DNA from: Thioalkalivibrio sp. ALJ24
GTDB lineage: Bacteria > Pseudomonadota > Gammaproteobacteria > Ectothiorhodospirales > Ectothiorhodospiraceae
Length of the DNA stretch: 64,000 nt
Direction: 5' to 3'
NCBI RefSeq assembly: GCF_000377785.1
Contig: NZ_KB898727.1
Coordinates: 1-64,000 of the forward strand
This document shows positions 1-64,000 of the stretch, piece by piece. The position numbers were made by a program, and so were the translations under genes. A model generated the notes under the pieces. That model was not told the origin of the DNA and did not search any database. It saw only the letters and a program-made list of their open reading frames with translations. Positions within the stretch are counted from its first letter, which is position 1. Each line of letters starts with the position of its first letter.

Positions 1-2095
1 TCGCCTCGGCGAACAGCATCAGCCCCTCGCGCACGCGGTCGACGATCTTGCCCTGCCCGCCCGGATGCCGGGCCATGATGGAGGTGGACATGTCCGCCAG
101 CATCAGCACGCCGGTGTCACGGTGCTGCACCGCGCGACGGCGGTAGATGAAGGCCTTGGGCGACAGCCCGGCCTTCTTGTCGGCGATATAGTCGATCACC
201 GCCTCGGTATCGAGCTCGTCACCGTCCATCTGCTTGCGCAGCGGTGCCAGGCGCATCGGGCGCTGCATCTCCAGGCCCCGGGTCAGGCGCTTCAGGGTGT
301 CGGCGTGGCGGACCAGGATCTCCGCAGCCCGGTCCGGCTCTTCATCATCCAGCACGCGTTCGTACAGGTTGACCCAGTCGGAGATGTAGCGCTGTTCGCG
401 GTAGTCCCACTCGGGGTACAGGATGCCGTCCTTCTTGGGCGTGTAAGGCGCCGCGCGCTTGGCCACCTGGGCCGGCTGCGGGATCCCGGTTCCGATCCGC
501 CCGCCTGTGCCGGAGGTCTCCTGCTGCGGGGTCTGGATGTCCGCGTCCGGGTCCTTCTGCGCGTCTTCCGGGGCCTGCTGCGGCTGCTCTTCCTGCTTCT
601 CGTGCTCGAACTTGTGCTCGTCGTGCGCCTCGTGGTCGCGGAAGTCCGCCAGCTCGCCTTTGCGCTCGCGCTGGGGATAGACCGGCAGCGCCGCGTTCAG
701 CGACAGCCCGGGCAGGTAGGCCTCGGCGCGTTCCTGGATGGTGATCTCGGGGAAGGCCTCGTCGGCGAACAGCGCCTCGGCCACCTCCCAGGCGGTCACC
801 ACGTCGGCCTCGGGCTCCAGCATGCGCGCGAGCCGCGGGTCCTCCTGCTCGCGTCCTTCCAGCAGCGCCCGGTGCGCCCGCAGGGCGAAATCGAAATAGG
901 TGCCGGCCGGTTCGGCCGGACGCTCGTACGCCTCGGCCAACCGCACCAGGCGCTCGAGAAAGCGCGGAATCCTTGGCGCGACCCGGGCGTTCACCCGCAG
1001 GTCCTCGGCCAGGTCGAACAGGATCTGGAAGCGGAACATGCGCTCGCCGAAGGCGGCGAACAGCGGCCGCCAGGTGATGCGCGAGCGGTCGTCCAGCGGC
1101 GGGTGCTCGCTGCCCGCGCGCTCGAACAGGCGCTCCACGCGAGGCAGGGCGTAAGTGTCGTACGCCAGATGGGCGGCCGCATGCTGGGTGGCCACCAGCG
1201 CCTCCTCGCGCGAGTCCATCACCGCCGGCATGAACAGCCGCCGGCCGTCGGTCTCCAGCATCGGCCGGCCCTCGCCGGGCTTCCAGCTGGAGTCCGCCAG
1301 CGGGATGTCGGCGTCCAGCCAGGCGAGCAGCACCAGACGCAGGAAACGCCCGTGCATGCGCGGACGGAAACCGGGCAGCGCCTCCAGCAACAGCTTCAGG
1401 CTCTCGTCGCTCTCGAGGCGGAAATACGCCTCGCCACGCGAGCGCCCGGCCTTCAGCAGGTCGGCCCCGCGCCGCGCCCAGGACAGCAGACCGCCGTCGC
1501 CGACCAGGTTGCGCGCGATCGGCGCCCCCTCGAGGTAGCAGTCCAGGGTCAGGCCGCGTTCGTCGAACAGGGTCTCGGCCGGGTCGATCAGGGCCCGCAG
1601 CCCCTCGATGCCGCGACCGGCCGCGAGCTTGTCGAAATCGGTCTCGAAATAGGCCCGCGCGTCCGGCAGGCTGCGCTCGCACCAGCGCAGGCCGGTTGCG
1701 TACCACTCGCGCTCGCCGTCCTCGCCCCACGCGGCGAACACCCGGTCGGCCTGGCTCATGAAGCCTTCCAGCGCATCGGCGGAATTCACCCAGCGAGCGA
1801 ATTCGGCGGCCTGCTCGCGCCACGGTTCCACCCCGCCGACGTGTTCCGCCATCCGCGCGGAATGACGCATGAAGCTCTTGCCGGCCTCGCGGTCATGGAA
1901 GAACAGGTCGCGCGCGGTCTCGATCCAGCGCCGCGCGGGACCGGCACCGAATTCGCGGATCGCCGGCAACGCCTCCTTCGCGTCGCGGTGGGCGACGAAG
2001 CTGATGTCCTCGAGGTGCTGCAGGACCTCCTCGATCTCGACGAGATCCTCGGCCTCGGTGTCCGCGCCCCCGTCGTTGCGGGCCTGCTCGCTCAC
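1..2095 (-). CDS. cbbO: CbbO/NorD-family von Willebrand factor A protein, 3' end beyond window
   Basis: This is the partner of the MoxR-type ATPase encoded just upstream. CbbO-CbbQ complexes remodel inhibited Rubisco, with CbbO as adaptor and CbbQ as motor; the related NorD-NorQ pair serves nitric oxide reductase. The frame runs from a GTG start at 2095, which overlaps the cbbQ stop (GTGA), to the window edge, giving about 698 codons. A long helical N-terminal part is followed by an acidic/Gln-rich linker (around residues 510-560) and then the start of a VWA domain with the metal-binding DxSxS motif as DMSTS at residue 668. The rest of the VWA domain lies outside. No Rubisco or nitric oxide reductase gene is in the window, so the CbbO assignment over NorD rests on the sulfur-autotroph setting. 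Confidence 0.75.
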   Translation of the reverse strand, partial: MSEQARNDGGADTEAEDLVEIEEVLQHLEDISFVAHRDAKEALPAIREFGAGPARRWIETARDLFFHDREAGKSFMRHSARMAEHVGGVEPWREQAAEFARWVNSADALEGFMSQADRVFAAWGEDGEREWYATGLRWCERSLPDARAYFETDFDKLAAGRGIEGLRALIDPAETLFDERGLTLDCYLEGAPIARNLVGDGGLLSWARRGADLLKAGRSRGEAYFRLESDESLKLLLEALPGFRPRMHGRFLRLVLLAWLDADIPLADSSWKPGEGRPMLETDGRRLFMPAVMDSREEALVATQHAAAHLAYDTYALPRVERLFERAGSEHPPLDDRSRITWRPLFAAFGERMFRFQILFDLAEDLRVNARVAPRIPRFLERLVRLAEAYERPAEPAGTYFDFALRAHRALLEGREQEDPRLARMLEPEADVVTAWEVAEALFADEAFPEITIQERAEAYLPGLSLNAALPVYPQRERKGELADFRDHEAHDEHKFEHEKQEEQPQQAPEDAQKDPDADIQTPQQETSGTGGRIGTGIPQPAQVAKRAAPYTPKKDGILYPEWDYREQRYISDWVNLYERVLDDEEPDRAAEILVRHADTLKRLTRGLEMQRPMRLAPLRKQMDGDELDTEAVIDYIADKKAGLSPKAFIYRRRAVQHRDTGVLMLADMSTSIMARHPGGQGKIVDRVREGLMLFAEA

Positions 2096-2952
2096 GCGGC
2101 TTCGGACTCGGGGAAGTGGGCGTCGAAGATCTCTTCCAGCGCCTGGATCAGCTCGGGGTCATCGGTGATCGGCGCGATCATCGCCGCGCGGCAGGCCACG
2201 CGCGGGCTCAGGCCCGCCTGCATCAGCTCGCCGGCATAGGCGAGCGCGCGGGTGGAGGTCGCCTCCTCCAGGCCGTGGTCCTTCAGCGAACGCGCCTTGC
2301 GCCCGGCAGCGACCAGCTTCTCCACGCGGTCGGCATCCAGGCCACCGGATTCCTTGGCGACGATCTCGCGCTCGACCTCTTCCGAGGGGTAGTCGAAATG
2401 GATGCCGACGAAGCGCTGCTTGGTCGAGGGCTTCAGGTCCTTCAGCACGGTCTGATAGCCGGGGTTGTAGGAGATCACCAGCATGAAGTCCTCGTGCGCG
2501 TCGATGATCTGCGACTTCTTGTCCACCGGCAGCTGGCGACGGTGGTCGGTCAGCGGGTGGATGACCACGGTGGTGTCGGTGCGCGCCTCGACGATCTCGT
2601 CGAGATAGCAGATCGCCCCCTCCTTGACCGAGCGGGTCAGCGGCCCGTCCTGCCAGACGGTCTCCTCGCCCTCCAGCAGGAAGCGCCCGACCAGATCCGA
2701 ACTGGTCAGGTCCTCATGACAGGACACGGTAACCAGCGGCTGGCCGAGGGTGTGCGCGACATGCTCCAGAAACCGGGTCTTGCCGCAGCCGGTCGGTCCC
2801 TTGAGCATCACCGGCAGGCGCTTGGCGTAGGCCGCGCGGAAGATCTCGACCTCGTCGCCCTGAGGCTTGTAGAAGGGGGCATCGCCGGCCTCGCCGGGCT
2901 TCTCGATAACGTCGCGTTCCACGCCGCGGATGCGGTTGATCAGATTCTTCAT
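2092..2952 (-). CDS. cbbQ: MoxR-family AAA+ ATPase, CbbQ-type Rubisco activase motor
   Basis: The protein is 286 aa, the usual length for CbbQ/NirQ/NorQ. Walker A is GPTGCGKT near residues 52-59 and Walker B is CYLDEI near residue 117. An arginine-finger region and a C-terminal helical lid follow. These ATPases form hexamers that act on Rubisco (CbbQ) or nitric oxide reductase (NorQ) through a VWA partner, which here is translated directly downstream with a 4-base overlap. A GGGAG ribosome binding site sits 5-6 bases before the ATG. The gene is divergent from a small plus-strand gene at 3127. Family and pairing are certain; the target enzyme is inferred. Confidence 0.85.
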   Translation of the reverse strand: MKNLINRIRGVERDVIEKPGEAGDAPFYKPQGDEVEIFRAAYAKRLPVMLKGPTGCGKTRFLEHVAHTLGQPLVTVSCHEDLTSSDLVGRFLLEGEETVWQDGPLTRSVKEGAICYLDEIVEARTDTTVVIHPLTDHRRQLPVDKKSQIIDAHEDFMLVISYNPGYQTVLKDLKPSTKQRFVGIHFDYPSEEVEREIVAKESGGLDADRVEKLVAAGRKARSLKDHGLEEATSTRALAYAGELMQAGLSPRVACRAAMIAPITDDPELIQALEEIFDAHFPESEAA

Positions 2953-3053
2953 GCTGGCTCCCGTTGGCCGCCTGGTATGTCGCTGCGATGCCCCCCCGGA
3001 CAGGAAGCGCCAATCCCGGGGACTTCGAGCCCGGAATCGTCATCGCGCGGGGA

Positions 3054-3104
3054 TTGTTGTATGATTCCGGGTTTGATTATACCCAACCAGTTCACTCGGA
3101 TTCA
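3054..3104. promoter_or_regulatory. Overlapping divergent promoters between cbbQ and the small gene at 3127
   Basis: On the minus strand a perfect TATAAT lies at 3081-3076 with no good -35 box, as is common for activator-dependent promoters; it would drive cbbQ with a leader of about 115 bases. On the plus strand TTGTTG (3054-3059), 17 bases and TTATAC (3077-3082) form a plausible promoter for the 3127 gene. The two -10 boxes share the same bases, so the promoters would be mutually exclusive. This is a motif reading only. Confidence 0.4.
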
Positions 3105-3126
3105 GCGCGTAAATAGAGGACCCGCA

Positions 3127-3444
3127 ATGAAACTTGTCAAACTCGTCAAGCTGAACAACCTGCAGTACAACCCGAACCGTGACCCGGAAGTGTACCGTCG
3201 CCCGGTGAACGAGGAATTCCGCCTGCAGGCCATGCTGAACGGCTCGGGCACCGCGCAGTGCCGCTTCACCGTGGAGGGCGAAACCCTCTGCGAGAGCAGC
3301 GTGTCCCTGCCCGGAAGCTTCGACTGCAAGTTCAGCTTCGACACTGCGGGAACCCGCGTGGGTGATCTGGTCATCGAGGGCAACGGCGAGACCTACCACG
3401 AGAAGATCCGGATCGACGTCCTCGAGCACGCCTGGATCGGCTGA
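3127..3444 (+). CDS. Conserved-looking small protein of unknown function (105 aa)
   Basis: I do not recognise a family. The start is the ATG at 3127 behind an AGAGGA ribosome binding site. The protein begins with a basic MKLVKLVKLNN segment, has no signal peptide or membrane helix, and continues with alternating hydrophobic/polar stretches that suggest a beta-sandwich, such as FRLQAML, CRFTVEG, CKFSFDT and LVIEGNG. Three cysteines are present and there is no CxxC pair. It is the only plus-strand gene in the first 21 kb, sits between the carbon-fixation and lipoate/sulfur genes, and ends at a strong bidirectional terminator. A role linked to its neighbours is guesswork. Confidence 0.75.
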   Translation: MKLVKLVKLNNLQYNPNRDPEVYRRPVNEEFRLQAMLNGSGTAQCRFTVEGETLCESSVSLPGSFDCKFSFDTAGTRVGDLVIEGNGETYHEKIRIDVLEHAWIG

Positions 3445-3491
3445 AGCCCCGCCATGCCCCGCCGATCCGCGGCAGCGGACCGGCAAACCGG

Positions 3492-3524
3492 AAAAGGCCC
3501 CGTGGCAGTCGCCCGGGGCCTTTT
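3492..3524. terminator. Bidirectional intrinsic terminator
   Basis: A perfect 11-bp stem (3492-3502 with 3514-3524) begins with AAAA and ends with TTTT, so it carries a U-tract in both directions. It separates the convergent genes ending at 3444 (plus) and 3552 (minus). Confidence 0.85.
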
Positions 3525-3551
3525 CTGATGGGATGCTTGCTGACGGGGCGC

Positions 3552-3938
3552 TCAGCCCCAGTCGTACATGCGGATGAACTTGGGGAGCTTTGCAACCATC
3601 TCGTCCCGGTCGAAGAAGCGATCCGCGCGCGCCAGGCGCATCTCGTCACGGATGTCGGCATCGCCGCCGAAGCAGAACACCGGCAGGTTGATCTGGTACT
3701 CCATCCGCAGCAGGCGGATCACGTCCAGCGGATCGAACACCTCGATCTCGTCCAGGTCCAGCAGCAGGAAGCGATAGAGCAGCACCTCGTTCCAGGCCCC
3801 CAGGGCCTCGAGGTCGGTGGTCACCTCCATGTGCCAGTCATCGGGCAGCGACGTTCTCAGGTGCTCGGTCATGTCGCCGTCCCGGCTCATCAGGATCAGG
3901 CGTTTTTCCAGCCGGCGCTGGATCGTCGGTTCGGCCAT
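3552..3938 (-). CDS. Pseudo-receiver (CheY-like fold) protein of unknown role
   Basis: The 128-aa protein has the spacing of a response-regulator receiver domain standing alone: a first strand RLILMSRDGD, a central strand ending in LLLDLDE where the phospho-acceptor Asp would be, then LPVFCFGGDAD, and last RADRFFDRDEM. The conserved Thr/Ser after the fourth strand is Gly, and the conserved Lys after the fifth strand is Asp. The N-terminal acidic pair is also altered (SRD). Normal phosphorelay activation is therefore unlikely, and the domain probably works as a binding module. It is the last gene of the minus-strand series containing the second lipoate-ligase-like gene, about 30 bases downstream of it. 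No output domain is present. Confidence 0.65.
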   Translation of the reverse strand: MAEPTIQRRLEKRLILMSRDGDMTEHLRTSLPDDWHMEVTTDLEALGAWNEVLLYRFLLLDLDEIEVFDPLDVIRLLRMEYQINLPVFCFGGDADIRDEMRLARADRFFDRDEMVAKLPKFIRMYDWG

Positions 3939-3967
3939 CTCGTTCCTCCCGGGGGATACGGATTGGT

Positions 3968-5005
3968 TCAGGTGGTGATGCCGCGATAGAGCGCATCAAT
4001 GCGTGCGGACAGCGCATCGGCCAGTGCCGGCTCCAGATGCCCGGCCAGCCGCGAACGCAGATGCAGGCGTTCGGGGGACTCGCCCGCCAGTCGATCGCCC
4101 AGAACCCGGTCCACAGCCGGGTCCTCGCACCACACCCGCGCGATTCGCTGCCCTTCCACGTGCAGGCGCAGGCGGGCACGGTCAACCTGCGTCTCGAACA
4201 CGTGGTTGTCACGATTGACCCGGATGCCCTCCGGCACCGACGGGCGCGCATCTCCGTCGGACAGATCCTCCAGCTCCTCGTAACCGGCCGCCAGCCAGGT
4301 CTCCAGCGTGGCCGCATCCGGGGAACGATCCTGCAGCGGCGCTTCGAAACGGCGCTCCGCCACCCGCCGCAGGGTGTCGCGCACCGCGGTGGAGTCCGGT
4401 GGGTCGCCCAGCTCCCCGGCACAGTCGGTCATCCCTGCCTCCAGTACCGGCCGCAGCCAGTCGCGATAGCCCTCGCTGGGGGCCCGCACGCAGGCGAGAA
4501 ACTCTTCCACCGGAAAACGCCCGAGGAAGCTCGCGCCGAACACGCAGCCCTCGTTCAGGGTTGCCGCGCCGGTGCCCATGATCTTGCGGCCCTGTACCCA
4601 GACATCCTGCCCGCGGGTTTCCACCCCCTGCAGGCCCAGCTCGCGCAACACGTCCACGGCCATGGCCAGGCCCTGCGCGAACAGATGCCGGTGGCCGCGC
4701 TTCAGCGCGCGGCCCGAGCGGATCACGAAGAAGCAGTCCTGGTCGGCATCCACCCATACCGAGCCTCCGCCCAGCGGGCGCCGCACCACCGGGATGCCGC
4801 GTGCGGCACAGTGCTCCAGATCCAGATCGGCGTCGGGGTCCTGGCTGCCGCCCACCGAGACATGCGCCTCGCGCGAGCGCACCCACAGCACGCGCGGCGG
4901 AGCATCCGGCGCAGTGGACGCCGCCAGCCCGGTGTAAAGGGCGTGCAGCTCCGTCGCCGACCGCTCCCCGGCGTCGATCCACTCCGGAGCGGCCGGGGTC
5001 GTCAT
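3968..5005 (-). CDS. Second lipoate-protein ligase-like protein (BPL/LplA/LipB fold)
   Basis: The 345-aa protein has the lipoyl/biotinyl ligase fold: the substrate-binding motif appears as RRPLGGGSVWVD (RRxxGGGxVxxD) and the catalytic-lysine motif as GRKIMGTGAA, followed by a C-terminal domain rich in Arg and Glu. It could ligate lipoate or octanoate to a GcvH-like acceptor such as LbpA, or move it between carriers. It is clearly different from the ligase at 10558-11649, which has the more usual NDIEVDGRKISGTG and a longer lipoate-ligase-type C-terminal region. It lies directly after an unknown 147-aa gene (6 bases apart) and before the pseudo-receiver. Both catalytic elements look intact. 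The acceptor is unknown; a role in lipoylating LbpA is inferred from location. Confidence 0.75.
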   Translation of the reverse strand: MTTPAAPEWIDAGERSATELHALYTGLAASTAPDAPPRVLWVRSREAHVSVGGSQDPDADLDLEHCAARGIPVVRRPLGGGSVWVDADQDCFFVIRSGRALKRGHRHLFAQGLAMAVDVLRELGLQGVETRGQDVWVQGRKIMGTGAATLNEGCVFGASFLGRFPVEEFLACVRAPSEGYRDWLRPVLEAGMTDCAGELGDPPDSTAVRDTLRRVAERRFEAPLQDRSPDAATLETWLAAGYEELEDLSDGDARPSVPEGIRVNRDNHVFETQVDRARLRLHVEGQRIARVWCEDPAVDRVLGDRLAGESPERLHLRSRLAGHLEPALADALSARIDALYRGITT

Positions 5006-5011
5006 CGCGTC

Positions 5012-5455
5012 TCAGCCCTCCGGCTGCTGACCGGACGACCCGTTGTCACCCGCGGCCTGTTCCTGGTCCTTGTCATCGCTGCCCGGCTTGTAGAAATAGC
5101 GGAAATAGAAGTCGGAACGCGACAGGTCCTCGTACAGCTTGGCCCGCTCCTCGACCCCGGTACGCATGATATCCACCAGCGCCTCGGCCTGCTGGCCATC
5201 GATGATATGCATGCCGCCCAGCAGCTCCTGGTCGGTGTCGAGGAAATGCAGGGCCAGCTCCTCGGGCTCCTGCACGAAGACCAGGAACGCCTTGCACTCG
5301 GGGTCCTCCAGGTCCAGCGGCTGCATCACCAGCTTGCCGAGCCAGGCCTGACGCGCGACCTGGTTGAACTGATGGATGTCGAGCTTGCGGCCCTTCTTGT
5401 ACTTGTTCAGTTCGTTGCGGATCTCGCCGATGTTGGCGATCTTCGTCGATTTCAT
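5012..5455 (-). CDS. Unknown cytoplasmic protein upstream of the second ligase (147 aa)
   Basis: I do not recognise the family. The start ATG has an AGGAAG ribosome binding site 6 bases upstream. The N-terminus is lysine-rich and helical (MKSTKIANIGEIRNELNKYK), followed by a mixed alpha/beta part with two Trp/Leu-rich stretches, then a disordered acidic tail rich in Asp, Gln, Gly and Ser (last 25 residues or so). There is no signal peptide, membrane segment or cysteine pair. The stop is 6 bases from the next start, so it is very likely co-transcribed and translationally coupled with the ligase-like gene. A partner or acceptor role for that enzyme is possible but unproven. Confidence 0.75.
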   Translation of the reverse strand: MKSTKIANIGEIRNELNKYKKGRKLDIHQFNQVARQAWLGKLVMQPLDLEDPECKAFLVFVQEPEELALHFLDTDQELLGGMHIIDGQQAEALVDIMRTGVEERAKLYEDLSRSDFYFRYFYKPGSDDKDQEQAAGDNGSSGQQPEG

Positions 5456-5514
5456 GGCCTGCTTCCTGCGGGGAATGAATCGGGAGGATAAACAACCGCG
5501 CCCGGTACACGTAA

Positions 5515-5539
5515 GAAACCCCGGCGGACCGGGGTTCTT
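5515..5539 (-). terminator. Terminator downstream of the periplasmic protein gene
   Basis: The near-perfect stem AAACCCCGG/CCGGGGTT has a 4-base loop (about 5516-5524 with 5529-5536) and is followed on the minus strand by TTTCTT. It lies 45 bases past the stop at 5584, so the genes at 5455 and below may have their own promoter. Confidence 0.7.
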
Positions 5540-5583
5540 GAGTGAGGCCTGGGGTTTTTATCCCGATGGACCATTGGGCGGCG

Positions 5584-6537
5584 TCAGCCGCCGGCCGCCG
5601 CCTCCTGCAGCGCCCGCTCCAGGCGATCCGGGGCATTGCGCAGCTGGATGAAACTGTTTGACCCCAGCATGCTCAGGTCGGGGAAGTGCAGCGCCATGCG
5701 AAAACGCATGTGCAGCGCCTCGACCTCGCCGTCACGGATCAGGACCTCGTAGGGGACATACGCGGTATGCCGGCGTTCACCCACGTCCACGGTGTCCAGC
5801 GCATTGCGGTCCGTCGCATCCTCGTGGGCACCGTCCTCCTCGCGTACGGCCACCCCGACCACCGTCGTATCGGTCCCCGGGATCTCCAGCCGGTAGATCT
5901 CGCTGACGCCGCCGGCGCGAGCGCTCAGACCAGCTTCCAGCTGTTCCAGCGCCGCGGCACTGCTGCCGTGACTCCCAAGCTCGTAGGGGGCATCGAAGCG
6001 TTCCATGCCGAAGGCATAGCGGTAGCGGTCGAGATCGTCGGCGTCCTTGCCGTCCTCATGGCCGAAGGTCTCTTCGGCCCCGAGGGTGTCTTCCAGCGCT
6101 GACGCGACGCCATCCAGCGGCACCTCGACCCGGTAGGCGTGCTGGAAATACACCGGATCCGTGTAGCTGACCTGCACCTCGCCGTCCACTTCGGTGATGC
6201 CGATGCGAACCGGGGCAATATAGCCGGCGCGGTCGTGCGAGGCGGCCGCCTCCAGCAGATCGTCATTGGTGGCGACCAGCACGCGCGCCGAGTCGGTCAC
6301 CTCGTATTCGCCGAGGATCTCGAAATCGGCCCCTTCCAGACGCTCGCGCGCCTCGTCGGACACGCCGGCGACATCGGCGCCGCTATCGGTCCAGGCCAGC
6401 ACGAACGGGCGGTACTCGCCGGCACCGGCGGAGGAGGCCGCGGCCAGCAGGGTCACGGCCGCCACACCGGCGGCCAGCGAACGAAGGATTCCGGCAGAAC
6501 CGGCCGAAGGGCGCGGTTCCTGATATGCGAATGACAT
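5584..6537 (-). CDS. Exported protein with DUF302-like segment
   Basis: The 317-aa product starts at the ATG at 6537, which has an AGGAGA site 6-7 bases upstream; an earlier in-frame ATG lacks this. Residues 1 to about 40 form a signal peptide ending in a SAGAGEY-type cleavage region, so the protein is probably periplasmic. Residues about 85-140 read like the DUF302 fold: ATNDDLL, then APVRIGITEVDGEVQVSYTDP and an alpha-helical stretch. The rest is acidic and rich in Ala/Glu/Asp, in keeping with a periplasm exposed to high salt and pH. It follows the FadL-type gene by about 90 bases and is followed by a terminator. Function unknown; the DUF302 resemblance is by eye. Confidence 0.65.
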   Translation of the reverse strand: MSFAYQEPRPSAGSAGILRSLAAGVAAVTLLAAASSAGAGEYRPFVLAWTDSGADVAGVSDEARERLEGADFEILGEYEVTDSARVLVATNDDLLEAAASHDRAGYIAPVRIGITEVDGEVQVSYTDPVYFQHAYRVEVPLDGVASALEDTLGAEETFGHEDGKDADDLDRYRYAFGMERFDAPYELGSHGSSAAALEQLEAGLSARAGGVSEIYRLEIPGTDTTVVGVAVREEDGAHEDATDRNALDTVDVGERRHTAYVPYEVLIRDGEVEALHMRFRMALHFPDLSMLGSNSFIQLRNAPDRLERALQEAAAGG

Positions 6538-6624
6538 GGACTTCTCCTGCATGAATCGTTGCAACGCGGTGGGTTGCGGCGGTCGCCGGCGCGGGCATCC
6601 CGCACCGACGACTCCCCGCCCGCA

Positions 6625-7983
6625 TCAGAAGCGGTAGCTGTAACCCAGCTCCAGTTCGTACTGCTTCATCTCGATCTCGATGTCCTGCGCCTCCGGGTCA
6701 AACGCGTTCGAGCCGGACACCGAATTGCTGGGCGCATACATCGCCGCGAAGCTCAGCTCGTGCTGGTCGCCGAACGACTTGGTGAAGCCGGCGGTGTAGT
6801 GGTGCGTCACCACCCCCGGGGCGAGGATGTTCATGGTCACCTCGTCCGAATCGATCGGGTTGTCCCCGCGGTTGTAGCCCACGCGCACCTGCCAGTCGTT
6901 CGGCAGCTCGAACTGGGCCCCGATCTTGTAGACGTTGATGTCGTCCCAGCCGAAGCCGCGGCCGTCGGAGGTGCCGAAGACGGGCTGACCAAGGTCATCC
7001 TGCTCTGGCCCCGAGTTCGAAATCGCATCCACGTCGGAATAGTTGATGCGCTGGTAGTCCGCGACCAGGGTCACCGTGGGCGTCACCTCCCAGGCCACCC
7101 CCATGCCCCAGGTCGACGGGATGTCGAACGAGCCGCTTTCCGCAAACAGCTCGGAATAGTCGTCAAAGTCGGAGTTGCGGATCTTGGAGCGGTAGTTGGC
7201 CCCCAGGTGCACGCCCTCCGCGACCTCGGCCTGGATCCCGATCTGCGCGCCGTAGCCCCAGGAGTCATCCGTCCCGTTCCCGGAGAAGTTTTCTCCATCC
7301 CCGTCAGTCATGCCCATGTCCGCGAACGTCTGGATCCCCTTCGCCTCGAAACGCTGGTAGGAGATGATCGGGCTGAAACCGACGCTCACTCGGCCGTCGG
7401 CAAACCGCTGCGCATAGGTCGGGATGATCGCCAGCTGTTCGAGATTGACCCCCGCCGAGCCGTCACAGAACGGACCGGTCTGGCTTCCAATCGGCATAGA
7501 CTGGCTCGGGTTCTGGGGATCCTCCATCTGGCAGAACTGTTGGTTCTCGAAACCCGGGTAGTTGGTGTTCATGCCACCGTTGCCGAGGAAGGCGATGCCC
7601 CAGGAGCGGTCTTCGTCGATCTGCTGGACGAAGCCCAGCGACGGGATGAAGAAGTTCTTGCTGTCGCTCTCGACCTCACCCGGAGCCAGGCCAAAAGTGC
7701 CCATCTCGCGCGATGGCATGCCGGACACCTCGTACGAACGTTCCGGGCGGAAGTAGGTCAGGGCCCCGTCGAAGCGGGACTCCATCCCGGCGATGCCGGC
7801 CGGATTGATTCCCGGTGCGTAGCTGTCCTGCGAGATGGCCATGCCGACCCCGCCCATGCCCTTCGCCTTGATGCCATAGCCATGGGCGAAGTAGCCATTG
7901 GTGGCCTGTGCAGTGCCGGCGGCGCCCAGGGCCAGGCCGACCGCCATCGTCATCGCGCTCCGGCGAATGTAGCGTGCTTTCAT
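6625..7983 (-). CDS. FadL/TodX-family outer-membrane channel
   Basis: The 452-aa protein starts at the ATG at 7983, 6-7 bases after AAGGAG. It has a Sec signal peptide (AMTMAVGLALGAAGTAQA), then the typical FadL N-terminus with a NGYFAHGYGIKAKGMGG hatch segment (the NPAG motif follows as INPAGIAG), many amphipathic beta strands and a C-terminal aromatic ending (YSYRF) for Bam-dependent insertion. FadL-type channels take up hydrophobic compounds such as long-chain fatty acids and aromatics. Here it is next to the sulfur-oxidation genes and there is no beta-oxidation gene nearby, so uptake of a hydrophobic sulfur compound or sulfur itself is an attractive guess. That substrate is inference only. 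Confidence 0.85.
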   Translation of the reverse strand: MKARYIRRSAMTMAVGLALGAAGTAQATNGYFAHGYGIKAKGMGGVGMAISQDSYAPGINPAGIAGMESRFDGALTYFRPERSYEVSGMPSREMGTFGLAPGEVESDSKNFFIPSLGFVQQIDEDRSWGIAFLGNGGMNTNYPGFENQQFCQMEDPQNPSQSMPIGSQTGPFCDGSAGVNLEQLAIIPTYAQRFADGRVSVGFSPIISYQRFEAKGIQTFADMGMTDGDGENFSGNGTDDSWGYGAQIGIQAEVAEGVHLGANYRSKIRNSDFDDYSELFAESGSFDIPSTWGMGVAWEVTPTVTLVADYQRINYSDVDAISNSGPEQDDLGQPVFGTSDGRGFGWDDINVYKIGAQFELPNDWQVRVGYNRGDNPIDSDEVTMNILAPGVVTHHYTAGFTKSFGDQHELSFAAMYAPSNSVSGSNAFDPEAQDIEIEMKQYELELGYSYRF

Positions 7984-8160
7984 GCTGTTATCTCCTTTGG
8001 TGGTCTTCTTGTTTTTGTAAAGAACCGGGGGTGGCATGGCTCCGCCTCCGGTTCGGCCTCCCGCCCCGATGACCAGTCGAGGCGAGCGACTTTCTTTCGG
8101 CGGCCCCCCGGCCGCTCGAAACCTGAATATTCGAAATCCCTTATCGGAGTCCGGACATGC

Positions 8161-8185
8161 GAAAGCCCCGCAGAGCGGGGCTTTC
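8161..8185. terminator. Hairpin terminator after lipS2
   Basis: A perfect 11-bp stem GAAAGCCCCGC with a 3-base loop and its complement lies 25 bases past the lipS2 stop. Each arm ends in CTTTC, so the U-tract is short. Confidence 0.7.
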
Positions 8186-8210
8186 GACAGGACTACAGGG
8201 ACTGGTTTTT

Positions 8211-9386
8211 TTAGCGGGCCGGCGTTTCGTCCTCGGCCTCGTCGGCGTCGAAATCGAAGGTGCCGACGTCCTCACCGGCCATCTGCCGCTTGACGAACCC
8301 GACATCGGTCGAGTTGAGCGCGAACGGGAACGACAGGATATCCGTCGGACTGGAATCGCCGTAGGGACGATTGCACGCCGAGACCTCCTCGTCCGACTTG
8401 CCGGGGCAGCCGGAGGTCTGGAACGGCTTGCCGGAGGCGATCAGTTCCTCGACCTCGGACTGCGGCAGACCGAAGTCCACCACCTGGCCGTCGTCGTTGA
8501 ACTTCATGTCGTCGATGCGGCCGCCGGCGTAGTCAATGATGAAGCGGCCCAGCTGCACGCGGCGCCACTGGTCGCGCGGGACCGGCCTCCAGTCCTCCAT
8601 CAGCGAGCCTTCCTCGGGGAAGAAGGCGAACATGTGGTTGTGGCCGCCCAGGTCGCGGATCCGCTGGCAGACCTGCAGGATCTCTTCCTCGGTCTCGCCC
8701 ATGCCGCAGATCAGGTGGGCGCCGAATTTCTCCGGACCGAAGATCTCGGCAGCCCACTCGATGGCCTGCCAGTACTTGTCCCAGGTATGCGGGCTCTCCA
8801 CCGACTTGCCACGGGTGCGTTCGAAGATCTCCGGGGTCACCGCGTCCAGTGCGACGGTAAAGATGTCCGCGCCCTTGTCCCGCAGGAGCTGGAGGTCCTC
8901 GTAGCTCATGGTGGTCGGGTTGGACAGGATCGACACCGGGATGTGATTCACCTCGGCGACCCACTTCTCCAGCAGCTCGACGGTGTCGGCATCGGAGTTG
9001 GGATGGGTGATCATGGAGATGCACATGCGCTCGAACTGGCCGGCGTCGGCGTTGTTCTTCACGCGCTCGATAACCTCGTCGTATTTGGCGGTGGGCCAGT
9101 CGACGCGGATGAAGTTGCGGTCGGCGTAGTCACGCGATTCCTCCCGGTGACGCGCCAGCCCGCAGTAGGAGCAGTTTGCGCGGCAGCCTTCCGGGTAAGT
9201 GACCAGCAGGTTCAGGCAGTGGGTGCAGGAGGTGCGGTGCATGGTACCCGGTACCAGCCCGAGGGTGATGGCCGCCGCGGTGGACATCTGCACGTACTCC
9301 GGAGACCGCATGTCCGGGGTCTTGATGTGGTAGTCCGGCCGATAAAAATTGACCGGCGCGACCAAGTCCTCTGCACTTGCACTCAT
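8211..9386 (-). CDS. lipS2: Radical SAM lipoyl synthase subunit LipS2-type
   Basis: The 391-aa protein starts at the ATG at 9386 behind GGAGGAAG. The radical SAM [4Fe-4S] motif CxxxCxxC is at Cys68, Cys72 and Cys75 (CRANCSYC), preceded by a CTHC pair at 54-57; more cysteines are near the C-terminus. LipS1 and LipS2 together insert two sulfur atoms into octanoyl groups, replacing LipA, and occur with the sLpl(AB) ligase in sHdr clusters. This gene ends the lipoate-assembly run, 54 bases after lipT, and is followed by a terminator. Which of the two radical SAM genes is LipS1 and which LipS2 is taken from gene order and is less sure than the family. Confidence 0.8.
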   Translation of the reverse strand: MSASAEDLVAPVNFYRPDYHIKTPDMRSPEYVQMSTAAAITLGLVPGTMHRTSCTHCLNLLVTYPEGCRANCSYCGLARHREESRDYADRNFIRVDWPTAKYDEVIERVKNNADAGQFERMCISMITHPNSDADTVELLEKWVAEVNHIPVSILSNPTTMSYEDLQLLRDKGADIFTVALDAVTPEIFERTRGKSVESPHTWDKYWQAIEWAAEIFGPEKFGAHLICGMGETEEEILQVCQRIRDLGGHNHMFAFFPEEGSLMEDWRPVPRDQWRRVQLGRFIIDYAGGRIDDMKFNDDGQVVDFGLPQSEVEELIASGKPFQTSGCPGKSDEEVSACNRPYGDSSPTDILSFPFALNSTDVGFVKRQMAGEDVGTFDFDADEAEDETPAR

Positions 9387-9440
9387 TGTCTTCCTCCAGC
9401 GTTGTCTCGGGGATGCGGGGCATCCGTCGACCAAGCCCGG

Positions 9441-10523
9441 TTACGCGGCCCGGTCACCATCGTCGAAATAATCGGAAAATGCAATCCATCCGCGGCGCTG
9501 AGTCGCGTCTTCGTTCGCGCTCGGTGTGCGCCAGTGCTCATGGAGAAACGCGCGACGGCGACAGGCGCGTTCCAGCGCGGGGCCGTACTGGCTGCGCATC
9601 TCGTCGTCGTAGTCCTGCAGGGCCTCGTCGTCGCCGCCCAGGTCATCCACGACCGCCTGCGCGGCCGCCTCGCCGGACACCACCGCGGCGGCGATCCCGG
9701 CCCCGGTGATCGGGTGGGTCAGCCCGGCGGCGTCACCCACGAACAGCACCGGCCCGTGGACCAGCTGCTCGCGCAGACCGCCCACCGGGATCGCGCCGCC
9801 CGTGCGATGCACGATCTCGGTGCCCAGCAGGCCCTGCTCCACCAGCTCGGCATGCAAGGCCTCCAGCGGGGTCTTCATGTCCCGCTCCAGGCGCTTGTCG
9901 GCACCCAGCCCCAGATTGGCCCATTCGCCCTTCGGGAACAGCCAGGCGTAGCCCCCGGGATAGTCGTCCGACAACCAGACATCGGTCGCCGTGTAGGGCC
10001 GCAGCAGCGGCACGGTGTACTGGCGGGTCTGCACCACCGGCAGCGGGTCGAGCCCCAGCGACGCGGCCACCGGCGAATGCGGCCCGTCGCCGGCCACCAG
10101 GAACCGGAAACCGATCTCCCGCTCCTCGTCCGCGTGCTTCACACGGGCGACGCGCCGCTCCGGATCCACACCAATCAGCGGGGTGGACATCGCCACCTGC
10201 GCCCCGGCCGCCTCCGCGGCGCGGATGATCGCGCGGTCGAACTCGCCGCGATCGACCATCAGGCCGGGGAAATCGGAATGCTCCACCGCGCCGGAGGGCA
10301 GGAAGCTCTGCATGGAATCGATACGCTGATGCAGCACGCCGTCCGGCTTGGCATAGGCGCCCATGGGGTTGGGGATGAACTCGGCGCATTGCACCGGTTC
10401 GCCGCGCGCGCGGTTGCGCTCCACCGCCAGAACCGACAGCCCGGATTCGGCCGCCACGCGGGCGGCGGAGGCCCCGCCGGGACCCAGCCCGACCACCAGC
10501 ACGTCCACCGTGTCCGGGAGCAT
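9441..10523 (-). CDS. lipT: FAD-dependent oxidoreductase LipT (geranylgeranyl-reductase-like)
   Basis: The 360-aa protein starts at ATG 10523; longer readings lack a better site. An N-terminal Rossmann dinucleotide motif VVGLGPGGASAA is followed by an ERN end of the second strand, and the FAD motif FVGDAAGLTHPITGAG is near residue 260. This is the geranylgeranyl-reductase/FixC-like flavoprotein family. LipT is found regularly in sHdr-linked lipoate loci and is thought to feed electrons to the LipS1/LipS2 radical SAM enzymes, but this has not been shown from sequence. It lies between the ligase gene (34 bases upstream) and lipS2. Confidence 0.8.
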   Translation of the reverse strand: MLPDTVDVLVVGLGPGGASAARVAAESGLSVLAVERNRARGEPVQCAEFIPNPMGAYAKPDGVLHQRIDSMQSFLPSGAVEHSDFPGLMVDRGEFDRAIIRAAEAAGAQVAMSTPLIGVDPERRVARVKHADEEREIGFRFLVAGDGPHSPVAASLGLDPLPVVQTRQYTVPLLRPYTATDVWLSDDYPGGYAWLFPKGEWANLGLGADKRLERDMKTPLEALHAELVEQGLLGTEIVHRTGGAIPVGGLREQLVHGPVLFVGDAAGLTHPITGAGIAAAVVSGEAAAQAVVDDLGGDDEALQDYDDEMRSQYGPALERACRRRAFLHEHWRTPSANEDATQRRGWIAFSDYFDDGDRAA

Positions 10524-10557
10524 CAGTCGTGTACCCTTACGCGGAGGCGGCACGGCA

Positions 10558-11649
10558 TCATTCCGCCGCCTCTTCAGCCTCGGCCTGCACCAGCGCCGCC
10601 CGGATGGCCGCGACAAAATCATCCGGTGTCAGCTGCAGCATCTCCACCTCGCGCTCGCCGAAGAACGCGCGCACGCGATCCTCCATCTCGGCGACGGGCG
10701 TATCCTTCAGGCTGGCCTCCAGATCGGCGATGGTGCGGGTCGGCTTGACGAAAACGTCGCCGGTGATCCAGAGCTGCTTGAGGTGACTGCGCTCGGGATC
10801 CACCGCCGCACCCACGCGCATCAGCCCCCCGTCGCAACGATAGACCGCCTCGTGCAGAGGGGCGTCGGTCGCGGGGCGGTTGCGCTGGTAGACCCATTCG
10901 TCGCTGTCGATCTCGGCCAGGGCCTCGCGGAACGCGGCGTCTTCTTCCGGAAGCAGGTCGGCCGGTGCCGCCTCCACCGCGAACTCGCGCGCGATCGACT
11001 CGGCGATGGTGCGCTTCACGTAATCCAGATCGGGGGTTTGGCCCAGCAGGGTCGCCATGTTGGCCACGCGATCGCGCGCCGACTCGATCGCCTTGTCGGA
11101 GAGCTTCTCTGCGGGGATGCGCAGGATGCGCAGCATGTCCTCGACGTCGAACTCGATCAGCAGCGTGCCCTGGTAGAGGATGGAGTCACCGTCAAAGGCG
11201 CCACCGGTGCCGGAGATCTTGCGCCCGTCGACCTCGATGTCGTTGCGCGGACGAAAGCGCGCATCCACGCCCAGCTTCTGCATGCCCTCGGCCGCCGCGG
11301 TGCATATGCGCTCGGCGATCCGGCCCATGTCGGCCGTTCCGAGGAACTGCTTGTCGAGATAGAGCTCCCAGCCGAGCTGGGTGGCGTCAAAGTAGATGGC
11401 ACCGCCGCCGGTGATGCGGCGCTGGATCGCGATCCCCTGCTCGCGGCAGTAATCGGCATGGATCTCCTGATCCACGTTCTGATGGAAGCCCACCAGCGCA
11501 CAGGGTTCGAACTGCAGGAAACGCAGGGTATGGGGCGAATGTCCCTCCTGGTGGCATTCCAGCAGGGCGCGATTGAACGCCATGTTCTCCGCCGCCGGAC
11601 GCAGGCCGGTGTCCAGTATGCGCAGCCGGTTCTGATCACGATCAGGCAT
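10558..11649 (-). CDS. slpl(AB): Lipoate/octanoate-protein ligase sLpl(AB)
   Basis: The 363-aa protein has an LplA catalytic domain (residues 1 to about 250) with RRITGGGAIYFD and RNDIEVDGRKISGTGG, containing the lysine used for acyl-adenylate binding, plus a C-terminal accessory domain, hence the AB form. In sHdr organisms it attaches octanoate or lipoate specifically to LbpA. The start chosen is ATG 11649, 7-8 bases after GGGAGG; a GTG three codons earlier would sit on top of this site. The start overlaps the lipS1 stop by 8 bases, so translation is coupled. Confidence 0.85.
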   Translation of the reverse strand: MPDRDQNRLRILDTGLRPAAENMAFNRALLECHQEGHSPHTLRFLQFEPCALVGFHQNVDQEIHADYCREQGIAIQRRITGGGAIYFDATQLGWELYLDKQFLGTADMGRIAERICTAAAEGMQKLGVDARFRPRNDIEVDGRKISGTGGAFDGDSILYQGTLLIEFDVEDMLRILRIPAEKLSDKAIESARDRVANMATLLGQTPDLDYVKRTIAESIAREFAVEAAPADLLPEEDAAFREALAEIDSDEWVYQRNRPATDAPLHEAVYRCDGGLMRVGAAVDPERSHLKQLWITGDVFVKPTRTIADLEASLKDTPVAEMEDRVRAFFGEREVEMLQLTPDDFVAAIRAALVQAEAEEAAE

Positions 11650-12826
11650 GACACCCACCTCCCGCGGCCACCGCCCCGCCTTCGGTCACGATGCGAATGC
11701 CGCCCAGGCCCTGCCGCGCCTTTCTTTCCTGCTCGCGCCGGCGCGCCTCCTCGGCGACGATGGTATCCAGATCCAGCTCGATCCCGCGCGAGCTGTCGGC
11801 GTCCTCGGCCATCACCTCGTCGCCTACCGCGATGGAACAGCAGGCGGGCGTGACACGGACGTTCTTGCCCAGCCGCGCGGCCAGCTCGACCACGCCCTCG
11901 GCCGGATGGGCGATGCCCGACAGCCCGGCCATCACCGCGTAGCTGTCGATCTGGCTCTTGGCCTCGCCCGGCGGCCGCGCGCAGCCCAGCAGCAGCGGCG
12001 TGTCGCCCAGGCGTTCGCGCGCGTCATGGAAGAAACGGCCCACCGCGTGGACGTCCGGGGTCTCGAACGGCCGGCTGGCCGGCGCATAAAACGGCATCAC
12101 CACCACCAGCACGACCGCGTCGGGCAGATGCCGGGCCAGCATCTCCAGCGCGTTCCATTCACCCAGCAGTTTGCCGTAATGCAGGCCGACCACAATGTGC
12201 GGCACGACCTTCATGTTGGTCTTGACCAGACTCTCCAGGGTCTGCTCGAAATCGTCGACGCTGCGGCGCAGGTGGTAGACCTGCGTGATGGTGTCCTGCG
12301 CACCGATCACGTCCATCATCGCCGCGTCGATGCCGGCCTGTTCCATGGACAGCGCGATGTCGTCGTCCACCAGCGCGGTGTGCATCGCGATGCGGAACTC
12401 GGGAAACTCGTCCTTGATGCGCCGGATCGTCGAGTAATAGGGGCCGTATTCCACTTCGTTGCGATGATTGGACCCGCCGGTCAGCAGCATGCCCTGCGCG
12501 CCCGATTCGATCACCTCGTTGACCTCCCGCCACAGGTCTTCCGGGGTGCGCACCGGGATCATCGGCTCCAGGATCTTGGCCTTGCAGTGATCGCAAGCCA
12601 GCTTGCAGTCGCCCCCGGTGATCGACATCGCGGGCCAGGCGCTCTTCCCGCAGTCGGCCAGCTCGCTGGTCTGATAGGACTTGAAGGTCGGGGTGTAGAA
12701 ATGGACCGAGTCGGTGACGGCCGCCGCGCCGCTGACCCGGGCCTGGAGGTCCTCGACCAGGAGGGGATCCACGGGGACATCTTCCAGGGGTTCGACCCGC
12801 CGGATCACATCATTCCAGCTCGTCAT
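11642..12826 (-). CDS. lipS1: Radical SAM lipoyl synthase subunit LipS1-type
   Basis: The 394-aa protein has the radical SAM motif at Cys74, Cys78 and Cys81 (CKLACDHC). A glycine-rich LLTGGSNHRNEVEYGP follows, and TPACCSI near the C-terminus offers ligands for an auxiliary cluster. It is a divergent biotin synthase-like radical SAM enzyme, the partner of the gene at 8211-9386 in making lipoyl groups on LbpA. It leads the lipS1-slpl-lipT-lipS2 run, 105 bases after lbpA2 and a terminator, so it may have its own promoter or depend on read-through. LipS1 rather than LipS2 is assigned by gene order. Confidence 0.8.
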   Translation of the reverse strand: MTSWNDVIRRVEPLEDVPVDPLLVEDLQARVSGAAAVTDSVHFYTPTFKSYQTSELADCGKSAWPAMSITGGDCKLACDHCKAKILEPMIPVRTPEDLWREVNEVIESGAQGMLLTGGSNHRNEVEYGPYYSTIRRIKDEFPEFRIAMHTALVDDDIALSMEQAGIDAAMMDVIGAQDTITQVYHLRRSVDDFEQTLESLVKTNMKVVPHIVVGLHYGKLLGEWNALEMLARHLPDAVVLVVVMPFYAPASRPFETPDVHAVGRFFHDARERLGDTPLLLGCARPPGEAKSQIDSYAVMAGLSGIAHPAEGVVELAARLGKNVRVTPACCSIAVGDEVMAEDADSSRGIELDLDTIVAEEARRREQERKARQGLGGIRIVTEGGAVAAGGGCHA

Positions 12827-12881
12827 GGGCTTTCTCCGGGTGCGCGCGATTTGTTGAACGTTTTACTGCGGTATTAGTGAC

Positions 12882-12917
12882 AAAAAAGAGGCCGCCGCTC
12901 TTCGAGAACGACGGCCC
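12882..12917 (-). terminator. Intrinsic terminator after lbpA2
   Basis: Arms 12890-12897 and 12909-12916 pair with one mismatch and are followed on the minus strand by TCTTTTTT (12889-12882). It would set the abundant lipoate-binding/DsrE transcripts apart from the lipoate-assembly genes. Confidence 0.8.
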
Positions 12918-12931
12918 CGGACGGAACGACG

Positions 12932-13369
12932 TCAGCAGCCGCCGAACCCGTCCGCTTCCATCTTGGCTTCGAACGCCGCCAGGGCGTCGGAGCCGGTCTT
13001 GAGTTCGGCGCTTTCGCCGTCCCAGTCTTCCGGCTTCAGCTTGATCAGCCAGCCTTCACCGTAGGGATCTTCGTTGATCAGACCCGGGTTCGCCGCGACC
13101 TTGTCGTTGGTCTCGGTGACTTCACCGGTAACCGGGGTCTTGGCCGGGCCGACCCACTTGCCGGATTCCACGGTGGTGCAGGACTTGTCCTTCTTGACCG
13201 ATTTTCCCACTTTCTTGGGGGTGTACGACACGATCGTACCGGCCAGCGAGCAGGCGTAGGAGGTCAGGCCGACCGTCGCGGTCCCGTCGCTCTCCTTGCG
13301 CACCCAGACGTTGTTTTCAACGTTGTACATCAGATCTTCCGGAATATCACAACCCCGAACAGCGCCCAT
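12932..13369 (-). CDS. lbpA2: Lipoate-binding protein LbpA, second copy
   Basis: The 145-aa protein resembles GcvH (glycine cleavage H protein). The lipoylated lysine is K71 in TTVESGKWVG, with the hallmark TPVTGEV turn shortly after. LbpA proteins are essential carriers in sHdr sulfur oxidation and are not part of glycine cleavage; no gcvT/gcvP is nearby. Extra features are a CxxP-type N-terminus (GCDIP), a lysine-rich insert before the lipoyl site and a C-terminal FGGC. It differs clearly from lbpA1, so the two copies may have separate roles. It lies 31 bases after dsrE and ends at a strong terminator. Confidence 0.9.
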   Translation of the reverse strand: MGAVRGCDIPEDLMYNVENNVWVRKESDGTATVGLTSYACSLAGTIVSYTPKKVGKSVKKDKSCTTVESGKWVGPAKTPVTGEVTETNDKVAANPGLINEDPYGEGWLIKLKPEDWDGESAELKTGSDALAAFEAKMEADGFGGC

Positions 13370-13400
13370 AATTACCTCCTGGATAAGTAAAGCGGGAAAA

Positions 13401-13808
13401 CTAGAAAGTTATCGTTTTGTCACTACGCAGGATCAGGTCAGCAAGCTCGCTGGCCCGATTGACTTCATCGACCTCGGCGACGAGATCGGAAGACGGGTTG
13501 ATTCTATACCCCGGCAAAGCGGGCTGGCAAACGTGGAGACGGACCCCGGCGCGTTTCGCGTCCTGGATGAACTCGCTGATCGGCTTGCCCCCTTCCATGG
13601 CCCGCAGATTCTCCGCCACGCCCTGCTCCATCAGTTTCACGCCTTCCATCGTGAAAAAGATGTAGACCTCCACGTCCATCGAGGCCATCACCGCGCCGAG
13701 GTAGAAAGGCGTGGCACACCGCCCGGGCGTCGAGGGGCCCGAGGTCATCACGAACACGATGGTCTGTTCGTCGTTATCGAGATAGTAATCGTCGTCGAGA
13801 TCGGCCAT
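13401..13808 (-). CDS. dsrE: DsrE-family sulfurtransferase
   Basis: The 135-aa DsrE/TusD-fold protein has Cys31 (GRCATPF) and Cys94 (LHVCQPAL), the latter at the usual sulfur-carrying position before helix 4. The acidic N-terminus DLDDDYYLDND is distinctive. DsrE proteins in sHdr loci pass sulfur between rhodanese/TusA and the sHdr complex. The start is ATG 13808, preceded by GAGGGGT; a GTG two codons upstream is less likely. It is placed between the two lbpA genes (9 bases after lbpA1), which suggests direct interplay with the lipoate carriers. Confidence 0.85.
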   Translation of the reverse strand: MADLDDDYYLDNDEQTIVFVMTSGPSTPGRCATPFYLGAVMASMDVEVYIFFTMEGVKLMEQGVAENLRAMEGGKPISEFIQDAKRAGVRLHVCQPALPGYRINPSSDLVAEVDEVNRASELADLILRSDKTITF

Positions 13809-13817
13809 GGTCACCCC

Positions 13818-14264
13818 TCAGCGCAGCTTGCGCTGGCACTCGATATCGTCTTCACGCGCCCGGCGGCAATAGCCCTCGTGCGCCTTGTCACCGGTGACGA
13901 ACTCCGCCAGTGCCGCATCCGCACCGTTGGTGGCTTCGACCCGCGCGATCCACGCGTTGTACGGGTCCGAGTTCAGCAGTACCGGGTTCTCCAGCACCTC
14001 CTCGTTGCCCTCCACGATCTTGCAGTCAATGAAGTTGGGGATCGGACCGGCCCACTTGCCGCTCTCGATCGTGGCCACCGGCTTGCCCGGCGGCCGTCGG
14101 GTCCCCGGACGCCGCACCCGCACGTGGATGATCTTGCCCGCGATGGTCTGGGACAGATCGGTCATGCCGACGGTCAGGGTGTCGTCGTCCTCCCGCCGCA
14201 GCCAGATCTGATATTCATCGTCGTAGAACAGTTCTGGATGGAACTCGCAACCGTTGCAATCCAT
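13818..14264 (-). CDS. lbpA1: Lipoate-binding protein LbpA, first copy
   Basis: The 148-aa GcvH-like protein has its predicted lipoyl lysine at K70 in ATIESGKWAG. An N-terminal CNGC (residues 3-6) and a C-terminal pair of cysteines (CRR, CQR) distinguish it from lbpA2, and it has an Arg/Pro-rich insert (residues 49-61). It is the first gene after the sHdr subunit genes, separated from them by a terminator. Its expected role is to carry a lipoyl-bound sulfur intermediate to and from the sHdr complex. Confidence 0.9.
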   Translation of the reverse strand: MDCNGCEFHPELFYDDEYQIWLRREDDDTLTVGMTDLSQTIAGKIIHVRVRRPGTRRPPGKPVATIESGKWAGPIPNFIDCKIVEGNEEVLENPVLLNSDPYNAWIARVEATNGADAALAEFVTGDKAHEGYCRRAREDDIECQRKLR

Positions 14265-14303
14265 GATTCGCCTCGTTCCCGGACGCGCCCGCGCCCGTGC
14301 CCC

Positions 14304-14335
14304 ACAAAAAAACGGGCGCAGCGCGCCCGTTTTGT
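14304..14335 (-). terminator. Intrinsic terminator after shdrB2
   Basis: Stem ACGGGCGC (14312-14319) pairs with 14323-14330 around a 3-base loop, extended by A/T pairs, and is followed on the minus strand by a run of T. It marks the end of the six-gene sHdr subunit operon. Confidence 0.8.
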
Positions 14336-14366
14336 CGTATCAAGCCTGGATGCCGAAAGAAGGGGA

Positions 14367-15278
14367 TCAGAGGACCCCCTTCTCCTTCAGCAGGCCGATC
14401 GAGTCACTCACGTTCTCGTGAATGCCCAGTTTGCGCGGCGACAGGCCCATGGCCAGGCCCAGCAGCTGGGTGAAGTACAGCACCTTCACGTCGGTCTTGA
14501 TGCCGAACTCGGTCTCGGCGCGCACCTGGTGCATCTCCAGACCGGAATGGCACGTCGGGCATTCCGTCGCGATCACCTCGGCGCCGGAATCCTCCGCCGA
14601 CTGCAGCAGGTTCAGCACCAGCTGGGTCGAGGTATCGGAATCCGACAGGGTGTGCGCCCCGCCACAGCACGAGGTCTTCAGCGGGAAATCCACGTTGACC
14701 CCGCCGGCGGCGCCGAGCAGATCATCCATGAAGTGCGGCTGATAGCTCGAATCGGAGCCCGGACCGTTGTCTTTCTCCGGGAAGATCTGCCGCGGCCGCG
14801 TGTACATGCAGCCATAGTAGTTCGCGATCTTCAGGCCGTTGAGGCTCTTGGTCATCTTCTGCTTGATGCCCTCCGGCCCCAGTTCCTCCATCAGCCACTC
14901 CAGCAGGTGTAGGGTCCGCACGTCGCCGGAATACACCGGGTCATCCGATTTGCGCGCGAGGTCCTGGACCGTGTTCATCGTCTCGTCCGACGTAGCGGTC
15001 TCGTACTCGGCCTTCTTCAGGTTGTGATAGCAGCCGTTGCAGGGCGCCATCACCGTGTCCATGCCCATCTGCTCGGAGGCGATGGCCATGTTCCGGGCCG
15101 ACAGGTAGGTCTGCAGCATCGGATGGACGTTCTTCACCTCCATCGCCCCGCAGCAGTTGTAATCGCGCAGGTTCTCCATCTCGAGGCCCAGCGCCTTGAC
15201 CAGCACGCGGGTCGAACGATCGTAGGGACCGCCGGAGCCCTCGAGGGCACACCCGGGATAGTAAGCAACCTTAGCCAT
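14367..15278 (-). CDS. shdrB2: sHdr subunit B2, two CCG domains
   Basis: The 303-aa protein has the standard HdrB layout with two complete CCG cysteine sets: Cys10, Cys42-43, Cys80 and Cys83 (YPGC, NCCG, CNGC), then Cys157, Cys204-205, Cys240 and Cys243 (YYGC, SCCGG, CPTC). In methanogen HdrB these bind the two noncubane [4Fe-4S] clusters that cleave the heterodisulfide. In sulfur oxidizers the B2 subunit is thought to carry the active site. The start overlaps the shdrC2 stop by 8 bases. Confidence 0.92.
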   Translation of the reverse strand: MAKVAYYPGCALEGSGGPYDRSTRVLVKALGLEMENLRDYNCCGAMEVKNVHPMLQTYLSARNMAIASEQMGMDTVMAPCNGCYHNLKKAEYETATSDETMNTVQDLARKSDDPVYSGDVRTLHLLEWLMEELGPEGIKQKMTKSLNGLKIANYYGCMYTRPRQIFPEKDNGPGSDSSYQPHFMDDLLGAAGGVNVDFPLKTSCCGGAHTLSDSDTSTQLVLNLLQSAEDSGAEVIATECPTCHSGLEMHQVRAETEFGIKTDVKVLYFTQLLGLAMGLSPRKLGIHENVSDSIGLLKEKGVL

Positions 15279-15987
15279 GAGCGGCCTCCTTCTGTTCGCG
15301 CACGTAATTCTTCAGCACTTCCCCGGTCTTGCCCCAGGACTTGGTGCGCGGCGTATGTACGGTGTTGAAGCCCATCGCCATCAGGTGCTTGACCGGAATG
15401 TGCTTCATCATGCGAAAGACGAAGGTCTTCATCCAGTCCTGAACCAGCGGCTGACCGGTCTTCTTGAAGAAGTTCTGCATGACCTTCGAATCCTCGATCC
15501 GGCCGGTCTTGTAGATCTGGTCCGCGAATTCTTCGTCGAAGATCGTCGACGGGGCCTTCTCGGTGATGCCCTCCTCTTCCATCCAGTGCGCAAGTGCCTT
15601 CATCACGCCTTCGGGCTTCACGTCCTTCGGGCAGATGTTGGTGCACTTGTTGCAGGACACGCACTGCCAGATGATGTCCTTGTCCTTGACCAGCTCTTCC
15701 TTCATGCCCAGCCGGGTCAGGTAGATCCAGTAGCGCGGATTGAACTGCACGTTCTGCGCGTACATGGTGCAGGAGTTCGTGCAGGAGCCGCACTGCCAGC
15801 AGCGGTGCACGTTTTCACCGCCGACGAAACCCTGGATCTTCTTCTCGAAATCGTCGTCGTAATCGCGAACCGTGCGCGGGGCGATCATCGTGTTCCAGTG
15901 CCCGGACACGTCCACGCCGTCGACCACCAGCTCGTCATGCTGCTGGAGCCGCTCGTCCTCGATCAGTGCCTTCTCGTGTATTGCCAT
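15271..15987 (-). CDS. shdrC2: sHdr subunit C2, di-[4Fe-4S] ferredoxin-like
   Basis: The 238-aa iron-sulfur protein has two CxxCxxCxxxC sets: Cys63/66/69/73 (CWQCGSCTNSC) and Cys109/112/115/119 (CVSCNKCTNIC). It transfers electrons between the FAD of sHdrA and the noncubane clusters of sHdrB2. The C-terminal half is helical and basic. It is coupled to shdrB2 through an overlapping start and lies 51 bases after the unknown operon member at 16039. Confidence 0.92.
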   Translation of the reverse strand: MAIHEKALIEDERLQQHDELVVDGVDVSGHWNTMIAPRTVRDYDDDFEKKIQGFVGGENVHRCWQCGSCTNSCTMYAQNVQFNPRYWIYLTRLGMKEELVKDKDIIWQCVSCNKCTNICPKDVKPEGVMKALAHWMEEEGITEKAPSTIFDEEFADQIYKTGRIEDSKVMQNFFKKTGQPLVQDWMKTFVFRMMKHIPVKHLMAMGFNTVHTPRTKSWGKTGEVLKNYVREQKEAAHG

Positions 15988-16038
15988 GACGTCTCTCCGA
16001 AAACCTGCCCTGCAGGCTCAATCTCGATTCAGTTGTTA

Positions 16039-16875
16039 TCAGTGCAACGAAGCGTCTTCGCCTTTCAGACGCCCCTCGGGCGAGTCGATCCCGAGCAGCT
16101 TCACCACCAGCTCCAGCGGGTCCTCGCGGGCCCCGAACTGGGCGTCGATCAGCCCCAGGCTCATCGACAGCGACTTCGCATAGTCCGAGTACGCCTGCAC
16201 CCAAACCAGATCAGTCACGAAATGGAGGTCGCGATAGAACCCCATGTCGTGCAGCGCCTCGTAGAACCACTGACGCATGCCCAGCAACGCTGCGTAGCCA
16301 TCGTCGATCGGAATCTCCCGCAGGGTATCGTTCCCGCGGATGAACTCCCGCATCGCTCCGGCCGTAGTCCCGGAATCCCAGACCCACCGATTGGCCAGTG
16401 GCAGCGCTTCCGGGTCGGCGAAATGCAGGATCTCGGAGCCGAAGTCCCACAATCCGCGCCGCAGCTTGCGATCGTCTCCGGCCAGCTCGGCGAAGGTCTG
16501 CAGACGCTCGTCCGGATGGATATCCGGGCGGACCAGTCCGCGTACCCCCTCGACCACCGCACCCTGGCGTTCCGCCAGCAGCGGACCCAGCTTGCGCCGC
16601 ACCGAGAACACCAGACCGCCCAGGGTCCGCACATCGGCGTCGTCGATCTCGTCGCCCTTGGCGACGACACCAGCGAACACCTCGTGCTTGGACTGCAGCG
16701 CCTCGATGAAGGTCTGCAGTCCCTGCACCCCGCCGGCTTCTGCGATGTTTTCCTGCAGCGTATTCAGCTTCGTTGCGAGGATATCCTTGTCAAAGGTGAC
16801 ACGAGGCGGAACCGGCGTCAGATCCGGAACCGCCTCGTCCTTGACCACCTCAGCCGGCTTTCTGAACCAGCGCAT
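16039..16875 (-). CDS. Conserved unknown protein of the sHdr operon (between A and C2)
   Basis: The 278-aa protein is encoded where sHdr operons regularly carry a conserved hypothetical gene. The ATG at 16875 lies inside the end of shdrA (26-base overlap); a longer same-frame reading over shdrA is a shadow. There is no signal peptide, metal-binding cysteine cluster or cofactor motif. The predicted fold is mostly helical with many Trp, Arg and Leu residues, and it reads GLWDFGSEILHFADPEALPLANRW in its centre (shown in part). The tight overlap argues for a stoichiometric subunit or assembly factor of the complex. No function can be assigned from sequence. Confidence 0.8.
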   Translation of the reverse strand: MRWFRKPAEVVKDEAVPDLTPVPPRVTFDKDILATKLNTLQENIAEAGGVQGLQTFIEALQSKHEVFAGVVAKGDEIDDADVRTLGGLVFSVRRKLGPLLAERQGAVVEGVRGLVRPDIHPDERLQTFAELAGDDRKLRRGLWDFGSEILHFADPEALPLANRWVWDSGTTAGAMREFIRGNDTLREIPIDDGYAALLGMRQWFYEALHDMGFYRDLHFVTDLVWVQAYSDYAKSLSMSLGLIDAQFGAREDPLELVVKLLGIDSPEGRLKGEDASLH

Positions 16876-17902
16876 GCAGGTCTGCAACCGCGCGACCGCC
16901 GGCCGCCGCACCCTGGGCGATCGAGTCGTCGATCGTCTCGGGGCCGTAGGCCGCGCCACAGGCATAGATGCCCTTGCGCGTGGTGCCGCAGGTGTTGGTG
17001 TACTGTTCCGCCCGCTCGAGGAAGCCGTGCTTCTCGAGACCCACGCCGAACACCTGGGAGATTTCCGGGTTGTCGGCGTTGGGGTCCATACCAATCGCAT
17101 GCACGACCATGTCGAACGGGATGACGATCGGACGCTTGACCAGGGTGTCCTCACCCTTCACCAGGAGACGGCCGTCACCGGAAGACGTCACTTCCGCGAT
17201 ACGCGCCTTGACGAACTTGGTTTTGAACTCTTCCTGGGACTTCCAGTAGAACTTGTCCTCGTACAGACCAAAGGTACGGATGTCCATGTAGTAGATGAAC
17301 ACGTCCGTCTCCGGGGACAGTTCCTTGATCTCCATGGCCATGTTGGCGGAGACGGTGCAGCAGATCTTGGAACACCACTCGCGCCCGATCTGACGGTCAC
17401 GTGAACCCACGCACAGCAGGATGCAGACCCGTTCCGGCACGCGGCCGTCGGAGGGGCAGGCGATCTTGCCGGAGGCCACCATCTGTTCCACCTGGGTGGT
17501 GGTCAGCACGTCCTCATAGGTACCAAAGCCCCACTCCGGCTTGTTGATCGAGTCGAAGTGGGTGAAGCCGGTCGCCAGCACGACGGAGCCGGCCTGAACG
17601 GTCTCGCCGTTGGTCAGCGTGGCGGTGAAGTTCCCCGCCTCGCCATCCAGCTTCTCGACCTTGGCGCCCTTGTGGACGGTGGCGCTGGAGTCATCCTCGA
17701 CGCGCTTGACCATGCGGCCAATCGCCTCGGAAGCCCACTCGCCGGAGGGGACCAGCTTGGCATAGCCCGACAGGATCGGGGCGCCGCCCAGGACGTCTTC
17801 CTTTTCGACCATCACGGCCTTGTAGCCGGCCGAGGTCACATTCGCGGCGGCGGACAGGCCCGCCGGACCTCCGCCAACAACCAGTACAGTATCTTGCATC
17901 AC
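16850..17902 (-). CDS. shdrA: sHdr subunit A, FAD and [4Fe-4S] electron-bifurcation-type subunit
   Basis: The 350-aa protein is a shortened HdrA: the FAD Rossmann motif VVGGGPAGLSAA is at residues 8-19, and the inserted [4Fe-4S] ligands are Cys164, Cys177, Cys181 and Cys182 (LCVGSRD, WCSKICC). The C-terminal FAD region reads IYACGAAYGPETIDDSI. It lacks the N-terminal and C-terminal ferredoxin parts of methanogen HdrA, as is usual in sulfur oxidizers, so classical flavin-based bifurcation is doubtful. It overlaps shdrB1 by 4 bases and the unknown gene by 26, so it is tightly coupled. Confidence 0.92.
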   Translation of the reverse strand: MMQDTVLVVGGGPAGLSAAANVTSAGYKAVMVEKEDVLGGAPILSGYAKLVPSGEWASEAIGRMVKRVEDDSSATVHKGAKVEKLDGEAGNFTATLTNGETVQAGSVVLATGFTHFDSINKPEWGFGTYEDVLTTTQVEQMVASGKIACPSDGRVPERVCILLCVGSRDRQIGREWCSKICCTVSANMAMEIKELSPETDVFIYYMDIRTFGLYEDKFYWKSQEEFKTKFVKARIAEVTSSGDGRLLVKGEDTLVKRPIVIPFDMVVHAIGMDPNADNPEISQVFGVGLEKHGFLERAEQYTNTCGTTRKGIYACGAAYGPETIDDSIAQGAAAGGRAVADLHALVQKAG

Positions 17903-19305
17903 ACCTTGCCCCCGTATGCGAGTTCAGGATTGTAGAGGTATTCGATGTTCCCGGCCTCGACCTCCTTCAGGTACTCCTGGAAGGTCTTCTTGGCTTCGGA
18001 CCAGGACATGCCCATCTTCTCGACCAGATCTTCGCAGGGCGATGCGTGCCACTGCAGTTGAACGATCTTGAACGGATCCGCACCGCAGGCGAGAGCGGCG
18101 AACTGGACTTCCGCCATGATCGGGATCTGGAAGTTCTGGTTATGCGCCTTGCCGATCCACTGGTTCTTGTCCATGGTCGTGACGCAGCCGGTGTCGTTGG
18201 CCAGCATCACGTCGGCATTGGCCTCTTCGCGAGCGACGCGGATCTTGCGATCCATCGTGAACGAGCGGGTGAACTCGCGCTCGGAGATGATGTGACGGAA
18301 ACCGAAGCCGCAGCAGTCATACCAGGTGGAGTAATCGATCACCTGGGCACCCAGCGCCTGGGCGGTGGAGGTGATGATGGCGGTACGGTTGCCGCCCAGT
18401 ACCGACTGGTCGTAGATCGCGTCCTCGTGGACCATCTTGTAGTAATGGCAGGCCACGTGGGCGGTCGTCCGGATGTTGGAAACGTCGATGGTCTGCAGCT
18501 CCGAGGCGATCCGGTTGCGCATCACGTGGACCCACTCGGAGTAGTGGATGATCTCTTCCGGGATCACCAGCTTGCCATCAACCAGACGGCCCAGCTTGCC
18601 GAGGATCTTGGTGACCTTCTCGCGCAGCTCCGCGGACTCGACCAGGAACTTGCGGATCTCCTTGTAGTTACCAAAGGAGGTGCCGCAGTGAACCAGCGGA
18701 TAGAAGTGACCCAGGTCGTGGCCGTGCTGCTTGCCGGAGACGTAGGCCTGATGGAAGTTACGCAGGAACACCGCGGCCAGTGATTCGACGTTTCCGATAC
18801 CGGAACCGTGGTAGTTCCACGCGGTGCAGGAGGTCTGGTCGGTCTCGTCGAGGTAGTCCTTGCCCGGTTCGAAACCGAACTTGTTCATGAACCACAGCAG
18901 CGAGGTCGGATAGCCGGGAATGTTCCCGCACTGCCCGCAGGACTTGTGGTGCCACAGCTGCTTGGTCGGGACCTGCTTGTCCCAGCCGAACAGGGTCTGC
19001 ACGGTCGCCGGCTCGTGCTGATCCGTGATCCGGTGGATGATGATCTGACCGTCCTTCTCGAGCTCGTACATGTGCTCGCGGACGTCGTCCATGCGATCGC
19101 CGAGATCGATGGTGCGGCGGTCGACGTGCTTGCGCACCCAGTCGGTCGCCTTGACGGCCTCTTCCTGCGACAGATCGGTCGCCTGGAAGAAGGATCCGTG
19201 GCCGGCAATACCCTGGCCGTCGGTGTTGTGATAGCCGGGCTTCATGGTGCCGGCGCCGGCACCTTCACCGTTCTGGTTGTGATTGCCTGGAGTCTGTTCA
19301 CTCAT
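17899..19305 (-). CDS. shdrB1: sHdr subunit B1, long form with one canonical CCG domain
   Basis: The 468-aa protein is much longer than B2 (303 aa). The C-terminal CCG set is complete in outline: Cys286 (ACHYYK), Cys331-332 (DCCGFG) and Cys374 (DTGC). The N-terminal half has scattered cysteines (Cys123, 126, 160, 207) that do not form a standard CCG set. The first 60 residues are Gly/Asn-rich and probably disordered. B1 subunits are thought to be structural or electron-relay partners of C1. The gene follows shdrC1 by 41 bases and overlaps shdrA by 4. Confidence 0.9.
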   Translation of the reverse strand: MSEQTPGNHNQNGEGAGAGTMKPGYHNTDGQGIAGHGSFFQATDLSQEEAVKATDWVRKHVDRRTIDLGDRMDDVREHMYELEKDGQIIIHRITDQHEPATVQTLFGWDKQVPTKQLWHHKSCGQCGNIPGYPTSLLWFMNKFGFEPGKDYLDETDQTSCTAWNYHGSGIGNVESLAAVFLRNFHQAYVSGKQHGHDLGHFYPLVHCGTSFGNYKEIRKFLVESAELREKVTKILGKLGRLVDGKLVIPEEIIHYSEWVHVMRNRIASELQTIDVSNIRTTAHVACHYYKMVHEDAIYDQSVLGGNRTAIITSTAQALGAQVIDYSTWYDCCGFGFRHIISEREFTRSFTMDRKIRVAREEANADVMLANDTGCVTTMDKNQWIGKAHNQNFQIPIMAEVQFAALACGADPFKIVQLQWHASPCEDLVEKMGMSWSEAKKTFQEYLKEVEAGNIEYLYNPELAYGGKV

Positions 19306-19346
19306 AACGCTTCTCCTGATGTCGCGGAACCGAAAGGCGGGGACGA

Positions 19347-20039
19347 TTACTCGTCGTCTTCCTCTTCCTGTTCCTCGAGCCAGTCTTCGTAATCCTCGCG
19401 CTTCTCGTCGATGAAGTCCTCGATCACGTCGAAGAGGTTTTCATCCATCAGCTCGAGGGACTTCAGCACGCCGGTCATTTCCCAGATGGTGTACATCTCG
19501 ACCGAGGTCTTGAGCGAGACCTCCCAGGCGGTTTCCACGGTCTGCAGGGTCTTCACCGGGATGGCCTTGCGCAGCACCTGGAGATCACCTTCCACCTTCT
19601 GGATGTTCGGACCCCAGTCGGGGAAGTGATCGGGCTGGATCATGTCGGGCGAGAGCTGGTTACCCGTGGTGATCAGCTTGAGCATTACGCGACCGAACGG
19701 CCGCAGCACGTCCTTGGCCGACTGCATCTCGTGCTTGATGGCCACCTCGCGCATGATCGCAACGAGACCGCCGGGCGAGTTCTTGAACGGGCAGCGGGCG
19801 GCGCAGGTCATGCACTGGGCGCAGGCCCAGATCTTTTCCTGCATCGCGTCGTAGATCTGCTCGACGTTCTCGGTCCAGAGCAGCTGGACGATCTCGCGCG
19901 GGGAATAGTCATAGAACTGGGCGGAGGGGCACGTCGCCGTGCAGATCCCGCAGTTCAGGCAGCCATTGAGATCATGGTCGTAGCGAAAATCTCCGCGGAT
20001 GTCGTCGAAGATTTGCTGCATCTCAGCATATGTCGCCAT
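19347..20039 (-). CDS. shdrC1: sHdr subunit C1, di-[4Fe-4S] ferredoxin-like
   Basis: The 230-aa protein has two cluster motifs: Cys27/30/33/37 (CLNCGICTATC) and Cys73/76/79/83 (CAQCMTCAARC). The C-terminus is a long acidic helix with an uninterrupted Glu/Asp ending. It is the first gene of the shdrC1-B1-A-hyp-C2-B2 operon, the cytoplasmic complex that oxidizes protein-bound sulfane sulfur, probably to sulfite, passing electrons to an acceptor that is not known with certainty. A promoter-like sequence with an adjoining palindrome lies 55-100 bases upstream. Confidence 0.92.
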   Translation of the reverse strand: MATYAEMQQIFDDIRGDFRYDHDLNGCLNCGICTATCPSAQFYDYSPREIVQLLWTENVEQIYDAMQEKIWACAQCMTCAARCPFKNSPGGLVAIMREVAIKHEMQSAKDVLRPFGRVMLKLITTGNQLSPDMIQPDHFPDWGPNIQKVEGDLQVLRKAIPVKTLQTVETAWEVSLKTSVEMYTIWEMTGVLKSLELMDENLFDVIEDFIDEKREDYEDWLEEQEEEDDE

Positions 20040-20093
20040 ATGTCACCTCTTCGCTGTGGGCGAGCAGGCCTCTTTTTCATGGACCTTGCAGCC

Positions 20094-20138
20094 AGCCTAG
20101 AACGGGTCCAGGCGTCGTTCCAGTTACCTCACGGTAAC
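20094..20138 (-). promoter_or_regulatory. Putative sHdr operon promoter with palindromic operator
   Basis: On the minus strand TGGAAC (20122-20117), a 17-base spacer and TAGGCT (20099-20094) could form a promoter for shdrC1. Abutting its -35 box is a perfect interrupted palindrome, GTTACC-N4-GGTAAC (20123-20138). Such a site is typical of a dimeric regulator; sHdr operons elsewhere are controlled by ArsR-type sulfur-sensing repressors. The link here is inference. Confidence 0.4.
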
Positions 20139-20154
20139 CACGTCTACCGGCAAA

Positions 20155-20184
20155 CCGGGGCTCGAAAACAGGGCCGAGCCCCGG
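20155..20184 (-). terminator. Hairpin after tusA
   Basis: A 10-bp GC stem (20155-20164 with 20175-20184) has a 10-base loop and lies 21 bases past the tusA stop. The T-tract is poor (TTTG), so this is a weak terminator or attenuator between tusA and the sHdr operon. Confidence 0.5.
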
Positions 20185-20205
20185 CGGGCGATGGATCAGA
20201 CGGCC

Positions 20206-20436
20206 TCAGGCCTTCTTGACCAGGAAGTAGAACTTGCCGCCCTCTTCCTTGTGCTCCATCAGCTCGTTGCCGGTCTGCTTGGAGAACGCCTGGAAGTCCT
20301 TCACCGCGCCCGGATCGGTGGCGATGATGTGCAGGACCTGGCCGGCATCCATGGAGGCCAGCGCCTTTTTGGCGCGCAGGATGGGCAGCGGGCAGTTCAG
20401 GCCGGAGGCGTCGAGCTCTTGATCGAAGTTGGCCAT
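20206..20436 (-). CDS. tusA: Sulfur carrier protein TusA
   Basis: The 76-aa protein has the TusA/SirA signature GLNCPLPIL near residues 12-20; this single cysteine carries sulfane sulfur as a persulfide. TusA receives sulfur from rhodanese and hands it to DsrE or to the sHdr complex. It follows the rhodanese gene by 128 bases on the same strand and precedes the sHdr operon. This rhd-tusA pair is standard in sulfur oxidizers. Confidence 0.95.
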   Translation of the reverse strand: MANFDQELDASGLNCPLPILRAKKALASMDAGQVLHIIATDPGAVKDFQAFSKQTGNELMEHKEEGGKFYFLVKKA

Positions 20437-20564
20437 GGCTATCTCTCCTTTGTGAGTCTTTTGGTCTTGAGTGACCGGTAGCGGTTCGCACGGCGAAACG
20501 AAACGGTCGTTGATCCGCCGAACTCCCCCTTATAGGGGAAACGGAATCGGAATACAACCAGATG

Positions 20565-20894
20565 CTAATCCGGGGTGACAATCGGGCGGCCGGACTGCGC
20601 CCAGCCCATGATGCCGCCTCGCAGGTTGTACACCGCCTCCACGCCCTGCTGGGTCATGAAGGCGCAGGCCTGCGCGGAACGTGCCCCGCTCTGGCAGTAG
20701 AACACTACGGGGACATCCCCGCCGGTGAATTCGTCCTTGCGCGGCGGAACGGCCGCCAGCGGCACCGTCTCGGCGCCGGGAATGATGCCCCGACCCGTTT
20801 CGCCTGGCTGGCGCACATCGATCAAGCGGAACGACCGGCCTTCGGCGCGCCATTGCTCCAGTTCATCCGGGGTGATCTCCGAGAATCCGTACAC
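20565..20894 (-). CDS. Single-domain rhodanese sulfurtransferase
   Basis: The 109-aa protein starts at GTG 20894, placed 6 bases after GGAG; a longer frame upstream has non-coding character. The active-site loop is YCQSGARS with the catalytic Cys, preceded by the LIDVRQPGE motif and followed by LRGGIMGW. It transfers sulfane sulfur from thiosulfate, polysulfide or low-molecular persulfides to TusA. It is the first gene of the minus-strand sulfur locus and faces a divergent small gene at 21131. Confidence 0.88.
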   Translation of the reverse strand: MYGFSEITPDELEQWRAEGRSFRLIDVRQPGETGRGIIPGAETVPLAAVPPRKDEFTGGDVPVVFYCQSGARSAQACAFMTQQGVEAVYNLRGGIMGWAQSGRPIVTPD

Positions 20895-20979
20895 GATCAG
20901 CTCCAGTTTCCGGTTCGCGCCCGGGCACCATCGCGCCGGGCGACCCTGCGACCCGTTGCCACGGTCAGGGTGGCCGCGG

Positions 20980-21007
20980 AGCATATCGAAACGGTGTACA
21001 AATGCAA
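20980..21007 (-). promoter_or_regulatory. Candidate promoter for rhodanese-tusA
   Basis: On the minus strand TTGCAT (21007-21002), 16 bases and TATGCT (20985-20980) lie 85 bases before the rhodanese GTG. This is a moderate match by eye with no supporting data; the rest of the intergenic region 20895-21130 holds no gene I can support. Confidence 0.35.
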
Positions 21008-21130
21008 ATGGCGCGATGCCCGGCGCCACAACTCGCACGGGACTGCCTCGGCGGGGAACCGGGATCGATACGCGACGGTCAATCGTGATATGGTCACGCC
21101 CGCCCAAACAATCCTGCGGAGGGTTTTCCG

Positions 21131-21442
21131 GTGGAAAAGAGTGATTTCCAGGTAGACGGCCACTACGCCGTGACGATGAAGGACGAGCAGGGCAAGCTGC
21201 GCCCGGCCAACATCTACGTCCATCGCATGGAGGACGATCACATGATCGTTCGCTACACCTCAGGTGGCGACGTCGGCCTTCTGTTCAAGCTCAAGTACGA
21301 CGACGTGGTGAAGATTGTACGCACCCACAAGGTTCTGGACCGCAAGAAGTTCATGGTCCCGGATTCCGTGCTGGATCCGAAACTGTGGAAGGATCGCGAC
21401 AGCATGCGGGCCTACTCCTCGGCACCCGGCCTGGGCAAGTAA
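21131..21442 (+). CDS. Small protein of unknown function (103 aa)
   Basis: The start is GTG 21131, 8 bases after GGAGG. The protein is charged and mostly beta/alpha (HYAVTMKDEQGKLRPANIYV), with a YTSGGDVGLLFKLKYDDVVKI stretch (given in part); there is no signal peptide, membrane helix or cysteine. It is divergent from the rhodanese-tusA genes and 49 bases before bepA, so it may share a transcript with the latter. I do not recognise a family. The good ribosome site and biased codon use support it as real. Confidence 0.7.
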   Translation: MEKSDFQVDGHYAVTMKDEQGKLRPANIYVHRMEDDHMIVRYTSGGDVGLLFKLKYDDVVKIVRTHKVLDRKKFMVPDSVLDPKLWKDRDSMRAYSSAPGLGK

Positions 21443-21491
21443 CGCACCGGCAGTATGCTGCGGGGGCCGGCATCCGCCCGGCCCCCGATTC

Positions 21492-22916
21492 ATGCACAAG
21501 TCTCTCGCGGCCTTCCTGATTCCCCTGCTGCTGGTCCTGTTCCTGGCACCGGCGGGCAGTGCTGCGGACAGCTCTCTCCCGCGCCTCGGCGAGGCCTCCG
21601 GCGGGGTCCTGACCCCCGCAGAGGAGAGCGAGCTTGGCCGGTCCCTGCTACGCGAGGTCCGGCGATCGCTGCCGATCGTTGACGACCCCGAGATCCGCTT
21701 CTACCTCGAATCGCTCGGCCAGCAGCTGGCTACCCACAGCGACGGCGAGGACATCACCTTCCATTTCATCCCGGTGGACGACCGCCAGGTCAACGCCTTC
21801 GCGATGCCCGGCGGCATCATCGGCGTGCATTCGGGCCTGATGCTGGAGACCCGCGACGAGGCGGAGCTCGCCGCGGTCATGGCACACGAGATCGCGCATG
21901 TCACCCAGCGCCACCTCGCGCGCATGTTCGCGCGCGGGCGCGAGGTCAATTTCCGCACCGGACTGGCGATCCTCGCCGGGGTCCTGGCCGCGGGGATCGA
22001 TCCGCAGCTGGGACAGGCGGTCATCACAGGCGGCGTCGCCGGCGGCATTCAGTCGCAGATCAACTTTACCCGCACCCACGAGGCCGAGGCCGATCGCGTG
22101 GGCATGCGCATCCTGGCAGCCAGCGACTTCGACCCGAACGCGATGGCGGACTTCTTCGAACGCATGCAGGAGCTGTCGCGCGGCGCCGGCGATGCGGTGC
22201 CGGAGTACCTGCGCACGCACCCGGTCACCCTCGACCGCATCACCGATGCGCGCAACCGCGCACGGGACACGTCCGGGGGCGTTCGCCAGCAGGGCCCGGA
22301 ATTCGCGTGGATGCAGGCGCGCACCCGCGCCCTCGCCGACCCCCGCCGGGCGCTGGATCAGGTTACCGAACATGCCTCCGCCGCGCTGCTTTACGGGGGT
22401 GCTGTCGCTCAGCTGGAACGCGGCAACCCGGACCATGCGCGCGGGCTTCTGGAACGCATCGACGCCGCCGAGGCGCCCGCCCTGACCCTGGAACTCGCGT
22501 GGGCTGCGGTGGAGCGCGAGGAAGACGACCACGAAGCCGCCCTCGCCCGGCTGGAAGAGCTGGACGCCGTGTACCCCCGCCATCCGGTGGTGCGCGAACG
22601 CATGGCTCGGGTCCAGCGCGACCTCGGGAACCATGATCGGGCCCTGCGGATCACCTCGCGCATGATCCGCGAAAGCGAAACCCCGGAACCCTCGCTGCTG
22701 CGCCTGCAGGCCGACATCGCCAGCGATGCGGGCCGCGAGGCCCTGCGCCACGAGGCCATGGCGGAGTACTTCTTCCATCGCGGCCAGTACGAGGAGGCGG
22801 TGCGCCAGTTCGACGTGGCGCTGGACGCGGGAGACGCCAGCGAACGCGATCGCCAGCGCATCGAGGACAAGCGAGAAACCACGAGCGAGACCGCGCGCGA
22901 AGCCCGCGACCGGTGA
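21492..22916 (+). CDS. bepA: Periplasmic M48 metalloprotease with TPR domain, BepA-like
   Basis: The 474-aa protein has a signal peptide (residues 1 to about 24, ending APAGSAA), then an M48 peptidase domain with HEIAH at 132-136 and a third zinc ligand in the EAEAD segment. A helical TPR-type C-terminal half starts near residue 290. BepA acts with the BAM complex to aid or degrade stalled outer-membrane proteins such as LptD. The frame is open further upstream but the ATG at 21492 fits the signal peptide. The tail is very Arg/Glu-rich. Confidence 0.85.
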   Translation: MHKSLAAFLIPLLLVLFLAPAGSAADSSLPRLGEASGGVLTPAEESELGRSLLREVRRSLPIVDDPEIRFYLESLGQQLATHSDGEDITFHFIPVDDRQVNAFAMPGGIIGVHSGLMLETRDEAELAAVMAHEIAHVTQRHLARMFARGREVNFRTGLAILAGVLAAGIDPQLGQAVITGGVAGGIQSQINFTRTHEAEADRVGMRILAASDFDPNAMADFFERMQELSRGAGDAVPEYLRTHPVTLDRITDARNRARDTSGGVRQQGPEFAWMQARTRALADPRRALDQVTEHASAALLYGGAVAQLERGNPDHARGLLERIDAAEAPALTLELAWAAVEREEDDHEAALARLEELDAVYPRHPVVRERMARVQRDLGNHDRALRITSRMIRESETPEPSLLRLQADIASDAGREALRHEAMAEYFFHRGQYEEAVRQFDVALDAGDASERDRQRIEDKRETTSETAREARDR

Positions 22917-22947
22917 GGAACCGGCGTGCAATAAAGAACGATAAGGA

Positions 22948-23023
22948 TGGTGGGCCGTGTAGGAATCGAACCTACAACCAATGGATTAAGAGTCCACTGC
23001 TCTACCAATTGAGCTAACGGCCC
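22948..23023 (-). tRNA. tRNA-Lys (anticodon CTT)
   Basis: Acceptor stem GGGCCGT/ACGGCCC, anticodon loop CTCTTAA (anticodon CTT), standard T loop TTCGATT, and the CCA end is encoded. It is the last gene of a Pro-Arg-His-Lys cluster transcribed on the minus strand. Confidence 0.95.
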
Positions 23024-23040
23024 CGCAAGACAGAGGGGGA

Positions 23041-23117
23041 TGGGGTGACCGATGGGACTCGAACCCACGACAACCGGAGTCACAATCCGGGACTCTACCA
23101 ACTGAGCTACGGTCACC
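23041..23117 (-). tRNA. tRNA-His (anticodon GTG)
   Basis: Anticodon loop TTGTGAC, extra G at position -1 paired with discriminator C73 as expected for tRNA-His, and an encoded CCA end. Part of the four-tRNA cluster. Confidence 0.95.
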
Positions 23118-23158
23118 ACCGTATTGTTCACTGCGTCGGACTCTGCCGGTCCGGGCTC

Positions 23159-23235
23159 TGGCGCGCCCGGCAGGACTCGAACCTGCAACCGTCGGCTTAG
23201 AAGGCCGATGCTCTATCCGGTTGAGCTACGAGCGC
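23159..23235 (-). tRNA. tRNA-Arg (anticodon TCT)
   Basis: Acceptor GCGCTCG pairs with CGGGCGC with G-U pairs; anticodon loop CTTCTAA gives TCT, reading AGA/AGG. CCA is encoded. Confidence 0.93.
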
Positions 23236-23281
23236 GTATACCGCCGGGCATCCGGGCCGGTACAGCCGGTTGCGGCCGCTA

Positions 23282-23358
23282 TGGTCGGGGTAGAGGGATT
23301 TGAACCCCCGACATCCTGCTCCCAAAGCAGGCGCGCTACCAGACTGCGCTATACCCCG
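23282..23358 (-). tRNA. tRNA-Pro (anticodon TGG)
   Basis: Acceptor CGGGGTA with its complement, anticodon stem CCTGC/GCAGG and loop TTTGGGA giving TGG; CCA encoded. It is first in the cluster. The order resembles the arg-his-leu-pro tRNA operon of enteric bacteria. Confidence 0.95.
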
Positions 23359-23518
23359 TCGAGCCGTTCCCGCAATGGGTCCTGCACAGCGAGTGCGAGA
23401 TCCTAGCGCCACGTGGCCCGCGGGTCAAGCCGCTCGGCATGGCCGGGCAGAGCGGCTTGAGCCCCCCGGGGCGCCATGGGATCATCCCGTTCAGCCCCCA
23501 CCAGCCGGACGAGACCGA

Positions 23519-24382
23519 ATGCCAGCCCAGATCATCGACGGACGCGCCATCGCGCAGACCCACCGCGCCCGCATCGCCACCGAGATCGAGTCCATGACCT
23601 CGCGCGATCTGCGTCCGCCGGGTCTCGCGGTGGTCCTGGTGGGGGCCGATCCGGCTTCGCAGGTCTACGTGCGCAACAAGCGCAAGGCGTGTGAACAGGT
23701 GGGCGTGGTCTCGCACTCCTACGACCTGCCGTCGGGCACGCCACAGACCGATCTGCTGGCGCTGATCGACCAGCTCAACGCCGACCGCACCATCGACGGG
23801 ATCCTGGTGCAGCTGCCGCTGCCGGAGCACATCGACCCGGAGACCATCATCGAGCGCATCTCCCCGGCCAAGGACGTGGACGGCTTCCACCCCTACAACG
23901 TCGGGCGGCTGGTGGCGCGCATCCCGCGCCTGCGTCCCTGCACGCCCTGGGGCGTCATCCAGCTGCTGCGGCATATCGAGGAGCCGTTCAAGGGGCGCAC
24001 CGCCTGCATCATCGGGGCCTCCAACATCGTCGGCCGACCGATGGCGCTGGAGCTCCTGCTGGCCGGCGCCACGCCGACGATCTGCCACCGCTTCACCCCC
24101 GATACCGCGGCCATCGCCCGCCAGTCCGACATCCTGGTGGCCGCGGCAGGCAGGCCCGGGCTGGTCAAGCCCGACTGGATCAAGCCGGGCGCCACGGTCA
24201 TCGACATCGGCATCAACCGGCGCGACGACGGCACCCTGTGCGGCGACGTGGAGTTCGACGGCGCGGCGGAAAAGGCGGACTGGATCACCCCGGTGCCCGG
24301 CGGCGTGGGCCCGATGACAGTCGCCATGCTGCTGGACAACACCCTGCGGGCGCGCGCGTTCGGCACCCACGAGGCGGCCTGA
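23519..24382 (+). CDS. folD: Bifunctional methylene-THF dehydrogenase/cyclohydrolase FolD
   Basis: The 287-aa protein interconverts 5,10-methylene-, methenyl- and 10-formyl-tetrahydrofolate. Signature motifs are [13 protein letters not shown] (containing the catalytic Lys), GILVQLPLP, the NADP-binding [11 protein letters not shown], and [11 protein letters not shown] near the C-terminus. The length is normal for the family. The ATG at 23519 is chosen because the frame upstream is non-coding. It is convergent with gltX. Confidence 0.95.
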
Positions 24383-24407
24383 ACGGCCACCCCGCCGACC
24401 CGGGGGA

Positions 24408-25841
24408 TCAGTCGGCGGCCGCGGCCGCCACGTCGCGCGCGGCCTGCAGCCGGACACGGGTGCGCTCCGGGCCCAGATATTCGCGGATGCGCGGCAGCTC
24501 AGGCCCGAAGGTCTGTCCCGACAGCGCCGCGCGCAGCGGCATGAACAGGCCGCGCCCCTTGCGCCCGGTGGCCGCCCCCGCGGCCTTTGCCATTTCGGAG
24601 AAATCCCTGCTGGTGTCCAGCGCCTCCAGCGCGGCCTCGAACAAAGCCGGCCCGGCACCCTCGATCTCCCCGCGGGCCGCCTCGCTCAGCGGCGCCGGAT
24701 CCTCGGCGAACGCGGCCACCCAGCGCCGCGCGTCTTCGACCGATGCGATGTTGTCGCGCGCCAGCGCAATCCACTCCGCGCACCCGGCCTCCGGCAGCGG
24801 GTCCAGCACGCCCAGCCCCGCGAGATGCGCCTGCAGATCCGTGTCCGACAGCGCACGCAGGGCCTCGGCCTGCCAGTGCTCCAGCTGGCGCGGATCATGG
24901 CGCGCCGCGGAATGGCCGATGCGAGCCGGATCGAAACCCTGCGCCAGCCCGTCCAGCGACAGCAGCCCCTCCTCCTCGTAGCGATGGCCCAGCCGCGCGA
25001 GGTGGTTGAGGATCGCCAGCGGCAGCACCCCGGCCTCGCGCAGCTCGCGGATGCTGGCCGAACCGTTGCGCTTGGACAGCGGGGCCCCGTCGTCGCCGTT
25101 GACCAGCGGCAGGTGGTGGTACCCGGGCGCCGGCAGTTCCAGCGCCTCCAGCAACAGCAGCTGGCGCGGCGTGTTGGCGATGTGATCCTCGCCGCGCACC
25201 ACGTCGGTCACCCCCATCAGGGCGTCGTCCACCGCATTGGAAAAGAAGAACGCCGGCGTGCCGTCCGAGCGCCGGATCACGAAGTCGCCGATCTCGTCGG
25301 TGCGGAACTTCACCGCGCCGCGCACTCCGTCCTCGAAGCGCACCGTGCGCCCCAGCGGCACGCGGAAACGCAGGGTCGGGCGCTGCCCTTCGGCCTCGCG
25401 GCGGCGCGCCTCCTCCGGGTCCAGTCCGGCACAGGTGCCCGGGTAACGCGGCGGCTTGCCCTGGGCACGCATGCGCTTGCGCCCGCGCTCGAGCTCTTCC
25501 GGCGTGCAGAAACACGGATACGCCAGACCGGCCGCGATCAGACGATCGTAGTAGGCCTGGTAGAGCCCGGTACGCTGGGACTGGGCATAGGGGCCGGCGT
25601 CGCCGGCGGCCGCACCGTACCCCTCGTCCCAGTCCAGCCCCAGCCAGTGCAGATCCTGCTGCAGCGCCTCAACGAACTCCGCGCGCGAGCGCTCGGCGTC
25701 GGTGTCCTCGATACGCAGCAGAAAATGCCCGCCGCGCGCCCGCGCCAGCAGGGCGCTGAACAGTGCAGTACGCAGATTGCCAAGGTGCAGCAGCCCGGTG
25801 GGACTGGGCGCGAAACGGGTGCGGGTCACGGTTGTCGTCAT
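24408..25841 (-). CDS. gltX: Glutamate-tRNA ligase
   Basis: The 477-aa class I aminoacyl-tRNA synthetase charges tRNA-Glu. The HIGH-type motif is in FAPSPTGLLHLGN (near residue 8) and the KMSKS-type motif is LSKRNGS, as is normal for GltX. The start at 25841 is one of two nearby ATGs (the other is 25850); neither has a clear ribosome site. It is divergent from the cyclophilin gene and convergent with folD. Confidence 0.93.
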   Translation of the reverse strand: MTTTVTRTRFAPSPTGLLHLGNLRTALFSALLARARGGHFLLRIEDTDAERSRAEFVEALQQDLHWLGLDWDEGYGAAAGDAGPYAQSQRTGLYQAYYDRLIAAGLAYPCFCTPEELERGRKRMRAQGKPPRYPGTCAGLDPEEARRREAEGQRPTLRFRVPLGRTVRFEDGVRGAVKFRTDEIGDFVIRRSDGTPAFFFSNAVDDALMGVTDVVRGEDHIANTPRQLLLLEALELPAPGYHHLPLVNGDDGAPLSKRNGSASIRELREAGVLPLAILNHLARLGHRYEEEGLLSLDGLAQGFDPARIGHSAARHDPRQLEHWQAEALRALSDTDLQAHLAGLGVLDPLPEAGCAEWIALARDNIASVEDARRWVAAFAEDPAPLSEAARGEIEGAGPALFEAALEALDTSRDFSEMAKAAGAATGRKGRGLFMPLRAALSGQTFGPELPRIREYLGPERTRVRLQAARDVAAAAAD

Positions 25842-25972
25842 GGCGCGCATGGTAGCCGAGCGGCCTCGGTGCGACCAGCGCCGCCCCGCCAAAGGGGGAG
25901 CGCGAGGCGGGCCGACTGGAACCTGCGGGGGCCCGCGGTTACCATGCCGGCTCCTGATTCCGGAGTGTCGTC

Positions 25973-26560
25973 ATGCCCCGTCCTGTTTCGTCGGCCGGCA
26001 TCGCCGCGGCTCTCCTGATCCTCGTCCTCAGCTTTCCGGGAGCCCTCATGGCCGAATCCAGCCCCAAGGTCGCGCTTGAAACCACGCACGGCCGCATCGT
26101 CCTGCAACTCGACGCCGAAGCGGCGCCGGAGACCGTTGCCAACTTCCTGCAGTACGTCGACGACGGCTTCTACGACGGCACGCTGTTCCACCGCGTGATC
26201 CCCGGCTTCATGGTCCAGGGCGGCGGCATGGACAAGGACATGCGCCAGAAGCCCACGCGCGACCCGATCCGCAACGAGGCGGACAACGGCCTGAAGAACA
26301 AGGTCGGCGCGGTCTCCATGGCCCGCACCCAGGATCCGCACTCGGCCACCGCGCAGTTCTTCATCAACGTGAACGACAACGACTTCCTCAACCACACCGC
26401 ACCCAACCCGCAGGGCTGGGGTTACACGGTGTTCGGCGAAGTGGTCGAGGGCATGGACGTCGTGCGCGCCATCGAGGGCGTGCCCACCGGCCGTTCCGGC
26501 ATGCATCAGGACGTGCCGAAGGAACCCGTGGTCCTGGAAAGCGCCCGCCGCGCCGACTGA
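25973..26560 (+). CDS. ppiA: Periplasmic cyclophilin-type peptidyl-prolyl isomerase
   Basis: The 195-aa protein has a signal peptide (residues 1 to about 27, [17 protein letters not shown]), then a complete cyclophilin domain with [13 protein letters not shown] and AQFFINV. It catalyses cis-trans isomerization of prolyl bonds in exported proteins. It lies 6 bases before lpxH, with which it forms an operon; this pairing is common in proteobacteria. Confidence 0.9.
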
Positions 26561-26566
26561 TCCCCC

Positions 26567-27322
26567 GTGAGTGAGGCCGCGCCCGCCCTGGTCATCTCCG
26601 ACCTGCACCTGGAGCGCGAACCCGGGCCGACGCTGGATGCCGTCCTCGGCTTCCTCGACGGCCCGGCGCGGGCCGCCTCGGTGCTCTACGTCCTCGGCGA
26701 CCTGTTCGAATACTGGGTGGGGGACGACGCTCCGCACCCGGCGGCAGAGCAACTGGCCGCGGCGCTCTCCGCGCTGGAGGCGCCGGTCGTGTTCATCCAT
26801 GGCAACCGCGACTTCCTCGTGGGCCCGGAGTACGCCGCACGCGCCGGCATGACCCTCGCCCCGGAACCACTGCATGCCGCCCTGCCCTGCGGCCCGGCCC
26901 TGCTGATGCATGGCGACTCCCTGTGCACCGACGATACCGAACACCTGGCCTTTCGCCAGATGGTGCGCAGCGAGGCTTGGCAACGGGACTTCCTCGCCCT
27001 GCCACTGGAGGAGCGCATCGCGCGCGCCGAATCCATGCGCGAGGCCAGCCGCGAGAACGGACAGACGAAGGCCGATGCCATCATGGACGTGAATCCCGCC
27101 GCCGTGGCGGATACCTTCCGCGAGGCCGATATCCCGCTGATGATCCACGGGCACACCCACCGGCCCGCGATCCACGATCTGGAGGTTGGCGGACAGCCCC
27201 GTCAGCGCTGCGTGTTGCCGGCCTGGGACGAGCACCCCGGCTTCCTCGAAGTCGGCCCGCAGGGCCCGGTACTGCGCCAGCTGGACGAAACCCCTTACCC
27301 CGCACGCCTGCTCCACGCCTGA
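26567..27322 (+). CDS. lpxH: UDP-2,3-diacylglucosamine diphosphatase LpxH
   Basis: The 251-aa calcineurin-type phosphoesterase starts at GTG 26567. Metal-binding motifs are SDLHLE (residues 11-16), GDLFEYW, GNRDFL and HGHTHRP. It makes lipid X from UDP-diacylglucosamine in lipid A synthesis at the inner membrane. The length and the gap to the cyclophilin gene are typical. Confidence 0.92.
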   Translation: MSEAAPALVISDLHLEREPGPTLDAVLGFLDGPARAASVLYVLGDLFEYWVGDDAPHPAAEQLAAALSALEAPVVFIHGNRDFLVGPEYAARAGMTLAPEPLHAALPCGPALLMHGDSLCTDDTEHLAFRQMVRSEAWQRDFLALPLEERIARAESMREASRENGQTKADAIMDVNPAAVADTFREADIPLMIHGHTHRPAIHDLEVGGQPRQRCVLPAWDEHPGFLEVGPQGPVLRQLDETPYPARLLHA

Positions 27323-27337
27323 AGCCGCCTGCGGGAT

Positions 27338-28180
27338 TCAGTCCCGTACCTGCGCCTCCAGCGCCCCCATCTCCGACTCGGTGAACCCTGCCGCCAGGCG
27401 GGCCTCATGCGCGAACGGCGGCCGGACCCGCCCCGGCATATGTTCGGCCAGCAGCTCCAGGAACAGCGGCTCGGGATCGAGCCCGCGTGCATGGGCCAGC
27501 TCGCGGAACCAGCGCGTGCCGATCGCCACGTGGGCGACCTCCTCGCGCTGGATGATCTCCAGCAGCGCCACGGTCGCGTGATCGCCCGCCGCCGTCAGGC
27601 GCTCGATCATGCCGGGGGTGACGTCCAGCCCGCGCGCCTCCAGCACGCGCGGCACCAGCGCCATGCGCACCATCACGTCGTGATCGGTCAAAAGCGCCGC
27701 CTCCCACAGCCCGTTGTGAGCAGGCAGGTCGCCGTAATCCGCCCCCAGCTCGTGGAGCCGCGCACGCAACAGCCGGAAATGGCGCGCCTCCTCGGCCGCC
27801 ACCTGCAGCCAGTCGCTGACGAACGGCGCCGGCATGTCGCGAAAGCGATACACGGCATCCAGGGCCAGATTGATCGCGTTGAACTCGATATGCGCGACCG
27901 CGTGCACCAGCGCCACCCGCCCGGCCGTGGTGTGCAGCCCGCGCCGCGGCAGATCCTTCGGGTGCACCAGCACGGGGTGTTCGGGCCGCCCCGGCACCTC
28001 CATGCGTTCCGGTGCCGGGGCACTCCCGGCCTCCAGCTCGCCCGCCCACCAACCGCGCATGAGCTCCAGCGCCCGCTCGCACTTGGTCTCCGGGTCCCGC
28101 TCGCGTAACGCGGCCTCGGCCGCGCGAAAGACACCGCCCGGTTCGGGCGCGGATTCAGGGCTCGGATTCGTCTCGGACAT
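27338..28180 (-). CDS. DUF455-family ferritin-like protein
   Basis: The 280-aa protein is made of helices with paired Glu and His residues: AHIEFNAINLALDAVYRF, AAEEARHF and REEVAHVAIG, which match a di-iron ferritin-like four-helix bundle of the DUF455 family. The function is not known; similarity to the tRNA-modifying MiaE group has been suggested for such folds. It lies 18 bases after copA and is probably co-transcribed, so a role in metal or oxidative stress is possible but not shown. Confidence 0.8.
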   Translation of the reverse strand: MSETNPSPESAPEPGGVFRAAEAALRERDPETKCERALELMRGWWAGELEAGSAPAPERMEVPGRPEHPVLVHPKDLPRRGLHTTAGRVALVHAVAHIEFNAINLALDAVYRFRDMPAPFVSDWLQVAAEEARHFRLLRARLHELGADYGDLPAHNGLWEAALLTDHDVMVRMALVPRVLEARGLDVTPGMIERLTAAGDHATVALLEIIQREEVAHVAIGTRWFRELAHARGLDPEPLFLELLAEHMPGRVRPPFAHEARLAAGFTESEMGALEAQVRD

Positions 28181-28198
28181 GCCGCACAGGATACCCCG

Positions 28199-30697
<2,499 letters not shown>

Positions 30698-30895
30698 CGG
30701 GTCGCTCCTGAGTGGTCACTGCACCGCGTTCATCGAACCGGATGCCCCGGCCGCACTCCTCCCGGTGTTGTAGTCCCCCGGCGGGCGAGTTGCCAACCGG
30801 CTGACCACCCGCCATACCGGCTACCCCACGGCGACAACGAGCAGCCAGAGCCAGAATCGAGCTCGCCGCCATACCCCGGGGCGAGATGAATGGGG

Positions 30896-32086
30896 TCAGA
30901 GAGCGTCGAGCCCACGGGCCAGGTCGCGCTGGATGTCGGCGACCGACTCCAGCCCGACCGCGACCCGTACCAGGGCCTCGGTGATGCCCTGGGCCTCGCG
31001 CTTGTCCGGATCCACGCGGCCGTGGGTGGTGGTGGCCGGGTGGGTGATGGTGGTCCTGGTATCGCCCAGGTTCGCGGTGATCGACAGGAACCTCGTTGCG
31101 TCGATCACCGACCAGGCCGCTTCGCGCCCGCCGGCAACCTCGAAGCTCAGCACGCCGCCGAAGCCGCTTTGCTGGCGCTTCGCGATCGCATGCTGCGGGT
31201 GGGATTCGAGCCCCGGGTAATGCACCGCGGTGACCTTCGGGTGGGCCTGAAGCCACTGCGCCAGGGCCTGCGCGTTGTCGCTGTGGGCACGCATGCGCAG
31301 GGCCAGGGTCTCCAGCCCCTTCAGAAACACCCAGGCGTTGAACGGCGACAGGGTCGGGCCGGCGGTGCGCAGGAAGCCGTAGACATCCTTGCCCACACGC
31401 TCGGCATCACCGACGACCGCGCCGCCCAGGCAGCGGCCCTGGCCGTCGAGGAACTTGGTCGCCGAGTGGATGATGATGTCGGCACCCAGATCCAGCGGAC
31501 GCTGCAGGATCGGCGTGCAGAAGCAGTTGTCCACCGCCAGCAGCGCGTCATGGCGATGCGCGGCCTCGGCGAGCGCGGCGATGTCCACCACCTCGCCCAG
31601 CGGGTTGGACGGCGTCTCGCAGAAGTACAGCCGGGTGTTCGGCTGGGTCGCGGCCTCCCAGGCCTCGAGGTTCGACAGCTCGACGTAGGTCACCTCGACG
31701 CCGAAACGTGCGAGGTAGTTGTTGAACAGCACCGTGGTGGTACCGAACACCGAGCGCGAGCAGACCACGTGATCGCCGGCCTTCAGCAGCCCCATCATGG
31801 TCGCGAGGATCGCCGACATCCCGGAGGCGGTGGCCACGCAGGCCTCGCCTCCCTCCAGCGCCGCGAGCCGCTCCTGGAAGGTACGCACCGTGGGGTTGGT
31901 GAAGCGCGAGTAGATGTTGCCGGGCGACTCCCCGCCAAACCGCGCGGCGGCCTCCGCGGCACTGCCGAACACGAAGCTGGAGGTCGGGAAGATCGCCTCG
32001 GAGTGTTCCTGTTCCGGGGTCCGGTGGTAACCGTGGCGAATGGCGACGGTGGCGGGATCGTAGTCGGCGGGGTCGAACTCGTGCAT
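30896..32086 (-). CDS. metZ: O-succinylhomoserine sulfhydrylase
   Basis: The 396-aa PLP enzyme of the Cys/Met metabolism family (cystathionine gamma-synthase fold) makes homocysteine from O-succinylhomoserine and sulfide. The PLP lysine is in HSATKFLDGQG; other motifs are YSRFTNPT and ETPSNP. The start is ATG 32086; the longer frame overlaps alr and is not used. It ends the dnaB-alr-metZ run. The stop lies within a CTCTGACCCCATT sequence that resembles the conserved end of REP-type repeats. Confidence 0.9.
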   Translation of the reverse strand: MHEFDPADYDPATVAIRHGYHRTPEQEHSEAIFPTSSFVFGSAAEAAARFGGESPGNIYSRFTNPTVRTFQERLAALEGGEACVATASGMSAILATMMGLLKAGDHVVCSRSVFGTTTVLFNNYLARFGVEVTYVELSNLEAWEAATQPNTRLYFCETPSNPLGEVVDIAALAEAAHRHDALLAVDNCFCTPILQRPLDLGADIIIHSATKFLDGQGRCLGGAVVGDAERVGKDVYGFLRTAGPTLSPFNAWVFLKGLETLALRMRAHSDNAQALAQWLQAHPKVTAVHYPGLESHPQHAIAKRQQSGFGGVLSFEVAGGREAAWSVIDATRFLSITANLGDTRTTITHPATTTHGRVDPDKREAQGITEALVRVAVGLESVADIQRDLARGLDAL

Positions 32087-32141
32087 TGGGGCTTCCTGGC
32101 TCGCGTGAACGGGCCAGTTTACGGATGCCCGCCGGCACTCG

Positions 32142-33248
32142 CTACGCCGGGCGCAGGCGCCCCGCCACCCGGGTGAGCAGCTCGTAGCCGATGGTGCCGG
32201 CGGCACGCGCCACACGTTCCACCGGCAGCCCCTCGCCCCACAGGGTCGCGAGGTCCCCCACCCCGGCCTCGGGCACCCCGGAGAGATCCACCGCGAGCAT
32301 GTCCATCGACACCCGCCCGACCAGCGGGCAGAGCTGACCGCGTACCCGCACCGGCGTGCCGGTGGGGGCGTGGCGCGGGTAACCGTCCGCATAGCCCATG
32401 GCCACGATGCCGATGCGCTCCCCGCCATGCGCGGTCCAGGTAGCGCCGTAGCCGACCCCGTCGCCGGGCGCGGGATGCTGGATCCCGATGACCGGGGCCT
32501 GCACGGTCATCACCGGGCGCAGGTCGGCATCCGGCCCCTCCGGCGGCGTGTCGGCCGGTACCGAGGCCGGGTGACAGCCGTAGAGCATGATGCCAGGCCG
32601 GGCGCGGAAGGCCTCGTCCGCGCCGTGCCCGTCCCCGCGCCCCCAGCCGGCAAAAAGCGCCGCCGAGTTGGCCACCGAACGCGCCCCGTCGCGCCCCGCG
32701 ACGATCGAGCGGAAGGCCGCGAGCTGCGCCGCATTGTGGTCGTCCGCCGGATCGTCGGCGCAGGCCATGTGGGTCATCCAGTGCAGGCCCTGCCCGCCAT
32801 GGCCGGCCGAGCGCAGCGCATGTTCCACCCGATCGGCTTCGCCCGGAACAAACCCCAGACGATTCATCCCGGTATTGAATTTGACCCAGACCTCGGGGAG
32901 CACTACCCCCGCCTGCGCCAGTGCGTCCAGCTGGAAGCGGGCATGCAGCGCCGGCTGCAGCGCCAGCTCGGCACAGCGACGCACCCCCGCCGCATCCCGC
33001 GGCCCCTGCAGCACCAGCAGCGGCCCGTCGTATCCGGCCCCGCGCAGGGCCTCGGCCTCTTCCACCGCGGACACCGCCAGCCCATCGGCGTCTTCCGCCA
33101 GGGTCCGCGCGGTCCATTCGAGCCCGTGGCCGTAGCCCTCGGCCTTGATCACCGGCCACATCCCAACCCCGGGGGCCAGACCGCGCGCCAGGGCAAGATT
33201 GTGGCGCAAGGCGTCGGGATCGAGCCGGATGCTGGCCGCTCGCTGCAT
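32142..33248 (-). CDS. alr: Alanine racemase
   Basis: The 368-aa PLP enzyme converts L- to D-alanine for peptidoglycan. The PLP lysine lies in VIKAEGYGHG (about residues 33-42), and the opposing-subunit catalytic tyrosine is expected in GYGATW. The sequence GRVSMDML is also diagnostic. It follows dnaB by 7 bases and precedes metZ by 55. Confidence 0.93.
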   Translation of the reverse strand: MQRAASIRLDPDALRHNLALARGLAPGVGMWPVIKAEGYGHGLEWTARTLAEDADGLAVSAVEEAEALRGAGYDGPLLVLQGPRDAAGVRRCAELALQPALHARFQLDALAQAGVVLPEVWVKFNTGMNRLGFVPGEADRVEHALRSAGHGGQGLHWMTHMACADDPADDHNAAQLAAFRSIVAGRDGARSVANSAALFAGWGRGDGHGADEAFRARPGIMLYGCHPASVPADTPPEGPDADLRPVMTVQAPVIGIQHPAPGDGVGYGATWTAHGGERIGIVAMGYADGYPRHAPTGTPVRVRGQLCPLVGRVSMDMLAVDLSGVPEAGVGDLATLWGEGLPVERVARAAGTIGYELLTRVAGRLRPA

Positions 33249-33255
33249 GCCGCAC

Positions 33256-35880
33256 TCAGGCCTCGGGGCCGACGTCCCCGTACACGTCCGGGGCGTAGTT
33301 CTCGAAGCGGGTGAACTGCCCGCGGAACGTCAGCCGCACGGTGCCGATCGGCCCGTTACGCTGCTTGCCGATGATAATCTCGGCGGTGCCCTTGTCCGGC
33401 GACTCCTCGTTATAGACCTCGTCGCGATAGACGAACGCGATGATGTCTGCGTCCTGTTCAATCGCTCCCGAGTTGTGGCTTACGATGCCGTCCGCCAGCC
33501 AGCAGGCATTTCCGGGGACGGTCAGGTCGAAGACCTCTTCCTCGCCCTCCTCCTCGATGGACACCACGCGATCCCAGAACAGATCGTCGGAGGCCAGTTC
33601 GTTCAGCCAGGGATCGTCGAGGATCTCGGCATAACTCGACAGGGTCTGGCGCGACGGAGCGAAGCCGAAATGGGCGTTGCCACCGTACGCGGTGTCCCGG
33701 GACGCCGCCATGTGGCGATGGCTGACCCCCTGTTGCCGCATCCGTTCGCGAACATGGTCGAAGACTTCCTGCGGCAGCGTGTCCGTGTTGGTCCCGCCAT
33801 CGGCACGCTTCAGGGAGTTGAGCATCCGGCGGGCGATCCCCTCCTGCTCGCCCACGGCACCGATCTCGCGCAGAAAGATCCGCTGCTGCTCGCCTCCGGA
33901 GACGTCTGCCGTGAACCATCCCTGGCTGTTGGCGGGTACCACGTGGCGTATGCGGGCCACGATACCGAATCGCAGCAGGAGCGCCGCGACATCCTGCGCC
34001 AGGCGTTCGCTGGCGGTCGAGAAATAGATGCGATGGCGTCCGCTGCTGGCAGTGGTGATACTCCCGTCGGTCGCCCACAGATGTCGCAGGAACAACGCCA
34101 GCCGTTGTCGGGGTTGCCGGTAGACCCCTTCGGGGATGTGTTTCTCGCGTGAACGCTGACCGAAGATGCCGAGTCCTTTCAGCCATCCGCCCACCCCGGC
34201 CGGGTGCCAGCGATTGCCGTTGCCCCGGATCACGAGCTGGTGCCACTTTCCACGCCCCGGGTATCGCGTGACCTCCGAGCCCATTGCGCTCGCTGCGGCA
34301 GCCACGGTTTCACTGTTGTGTTCGCTCGCCGTGGTGTACCGCAGCGGCTGCCCCTTGACGTAGCTGCCATCGCCCAGGAGGTGGGCCAGAAGAACCAGCT
34401 CGTGCTCCGGCCAGGGCCGGACATCGACCGGTTCAGGGATCCGGCGCGCGACCGCCAGACGGTCGCCCGGCGCCAGCTCCCGGACCTGCTTCCAGCCATA
34501 CAGCGCCCGCAGCCGATGGTCCGGGGTGCAGCGGATACTGCGACCACTGGCCAGGCGCACCCGCACGACGGGCCGCGTCCCAACCGACCAGACCAGATCC
34601 GTATCAGCCTGTTCCATCCGGCCACCGGCCCCCATCGACACCACGCCCGGCGTCGCACCCGTCAGCTCCCGAACCCGAACATGGCGGCCATCCGCCAGTA
34701 CGACCCGGGTATCTCCTGTCACGCATTCGCGCAGGTCGGACATCACCGGGCGCTTGTTCGGGCGCTGTTCCAGCGAGCGGTTGAGCTGCGACAGCGCGAT
34801 CACCGGCACCTCCAGCTCCTTGGCCAGGGCCTTGAGCGAGCGCGAGATCTCGGAGATCTCGTGGGCCCGGTTCTCGCCGGAACCCGGGTACTGCATCAAC
34901 TGGAGGTAGTCGACCACGATCAGCTTGAGGCTCTTGTGCTCGCGCATCAGACGCCGCGCGCGGGCTCGCAGCTCGGTGGGGGTGAGCGCCGGGGTGTCGT
35001 CCACGAACAGCGGGGCGCCGGAGAGCATCTGCACGGCACTGGTCAGACGCGGCCAGTCGCCGTCGTCCAGGCGTCCGGAACGGAGTTTCTGCTGGTTGAT
35101 CCGGCCCATCGAGGACAGCAGGCGCATCGCGATCTGTTCGCCCGGCATCTCCATGGAGAAGATCGCCACCGGCTCCTCGTTCTTCATCGCCACGTATTCG
35201 GCGATGTTCATCGCGAAGCTGGTCTTCCCCATCGACGGGCGTCCGGCCACGATGATCAGGTCGGAGGGGTTCAGCCCGGAGGTCAGCTCGTCCAGGTCCT
35301 GATAACCGGTGGCAATCCCGGTGATCGGACTGGTGCTTTCATAGAGATACTCGATCTGCTCGACGGCGGCCGCCAGCAGCGGTTTCATGCCGCGAAAGCC
35401 CTGGGCCCCGCGGGCACCCAGTTCGGCAATGCGGAAGACCTTCTGCTCCGCCTCGTCCAGCAGTTGCTTGGAGTCGCGCCCCTCCGGCGTGAAGGCCGAA
35501 TCGGCGATCTCGGTCCCCACCGAGATCAGGGATCGCAGGATGGAGCGTTCACGGACGATGTCGGCATAGGCCACGATGTTGGCCGCCGAGGGGGTTTCGC
35601 TGGCGAGCTGGCCCAGATACGCCATGCCGCCGGCCTCTTCCAGCTCGGCGGTGCGTTCCAGCTGCTCCGACACCGTGACCACGTCAAACGGCGCATTGCG
35701 CTCCGCCAGCTGCCCGACCGCACGGAACAGCACACGGTGGTCGTGGCGGTAAAAATCGTCCGCGGTGATGCGGTCGGCAACCCGGTCCCATGCCCCGTTG
35801 TCGAGCATCAGACCGCCAAGGACGGCCTGTTCGGCCTCCTCGGAGTGCGGCGGGACGCGCGGCATGTCCATCATCGCCAT
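33256..35880 (-). CDS. dnaB: Replicative DNA helicase DnaB with intein
   Basis: The 874-aa precursor contains a normal 456-aa DnaB helicase interrupted by an intein at residues 386-803. The helicase has the N-terminal collar domain, Walker A GRPSMGKT (residues 213-220), Walker B IVVDYLQLM, and the C-terminal IIIGKQRNGPIG. Extein flanks are SDLRE before and SGAIEQDAD after, so splicing restores a site that matches E. coli SDLRESGSIEQDAD. DnaB unwinds DNA at the fork. The gene sits between rplI and alr in the ribosomal-protein operon. The start is ATG 35880 with GAGGG upstream. Confidence 0.95.
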   Translation of the reverse strand: MAMMDMPRVPPHSEEAEQAVLGGLMLDNGAWDRVADRITADDFYRHDHRVLFRAVGQLAERNAPFDVVTVSEQLERTAELEEAGGMAYLGQLASETPSAANIVAYADIVRERSILRSLISVGTEIADSAFTPEGRDSKQLLDEAEQKVFRIAELGARGAQGFRGMKPLLAAAVEQIEYLYESTSPITGIATGYQDLDELTSGLNPSDLIIVAGRPSMGKTSFAMNIAEYVAMKNEEPVAIFSMEMPGEQIAMRLLSSMGRINQQKLRSGRLDDGDWPRLTSAVQMLSGAPLFVDDTPALTPTELRARARRLMREHKSLKLIVVDYLQLMQYPGSGENRAHEISEISRSLKALAKELEVPVIALSQLNRSLEQRPNKRPVMSDLRECVTGDTRVVLADGRHVRVRELTGATPGVVSMGAGGRMEQADTDLVWSVGTRPVVRVRLASGRSIRCTPDHRLRALYGWKQVRELAPGDRLAVARRIPEPVDVRPWPEHELVLLAHLLGDGSYVKGQPLRYTTASEHNSETVAAAASAMGSEVTRYPGRGKWHQLVIRGNGNRWHPAGVGGWLKGLGIFGQRSREKHIPEGVYRQPRQRLALFLRHLWATDGSITTASSGRHRIYFSTASERLAQDVAALLLRFGIVARIRHVVPANSQGWFTADVSGGEQQRIFLREIGAVGEQEGIARRMLNSLKRADGGTNTDTLPQEVFDHVRERMRQQGVSHRHMAASRDTAYGGNAHFGFAPSRQTLSSYAEILDDPWLNELASDDLFWDRVVSIEEEGEEEVFDLTVPGNACWLADGIVSHNSGAIEQDADIIAFVYRDEVYNEESPDKGTAEIIIGKQRNGPIGTVRLTFRGQFTRFENYAPDVYGDVGPEA
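33472..34725 (-). mobile_element. DnaB intein with LAGLIDADG homing endonuclease
   Basis: The 418-aa intein is a selfish protein element that cuts itself out of DnaB. It starts with Cys (CVTGDTRV), has the block B TPDH, and ends with a C-terminal GIVSHN followed by the +1 serine, so all splicing residues are present. Between them are two LAGLIDADG-type helices: LLAHLLGDGSY (about 497-507) and LRHLWATDGSI (about 598-608), both with their catalytic acid, so the homing endonuclease looks active. It uses the same conserved extein region as the cyanobacterial DnaB intein, but the insertion appears shifted by two residues (between Glu and Ser of RES). Confidence 0.95.
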
Positions 35881-35959
35881 GCCCTCGTCCCGCCGCGCTC
35901 ACGCGGGCCCGCGGCGGCAGCGGCCCGCCCGGCGGTCCGCCCGTCCGCCATCGGGTTCC

Positions 35960-36409
35960 TCACTCCTCGGGAGTGACGATGACGCGGATCTCGGCGTCCA
36001 CGCCGGAGTACAGGTGCACGCCGACCTCGAACTCGCCGGTCGCGCGCAGCGGGCCTTCCGGCATGCGCACTTCCTTCTTCTCGACCTCCACGCCCTTCGC
36101 GGTCAGCGCATCGGCGATATCCCCCGGGCTGACGGAACCGAACAGCTTGCCTTCGGCCCCCACCTTGGCGCGGATCTCCAGATCCATGCCGTCGAGCTTC
36201 TCGCGACGGGCCTCGGCAGCCGCCAGGGCCTCGGCCGCGGCCTTTTCCAGCTCGGCGCGACGTGCCTCGAATTCAGCGATGTTCTCGGCCGTGGCGAAGG
36301 CCGCCTTGCCCTGCGGAAGCAGGTAGTTACGTGCGAAACCCGGGCGCACGCGGACGCGATCGCCCAGCCCGCCGAGGTTGTCGATCTTTTCCAGCAGAAT
36401 GACTTCCAT
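35960..36409 (-). CDS. rplI: 50S ribosomal protein L9
   Basis: The 149-aa protein starts [17 protein letters not shown] and contains the family signature in [15 protein letters not shown]. The N-terminal domain binds 23S rRNA, and a long Ala/Glu-rich helix links to the C-terminal domain. It lies 79 bases before dnaB and after a repeat element that separates it from the DUF2232 gene. Confidence 0.96.
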
Positions 36410-36503
36410 CTTGGTCTTCCCGTCAACGATTGAACCAGCGACCCGAGGTCGGGCCGTATTCTACACCGTGCGCCGCGACGGCGAACCGCCCGGCGCACGC
36501 TCA

Positions 36504-36660
36504 GGAAACGCCGATTGATCGGCGTTTCCCTGCGGTACATGGATGTGCCGCCGGGATCGACCACCTCAGGTGGTTGATCCCGATGCAAGCTGCAAACCGC
36601 GTTTGCAGCGCAGCGTGCGCTGAGAAAGCCAGGACGGCTTTATTCAGCGCTTCCCTCAGG
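36504..36660. repeat. Palindromic repeat element A (157 bp), related to element at 58722-58996
   Basis: The left end is a perfect 12-2-12 inverted repeat (36504-36529). It is followed by a 14-bp stem with one mismatch (36553-36566/36568-36581) and a stem with arms CTGCAAAC/GTTTGCAG around 36590-36608. The right end reads, on the minus strand, CCTGAGGGAAGCGCTGAATA. The left arm on the minus strand, GGGAAACGCCGATCAAT, matches the start of element B (GGGAAACACTGATCAAT) at 15 of 17 bases. The stop TGA of the DUF2232 gene is in this right end (36658-36656). It fits a MITE- or REP-like family and fills most of the 246-base gap between two genes of a ribosomal operon. Confidence 0.75.
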
Positions 36661-37570
36661 ATTCCGGGGGTTCGCCCCCGAGACGCCGGCGGATATCCAG
36701 CCAGGCGTCGATGACCCCGATCGTGGCCAGCAGCAGAAACATCTGCGGCAGCGCCAGGACCATCAATACATACATCCCCGCCAGCCAGAACACGCTCATG
36801 CCCCGGGCATGCGTCAGCGCATGCATCAGGGCGATCCCCTGGAGGAAGAACAGCACCCCGAGGATGAACGCCAGCTCCATCGCCAGCGGCGACGGCAACA
36901 GCTGTCCCAGTAGGAACAGACCCGCGGTAGCGGCGCTGACTCCCGGACCGAGCTGCAAGGCCCGGAATTCCGGCCCGAACGCCCCCGGGTTGTACAGCGC
37001 CGCCTGCCAGTAACGCCCGATCACCATCGCCAGCGCCACGCTCAGCAGCACGATGCCCGCCAGCATGCCGGCCAGATAGGGCGCGAGGTTGGCCAGCATG
37101 GCCTCGAGCTCCTCGCGCGCCGGTTCCTCGCCGGCCTCGACCAGCGGCTGCAGCAGTTCCATCCCGGCCCGCACCCAGAAGGCCTCGGCATCCGGGACCA
37201 GCGCATGCATCAGCACCACGCCGGCACCGGCCACCAGCGCCCCGGCCTTCAGGGTCACCCGCCACGACACCGTGCGCCGCAGCAGTTCGGCCAGCAGTGC
37301 CACCGGCAGCCACTGCACGGCCCCTGCGAGCAGGACCACCGGCCCCGGATTCCCGGGTGCCATGCCCCACAGCGCGGCCCCCAGCAGGACGGAGGCGAGC
37401 GCGAGGACGGTCAGGGCCTGCCCCAGCCCCAGACGCAGCCCGATCAGGGCCACCAGGGCACTGCTGACGATGGAAACCGGCGGCAGGAACAGTCCGCCAA
37501 TACCAAAGCCGGCGACCGCGCCCACGGCGCGGCCCCGGCTCTTCATCGCGAATTCGGCCAGGATCTGCAT
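36656..37570 (-). CDS. DUF2232 family membrane protein
   Basis: The 304-aa integral membrane protein has about eight hydrophobic helices (e.g. GGLFLPPVSIVSSALVALI, GVLFFLQGIALMHALTH in part). The start is ATG 37570, 8 bases after GGAG; an upstream alternative start has no such site. DUF2232 proteins occur with rpsF-rpsR-rplI operons in many proteobacteria and Firmicutes, but their function is not known. Its stop codon lies inside repeat element A. Confidence 0.85.
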   Translation of the reverse strand: MQILAEFAMKSRGRAVGAVAGFGIGGLFLPPVSIVSSALVALIGLRLGLGQALTVLALASVLLGAALWGMAPGNPGPVVLLAGAVQWLPVALLAELLRRTVSWRVTLKAGALVAGAGVVLMHALVPDAEAFWVRAGMELLQPLVEAGEEPAREELEAMLANLAPYLAGMLAGIVLLSVALAMVIGRYWQAALYNPGAFGPEFRALQLGPGVSAATAGLFLLGQLLPSPLAMELAFILGVLFFLQGIALMHALTHARGMSVFWLAGMYVLMVLALPQMFLLLATIGVIDAWLDIRRRLGGEPPES

Positions 37571-37633
37571 GGCCGTCAGCTCCGATACGGCGCCCCGGAC
37601 CACGGCCGGCCCGGAGCACCCGTCAGATCCTGA

Positions 37634-37858
37634 TCAGTGATTGTCGCAGTACGGCAGCAGCGCGAGGAAACGGGCGCGCTTGACCGCGGTGGACAGCTGA
37701 CGCTGGTACTTGGCGCTGGTACCGGTGACGCGGCTGGGCACGATCTTGCCGGTCTCGGTGATGTAGTTTTTCAGCAGGTTCAGGTCCTTGTAATCGATGT
37801 ACTCGATGCCTTCGGCAGTGAACCGGCAGAACTTGCGACGACGCGGGAAACGGGCCAT
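37634..37858 (-). CDS. rpsR: 30S ribosomal protein S18
   Basis: The 74-aa protein starts [17 protein letters not shown] and has the conserved basic RNA-binding segment [20 protein letters not shown] (in part) ending [16 protein letters not shown]18 pairs with S6 on the small subunit platform. It follows rpsF by 38 bases. Confidence 0.97.
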
Positions 37859-37896
37859 GTCCGATCTCCTTCAGTAAACGGGTGTGGGGTTCGGGA

Positions 37897-38295
37897 TCAC
37901 TCTTCGGCGGGGACTTCGGCCGACTCGTCCGCAGAGGCGTCCTCGCGGCGGCGGCTGCCCTTGCCTTCTTCTTCCTCGCGGCCCTTGGCCAGCGGGGAGG
38001 CTTCGGTGATCGCACGATCCATGCGGATGGACAGGTGACGCAGCACCGCGTCGTTGAAGCGGAAGGCGCTGTCGAGCTCTTCCATCGCGGCCTCGTCGGC
38101 CTCGATGTTCATCAGCACGTAGTGGGCCTTGACCAGCTTCTGGATCGGATAGGCGAGCTGCCGGCGACCCCAGTCCTCGAGGCGGTGGACCGTGCCGCTG
38201 TGGCCTTCCACCAGACCCTTGTAGCGCTCGATCATCGCGGGGACCTGCTCGCTCTGGTCGGGATGGACCAGGAACACGACTTCATAATGACGCAT
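37897..38295 (-). CDS. rpsF: 30S ribosomal protein S6
   Basis: The 132-aa protein starts at ATG 38295 ([17 protein letters not shown]) behind AAGGAG. The core has [14 protein letters not shown] and the C-terminal tail is Glu-rich, as in E. coli where it is extended by glutamate ligation. It starts the rpsF-rpsR-DUF2232-rplI-dnaB-alr-metZ series. Confidence 0.96.
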
Positions 38296-38464
38296 TGTTT
38301 CGACTCCTTGCGGGTAACAGCCTCCCGCCGATGCGGTGAGGCAAGGATCTCCGTCCAGCCACAAGCCGGCCGGACGAAAAGGCGCTATACGATAAACGAA
38401 CGGACCGCTCGCCACAAGCAGGCGATCACGCCCCGGGGCGGGGTCGCGGCGCATGCCGGCGGCG

Positions 38465-39235
38465 TCAGGTTCCCACTGACCCGCGCTGACGCCGGACCTC
38501 GAACAGGGCAACGCCGGTGGCGACCGAGACATTCAGGCTCTCGACCGTGCCGGCCATCGGGATGTAGACGTGATGATCGCAGACCTCGCGTGTGAGACGG
38601 CGCATGCCTTCTCCTTCGGCGCCCATCACGACAGCGGTGGGCGGGCGCAGATCGACCTCGTACAACGGGGTGGTCGCCGCATCGTCTAGGCCCGTGATCC
38701 ACATCCCGGCCTCCTTGAGCGCGCTCAGGGTGCGCGCGAGGTTGCCCACGCTGACCACCGGAACGGTCTCCGCAGCGCCGGAGGCCACCTTGATGGCCGC
38801 CGGGGTCAGCGGGGCGCTGTGGTGCCGCGGCACCACCAGGGCCCCGGCCCCGGCCGCATCGGCCGTGCGCAGGCACGCCCCGAGGTTGTGCGGATCGGTA
38901 ACCCCGTCCAGCACCAGCACGAGGTCGAGACCGGCCTCCACGCGGGCACGCAGTTCGCGTTCGTCCACCACCGCGCGCGGCGCGCAGTGCGCGATCACGC
39001 CCTGGTGCTGGAACCCGGGGTGCTGCTGGTCGAGCCGTTCGCGCGCGACCCGCTCCACCGACAGCCCCAGCGCGGCGGCCCGTTCGAGCAGGCGCTGCAA
39101 CGCCGTCTCCACCTCACCCTGCGCGATCTGCAGGCTGCGCACGCGCTCCGGCGCGCGCTCCAGCAGCGCCGCGATCGCGTGGATGCCGCCGAAGGATTCA
39201 CCGCGCCCACGGCCCCGGGAACCCGCACGACTCAC
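38465..39235 (-). CDS. rlmB: 23S rRNA 2'-O-methyltransferase RlmB (Gm2251)
   Basis: The 256-aa SpoU-family protein has an N-terminal substrate-binding domain and a knotted C-terminal domain with [22 protein letters not shown] (motif 1, in part), [11 protein letters not shown] and [17 protein letters not shown]. It methylates G2251 of the P loop in 23S rRNA. It follows rnr, as in E. coli. The short Gly/Arg N-terminus is unusual but the ATG at 39235 is the best start. Confidence 0.92.
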
Positions 39236-39305
39236 GCCTCGCCTCCGCGAACGTGCCGGACCGCGCCCGGCCCTGCATCAGACCGCCGGTTCACGCGACC
39301 GCCCT

Positions 39306-41993
39306 TCAGGACGATGACGCCGGGCGGCGACGCCGGCCCCGACGCCGACCCGATTTCGGCGCCGAATCGTCCTCGCCGGCGGCCTCTTCGGGCTGGATGG
39401 TATTGCCATCCTTGTCCGGTACGGCCTCGGGCTCCGGCAGGCGTTCGTTGCCGGGTTCCGGGGCATCGTCTTCCGCGGCGCCGCTGGTCGGCATATCGGC
39501 AGATACCCCCGTACCCCGACGGCGCCCGCGCCGACGACCCTTCTTCTTCGGCGCCTCGTCCCCGGCCTCCGGAGCCGCGGGCGGAGCGTCTTCGCTCACG
39601 CCCGCCGCAGCGGTATCGGCCTCGGGGTCGGCGCGCCGACGGCGCTTGCGCCGGGCGTTGTCGCGCGCACTGCCACGCTTGCGACCGCCGCCGTCCTTCG
39701 CGGCCGCACCGCCGCCCGCATCCTTGCCCCCCGCTCCCTTGCCCCCCGCTCCCTTGCCGCCCCGGCCCTTGCGGCCGGCCGGACGCTCGAAGGGGGCCGG
39801 CGAGCCGGCAGAACCGGACTCGCCCGCCAGCGCCAGATCGATCTTGCGGTCATCCAGGCTGACGCGCACCAGCTGCACCTGCAGCTCGTCTCCGATACGG
39901 AACACGCGACCGGCGCGCTCGCCGGTGAGCGTGTGGCGTTTGGGGTCGAAGTGGTAGAAGTCGTTGTCCAGGCTGGAGACATGCACCAGGCCCTCGATGT
40001 AGACCCCCTGGATCTCGACGAACAGGCCGAAGCCGGTCACGCCCGAGACGATGCCGGTAAACACATCCCCGACCTTGTCCTGCATGTACTCGGCCTTCAG
40101 CCAGGCCTCGACGTCCCGTGTGGCGTCCTCGGCGCGGCGTTCGGCCATCGAGCAGTGCTCGCCGAGGCCTTCCATGCGCTGATGGGTATAGGGGAAGCCC
40201 TTGTTGCTGCCGTTGCGCAGCACGTGGCGAATGCCCCGATGGACCAGCAGGTCCGGATAACGCCGGATCGGCGAGGTGAAATGCGCGTAGTCATCCAGCG
40301 CCAGGCCGAAATGTCCGCCCAGATCGGGCGAGTACACCGCCTGCGACAGCGAGCGCAGCAGGACCGTCTGGATCAGTTTCTGGTCGGTACGCTGCTTCGC
40401 GGCCTTGAGGACCTCGGTGTAGTCGCGCGGGGTCGGCTCGTCGCCTCCGCCCAGGGACAGACCCGCGCCATTGAGGAATTCGCGCAGCTCCTCGACCTTC
40501 TCCGCGGGCGGCTGATCGTGGTTGCGGTAAAGCGTCGGGACCTTGTGCTTCTTGAGGAAGCGCGCCGCGGCCACGTTGGCCATGATCATGCACTCCTCGA
40601 CCAGGCGGTGGGCATCGGTGCGCTCCACCGGCACGATGCGCTCGATCTTGCGGTCCTCGCCGAACACGATCTGGGTCTCGGTGGAGTCGAAGTCGATCGC
40701 ACCGCGGCGGTTGCGCGCCGCGTGCAGCGCCCTGAACACCCGGTGCAGCTCCTCCACGTGCGGCAGCACCTGCGCGTTCTGCTCGCGCAGCGCGGCGTCG
40801 CCGTTCAGCATCGCGGCCACGTCGTCGTAGATCAGCCGGGCATGCGAGCGGATCAAGCCCTCGTGGAAGCGGTAGTTCTTCAGCGCGCCGCGCGCACCGA
40901 TCTCCATCTCGCAGACCATGCTCAGGCGGTCGACGTCCGGATTCAGCGAGCACAGCCCGTTGGACAGCGCCTCGGGCAGCATCGGGATCACCTGCTCGGG
41001 GAAATACGCCGAGGTCGCGCGATTGACCGCCTCGCGGTCCAGCGCGGAATCCGGCTCGACGTAGTGCGACACGTCGGCGATCGCGACCCACAGCCGCCAG
41101 CCCTTGCCCTCGGGCTCGCAGTACAGCGCGTCGTCGAAATCACGTGCATCACTGCCGTCGATGGTCACAAACGGCTTGTCGCGCAGATCGAGCCGACCCT
41201 TCTTCGCCTTTTCCGGCACCGAATCGCCCAGCTTGTCCGCCGCTTCGGTGACCTCCTCCGGCCATTCGAACGGCAGCCCCTGGGCACGGATCGCGATATC
41301 GATCTCCATCCCCGGCGCCATGTGCTCGCCCAGGACCTCCACCACATCACCGCGCAGACGCGACTTGCGCGACGCCATCTCGCGGATGTGCACGACCACG
41401 ATCTGATCGTCCTGAGCCTCACCCAGGCCGTCCGGCGGCACCAGGATCTCGTGGGTGATGCGCTTGTTGTCCGGGGTCAGCAGGCCCACACCGTCCTCGA
41501 TGCGCAGGCGCCCGACCACCTGGGTGGTGTTGCGCTCCAGCACCTCGACGATGCCGCCCTCGCGACGCCCGCGCCGGTCCACGCCCATCACGCGCGCCAC
41601 CGCGCGGTCGCCGTGGAACACCCCGCGCATCTGCTTCGGCGAAAGGAACAGGTCGTCGTCCTGCTCGTCCGGCACCAGGAAACCGAAACCGTCGGGATGA
41701 CCGATCACGCGACCGCGGATCAGATCCTCCTGGTTGACGGGGAGGTAGGCCCCGCGCCGGTTGCACAGCGCCTGACCGTCGCGCTCCATCGCCTTCAGGC
41801 GGCGGCGCAGGGCCTCCAGGCGTTCTTCGTCCGCGATGCCGAGGCGTTCGGCGATCTCCTCGAAGGACAGCGGATTCCCCTCCAGCTGCAGCAGGTCGAG
41901 GATGTACTCGCGGCTGGGGATGGGGTTGTCGTACTTCTGGGCCTCGCGTTCGAGGTTGGGGTCGACGGCGGGCTTGCTGCGTTTTCCTGGCAT
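39306..41993 (-). CDS. rnr: Ribonuclease R
   Basis: The 895-aa exoribonuclease has an N-terminal helix-turn-helix (about 25-80), two cold-shock domains, an RNB catalytic domain with DGSDARDFDDALY holding the metal-binding Asp residues, and an S1 domain (about 650-740). It degrades structured RNA. The C-terminal tail (from about residue 740) is low complexity, with GGKGA repeats and then Lys/Arg blocks (KKKGRRRGRRRG). Longer lysine/arginine tails of RNase R aid unwinding and ribosome contact. The tail contains a 15-bp tandem repeat in DNA. Confidence 0.95.
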   Translation of the reverse strand: MPGKRSKPAVDPNLEREAQKYDNPIPSREYILDLLQLEGNPLSFEEIAERLGIADEERLEALRRRLKAMERDGQALCNRRGAYLPVNQEDLIRGRVIGHPDGFGFLVPDEQDDDLFLSPKQMRGVFHGDRAVARVMGVDRRGRREGGIVEVLERNTTQVVGRLRIEDGVGLLTPDNKRITHEILVPPDGLGEAQDDQIVVVHIREMASRKSRLRGDVVEVLGEHMAPGMEIDIAIRAQGLPFEWPEEVTEAADKLGDSVPEKAKKGRLDLRDKPFVTIDGSDARDFDDALYCEPEGKGWRLWVAIADVSHYVEPDSALDREAVNRATSAYFPEQVIPMLPEALSNGLCSLNPDVDRLSMVCEMEIGARGALKNYRFHEGLIRSHARLIYDDVAAMLNGDAALREQNAQVLPHVEELHRVFRALHAARNRRGAIDFDSTETQIVFGEDRKIERIVPVERTDAHRLVEECMIMANVAAARFLKKHKVPTLYRNHDQPPAEKVEELREFLNGAGLSLGGGDEPTPRDYTEVLKAAKQRTDQKLIQTVLLRSLSQAVYSPDLGGHFGLALDDYAHFTSPIRRYPDLLVHRGIRHVLRNGSNKGFPYTHQRMEGLGEHCSMAERRAEDATRDVEAWLKAEYMQDKVGDVFTGIVSGVTGFGLFVEIQGVYIEGLVHVSSLDNDFYHFDPKRHTLTGERAGRVFRIGDELQVQLVRVSLDDRKIDLALAGESGSAGSPAPFERPAGRKGRGGKGAGGKGAGGKDAGGGAAAKDGGGRKRGSARDNARRKRRRRADPEADTAAAGVSEDAPPAAPEAGDEAPKKKGRRRGRRRGTGVSADMPTSGAAEDDAPEPGNERLPEPEAVPDKDGNTIQPEEAAGEDDSAPKSGRRRGRRRRPASSS
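39724..39753. repeat. 15-bp tandem repeat inside rnr
   Basis: Two identical 15-bp units TTGCCCCCCGCTCCC (39724-39738 and 39739-39753) are followed by a degenerate third copy. In protein they give GAGGK units in the RNase R tail. The in-frame period allows copy-number change without frameshift. Confidence 0.8.
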
Positions 41994-42218
41994 TCAGTGA
42001 ACTCTTTCTTCTGGTGTTGTGCGCCGCACCTGAAGGCCGGCGGCGATGATGCCCGCGGAGTGTACGTCGCGGACAGTCTGCCGCCCATTATGGCTCCGAT
42101 GCGTTCCCGGCGCATGTCTCCCCGACGATTGGTTCCTTGATTGACCCCGAAGATGGCCCCGGAGAAATGAGGCGGAGAAAGGGGCCACGCAAGTTGCCCG
42201 GGGATCAGGCTGCGGGGT

Positions 42219-42247
42219 TTGACACGTCCACGGAGGCGGCCTATATT
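42219..42247 (+). promoter_or_regulatory. Strong sigma-70 promoter for tRNA-Leu
   Basis: A perfect -35 TTGACA (42219-42224), 17-base spacer and TATATT -10 box (42242-42247) lie about 45 bases upstream of the tRNA. The region after the -10 is GC-rich (ACGCGCTCC), as in stringently controlled stable-RNA promoters. The rest of the 298-base gap between rnr and the tRNA has no gene I can support. Confidence 0.85.
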
Positions 42248-42292
42248 ACGCGCTCCTGAAGCGCAGACCCCCCTACAGGGTCGACCTCAAGT

Positions 42293-42380
42293 GCCGAGGT
42301 GGCGGAATTGGTAGACGCGCTAGCTTCAGGTGCTAGTGGGGGTAACCCCGTGGAGGTTCAAGTCCTCTCCTCGGCACCAT
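42293..42380 (+). tRNA. tRNA-Leu (anticodon CAG)
   Basis: Acceptor GCCGAGG/CCTCGGC, long class II variable arm, anticodon stem CTAGC/GCTAG with loop TTCAGGT giving CAG, and encoded CCA. A run of T follows at once (42381-42385), serving as terminator. Confidence 0.96.
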
Positions 42381-42494
42381 TTTTCTTCGCTTCGCCTCCG
42401 AATGCTCTCTTTTAATGATGCCTCGTGGCGCCCTGCCATGCGGTAAAGCTTTGGCGTGTGTGGAACACGGCTCACCCTTGTGGCTCGTGGTGGC

Positions 42495-42524
42495 GCATGC
42501 CCGGCCTGCAGGGGCCGGACATGC
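42495..42524. terminator. Hairpin downstream of purA
   Basis: Stem GCATG-CCGGCC with GGCCGG-CATGC and a 6-base loop lies 10 bases past the purA stop. It has no T-tract, so it may act only as an RNA-stabilizing or Rho-assisted end. Confidence 0.4.
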
Positions 42525-42533
42525 GGACGGTCT

Positions 42534-45022
<2,489 letters not shown>

Positions 45023-45075
45023 GTCATCCTTGCCTGCGCGGCCTGGCCCGTCCGCGGGCGGGCTGGCCAGAAAAA

Positions 45076-45094
45076 GGGCCCGCGCTGCGGGCCC
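45076..45094 (-). terminator. Intrinsic terminator between hflC and hisZ
   Basis: An 8-bp stem GGGCCCGC with 3-base loop is followed on the minus strand by TTTTT (45075-45071). A second, perfect 13-bp GC stem with 7-base loop (45123-45155) lies just before it, right after the hflC stop. Confidence 0.8.
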
Positions 45095-45163
45095 GGCTTG
45101 TGGTTGGCGGCACCTGCCCGCACCGGCGCCGCCCCGCTGTCGGGGGCGGCGCCGGCCGTGCGA

Positions 45164-46063
45164 TCACTCGGCGGGCTGAGGCAGCTGCGGAGCCCGGGGC
45201 GGACGTTCGCCGCCCGGGGCGTTGAAGAACTGGAAGAACTCCGAGTTCGGCTCCAGCACGAAGGTGCTGTTCTCGCCCTGCATGCTGTTGCGGTACGCGA
45301 TCAGACTGCGGTAGAAGCGGAAGAAGTCTTCGTCCTCGCCAAACGAGGTCCCCAGGATCTCGGTGGCACGGGCATCCCCTTCCCCGCGGATCTCTTCCGA
45401 ATCGCGATAGGCATTCGCCAGGATCACCGTCCGGTCACGGTCGGCACGCGAACGGATGCGCTCACCTTCCTCCTGACCGCGGGCACGGAAGTCCTGAGCC
45501 ACACGTTCACGCTCGGCACGCATGCGATCGAACACCGACTCGGAGACCTCGTCCGGCAGGTCCATGCGCCGGATACGCACGTCGACCAGGTCGACCCCCA
45601 GCTCCAGCGCCGTCTCCAGCGCCGTCTGGCGCACCGCTCCCATGATGGTCAGGCGCTCGCCGGCCACCACGTCCTGCAGCTCGTAACGCGCGAACTCGTT
45701 ACGCATGCCGTCGCGCAGGATCTGCGACAGGCGCTCCTCGGCCAGGCGCTCGTCACCGCGGGTGGCACGGTAGAACTGACCCACGTCGTTGATCCGCCAC
45801 TTGGCGTAGAAATCGACGATGATGTTCTTCGCCTCGCTGGTCAGGAACCGGTCCGGCGGGATGTTCAGGGTCATGATCCGGGCGTCGAACTTCTCGACGT
45901 TCTGGATCAGCGGGAACTTGAAATGCAGTCCCGGCTCCTGGTCCACCTCGCGCAGTTCCCCGAGGGCGAACTTGATCACCCGCTCGCGCTCGTCAACGGT
46001 GTAGGTCGACAGGGCCACGATGATCGCGACCACCACGACCCCAATTCCGGCAATACGCAGCAT
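45164..46063 (-). CDS. hflC: FtsH protease modulator HflC
   Basis: The 299-aa membrane-anchored SPFH/band 7 protein has one N-terminal membrane helix (IAGIGVVVVAIIVAL) and a long SPFH domain. It forms a large cage with HflK around FtsH in the inner membrane and modulates its proteolysis. The start overlaps the hflK stop by one base. Confidence 0.94.
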   Translation of the reverse strand: MLRIAGIGVVVVAIIVALSTYTVDERERVIKFALGELREVDQEPGLHFKFPLIQNVEKFDARIMTLNIPPDRFLTSEAKNIIVDFYAKWRINDVGQFYRATRGDERLAEERLSQILRDGMRNEFARYELQDVVAGERLTIMGAVRQTALETALELGVDLVDVRIRRMDLPDEVSESVFDRMRAERERVAQDFRARGQEEGERIRSRADRDRTVILANAYRDSEEIRGEGDARATEILGTSFGEDEDFFRFYRSLIAYRNSMQGENSTFVLEPNSEFFQFFNAPGGERPPRAPQLPQPAE

Positions 46064-47259
46064 CAGCGCACCTCCCGCGAGCGCAGGCGCTCGGTATCAC
46101 GGTTCGACGGGGTCTCCACGCCGCTGCGTCGGGTATCCAGCGGCTGCGGGGTCGGCATGTCACCGTCCGCGGGACGGCCGGTCGCGCCGTGACCGGAGAG
46201 CAGCTCGTTCAGCGGCAGCATCATCAGGTTGCCGCTGCCGCCCACGTCCAGCATCAGCTTGTTGGAATCCTGCAGCACCGCTTCGACGGCCTCCAGGTAC
46301 AGACGATCGCGGGTCACGTCCGGGGCCTGCTGGTATTCGACCAGCAGCTGATCGAAGCGCGACGCGTCACCCTCGGCACGTGCCACCACCTGATCGCGGT
46401 AACCCTCGGCCTCCTCGATGATACGCGCGGCCCGACCGCGGGCCCGCGGGATCACGCCATTGGCGTAGGCCTCGGCCTCGTTGCGGAAACGCACCTCGTC
46501 CTCACGCGCACGGATGGCGTCGGCGAAGGCCTCCTGCACCGCCTCCGGCGGCTGGGCCTGCTGCATCGAAACCGCGGTCACCACGATCCCCGCGCCATAG
46601 GCGTCGAGGTTTTCCTGCATGACCGTGCGGGTGGTCTGGGCGATCTCGCCGCGCCCCTCGCCAAGGATGAATTCAAGGTTGCCCTTGCCGACCCGCTCGC
46701 GGATGGCCGATTCCATCACCCGGTGAACCGTCGAGTCGGGGTCGCGCACGTTGAACAGGTAATCGACCAGATCGAGGATGCGGTACTGCACCGCGATATC
46801 CACGTCGATGATGTTCTCGTCGCCGGTCAGCATCAGCGCGCGACTCTCGATGGTGCGCACGTTGTCGACGTTCTCGACCTCCACCCGCTCGATGGGATAG
46901 GGCAGGTGCCAGCCGGGCCCCGGATTCTTCACTTCCTGGAACGCGCCGAAGCGCAGCACGACGCCGCGCTCGCCTTCCGAAATGATGTGAAAGCCGGAGG
47001 CCAGCCAGACGACCAGGGCGATGATCAGCCCGAGGCTGATCAGGGCCTGAGAGCCCCGCCCCATGCCGCCGCCACCAAGGCCGCTTCCGCCCTGGTTGCC
47101 GCCGCCAAACAGGCCATTGAGCTGCCGCGACAGCTTGCGCAGCATCTCCTCGAGGTCGGGCGGCTGCTGGCCGCCCCCGCCGCCGCTACCACCGCCGCGG
47201 TTACCGCCTCCCCCGCTCCAGGGGTCGCGGTTGTTATTTCCCGGTTCGTTCCAGGGCAT
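46063..47259 (-). CDS. hflK: FtsH protease modulator HflK
   Basis: The 398-aa protein has a Gly-rich cytoplasmic N-terminus, the region EEMLRKLSRQLNGLFGG, one membrane helix (ISLGLIIALVVWLAS near residue 75-90), then the SPFH domain. It partners HflC. In most relatives it is directly after hflX; here a persulfide dioxygenase gene lies between. Confidence 0.94.
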   Translation of the reverse strand: MPWNEPGNNNRDPWSGGGGNRGGGSGGGGGQQPPDLEEMLRKLSRQLNGLFGGGNQGGSGLGGGGMGRGSQALISLGLIIALVVWLASGFHIISEGERGVVLRFGAFQEVKNPGPGWHLPYPIERVEVENVDNVRTIESRALMLTGDENIIDVDIAVQYRILDLVDYLFNVRDPDSTVHRVMESAIRERVGKGNLEFILGEGRGEIAQTTRTVMQENLDAYGAGIVVTAVSMQQAQPPEAVQEAFADAIRAREDEVRFRNEAEAYANGVIPRARGRAARIIEEAEGYRDQVVARAEGDASRFDQLLVEYQQAPDVTRDRLYLEAVEAVLQDSNKLMLDVGGSGNLMMLPLNELLSGHGATGRPADGDMPTPQPLDTRRSGVETPSNRDTERLRSREVR

Positions 47260-47433
47260 GAATCAGGGACTCCGTCGATCGCTCGGGATGTGCCGAGAAG
47301 GCACAGGGAGCCGGTATTCTAGGGGGGCACCCGGGGGCGGGCAAGCGCACCCCTGCGGGAGTCGGGTTGAGGGAAGTCGATCCGCGGGCGATCGCGGGCC
47401 CCGCGGGGCCCGCGACGCGCCGGGGCGGACGGG

Positions 47434-48867
47434 TCAGGCCGCGTCGCGCCGCCCGGAAGAAGAGGCTTCTCCGACGCCGGCCGCTTCCCAGGCGCCCATG
47501 CCGCCGACCACGTTCATCACGTGGCGATGGCCCAGGCGCTGCAGGATGGAAGCCGCGACCGTGGAACGGTAACCGCTGCCGCAGACCACGGCCACCGGCT
47601 CTTCCGGATCGACGCCCGGGACGCCCTCACGGGTCTCCGCCACGGGGCGATGCACCGCCGCGTCGACGTGTCCCGCGGCGTATTCGGCCGGGGTGCGCAC
47701 GTCCACCAGCCGGACCTCGCCGCGTGCCACCCGGTCCGCGGCTTCGCGGGCATCGACCTGGGCCAGAGTGTCCAGCGGCAGACCGGCCTCGGCCCAGGCG
47801 GCCATGCCGCCGCGCACGTAGCCGTCGATGTAGTCCCGTCCGGTACGGACCATGCTGCGCACGGCCTGTTCGATCACTGCGGGATCGCCACTGTCGTCGA
47901 CCAAGACCACCGGACGGTCATCCGGCGTCACCCAGCCCGCCCAGTTGGCGAACGGGCCGCGGATACCGATGGCCAGCGCGCCGGGCACGTGGCCGCCGCC
48001 GAATGCCAGCGGATCGCGCAGGTCGATCACCGTGACCTCGCCGGCCTCGACCCGCCGCGCCACCTCGGCCGGCTCGATCGCCTGCATGCCCGGCAGCGGG
48101 ATGACGTCCTTCGGGCCCTCGGAGTTGATGCCCTTGTTGCGCGGATAGAAGTCCGGGATCTCCGGCAGGCCGTGCAGCAGCTTCTCCACGAAGGCGTCTT
48201 CGCTCAGCGACGGGTCCAGATACGGGTTGGTCGCCCGCTCGTAACCCAGGGTGGAGACGGGACGCCCGGCCATGCCGGCGCCGCAGGCGGAGCCCGCCCC
48301 GTGCCCCGGGTGGACTTCCACACCGTCGGGCAGATCGGCCAGCTTGTCGCGCACACTGGCGAACATCTGCCGCGCCAGCTCGCGCTTGGCCTCCTCACCC
48401 AGCAGGTCGGGCCGGCCCAGCGAGCCGACGAACAGGAAGTCGCCGGTGATCAGTGCGATCGGTTCATCACGCGACCGTGCCCCGTCGAACACCACGAACA
48501 TCAGATGTTCCGGCGTATGCCCGGGGGTATGCCGGACCTCGATGCGCACGTTGCCGATGTCGATGCGGTCCCCTTCGTGCAGATCCTCGTGCGGGAACTG
48601 CACCCGGAAATGCTCGCCGGCGTCGTAGCCCGAGAGCATCAGCCGCGCCCCGGTCTTGTCCGCCAGCTCGCGGGCGCCCGAGGCGAAGTCGGCGTGGATA
48701 TGGGTATCCATCACGTACGCGATGCGATAGCCATGGTCCCGCGCATAGTCCAGGTAGACGTCCACATCGCGCTGCGGGTCGATGACGGCGATCTCGCCGC
48801 TGCCCTGACAGCCGACCACGAACGAATGCTGTGACAGCCCGGAATCCACGAAGCGTTCAAAGATCAT
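47434..48867 (-). CDS. Persulfide dioxygenase-like metallo-beta-lactamase fold fused to two rhodanese domains
   Basis: The 477-aa protein begins with an ETHE1-like persulfide dioxygenase domain (residues 1 to about 240): the metal motif THIHADF (near 57), HTPGHTPEH, GDFLFVGSLGRPDL and HPGHGAG. Two rhodanese domains follow. The first (about 260-355) reads VLVDDSGDPA where the catalytic Cys loop should be and is probably inactive. The second (about 365-460) has VVCGSGYRS with its Cys and should be active. Such fusions oxidize glutathione persulfide to sulfite and pass sulfane sulfur, for detoxification or energy. The gene sits between hflX and hflK; upstream is a palindrome that could be an operator. 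Confidence 0.88.
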   Translation of the reverse strand: MIFERFVDSGLSQHSFVVGCQGSGEIAVIDPQRDVDVYLDYARDHGYRIAYVMDTHIHADFASGARELADKTGARLMLSGYDAGEHFRVQFPHEDLHEGDRIDIGNVRIEVRHTPGHTPEHLMFVVFDGARSRDEPIALITGDFLFVGSLGRPDLLGEEAKRELARQMFASVRDKLADLPDGVEVHPGHGAGSACGAGMAGRPVSTLGYERATNPYLDPSLSEDAFVEKLLHGLPEIPDFYPRNKGINSEGPKDVIPLPGMQAIEPAEVARRVEAGEVTVIDLRDPLAFGGGHVPGALAIGIRGPFANWAGWVTPDDRPVVLVDDSGDPAVIEQAVRSMVRTGRDYIDGYVRGGMAAWAEAGLPLDTLAQVDAREAADRVARGEVRLVDVRTPAEYAAGHVDAAVHRPVAETREGVPGVDPEEPVAVVCGSGYRSTVAASILQRLGHRHVMNVVGGMGAWEAAGVGEASSSGRRDAA

Positions 48868-48908
48868 CGTTCTACCTCCTTTCCCTGCAGACAGTGCAGG
48901 TGTTGCCC

Positions 48909-48936
48909 ATTACTTGACTATTTTGGTCAGTTATTA
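48909..48936 (-). promoter_or_regulatory. Palindromic operator candidate upstream of the persulfide dioxygenase gene
   Basis: An AT-rich imperfect palindrome centred on TTGAC-TATTTTG-GTCAG lies about 40-70 bases before the ATG at 48867; the GTCA arms are perfect and outer bases match partly (8 of 12 per half). AT-rich dyads of this size upstream of persulfide dioxygenase genes are bound by BigR/SqrR-type ArsR repressors in other bacteria. The gene's ribosome site is AAAGGAGG, a very strong one. Confidence 0.4.
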
Positions 48937-49059
48937 GGGCAAAAGTTCCCGAAAGGGATTTCTGATAGACATCTTCAATGGAAGAGGGCCTGCACTACCG
49001 CCACCGCCCCCGTGGGGTGCCAGCGCGATGACGCGCATTGATCCGCGTTTGCCGGGCGA

Positions 49060-50496
49060 TCAGGCGCCGGACCCCGGCGCCGACTCGCTCGCACGGACAG
49101 CCGGCGCGCCATCGCCGCCCGCGTCAACGGATCCCGGCTCCGGCCCGTGAGAGTCACCGGAACCGTCCCCGGGGCCGTCGCTACCGGACCCGTCGCCGGC
49201 TCCCAGGAAGGCCGTGTCCGGATCCAGCCCCGCTTCGCGAAACAGATCCTGGAACCGCCGCTCCGGCAGCTGCACGCGCAGGCGGATCGTCCCCTGCTCG
49301 CCGGTCTGTTCGGCCTCCACGGCGTTCTCGTCGTACAAAAGGGCCCGCAGGCGTCCGGCCGAGGGTGGCAGCTCCACCCAGCCACGGCGCATGGATTCGG
49401 TGAAAGACTCGGCCAAACGCTGGTACAGCCGCTCCACGCCTTCGCCGGTGCGCGCCGACAGCCAGAAGGCCTCCTCGCCCTCGCCACCGGCAAAGCGCTC
49501 CGCCGTCTCGTCGTCCCGCTCCGGCAGGGTGTCGATCTTGTTGTAGATCCGCCAGCAGGGCACGTCCTCGGCGCCGATCTCCGCAAGCACGTCCTCCACC
49601 TGGGCGATGTGGCGCTCGCGCTCCGGATCGGCGGCGTCGATCACGTGCAAAAGCAGCGCCGCCTCGCGGGTCTCGGTCAGGGTCGCCTTGAAGGCCGCCA
49701 CCAGTTCGTGCGGCAGGTCGCGCACGAAGCCAACGGTGTCCGCGAGGATCACCGACTGGTGCGGCGCCAGATCCAGCCGGCGCAGGGTCGGATCCAGGGT
49801 GGCGAACAGCTGGTCGGCCTGATAGACGTCCGAATCCGTCAGGCGATTGAACAGGGTCGACTTGCCGGCATTGGTGTAGCCCACCAGCGAGACGGTCGGC
49901 ACCTCGTTGCGCAGGCGCGCCTGGCGCCCCTGCTCGCGCGTGCGCTCGACCTTCTCCAGACGTCGCTCGATATGCTTGATGCGCGCCGCCAGCAACCGGC
50001 GATCGGTCTCCAGCTGGGTCTCCCCGGGCCCGCGCAGGCCGATCCCGCCCTTCTGCCGTTCCAGGTGGGTCCAGCCACGCACCAGCCGGGTGGACATGTG
50101 ACGCAGCTGCGCCAGCTCCACCTGAAGCTTGCCCTCGTGGGAACGCGCGCGCTGGGCGAAGATGTCGAGGATCAGCCCGGAACGGTCCAGCACCCGGCAC
50201 TGCAGGTGCTTCTCCAGATTACGTTCCTGGCTGGGCGAGAGCTCGTGGTTAAAGATGACCAGATCGGCCTCGTGCGCCACCACCTGCTCGCGGATCGCAT
50301 CCGCCTTGCCCGAGCCCACGAACAGGCGCGGGTCGGGCCGGTCGCGCGAGCCGGACTCCACGGCCGCCACGTCGGCCCCGGCCGAGCGCACCAGTTCCTC
50401 GAATTCCTGCAGCTGGACTTCGAGGTCGGTCGCCCCGCCGATGGCCAGAGCCACCAGCACCGCACGGTCACCTCCGGTCTGAGGTCGCTCAAACAA
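49060..50496 (-). CDS. hflX: Ribosome-associated GTPase HflX
   Basis: The 478-aa protein rescues stalled ribosomes by splitting them. The N-terminal HflX domain contains IGLRGPGETQLETDRR, and the G domain has G1 GYTNAGKS (near 205), G3 DTVGF and G4 NKID. The start is a TTG at 50496 in the position of E. coli MFDRY. The last 50 residues or so are a disordered Gly/Asp/Ser-rich acidic tail not seen in E. coli. Confidence 0.93.
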   Translation of the reverse strand: MFERPQTGGDRAVLVALAIGGATDLEVQLQEFEELVRSAGADVAAVESGSRDRPDPRLFVGSGKADAIREQVVAHEADLVIFNHELSPSQERNLEKHLQCRVLDRSGLILDIFAQRARSHEGKLQVELAQLRHMSTRLVRGWTHLERQKGGIGLRGPGETQLETDRRLLAARIKHIERRLEKVERTREQGRQARLRNEVPTVSLVGYTNAGKSTLFNRLTDSDVYQADQLFATLDPTLRRLDLAPHQSVILADTVGFVRDLPHELVAAFKATLTETREAALLLHVIDAADPERERHIAQVEDVLAEIGAEDVPCWRIYNKIDTLPERDDETAERFAGGEGEEAFWLSARTGEGVERLYQRLAESFTESMRRGWVELPPSAGRLRALLYDENAVEAEQTGEQGTIRLRVQLPERRFQDLFREAGLDPDTAFLGAGDGSGSDGPGDGSGDSHGPEPGSVDAGGDGAPAVRASESAPGSGA

Positions 50497-50531
50497 CGAC
50501 GGGCCACCCCCGCATTGCAGAACGCCCGCGC

Positions 50532-50792
50532 CTAGTCATCAGCGTGCTCCCCGGTGGCCCCGGCACCACCTTCATCCATCGGCATCCGCACCTGCCGCGC
50601 CGGCACGATGGTGGAGATCGCGTGCTTGTACACCATCTGCGACACCGTGGAGCGCAGCAGCACCACGAACTGATCGAAGGACTCGATCTGCCCCTGCAGC
50701 TTGATGCCGTTCACCAGATAGATCGAAACCGGGATCCGGTCGCGGCGCAGTGCGTTGAGAAAGGGTTCCTGCAGCATTTGCCCTTTGGCCAT
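50532..50792 (-). CDS. hfq: RNA chaperone Hfq
   Basis: The 86-aa Sm-like protein starts at ATG 50792 ([19 protein letters not shown]), with a GGGAA site upstream; an earlier in-frame start adds seven residues. It has the Sm1 motif and [12 protein letters not shown] (Sm2), followed by a short acidic tail. Hfq pairs small RNAs with mRNAs. Gene order miaA-hfq-hflX is conserved. Confidence 0.97.
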
Positions 50793-50864
50793 CGGTACAT
50801 TCCCTGGTTGCATTCATCGAGGCCCGCGCCGCGGGCCGGAACCTGTAAAAAGAGTAGCATATCG

Positions 50865-51803
50865 TCAGCCGGCCGCCGGATCCGCGGCCAGCGCCGCCAG
50901 CGCCTGTTCGACATCGGCGTTCTCCGCCGCCAGGCGCGCATGCAGCGGGAAGCGCCGCAGACCGGTCAGCTGACGTTTGGCCAGCTGGCGGGTCGCGGCA
51001 ATCGCGTGGGTGCGGAATGTGGCGAAATCGATCTCGCCGTCCAGCCATTCCCAGCCCTGGCGGTACCCCACCGCGCGCTGCGACGGATGCTCCGCGGTCA
51101 GACCGGGACGTGCCCGCAGGGCGCGCAGTTCATCCACAAACCCCGCCTGCAGCATGGCATCGAAGCGTTCGGCAATCCGCGCGCGCAGACGTTCCCGATC
51201 CTGTGGCCACAGGGCCAGTGCCCGCCAGCCCTCCGGCAGACGCGCCTCGCCCCCCTGCTGAAAGCTCGACAGCGGCTGCCCGGTCGCCTCGAACACCTCC
51301 AGCGCGCGCAGAATGCGCTGTGGGTCGTTGGGGTGGATGCGTACGGCCGCGTCGGGGTCGGCCGCCTGCAGGGCGCGATGCAGCGCGGCCGACCCCTCGT
51401 GTTCCAGGCGCGCGCGCACCGCCTGACGCACCGCCTCCGGCACCGCAGGCATGGGGTCGATCCCCTCCAGCAGGGCACGCAGGTAGAGCAGGGTCCCGCC
51501 GGCCAGCAGCGCCACGCGCCCGCGCGCATGGATCGCGCGGATGCAGGCGCGGGCATCCTCGGCGAAGGCCGCCGCGTTGTAGGTCTCTTCCGGATCGCGG
51601 ATATCCAGCAGGTGATGGGGCACCTGCGCGCGTTCCCCGGTATCCGGCTTGGCCGTTCCGATATCCATGCCGCGGTAGACCTGCGCCGAATCGACGGTCA
51701 CGATCTCGGCATCCAGACGCTGCGCCAGCGCCAGCGCCAAGGCGCTCTTGCCAGTGGCCGTGGGGCCGGCGAGCAGCACCACCGGCGGCAGGGCGGTCGC
51801 CAT
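50865..51803 (-). CDS. miaA: tRNA dimethylallyltransferase MiaA
   Basis: The 312-aa enzyme adds a dimethylallyl group to A37 of tRNAs reading UNN. It has the P-loop GPTATGKS (residues 12-19), the substrate motif DSAQVYRGMDIGTAKP, and GGTLLYLRAL. Its start overlaps the mutL stop (TGATG). Confidence 0.96.
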   Translation of the reverse strand: MATALPPVVLLAGPTATGKSALALALAQRLDAEIVTVDSAQVYRGMDIGTAKPDTGERAQVPHHLLDIRDPEETYNAAAFAEDARACIRAIHARGRVALLAGGTLLYLRALLEGIDPMPAVPEAVRQAVRARLEHEGSAALHRALQAADPDAAVRIHPNDPQRILRALEVFEATGQPLSSFQQGGEARLPEGWRALALWPQDRERLRARIAERFDAMLQAGFVDELRALRARPGLTAEHPSQRAVGYRQGWEWLDGEIDFATFRTHAIAATRQLAKRQLTGLRRFPLHARLAAENADVEQALAALAADPAAG

Positions 51804-53728
51804 CAGCGTCCGCGCATGAACAGCTCGTCAAGGGCGGCATGATCCAGTTCCACCCAGGTCGGCCGCCCATGATTGCACTGTCCGCTGCGCTCGGTGGCCT
51901 CCATGTCGCGCAGCAGCTGGTTCATCTCCGGCAGGGTCAGGCGGCGTCCGGAACGCACCGAACCGTGGCAGGCCATGGTGCTCAGCACTTCGTTGGCCGC
52001 CGCCTCGGTACGCTGGCTGTGGCCGCTCTCGGCCAGATCCCCCAGTACGTCGCGCAACAGCGAGCCCGCGTCGCGCCCGCGCAGCAGCGCGGGCGCCGCA
52101 CGCAGGCGCAGTCGCTCGGGACCGCAGCGGTCCACTTCGAAACCCAGGCTCGCCAGGGTGTCCGCCTGCTCTTCGGCCCGCTCGGCCTCGTCCGGAGTGA
52201 CTTCCACCTCTTCCGGCACCAGCAGCGGCTGGGCGGTCACCCGCTCGCGGTCCCACTCGCGCTTGAGCCGCTCGTAGGTGATGCGCTCGTGCGCGGCATG
52301 CATGTCCACCAGAACCAGGCCGCGGGCGTTCTCGGCGAGCACGAAGGTCTCCGCGACCTGGCCGATGGCGAACCCCAGCGGCGGCATCTCCGCGCCGTCC
52401 GTGCCTTCGCCGGGAGCGGTGTTCACCCCGGCATAAGCGGGTGCCGCGCGCTCGCCCACGGCGGCGCCGGCACCCTCCGGAGGACGGAACGCGGCCCAGG
52501 CCGCGGCAAATCCGTCACCGCGTCCCGGGTCCTCGCGCCCGCCGCACCCAGTGGACGGAACGGGGCGCCCGCTGCCGCGTGCCGGACCGTCACCTGGTGG
52601 CACGCCTTCAAGAAGGCCCGGTCGCGACGGCCCGCGGGCCTCCGGACGCGGCTCGCTCGCCGAAGCGGCAGCAGGACCACCGGCGGACATCCCCGCCCCG
52701 GCGGCCTCCGTGCCCTGACCGGCCTTCGCCTGTCCCAGCGCGGCATGCAGGGCGTGAAAGATAAAGTCGTGCACCATCCGCGACTCGCGAAAACGCACCT
52801 CCTGCTTGGTCGGGTGGGCGTTCACGTCCACCTGGGCCGGATCCAGCTCCAGCTCGAGCACGAACATCGGATGGCGCCCGTGGTAGAGCACGTCCTGGTA
52901 GGCCTTGCGCACGGCGGCGGTCAGCACCCGGTCGCGGATCGCGCGGCCGTTGACGAAGAAGTACTGCTGATCGGCCTGGGCCCGCGAGCGCGCCGGGGCA
53001 CCCAGCCAGCCGGACAGCACCAGCCCGGCGCGCTGCTCGTCCACCGGCAGGGCATCCGCCAGAAACGCCTCGCCCAGCAGGGCCCGTACGCGCGCCGCCG
53101 GATCCCCGGGCTCCGCCGGAAGGTCCAGGGTCACGCGGTCGTTGTGGCGCAGCATGAAGCCCACTTCGGGGTGCGCCGCCGCCAGGGTACGCAGTACCGA
53201 TTCGCAGTGTCCGTACTCGGTGCGCTCGGTGCGCACGAAGCGCCGCCGCGCGGGCACGTTGAAGAACAGGTCGCGCACCTCGACGGTGGTACCGGGAGGA
53301 TGCGAGGCCGGCATCACCTCGCCGAACACGTCGGAGCCATCGCCGGAGAGCTGCCAGGCGTTGCGCGCGCCCGGCACCGCCGAGGTCAGGGTCAGACGCG
53401 CCACCGACGAGACCGACGCCAGCGCCTCCCCGCGAAACCCCAGGGTGTGCAGCGACTCCAGGTCTTCCATGCTGCCGATCTTGCTGGTCGCATGACGTGA
53501 CAGCGCCAGCGGAAGCTCCTCGCGCGCGATGCCACCACCGTCATCGGTAACCCGGATCAGCCGCGTCCCGCCCTGTTCCAGGCGCACCTCGATCCGCGAC
53601 GCCCCGGCATCGAGGGCGTTCTCCACCAGCTCCTTGACCACCGACGCCGGGCGTTCGATGACCTCGCCGGCCGCGATCTGGCTGATCAGCTGACTGGAGA
53701 GTTTCTGGATGCCCACGTCGCACTCCAT
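51803..53728 (-). CDS. mutL: DNA mismatch repair protein MutL with endonuclease motif
   Basis: The 641-aa GHKL ATPase has motifs ELVENALDAGA (residues 33-43), TDDGGGI (61-67) and TLGFRGEAL (95-103). A Pro/Gly/Ser-rich linker runs about 335-450. In the C-terminal domain DMHAAHERITYE (475-486) corresponds to the endonuclease motif DQHAx2Ex4E, and CNHGRP (618-623) to CPHGRP, so this MutL probably nicks DNA itself, unlike the E. coli protein that relies on MutH. It lies between the amidase gene and miaA. Confidence 0.95.
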   Translation of the reverse strand: MECDVGIQKLSSQLISQIAAGEVIERPASVVKELVENALDAGASRIEVRLEQGGTRLIRVTDDGGGIAREELPLALSRHATSKIGSMEDLESLHTLGFRGEALASVSSVARLTLTSAVPGARNAWQLSGDGSDVFGEVMPASHPPGTTVEVRDLFFNVPARRRFVRTERTEYGHCESVLRTLAAAHPEVGFMLRHNDRVTLDLPAEPGDPAARVRALLGEAFLADALPVDEQRAGLVLSGWLGAPARSRAQADQQYFFVNGRAIRDRVLTAAVRKAYQDVLYHGRHPMFVLELELDPAQVDVNAHPTKQEVRFRESRMVHDFIFHALHAALGQAKAGQGTEAAGAGMSAGGPAAASASEPRPEARGPSRPGLLEGVPPGDGPARGSGRPVPSTGCGGREDPGRGDGFAAAWAAFRPPEGAGAAVGERAAPAYAGVNTAPGEGTDGAEMPPLGFAIGQVAETFVLAENARGLVLVDMHAAHERITYERLKREWDRERVTAQPLLVPEEVEVTPDEAERAEEQADTLASLGFEVDRCGPERLRLRAAPALLRGRDAGSLLRDVLGDLAESGHSQRTEAAANEVLSTMACHGSVRSGRRLTLPEMNQLLRDMEATERSGQCNHGRPTWVELDHAALDELFMRGR

Positions 53729-53882
53729 CGGGAAAGGTCAGCGGCGGTATCGAGCGATCGCCGCCGGCCGCGATTCTACCGGCAAGTGCTACGGCACAAC
53801 AGGAACGGGGCGGGCAAATCGCCCCCGAGGAACGCCGCCAACGGGACAGGCCCGTCAGCATGAGAGGGCGGCAGGGAGCGCC

Positions 53883-55307
53883 TCAGCTGCCGCGCGAAGG
53901 GACTTCCAGCACCTGGCCGGTGTAGATCGTGTCGCCGCTGACGCCGTTGACCTCGCGCAGCCGGGACGGGGACACGCTGTAGTTTTCCGCGATCCCCGAG
54001 AGCGTCTCCCCCGGACGGATGATGTGCTTCTCCATGTCCTCGCCGCCATCGGCGATCAGCGTCCCCGGACGCGCGTGGGTCGAGAAATAGGCCCGCAGGC
54101 CGGTCAGCAGGGCCTCGGCCAGCGACTGCTGGTAGCTGGAGCTGCGCAGGCGGCGCTCGTCCTGCGGATTGGAGATGAAACCCGCCTCCACCAGGATGGA
54201 CGGCACGTCCGGAGAACGCAGCACCGCGAAATTGGCCCGCTCGACCTTCGGCCGGCGAACCTTGCCGACCCGGTCCAGCTCGTCGATCATGCGTTCGGCC
54301 AGGGTGGAACTCGCCTCCAGGCTCCCGCTCTGGGCGAGATCCAGCAGCACGTTGCTGAGCGAGTCGTCCTTGCCGTTCATCGGCACCCCGCCCAGTCGCA
54401 GGTCGGCCTGGTTCTCGCGCTCGGCGAGGAAGCGCGCGGCCTCGCTGGACGCCCCGCCCTCCGACAGCATGTACACCGAAGAGCCGTTGACGCTGGAATC
54501 GGGGAAGGCGTCGGCATGGATCGAGACGAACACATCCGCGTCGGCCTCGCGTGCACGGTTCACGCGTTCGCGCAGGGGCAGGAAGTAGTCGCCGGTGCGG
54601 ATCATCTCGGCCTTCATGCCCCATTCGTCCTCGATCAGCTCGGCCAGCCGCTGCGACACCTCCAGCGCCACGTCCTTCTCGCGCGTGCCGCCGGGGCCGA
54701 TCGCGCCCGGGTCGTGCCCGCCGTGCCCGGCGTCGATGGCCACGATCACGTCGCGCAGGTCTTCCTGAGAACGGCCGCGACGCGGTTCGGCGCCCTCGTC
54801 GTCATCGGCCGGTGCACGGGAAGTGCCCGAGGAAGACTTGCGGGTCAGGTCCAGCACCAGGCGGTGGGGCGAATCCTGGGCGGGCATCAGCTGGAAGCTG
54901 CGCGGATCCACCGGCTCGCGCAGATCCAGCACCACGCGCAGGTCGGAACCGTTGCGCGGCGCATGGCGCACGCCTTCGATCACCGAACGAGGATGGTCAT
55001 TGATCTCCAGCGTGGCATCCGTGTTCGCATTGGCAAGGTCCACCACCAGGCGATCCGGAGACTGCAGGTGGAACAACTCGTAATCCGCCTCGCCTTCCAT
55101 GTCGAACACCAGGCGGGTGGTCTCACCGTCCACCGACATGCGCAGCCGCTCCACGCGCGACCCGGCCGCCGCCGGCAGCGGCAGCCCGGCCAGGCTCAGC
55201 GCCCCCAGACCGCCCAGGGCCCGCAGCAGCTGGCGGCGATTCGGATCGATCTCGGAACGGTGACGGGCCACGCGAACACCCCACGTAATCAGGGACTCCA
55301 CACTCAT
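53883..55307 (-). CDS. N-acetylmuramoyl-L-alanine amidase AmiC/AmiB-type
   Basis: The 474-aa protein has an RRQLL N-region with hydrophobic stretch (about 26-50), suggesting export by the Tat system as for AmiC, then an AMIN domain (about 50-155), an Amidase_3 domain with the zinc motif AIDAGHGGHDPGAIG and VSIHAD, and a C-terminal LysM domain (HIIRPGETLSGIAENY). It cleaves peptidoglycan cross-chains at division. The start is ATG 55307; an upstream ATG has no ribosome site. It follows tsaE in the conserved order. Confidence 0.9.
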   Translation of the reverse strand: MSVESLITWGVRVARHRSEIDPNRRQLLRALGGLGALSLAGLPLPAAAGSRVERLRMSVDGETTRLVFDMEGEADYELFHLQSPDRLVVDLANANTDATLEINDHPRSVIEGVRHAPRNGSDLRVVLDLREPVDPRSFQLMPAQDSPHRLVLDLTRKSSSGTSRAPADDDEGAEPRRGRSQEDLRDVIVAIDAGHGGHDPGAIGPGGTREKDVALEVSQRLAELIEDEWGMKAEMIRTGDYFLPLRERVNRAREADADVFVSIHADAFPDSSVNGSSVYMLSEGGASSEAARFLAERENQADLRLGGVPMNGKDDSLSNVLLDLAQSGSLEASSTLAERMIDELDRVGKVRRPKVERANFAVLRSPDVPSILVEAGFISNPQDERRLRSSSYQQSLAEALLTGLRAYFSTHARPGTLIADGGEDMEKHIIRPGETLSGIAENYSVSPSRLREVNGVSGDTIYTGQVLEVPSRGS

Positions 55308-55471
55308 TGTGGACAGATCCTCTGAAAAAGCAACCCGGAATGTCGCCATTTTTTAGGAAGATATCCGCACTTCTGCGTGCACCCTCCCAAGTGGTGACGA
55401 ATGGTCAGGCAGTCCCTCTCCGGCCAGAAAACACCACATGTTGTGCCCACCAAAAGAGGGGCATCCCAGAT

Positions 55472-55954
55472 CTACCCCGACGCCGACCCGTCCGCCAGAG
55501 CCGCCCGGCAGGCATCCGCCGCCGGCCCTTCCAGGAACATGCGACGACCGTCACCCGCGTCTTCCGCATGTCCGGACAGACGCACGCGCAGATCGGGCTC
55601 CGGCAACCAGCCCCGTCCGCGTTCCGGCCATTCGATCAGCCACAGCGCCCCGGGCGCGTGGAGTTCGCGCACGCCCAGGTATTCCAGTTCCTCCGGGTCG
55701 CCGAGCCGATAGAGATCGAAATGCAGTATCGTCCCCGAATCCAGCTCGTAGGACTCGACCAGGGTGTAGGTCGGGCTCCGCACCGGACCGGCGTGCCCCA
55801 GGGCCCGCAACAGGCCACGCACCCAGGTAGTCTTGCCCGCCCCCAGATCGCCCTCCAGATAGACCGTGCGCACGCCTTCCACCCGCGCCAGCGCGGCCCC
55901 GGCCGCCTCGGTGGCGCGGGTGTCCGGCAGGTCGATCGGCCCGGCCTCAGTCAC
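55472..55954 (-). CDS. tsaE: tRNA threonylcarbamoyladenosine biosynthesis ATPase TsaE
   Basis: The 160-aa P-loop protein has GDLGAGKTTWVRG (Walker A) and HFDLYRL, SPTYTL. It works with TsaB and TsaD to make t6A37 on tRNAs. The start is GTG 55954, overlapping the nnr stop as GTGA; the longer frame upstream is a shadow of nnr. Confidence 0.9.
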   Translation of the reverse strand: MTEAGPIDLPDTRATEAAGAALARVEGVRTVYLEGDLGAGKTTWVRGLLRALGHAGPVRSPTYTLVESYELDSGTILHFDLYRLGDPEELEYLGVRELHAPGALWLIEWPERGRGWLPEPDLRVRLSGHAEDAGDGRRMFLEGPAADACRAALADGSASG

Positions 55955-57477
55955 CCCTGCCCCCCGGCGGCGGCCGGCAGGGCGTCGATCAGATCGCCCG
56001 CCAGCATACCGATATCGCCGCCCAGCCGATGCGCCGCGACCCGCGCGGCCGCCGCATGCCAGGCCGCCCCGGCACGCGCCGCACCGCGGGCGCCCAGCCC
56101 CTGCCCGCGCAGCGCCGCGATGATGCCGGTCAGGGCATCGCCGCAACCCGGGGTCGCCATCCCGGGATGCCCTCCGGTCACGCAGTCGTACGGCCCCTCG
56201 CCGGCATCGGCGACCAGGGTGCCCGCGCCCTTCAGCAGCACGGCGCCGCCGAAGCGCGCAACCAGCTCGCGCAGCCGGGTCGGGCGGTCCGCCTCCACCG
56301 CTGCCGCCTCCAGGTTCAGCAGGCGTCCGGCCTCGCCCGGATGCGGCGTCAGCACCCAGTCATCCGAGCGCCGCGGGGTCTGCGCCAGCAGGTTGAGGGC
56401 ATCGGCATCCACCACCAGCGGGCGGCCGGAATCCGCGGCCGCCAGCCACAGTTCCCGCCCCCACGGACCCTGGTCCAGCCCCGGGCCGATCGCCACCGCA
56501 TCCGCCCGTTCCAGCCAGCGCAGCAGTTCCGGACCTTCGCTCACCCCGCGCACCATGATCTCGGGGCGGTCACTGCAGACGAAGGCCGCATGTTCGGGAT
56601 GAGTCAGCAGGGTCACGCGCCCGGCCCCGGCACGCAGGGCCGCGGTCGCCGCCAGCCGCCCCGCCCCGGCGAACCCGGGGGCACCCCCGACGACCATCAC
56701 GTGGCCGGCATCGCCCTTGTGCGCCCCGGGCCGCCGCCGCGGCAGCCCCGATCGCCAGTGCCCGGGGCCGACGCGCCGCGCGGTCGGCGCGAAGCTCTCC
56801 ACCAGCGAGTGCGGCAGATCCAGCGGTGCCACGCTGACGGCCCCCGCGTGATCCACCGCGGCCCCGGTATGCAGCCCGGGCTTGTCGGCAATGAACGTCA
56901 GGGTGCGCGTGGCCCGCACCGCCTGGCCGCGCAAGGCCCCGCTGTCGGTATCCACGCCGGACGGCACGTCGGCCGCCAGCACCGGGAGGCCGGCGCGATT
57001 CAGCCGTTCGATCACGTCACCGTACCCATCGGTCAGCGGGCGCTGCAGACCGATACCGAACAGCGCATCCACCCACAGCTCCGCAGTGGCGGGCTCGAAC
57101 GTCTCCAGCGGGTGGATTTGGCCCCCACTTTCCTCCCACAGACGCCGGGCCCGCTGCCCGTCCGACTCCTCCCGCGCCCGCGAGGACCCCGCGTGCAGCA
57201 CCACCTCCAGTCCGGCCGCCCGCGCGCGGCGGGCCAGCACGAAACCGTCGCCGCCGTTATTGCCGGGGCCGCAGAGCACCCCGATACGGGTCACCTCCGG
57301 CCAGCACGCACGCAGATGTTCCAGCAGCGCCGCCCCGGCCCGGTCCATCAGCTCGCCCGGCGCGATCCCGGGCAGGGCCATGGCGGTGGCATCCAGCTCG
57401 CGCATGGACGCACTGTCGAACAGCGGTTCACCGAACACGGGGCTGGCCGGCGACGGGGGTGCGGGGGCATCATTCAT
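55951..57477 (-). CDS. nnr: Bifunctional NAD(P)H-hydrate epimerase/dehydratase
   Basis: The 508-aa protein repairs hydrated NAD(P)H. The N-terminal epimerase domain (about 1-220) has GPGNNGGDG and DVPSGVD; the C-terminal ADP-dependent dehydratase domain has GDAGHVMVVGGAPG and GGHPGMATPGCGDALTG. The start ATG 57477 has AAGGAGA 8 bases upstream. Its start codon overlaps the queG reading on the other strand (CATG). Confidence 0.92.
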   Translation of the reverse strand: MNDAPAPPSPASPVFGEPLFDSASMRELDATAMALPGIAPGELMDRAGAALLEHLRACWPEVTRIGVLCGPGNNGGDGFVLARRARAAGLEVVLHAGSSRAREESDGQRARRLWEESGGQIHPLETFEPATAELWVDALFGIGLQRPLTDGYGDVIERLNRAGLPVLAADVPSGVDTDSGALRGQAVRATRTLTFIADKPGLHTGAAVDHAGAVSVAPLDLPHSLVESFAPTARRVGPGHWRSGLPRRRPGAHKGDAGHVMVVGGAPGFAGAGRLAATAALRAGAGRVTLLTHPEHAAFVCSDRPEIMVRGVSEGPELLRWLERADAVAIGPGLDQGPWGRELWLAAADSGRPLVVDADALNLLAQTPRRSDDWVLTPHPGEAGRLLNLEAAAVEADRPTRLRELVARFGGAVLLKGAGTLVADAGEGPYDCVTGGHPGMATPGCGDALTGIIAALRGQGLGARGAARAGAAWHAAAARVAAHRLGGDIGMLAGDLIDALPAAAGGQG

Positions 57478-57508
57478 GTCCGTTTCTCTCCTTGCTGGCC
57501 TGTCGATC

Positions 57509-58726
57509 GTGCCTGAGCATCCCGACCCGCGCCAATGCGCCGAACTCGCCGATCGCATCCGCCAGTGGGGACGCGAACTCGGCTTCGCCGACCTGCGCAT
57601 CGGCCCGGCGCGGGTCCCCGAGGCCGACCGTCGGCAACTGAACACCTGGCTCGAACGCGGCTCCCACGGCGACATGCAATGGATGGCCGATCGCGCGTCG
57701 CTGCGCCATGACCCCGACGCGCTGGTTCCCGGAGTGCAGCGCATTATCAGCGTGCGCATGGATTACTTCCCGCCCCGCACCCGCCGCCCCGCCGCCCAGC
57801 TGGCGGATCCGCAGGGCGCCTATGTCTCACGCTATGCCCTGGGCCGCGACTACCACAAGCTGCTGCGCAAGCGACTGACCGAACTCGGCCGCCGGATCGA
57901 GGCCGAGGCACCGCACGGCTACCGCGCCTTCACCGACAGCGCGCCGGTGCTGGAGAAGGCACTGGCGCAGCAGGCGGGCCTTGGCTGGATCGGCAAGCAC
58001 ACCAACCTGCTGGCCCGCGGGACCGGCTCCTGGTTCTTCCTCGGTGAACTGTTCACCGATCTGCCGCTGCCGGTCGACCCCGGTCCGGGCGAGGACCACT
58101 GCGGGAGCTGTCGCGCCTGCCTGGACGTGTGTCCCACGCAGGCGTTCCGCGGCCCGCACGACCTCGATGCGCGACGCTGCATCTCGTATCTCACCATCGA
58201 GCTGAAAGGATCGATCCCGGAAAACCTGCGCCCGCTGATCGGCAACCGCATCTACGGCTGTGACGACTGCCAGCTGGTCTGCCCGTGGAACCGCTTCGCC
58301 GAGGTCGCGGCCGAACCGGATTTCGTCGCCCGCCATGGCCTCGACAGCGCCTCGCTGGTCGAGCTGTTCGCCTGGGACGAGGCGACCTTCCTCGAACGCA
58401 CCGCCGGCATGGCGATCCGCCGCATCGGCCACGAACAATGGCTGCGCAACCTGGCCGTGGCGCTCGGCAACGGACCGGCCACCGATCAGGCGCGCGAGGC
58501 CCTGGCCGCGCGCGCCGACCACCCGTCGCCACTGGTGCGGGAGCATGTAACCTGGGCCCGGACACGCCTGGACGAACGGGCCGCCGGCCGGCTCGCCGAA
58601 CCGCCGGCCATCCCGGTGAAGGCGCTCACTCGCGCACCGGTGGACCCGGCCGCAAGGCCCGCCAGCATCCCCGCCCCGGAGGCCGGCACCGGGACGCCCC
58701 ACGAGGACCCCACGAGCGGTTCCTAG
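57509..58726 (+). CDS. queG: Epoxyqueuosine reductase QueG
   Basis: The 405-aa cobalamin- and iron-sulfur-dependent enzyme performs the last step of queuosine synthesis on tRNA. It has two [4Fe-4S] motifs, CGSCRACLDVCPTQAF and CDDCQLVCPWN, and the GWIGKHTNLL segment. The start GTG 57509 matches the length of E. coli QueG; an ATG at 57476 is an alternative, and neither has a clear ribosome site. The C-terminal 45 residues extend past the usual end. The stop TAG is supplied by palindromic element B. The gene is divergent from nnr. Confidence 0.85.
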   Translation: MPEHPDPRQCAELADRIRQWGRELGFADLRIGPARVPEADRRQLNTWLERGSHGDMQWMADRASLRHDPDALVPGVQRIISVRMDYFPPRTRRPAAQLADPQGAYVSRYALGRDYHKLLRKRLTELGRRIEAEAPHGYRAFTDSAPVLEKALAQQAGLGWIGKHTNLLARGTGSWFFLGELFTDLPLPVDPGPGEDHCGSCRACLDVCPTQAFRGPHDLDARRCISYLTIELKGSIPENLRPLIGNRIYGCDDCQLVCPWNRFAEVAAEPDFVARHGLDSASLVELFAWDEATFLERTAGMAIRRIGHEQWLRNLAVALGNGPATDQAREALAARADHPSPLVREHVTWARTRLDERAAGRLAEPPAIPVKALTRAPVDPAARPASIPAPEAGTGTPHEDPTSGS

Positions 58727-58996
58727 GGAAACACTGATCAATGTACACGCTCGCGCTCGAGTCGCTTTTGCGTGCGAACAAGGCGCGGCGACCGCCGTGC
58801 AGTTATTCTGCACAAGGAAGCCGCAACGCCGTGCGCGCGCAAAAGCGGCCGAGCCCCTACGGGGTTGGGCCCCGGGTTCCCCGATCCGGCGTTGCGCCGC
58901 TTGCGGGTAGAACCACTACCCGCTGCACGACGCGCCTTGTCTCGGAAAACCCGGGGCACCAACGCGAGCGTGTACATTGATCAGTGTTTCCCTAGG
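58722..58996. repeat. Palindromic repeat element B (275 bp) with 34-bp perfect terminal inverted repeats
   Basis: The terminal inverted repeats 58722-58755 and 58963-58996 are identical over 34 bp and start with CCTAGGGAAACACTGATC. Interior arms pair about the same dyad axis near 58859: ACAAGGCGCG (58778-58787) with 58931-58940, and GCCGCAACGCCG (58820-58831) with 58887-58898, so the whole element is one imperfect palindrome. Each end carries a TAG stop: queG ends at 58726 and the pgeF stop is 58994-58992. Both strands are open for 79 codons, starting MYTLAL and ending RERVH, only because the repeats are inverted. It has no transposase; it is MITE- or REP-like and a relative of element A. Confidence 0.9.
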
Positions 58997-59789
58997 CTCC
59001 GGCCTCCGGCCGAATCCAGACCAGGCTCGCGAGGCGCCCGGTCGTGCCGTCGCGACGATACGAGAAGAACCGCTCGGGATCGCTGAAGGTGCATTCGCCA
59101 CCGCCATGCACGGCCACGCCCGCGCGCTGCAGGCGATCGCGCGCCAGCGCCTCCAGGTCCGCCAGCCAGGGCCCGCTGCGTGCGGCCGCTTTGAAAGCGC
59201 CGGTCATGTGCGGCTGCACCGCCAGGAACCGCTCGCGCACCTCCGCGCCGACCTCGAAGGCTTCGGGGCCGATCGCCGGCCCCAGCCAGGCCTGCCAGAC
59301 CGCCTGCGGACAGGCCTCTTGCAGCGCCGCCAGCGTGGCCTCCAGGACCCCGTCCACCAGCCCGCGCCAGCCGGCATGCGCCGCCGCCACCGCCTCCCCG
59401 CCGGTACCGGCGAACAGCACCGGCAGGCAGTCGGCCGTCTGCACCGCGCAGACCCGACCGGGCCGGGTGGTCATCACCGCGTCGGCCTCCACCGGCGCAC
59501 CGGCGGCGGCCAGGTCTTCCGCGCGCACCACCCGCGTGCCATGCACCTGCGCCGGCCAGTGCAGCTCGGCACCGGGCACGCCCCGCGCGGCCACCGCCCG
59601 CGCCAGACGGCGCCGGTTCCCGGCGACCCGCTGCGGATCATCCCCGGTATGCAGCGCGAGATTCAGGCTGGCCCATACGCCCTCGCTGATTCCGCCGGCG
59701 CGGGTGGTCTGCAGGGCCCCCACCGCCGGACCGACGGGCCAGTCGGGCGTGATCAGAACCTCGTCATACAGCGCGTCAGCGGCGTTCAT
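58992..59789 (-). CDS. pgeF: Laccase-domain protein PgeF (YfiH), peptidoglycan editing factor
   Basis: The 265-aa protein has the multicopper-like Cu/Zn motif region with QVHGTRVV, TADCLPVLF and AAAHAGWRGL, and LGPAIGPEAFEVG. It removes misincorporated residues from cell-wall precursors in E. coli (YfiH). It follows rluD with a 4-base overlap, as in many Gammaproteobacteria. The final TAG lies in the terminal repeat of element B. Confidence 0.9.
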   Translation of the reverse strand: MNAADALYDEVLITPDWPVGPAVGALQTTRAGGISEGVWASLNLALHTGDDPQRVAGNRRRLARAVAARGVPGAELHWPAQVHGTRVVRAEDLAAAGAPVEADAVMTTRPGRVCAVQTADCLPVLFAGTGGEAVAAAHAGWRGLVDGVLEATLAALQEACPQAVWQAWLGPAIGPEAFEVGAEVRERFLAVQPHMTGAFKAAARSGPWLADLEALARDRLQRAGVAVHGGGECTFSDPERFFSYRRDGTTGRLASLVWIRPEAGA

Positions 59790-60748
59790 GCCTGCGCCTC
59801 CGCGTGCGCGGCATCCGCGCGCAACACCTCCAGCAGCGAGGCGAAATCCGCGGGCAGCGGCGCCTCGAAGGCCTGCGCCTCGCCCGTGGCGGGGTGACGG
59901 AACTCCAGGCGCGCGGCGTGCAACGCCTGACGCGGGAAGCCATTCACGACCTCCCGGGCCGACTCGTCCATCCCGCGCACCGGTCGCGGCCGGCCGCCGT
60001 ACACCGGGTCACCCACCAGCGGGTGACGCAGATGCGCCATGTGCACGCGGATCTGGTGGGTACGCCCGGTCTCCAGACGCGCGTTCAGCAGGGTGTGGCC
60101 ACGAAAGCGTTCCGCAACTCGGTAATGCGTGGTCGCGGGCTTGCCCGCCGGGTTCACCGCCATGCGCTTGCGATCGACCGGATGCCGGCCCACCGGCGCA
60201 TCCACCGTGCCCCCGGCGATCACCCGGCCGTGAACCAGAGCGCGGTATTCGCGGTGCACGCTGCGCTCCTGCAGCTGACGCACCAGGGCGGTCTGCGCCT
60301 GCGCGTTGCGCGCGACCACCATGAGGCCGGTGGTGTCCTTGTCCAGGCGGTGCACGACCCCGGCGCGCGGCAGCACGCCGACCTCGGGCGCGTGGTGCAG
60401 CAGCGCGTTGACCAGGGTCCCCTGCCGGTGACCGGCCGCCGGGTGCACCACCAGCCCCGCCGGCTTGTCGATCACCAGCACGTGGGCATCCTGGTACCGA
60501 ATGTCCAGGTCGATGGGCTCCGGCACATCCTCCAGCGACGGCGTCTCCGGCGGCGCCAGCTCCACCGTCTCGCCGCCGCGCACCGGCGTGCGCGGGCGGG
60601 GCTGGCCCCCGTCCACCCGCAGGTCGCCGGCCTTCAGCCACTGCACCAGCTGACTGCGCGAGTACTCCGGGAACAGCCGAGCCAGGGCCGCGTCCAGGCG
60701 CTGACCCGCCTCGTCCTCGGGCAGGACTGCCCGGCGTGCTTCGCTCAT
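59786..60748 (-). CDS. rluD: 23S rRNA pseudouridine synthase RluD
   Basis: The 320-aa protein has an S4 RNA-binding domain (residues 15-75) and a pseudouridine synthase domain with the catalytic Asp in HRLDKDTTGLMVVAR and GRTHQIRVHMAHL. It makes pseudouridines 1911/1915/1917 of helix 69. It is divergent from bamD, as in E. coli. Confidence 0.95.
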   Translation of the reverse strand: MSEARRAVLPEDEAGQRLDAALARLFPEYSRSQLVQWLKAGDLRVDGGQPRPRTPVRGGETVELAPPETPSLEDVPEPIDLDIRYQDAHVLVIDKPAGLVVHPAAGHRQGTLVNALLHHAPEVGVLPRAGVVHRLDKDTTGLMVVARNAQAQTALVRQLQERSVHREYRALVHGRVIAGGTVDAPVGRHPVDRKRMAVNPAGKPATTHYRVAERFRGHTLLNARLETGRTHQIRVHMAHLRHPLVGDPVYGGRPRPVRGMDESAREVVNGFPRQALHAARLEFRHPATGEAQAFEAPLPADFASLLEVLRADAAHAEAQA

Positions 60749-60840
60749 GTCCCGAACCTCCGCGGGCCGGCCGCGTCAATCATCGTCAATGGTGTAGAAT
60801 CCGGATCTCATCCGCGTACAACGGTTCGCAAGAGGTGTCC

Positions 60841-61680
60841 GTGTTTCCAGCTTCCGCCCTGCCGCGCCTGCTCGTCATCCTGATTGTGGCCCTGCTCCTG
60901 GCCGGCTGCGAGGGCTGGCGCGATGACCCGACCGCCGACTGGTCGGCCAGCCAGCTTTACGGCGAGGCCAAATCCGCCCTGGATCAGGGCAACTACAGCC
61001 AGGCCGTGGAGTACTACGAACTGCTGGAGGCCCGCTACCCGTTCGGCCGCTTCGCCCAGCAGGCGCAGATCGAGATCCCCTACGCCTACTACAGGGCCGG
61101 AGAACCGGAGCCGGCGCTGGCGGCGGTGGATCGCTTCGAGCAGCTCAACCCGCGCCACCCGAACCTCGACTATGCCTACTACCTGCGGGGCCTGATCAAT
61201 TTCAACCGCGATCAGGGCTTCCTCAGCAACGTGTTCCCCAAGGATCCGACCGAGATGGACCCGGAACCGCTGATGCAGGCCTACGAGGACTTCGACCGCC
61301 TGATCCGGACCTTCCCGGACAGCCCGTACAGCGCCGACGCGCATCCGCGCATGGTGTTCATCCTCAACACCCTGGCCGCGCACGAACTGCGGGTCGCCGA
61401 GTTCTACATGGAGCGCACCGCCTGGGTGGCCGCCGCCGAGCGCGCGCGCCACGTGCTGGGCCACTATCCCAATGCTGATGTGATGCCGCAGGCCCTGTCC
61501 GTGCTCTACCACTCGTATCGCGAGCTGGGGCTGGACGACCACGCGGATGCCGCCCTGAGCGTGCTGGAACTCAACGATGCCGACGCCGCCGTCGCGGTGC
61601 GCGGCGGCGAGCATCTGTCCCTGGACGTGGATCGCGGAGGCCTCTGGCGCGCCTTCGACCGCCTGCCATTCTTCAACTGA
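60841..61680 (+). CDS. bamD: Outer-membrane assembly lipoprotein BamD
   Basis: The 279-aa protein starts at GTG 60841, closely after AGAGG. Its signal peptide ends in the lipobox LLLAGC at residues 18-23, so Cys23 is lipidated. Five TPR-like repeats follow (e.g. YGEAKSALDQGNYSQAVEYY in part). It is an essential part of the BAM complex that inserts outer-membrane proteins. A TAGAAT about 46 bases upstream may be its -10 box. Confidence 0.93.
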   Translation: MFPASALPRLLVILIVALLLAGCEGWRDDPTADWSASQLYGEAKSALDQGNYSQAVEYYELLEARYPFGRFAQQAQIEIPYAYYRAGEPEPALAAVDRFEQLNPRHPNLDYAYYLRGLINFNRDQGFLSNVFPKDPTEMDPEPLMQAYEDFDRLIRTFPDSPYSADAHPRMVFILNTLAAHELRVAEFYMERTAWVAAAERARHVLGHYPNADVMPQALSVLYHSYRELGLDDHADAALSVLELNDADAAVAVRGGEHLSLDVDRGGLWRAFDRLPFFN

Positions 61681-61710
61681 ACGGCGAGGGCCCCGACTTC
61701 GGAGGTGGCT

Positions 61711-62106
<396 letters not shown>

Positions 62107-62136
62107 TCAGTGTATCAGACCATCACCGCCGCGCTG

Positions 62137-63840
62137 TCAGCCGGGACGGTAGCCGGAGGTGATGGGATAGCGTCGGTCACGGCCGAAGGCCCGCGGACTG
62201 ACGCGCACGCCCGGAGCCCCCTGACGACGCTTGTACTCGGCCCGCAGCACCATGCGGGCGACCCGTTCCACGACCTCGCGCGGATGCCCCCGGGCCACGA
62301 TCTCGGCCACCGAGGCCTCCTCTTCCACGAAGGCCTCCAGCACCGCGTCCAGCACGGGATAGGGCGGCAACGAGTCGGTATCCTCCTGCCCGGGCGCCAG
62401 CTCGGCGCTGGGCGGGCGTTCGATCACGCGCGCGGGAATCGCCTCGCCAAGGGTATTGCGCCAGCGCGCCAGGCGCCAGACCCACTGCTTGGACACGTCC
62501 TTCAGCGGGGCGAAGCCGCCGTTCATGTCGCCGTACAGCGTGGCATAGCCGACCGCCAGCTCGCTCTTGTTCCCGGTGGCCAGCAGCATGCGACCGGTCC
62601 GGTTGGACAGGCCCATCAGGACCACCCCGCGCGAGCGGGACTGCAGGTTCTCCTCGGTCACGTCGCCGGGTGGCGGCGGTACCGATGCCAGCGCACTGTC
62701 GAGCCCGCCGAGAAACGCCTGCACCATCGGCTCGATCGCCACCTCGTGGTAATCCAGCCCCAGGGTTTCGGCCTGGGCGCGGGCATCCTCGACCGACATC
62801 GAGGCTGTATAGCGATAGGGCATCATCACCGCGGTGACCCGCTCCGGACCCAGGGCATCGGTGGCAAGGGCCGCGGTCAGCCCGGAGTCGATGCCGCCGG
62901 ACAGCCCCAGGATCACCCCGGGGAAACCGTTCTTGTCGACATAGTCGCGGATGCCGGTGACCAGCGCGGCGTAGAGATCCGCGACCTCAACATCCGCAGC
63001 GTGCGCGGAGCTGTCGGCCTCGGATACCGCCGCCGGCGCGGGCGGCAGCGGCGACACCCCTTCGGGCGCCACGGCCACGGGCCGGGGACGTCCGGCGTCA
63101 CCGGCCTCCAGCTCGACCAGCGCCAGTCCTTCCTCCCAGGGATCCAGCAGGGCCTGCGGTGCGCCACCGGGGCCGGGATGCAGAAAGCTGCGGCCGTCGA
63201 ACACCAGTTCGTCCTGTCCGCCCACCTGGTTGACGTAGAGCACCGGGCACCCGGTCTCGGCGACCCGCGCGGCCACCACCGCGGCACGCTCGGCCGGCTT
63301 GCCGCGATGAAACGGCGAGGCATTCAGATTGAGCAGCACGTCGGCCCCGGCGATGCGGGCATGCGCCGCCGGGGCCGGCTGCCAGATGTCCTCGCAGACC
63401 GTGACACCCAGGCGCCAGCCACCCAGCTGGACCACGCAGGGCTCGTGCCCGGCATGGAAGTAGCGCACCTCGTCGAACACCGAGTAGTTGGGCAGGATGT
63501 GCTTGGCATAGCAGGCGTGCACCGTACCGTTGCGCAGCCATACCCCGGCATTGGCCAGGTCTTCCTCAGTGCGCCGCGGAGCGCCCACCAGCAGGTCGAT
63601 GCCGATGCTCATATCGGCCAGCCGATCGAGCGCCGCGTCCACCGCATCCAGGAACGCGGGGCGCAGCAGCAGATCCTCGGGCGGATAGCCGGTCAGGGCC
63701 AGCTCGGGGAACACCACCAGATGGGCCCCGGCCGCACGCGCCTGCTGCACGAACTCGCGCATCCGCCGCTCATTGGCCTCCAGTGCCCCCACCACGGGGT
63801 TGAACTGGGCCAGGGCAATGCGTGGCGCTTGGGCAGTCAT
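62137..63840 (-). CDS. nadE: Glutamine-dependent NAD+ synthetase
   Basis: The 567-aa enzyme has an N-terminal nitrilase-type glutaminase domain with the Glu-Lys-Cys triad: PELALTGYPPEDL, CYAKHILPN and VTVCEDIW. The C-terminal synthetase domain has the P-loop LSGGIDSGLTAA. It converts deamido-NAD to NAD. The start is ATG 63840. It is transcribed towards glnB, 87 bases away, and probably co-transcribed. Confidence 0.94.
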   Translation of the reverse strand: MTAQAPRIALAQFNPVVGALEANERRMREFVQQARAAGAHLVVFPELALTGYPPEDLLLRPAFLDAVDAALDRLADMSIGIDLLVGAPRRTEEDLANAGVWLRNGTVHACYAKHILPNYSVFDEVRYFHAGHEPCVVQLGGWRLGVTVCEDIWQPAPAAHARIAGADVLLNLNASPFHRGKPAERAAVVAARVAETGCPVLYVNQVGGQDELVFDGRSFLHPGPGGAPQALLDPWEEGLALVELEAGDAGRPRPVAVAPEGVSPLPPAPAAVSEADSSAHAADVEVADLYAALVTGIRDYVDKNGFPGVILGLSGGIDSGLTAALATDALGPERVTAVMMPYRYTASMSVEDARAQAETLGLDYHEVAIEPMVQAFLGGLDSALASVPPPPGDVTEENLQSRSRGVVLMGLSNRTGRMLLATGNKSELAVGYATLYGDMNGGFAPLKDVSKQWVWRLARWRNTLGEAIPARVIERPPSAELAPGQEDTDSLPPYPVLDAVLEAFVEEEASVAEIVARGHPREVVERVARMVLRAEYKRRQGAPGVRVSPRAFGRDRRYPITSGYRPG

Positions 63841-63856
63841 GTTCGAAGTGCGGGGA

Positions 63857-64000
63857 TCAGCGACCGGAGACGCCCAGGGCCTGCTGCATGGCCTGGCCCA
63901 GTTCCGCCGGGCTCTCCGCCACCACGGCACCGGCGCCGCGCAGGGCGTCCATCTTCTGCGCGGCGGTCCCCTGCCCGCCGGCGATGATCGCCCCGGCATG
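63857..64000 (-). CDS. sucD: Succinyl-CoA synthetase alpha subunit, C-terminal end only
   Basis: The last 47 residues of the gene are in the window. They begin with [19 protein letters not shown], which matches the glycine-rich segment near the C-terminus of SucD, and end [11 protein letters not shown]. The start lies beyond the right edge. It makes ATP or GTP from succinyl-CoA in the TCA cycle. Confidence 0.85.

Follow-up and report, generated by a model that had tools for sequence, protein, structure and literature searches.

The queG–pgeF junction

Within the window, the 64,000 nucleotides of Thioalkalivibrio sp. ALJ24 contig sequence analysed here, queG on the plus strand and pgeF on the minus strand converge on a palindromic element, and the TAG stop of each gene (58724–58726 for queG, 58994–58992 for pgeF) lies inside a CCTAGG at one of the element's ends. 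This arrangement, proposed in a first-pass annotation from the sequence alone, is borne out by the sequence itself and by profile matches to both genes. Comparison with other copies, described below, shows that the biological unit is 58727–58991, 265 bp with GGAAA...TTTCC ends and a CTAG on either side. The features of the locus are as follows.

57476–58726, plus strand: queG, tRNA epoxyqueuosine(34) reductase, 416 aa (TIGR00276, E 3e-143; PF08331)
58723–58726, no strand: CTAG of the left-hand 4-bp target-site duplication, ending in the queG stop TAG; one CTAG in the empty site
58727–58991, plus strand: MITE body, 265 bp, GGAAACACTGATCAATG...CATTGATCAGTGTTTCC, non-coding; delimited by comparison of 112 distinct insertion sites
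58727–58755, plus strand: left terminal inverted repeat arm, perfect against 58963–58991; co-varies with the right arm between copies
58778–58787, no strand: interior palindromic pair ACAAGGCGCG, 10 bp, mirrored at 58931–58940
58822–58831, no strand: interior palindromic pair CGCAACGCCG, 10 bp, mirrored at 58887–58896
58963–58991, minus strand: right terminal inverted repeat arm, perfect against 58727–58755; co-varies with the left arm between copies
58992–58995, no strand: CTAG of the right-hand 4-bp target-site duplication, containing the pgeF stop TAG (58994–58992) on the minus strand
58992–59789, minus strand: pgeF, peptidoglycan editing factor, 265 aa (TIGR00726, E 3e-52; PF02578)

Gene calling places nothing between 58726 and 58992, a stretch in which mechanical open reading frames do overlap the element. 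Two Rfam matches fall far under their gathering scores (23.6 versus 90 bits and 19.7 versus 124 bits), and a promoter and terminator scan returned nothing clearly above chance. The unusual C-terminal extension of QueG that had been remarked on together with the element does exist, as a tail of 53 aa past the TIGR00276 match (residues 28–363 of 416), but it is not caused by the element, since the same tail is present in an element-free relative, G001 (92.8% identity over residues 1–416).

Positions 58722–58755 and 58963–58996 form an inverted repeat that is perfect over 34 bp, CCTAG context included, whereas terminal arms reach at most 5 bp in 1000 mononucleotide shuffles; these terminal repeats and both 10-bp interior pairs share one dyad axis, at 58859, as had been noticed at first reading. 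Set without gaps against its own reverse complement on this axis, the element matches at 65% of its positions. Unconstrained folding of the DNA gives −118.6 kcal/mol (shuffle mean −57.0, z −16.5, equalled by 0 of 200 shuffles), and the RNAs of the two strands, likewise folded without constraint, give −194.7 and −200.5 kcal/mol (z about −17.5). The further suggestion of a single long hairpin holds as far as the shared axis and the strong fold are concerned, but the best predicted fold is three-way, with an outer stem, two side hairpins and a small apex.

A dispersed family with a four-base duplication

The window element belongs to a non-coding MITE family dispersed in Thioalkalivibrio. A genome-wide count of copies, the check that the first-pass annotation had called for, finds many: five near-full copies at 85–100% identity, plus several fragments, in the element's own genome (20 contigs, 2.8 Mb), and matches in 16 of 30 genomes of the genus, or in 15 if only the 23 genomes with at least 90% completeness are counted. 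At the level of the taxonomic family, 17 of 47 genomes (the 30 included) have matches, the sole one outside the genus being single and weak (E 9e-4), and an exact 25-base pattern recovers 52 stretches, every one in a record titled Thioalkalivibrio. In each of two genomes, G005 and G013, at least 40 distinct places were counted by hand. From 176 places in all, removal of 13 without 200-bp flanks left 163, removal of 12 with unclear ends left 151, and removal of 39 repeats of a site left 112 distinct insertion sites—a sample weighted to G005, G013 and the best matches—across which the element measures 264–311 bp. Of the properties by which a MITE is recognized it has these: it is short and without coding capacity, has terminal inverted repeats and a target-site duplication, occurs in multiple dispersed copies, and has ends that match those of an autonomous element in the same organisms.

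Flanks of 4 bp are identical at 41 of the 112 sites, compared with 1, 1 and 2 sites at lengths of 2, 3 and 5 bp, and the identical pairs include 28 CTAG/CTAG and 9 TTAA/TTAA. This peak, together with the single CTAG of the empty site described below, defines a unit whose duplication is 4 bp long and YTAR-like. The flanks of the other 71 sites are unlike, often by one change, as in CTAG/CTGG (7) and CCAG/CTAG (5), which is likely due to later mutation; yet among the 112 copies the base of the duplication that adjoins the element is more conserved (87 and 83%) than the outer base (62 and 66%), a gap not expected from simple decay of identical copies. The conserved inner base prompted us to consider a duplication of 2 bp (TA) or of 3 bp, and both are disfavoured by the length counts above, by an insertion-sequence copy flanked by GTAG/GTAG, and by empty sites with a gap of 4. 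Exactly 4 bases separate the flanks in 9 of 27 rows of empty-site candidates; in the remainder the gap runs from −9 to 16, and a number of rows, such as L141 and L057, are probably not true empty sites. The target itself is scarce, CTAG being strongly depleted in the window as a whole (10 found versus 69 expected from dinucleotide shuffles). At two loci, L146 and L107, elements directly adjoin another element end with one CTAG common to both; judging by these, a new target may arise with every insertion.

The genome to which the window belongs encodes a 321-aa DDE transposase that matches NF033581 (the NCBIfam IS5 family, E 9e-95), PF01609 and PF05598. A relative 93% identical to it is found in G005 in three copies of an insertion sequence with the ends GGAAACGCTGATCAATG and GGAAACACTGATTTATT, whose duplications, read by eye, are CTAG, CTAG and GTAG; because GTAG is not palindromic, the last of these fixes the duplication length at four. 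The MITE shares with these ends 16 of the first 17 bp on its left side and 12 bp on the other, again by eye. Past about 17 bp the MITE showed no resemblance to the insertion sequence, which indicates that simple internal deletion of that insertion sequence does not account for the MITE. Transposase matches, several of them fragmentary or weak, occur in 8 of the 30 genus genomes as against 16 of 30 for the MITE, so some copies are stranded or served by another enzyme.

We conclude that the window element is almost certainly a non-autonomous MITE, presumably moved by an IS5-family transposase and inserted into a CTAG common to the queG and pgeF stops. The IS5-family DDE enzyme would recognise ends like GGAAACrCTGATYAAT, insert at 4-bp YTAR-like sites, mostly CTAG, and duplicate them. 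The element shares the 4-bp YTAR duplication of the IS5 family and has no transposase gene of its own; since that gene sits in separate insertion sequences, the element is counted as a dependent relative of the IS5 family rather than a member.

Origin of the two stops and the question of gene ends

Comparison with a relative that lacks the element at queG–pgeF, also envisaged at the outset, was possible for one genome, because queG lies within 1.5 kb of pgeF in 2 of 26 pgeF-bearing genomes, the window's and G001. G001 is also the closest relative seen (PgeF 88%, QueG 92.8%). Its junction carries no element and reads as a single GGAGCCTAGGAACC, with one CCTAGG where the two TAG stops overlap, and the automatic empty-site test finds exactly 4 bases between the flanks. 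With both stops lying in that one CCTAGG, the stops in the window predate the element; on this comparison they are the original ones, doubled as target site and not contributed by the element. Since either strand of CTAG contains TAG, a 4-bp duplication leaves one full TAG per gene. Before insertion, then, convergent queG and pgeF would have overlapped in one CTAG; the element would have entered this CTAG, already common to both stops, and the duplication would have put a CTAG on each side, such that each gene retained its own TAG and neither protein was altered. Insertion would presumably have been neutral.

The first-pass annotation had left two readings standing, insertion exactly at the stops and co-option of the element's end as a stop; for the window copy the empty site of G001 upholds the former and does away with the latter. 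Two of three frames are in fact stopped within 15 bp of the element's ends, by the TAG of the duplication and a TGA in the repeat, and 10 called gene ends at other copies use the terminal-repeat TGA, such that an element might be thought to have brought the stop codons to genes that formerly ended elsewhere. At this locus, where the empty site already has both TAGs in the same frames, that account is refuted, and we give it hardly any credence. A second double-stop case is provided by L128 from strain ALJ21: when the flanks are rejoined, two convergent genes both stop at its CTAG, the left-hand one resembling cyaY. Another Thioalkalivibrio genome, G009, has a shortened relative of the element (142 bp, L068:2257–2398, read by eye) at the TAG stop of pgeF.

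How often copies meet gene ends was assessed on rejoined flanks, using a gene caller based on codon usage, with the window and the retrieved loci as its training set (it starts queG 33 bp late, with stops unaffected), at 109 sites, 3 of the 112 having been dropped for flanks shorter than 600 bp. The initial expectation was that other copies would exist and that their placement would be non-random with respect to gene ends; copies are indeed many, but a stop codon is overlapped at only 27 of the 109 sites, two stops being overlapped at 2 of these. By context, 30 sites fall inside called genes, 47 in codirectional, 20 in divergent and 11 in convergent gaps, and 1 at an edge. As the sequences stand today, 49 called genes end in an element or its duplication; 27 of them use the duplication TAG and 10 the terminal-repeat TGA, and 12 end elsewhere.

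As background we took the other CTAGs in the same loci, which may overlap one another. Sites at which one or both flanks are CTAG lie at stops in 20 of 60 cases versus 30 of 154 in the background (p = 0.047), or 20 of 46 versus 29 of 97 with gene-interior sites set aside (p = 0.13); for sites with CTAG on both sides the figures are 10 of 28 versus 30 of 154 (p = 0.08) and, again without gene-interior sites, 10 of 23 versus 29 of 97 (p = 0.22). None of the 9 TTAA/TTAA sites is at a stop. A transposase that specifically targeted stop codons or gene ends would fit the 27 sites, the excess at p = 0.047 and the shortened relative in G009, but we consider it very improbable, the excess losing significance without gene-interior sites, falling short of it even across all sites when CTAG is required on both sides, and finding no counterpart at TTAA/TTAA. 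The meeting of element ends with stops is instead a by-product of the target sequence, to which CTAG scarcity and the loss of gene-breaking insertions presumably contribute; such loss could explain the weak excess.

The annotation had also raised the possibility that the element acts as a bidirectional terminator. A hairpin terminator or insulator, kept at gene ends between convergent genes, would suit both the very stable fold on the two strands (z about −17.5) and the position of the window copy. Convergent gaps, however, are not enriched among copies (7 of 46 CTAG-flanked non-genic sites versus 19 of 91 background CTAGs, p = 0.50), and the element's ends have no T-run, the feature that follows the hairpin in an intrinsic terminator; one weak terminator-like match, inside the element, compares with 0.4 expected. 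The 30 of 109 sites called inside genes also speak against this role, and G001 manages without an element at queG–pgeF. Given no preference for convergent genes, we see nothing to suggest that the element is selected for terminator activity and regard that function as improbable. Insertion into a pre-existing CTAG makes the locus a clean case of CTAG-targeting transposons sitting harmlessly on stops, even on one common to two convergent genes, and element ends at stops need not imply co-option.

Paired arms, variable apices and known systems

The two arms of the palindrome change together between copies. In an alignment of 41 short-class copies (of 43 with 264–268 bp, L166 and L197 being left out for no analytical reason), two-sided changes with pairing kept occur in 17 of 28 outer pairs. 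Such cells number 62 versus 10.9 in shuffles, a contrast inflated by the relatedness of the copies, and fall to 4–8 when the partner is slid by 1–3 columns; overall, 97.9% of cells pair, and a distinct end type (GGAGACGCTG...) accounts for some of the double changes. Length varies in a modular fashion, the classes around 265, 280, 295 and 310 bp reflecting the presence or absence of modules of about 15 bp at three hairpin apices. The centres of these optional modules are variable (about 58841–58903 in the window, and the homologous columns of 112 copies), with a mean entropy of 0.51 bit in module columns versus 0.27 bit in the element's middle and 0.41 and 0.45 bit in the end arms.

Copies at the same site were compared 21 times, at 19 sites. 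Both duplications are kept in 17 of these comparisons and module length differs in 10, among them 2 in which the element is inverted relative to its flanks; these inverted pairs, L191/L237 and L219/L184, each show one insertion site in opposite orientation in two genomes. Rapid homogenisation of the arms after insertion, also considered, was mostly not seen, with 30 one-sided arm changes and 1 concerted change, and the single two-sided change at fixed sites follows from an inversion. In the literature, homogenised arms and inverted spacers are both attributed to template switching between inverted repeats (PMC8604942); the preponderance of one-sided changes argues against its simple version. 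The same-site differences may also stem from conversion between copies, from repeated insertion at one site or from inheritance of different source copies. A more elaborate scheme, that of a fold-back element with a renewed palindrome, in which copies would arise arm-matched and template switching or conversion would swap modules and flip the insert, is speculative and in our judgement rather unlikely; if true, the family would document, naturally and in replicate, how bacterial inverted repeats stay perfect. Its many copies and orthologous sites in close Thioalkalivibrio genomes make it a usable system for palindrome evolution.

No title or abstract in the literature searched, a body that leaves subscription journals outside its coverage and does not include IS databases, describes this MITE family, which is of IS5 type and of a kind already known. 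As PMC3733652 describes them, bacterial MITEs are 70–300 bp long, with terminal repeats of 15–30 bp, no coding capacity and robust folds, and are moved by transposases through recognition of the MITE ends. Our element is alike in kind to those treated there (RUP, NEMIS, Nezha and others), and is set apart from them by description as a full-length palindrome of up to 311 bp with three optional apex modules of about 15 bp and covarying arms. The same account places GTAG-type REPs in two Thioalkalivibrio strains and gives REPs a size of 20–40 bp. These are likewise palindromic repeats, and from the same genus, which might recommend a REP- or REPIN-type palindrome moved by a RAYT tyrosine transposase; our element, which measures 264–311 bp, has long terminal repeats and duplicates 4 bp, differs by description from these much shorter repeats of another class (PMC3733652), and the probability we attach to such an origin is very small. 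A dependent MITE of IS5 type has a close parallel in IS5 itself, which in E. coli duplicates Py-T-A-Pu, with CTAG the commonest, at 15 of 24 listed sites (PMC5493358). The likeness lies in the IS5-family DDE transposase of the presumed partner and in the 4-bp duplication, and the difference in an element that is gene-less, has 29-bp repeats without the CTAG, and is palindromic throughout.
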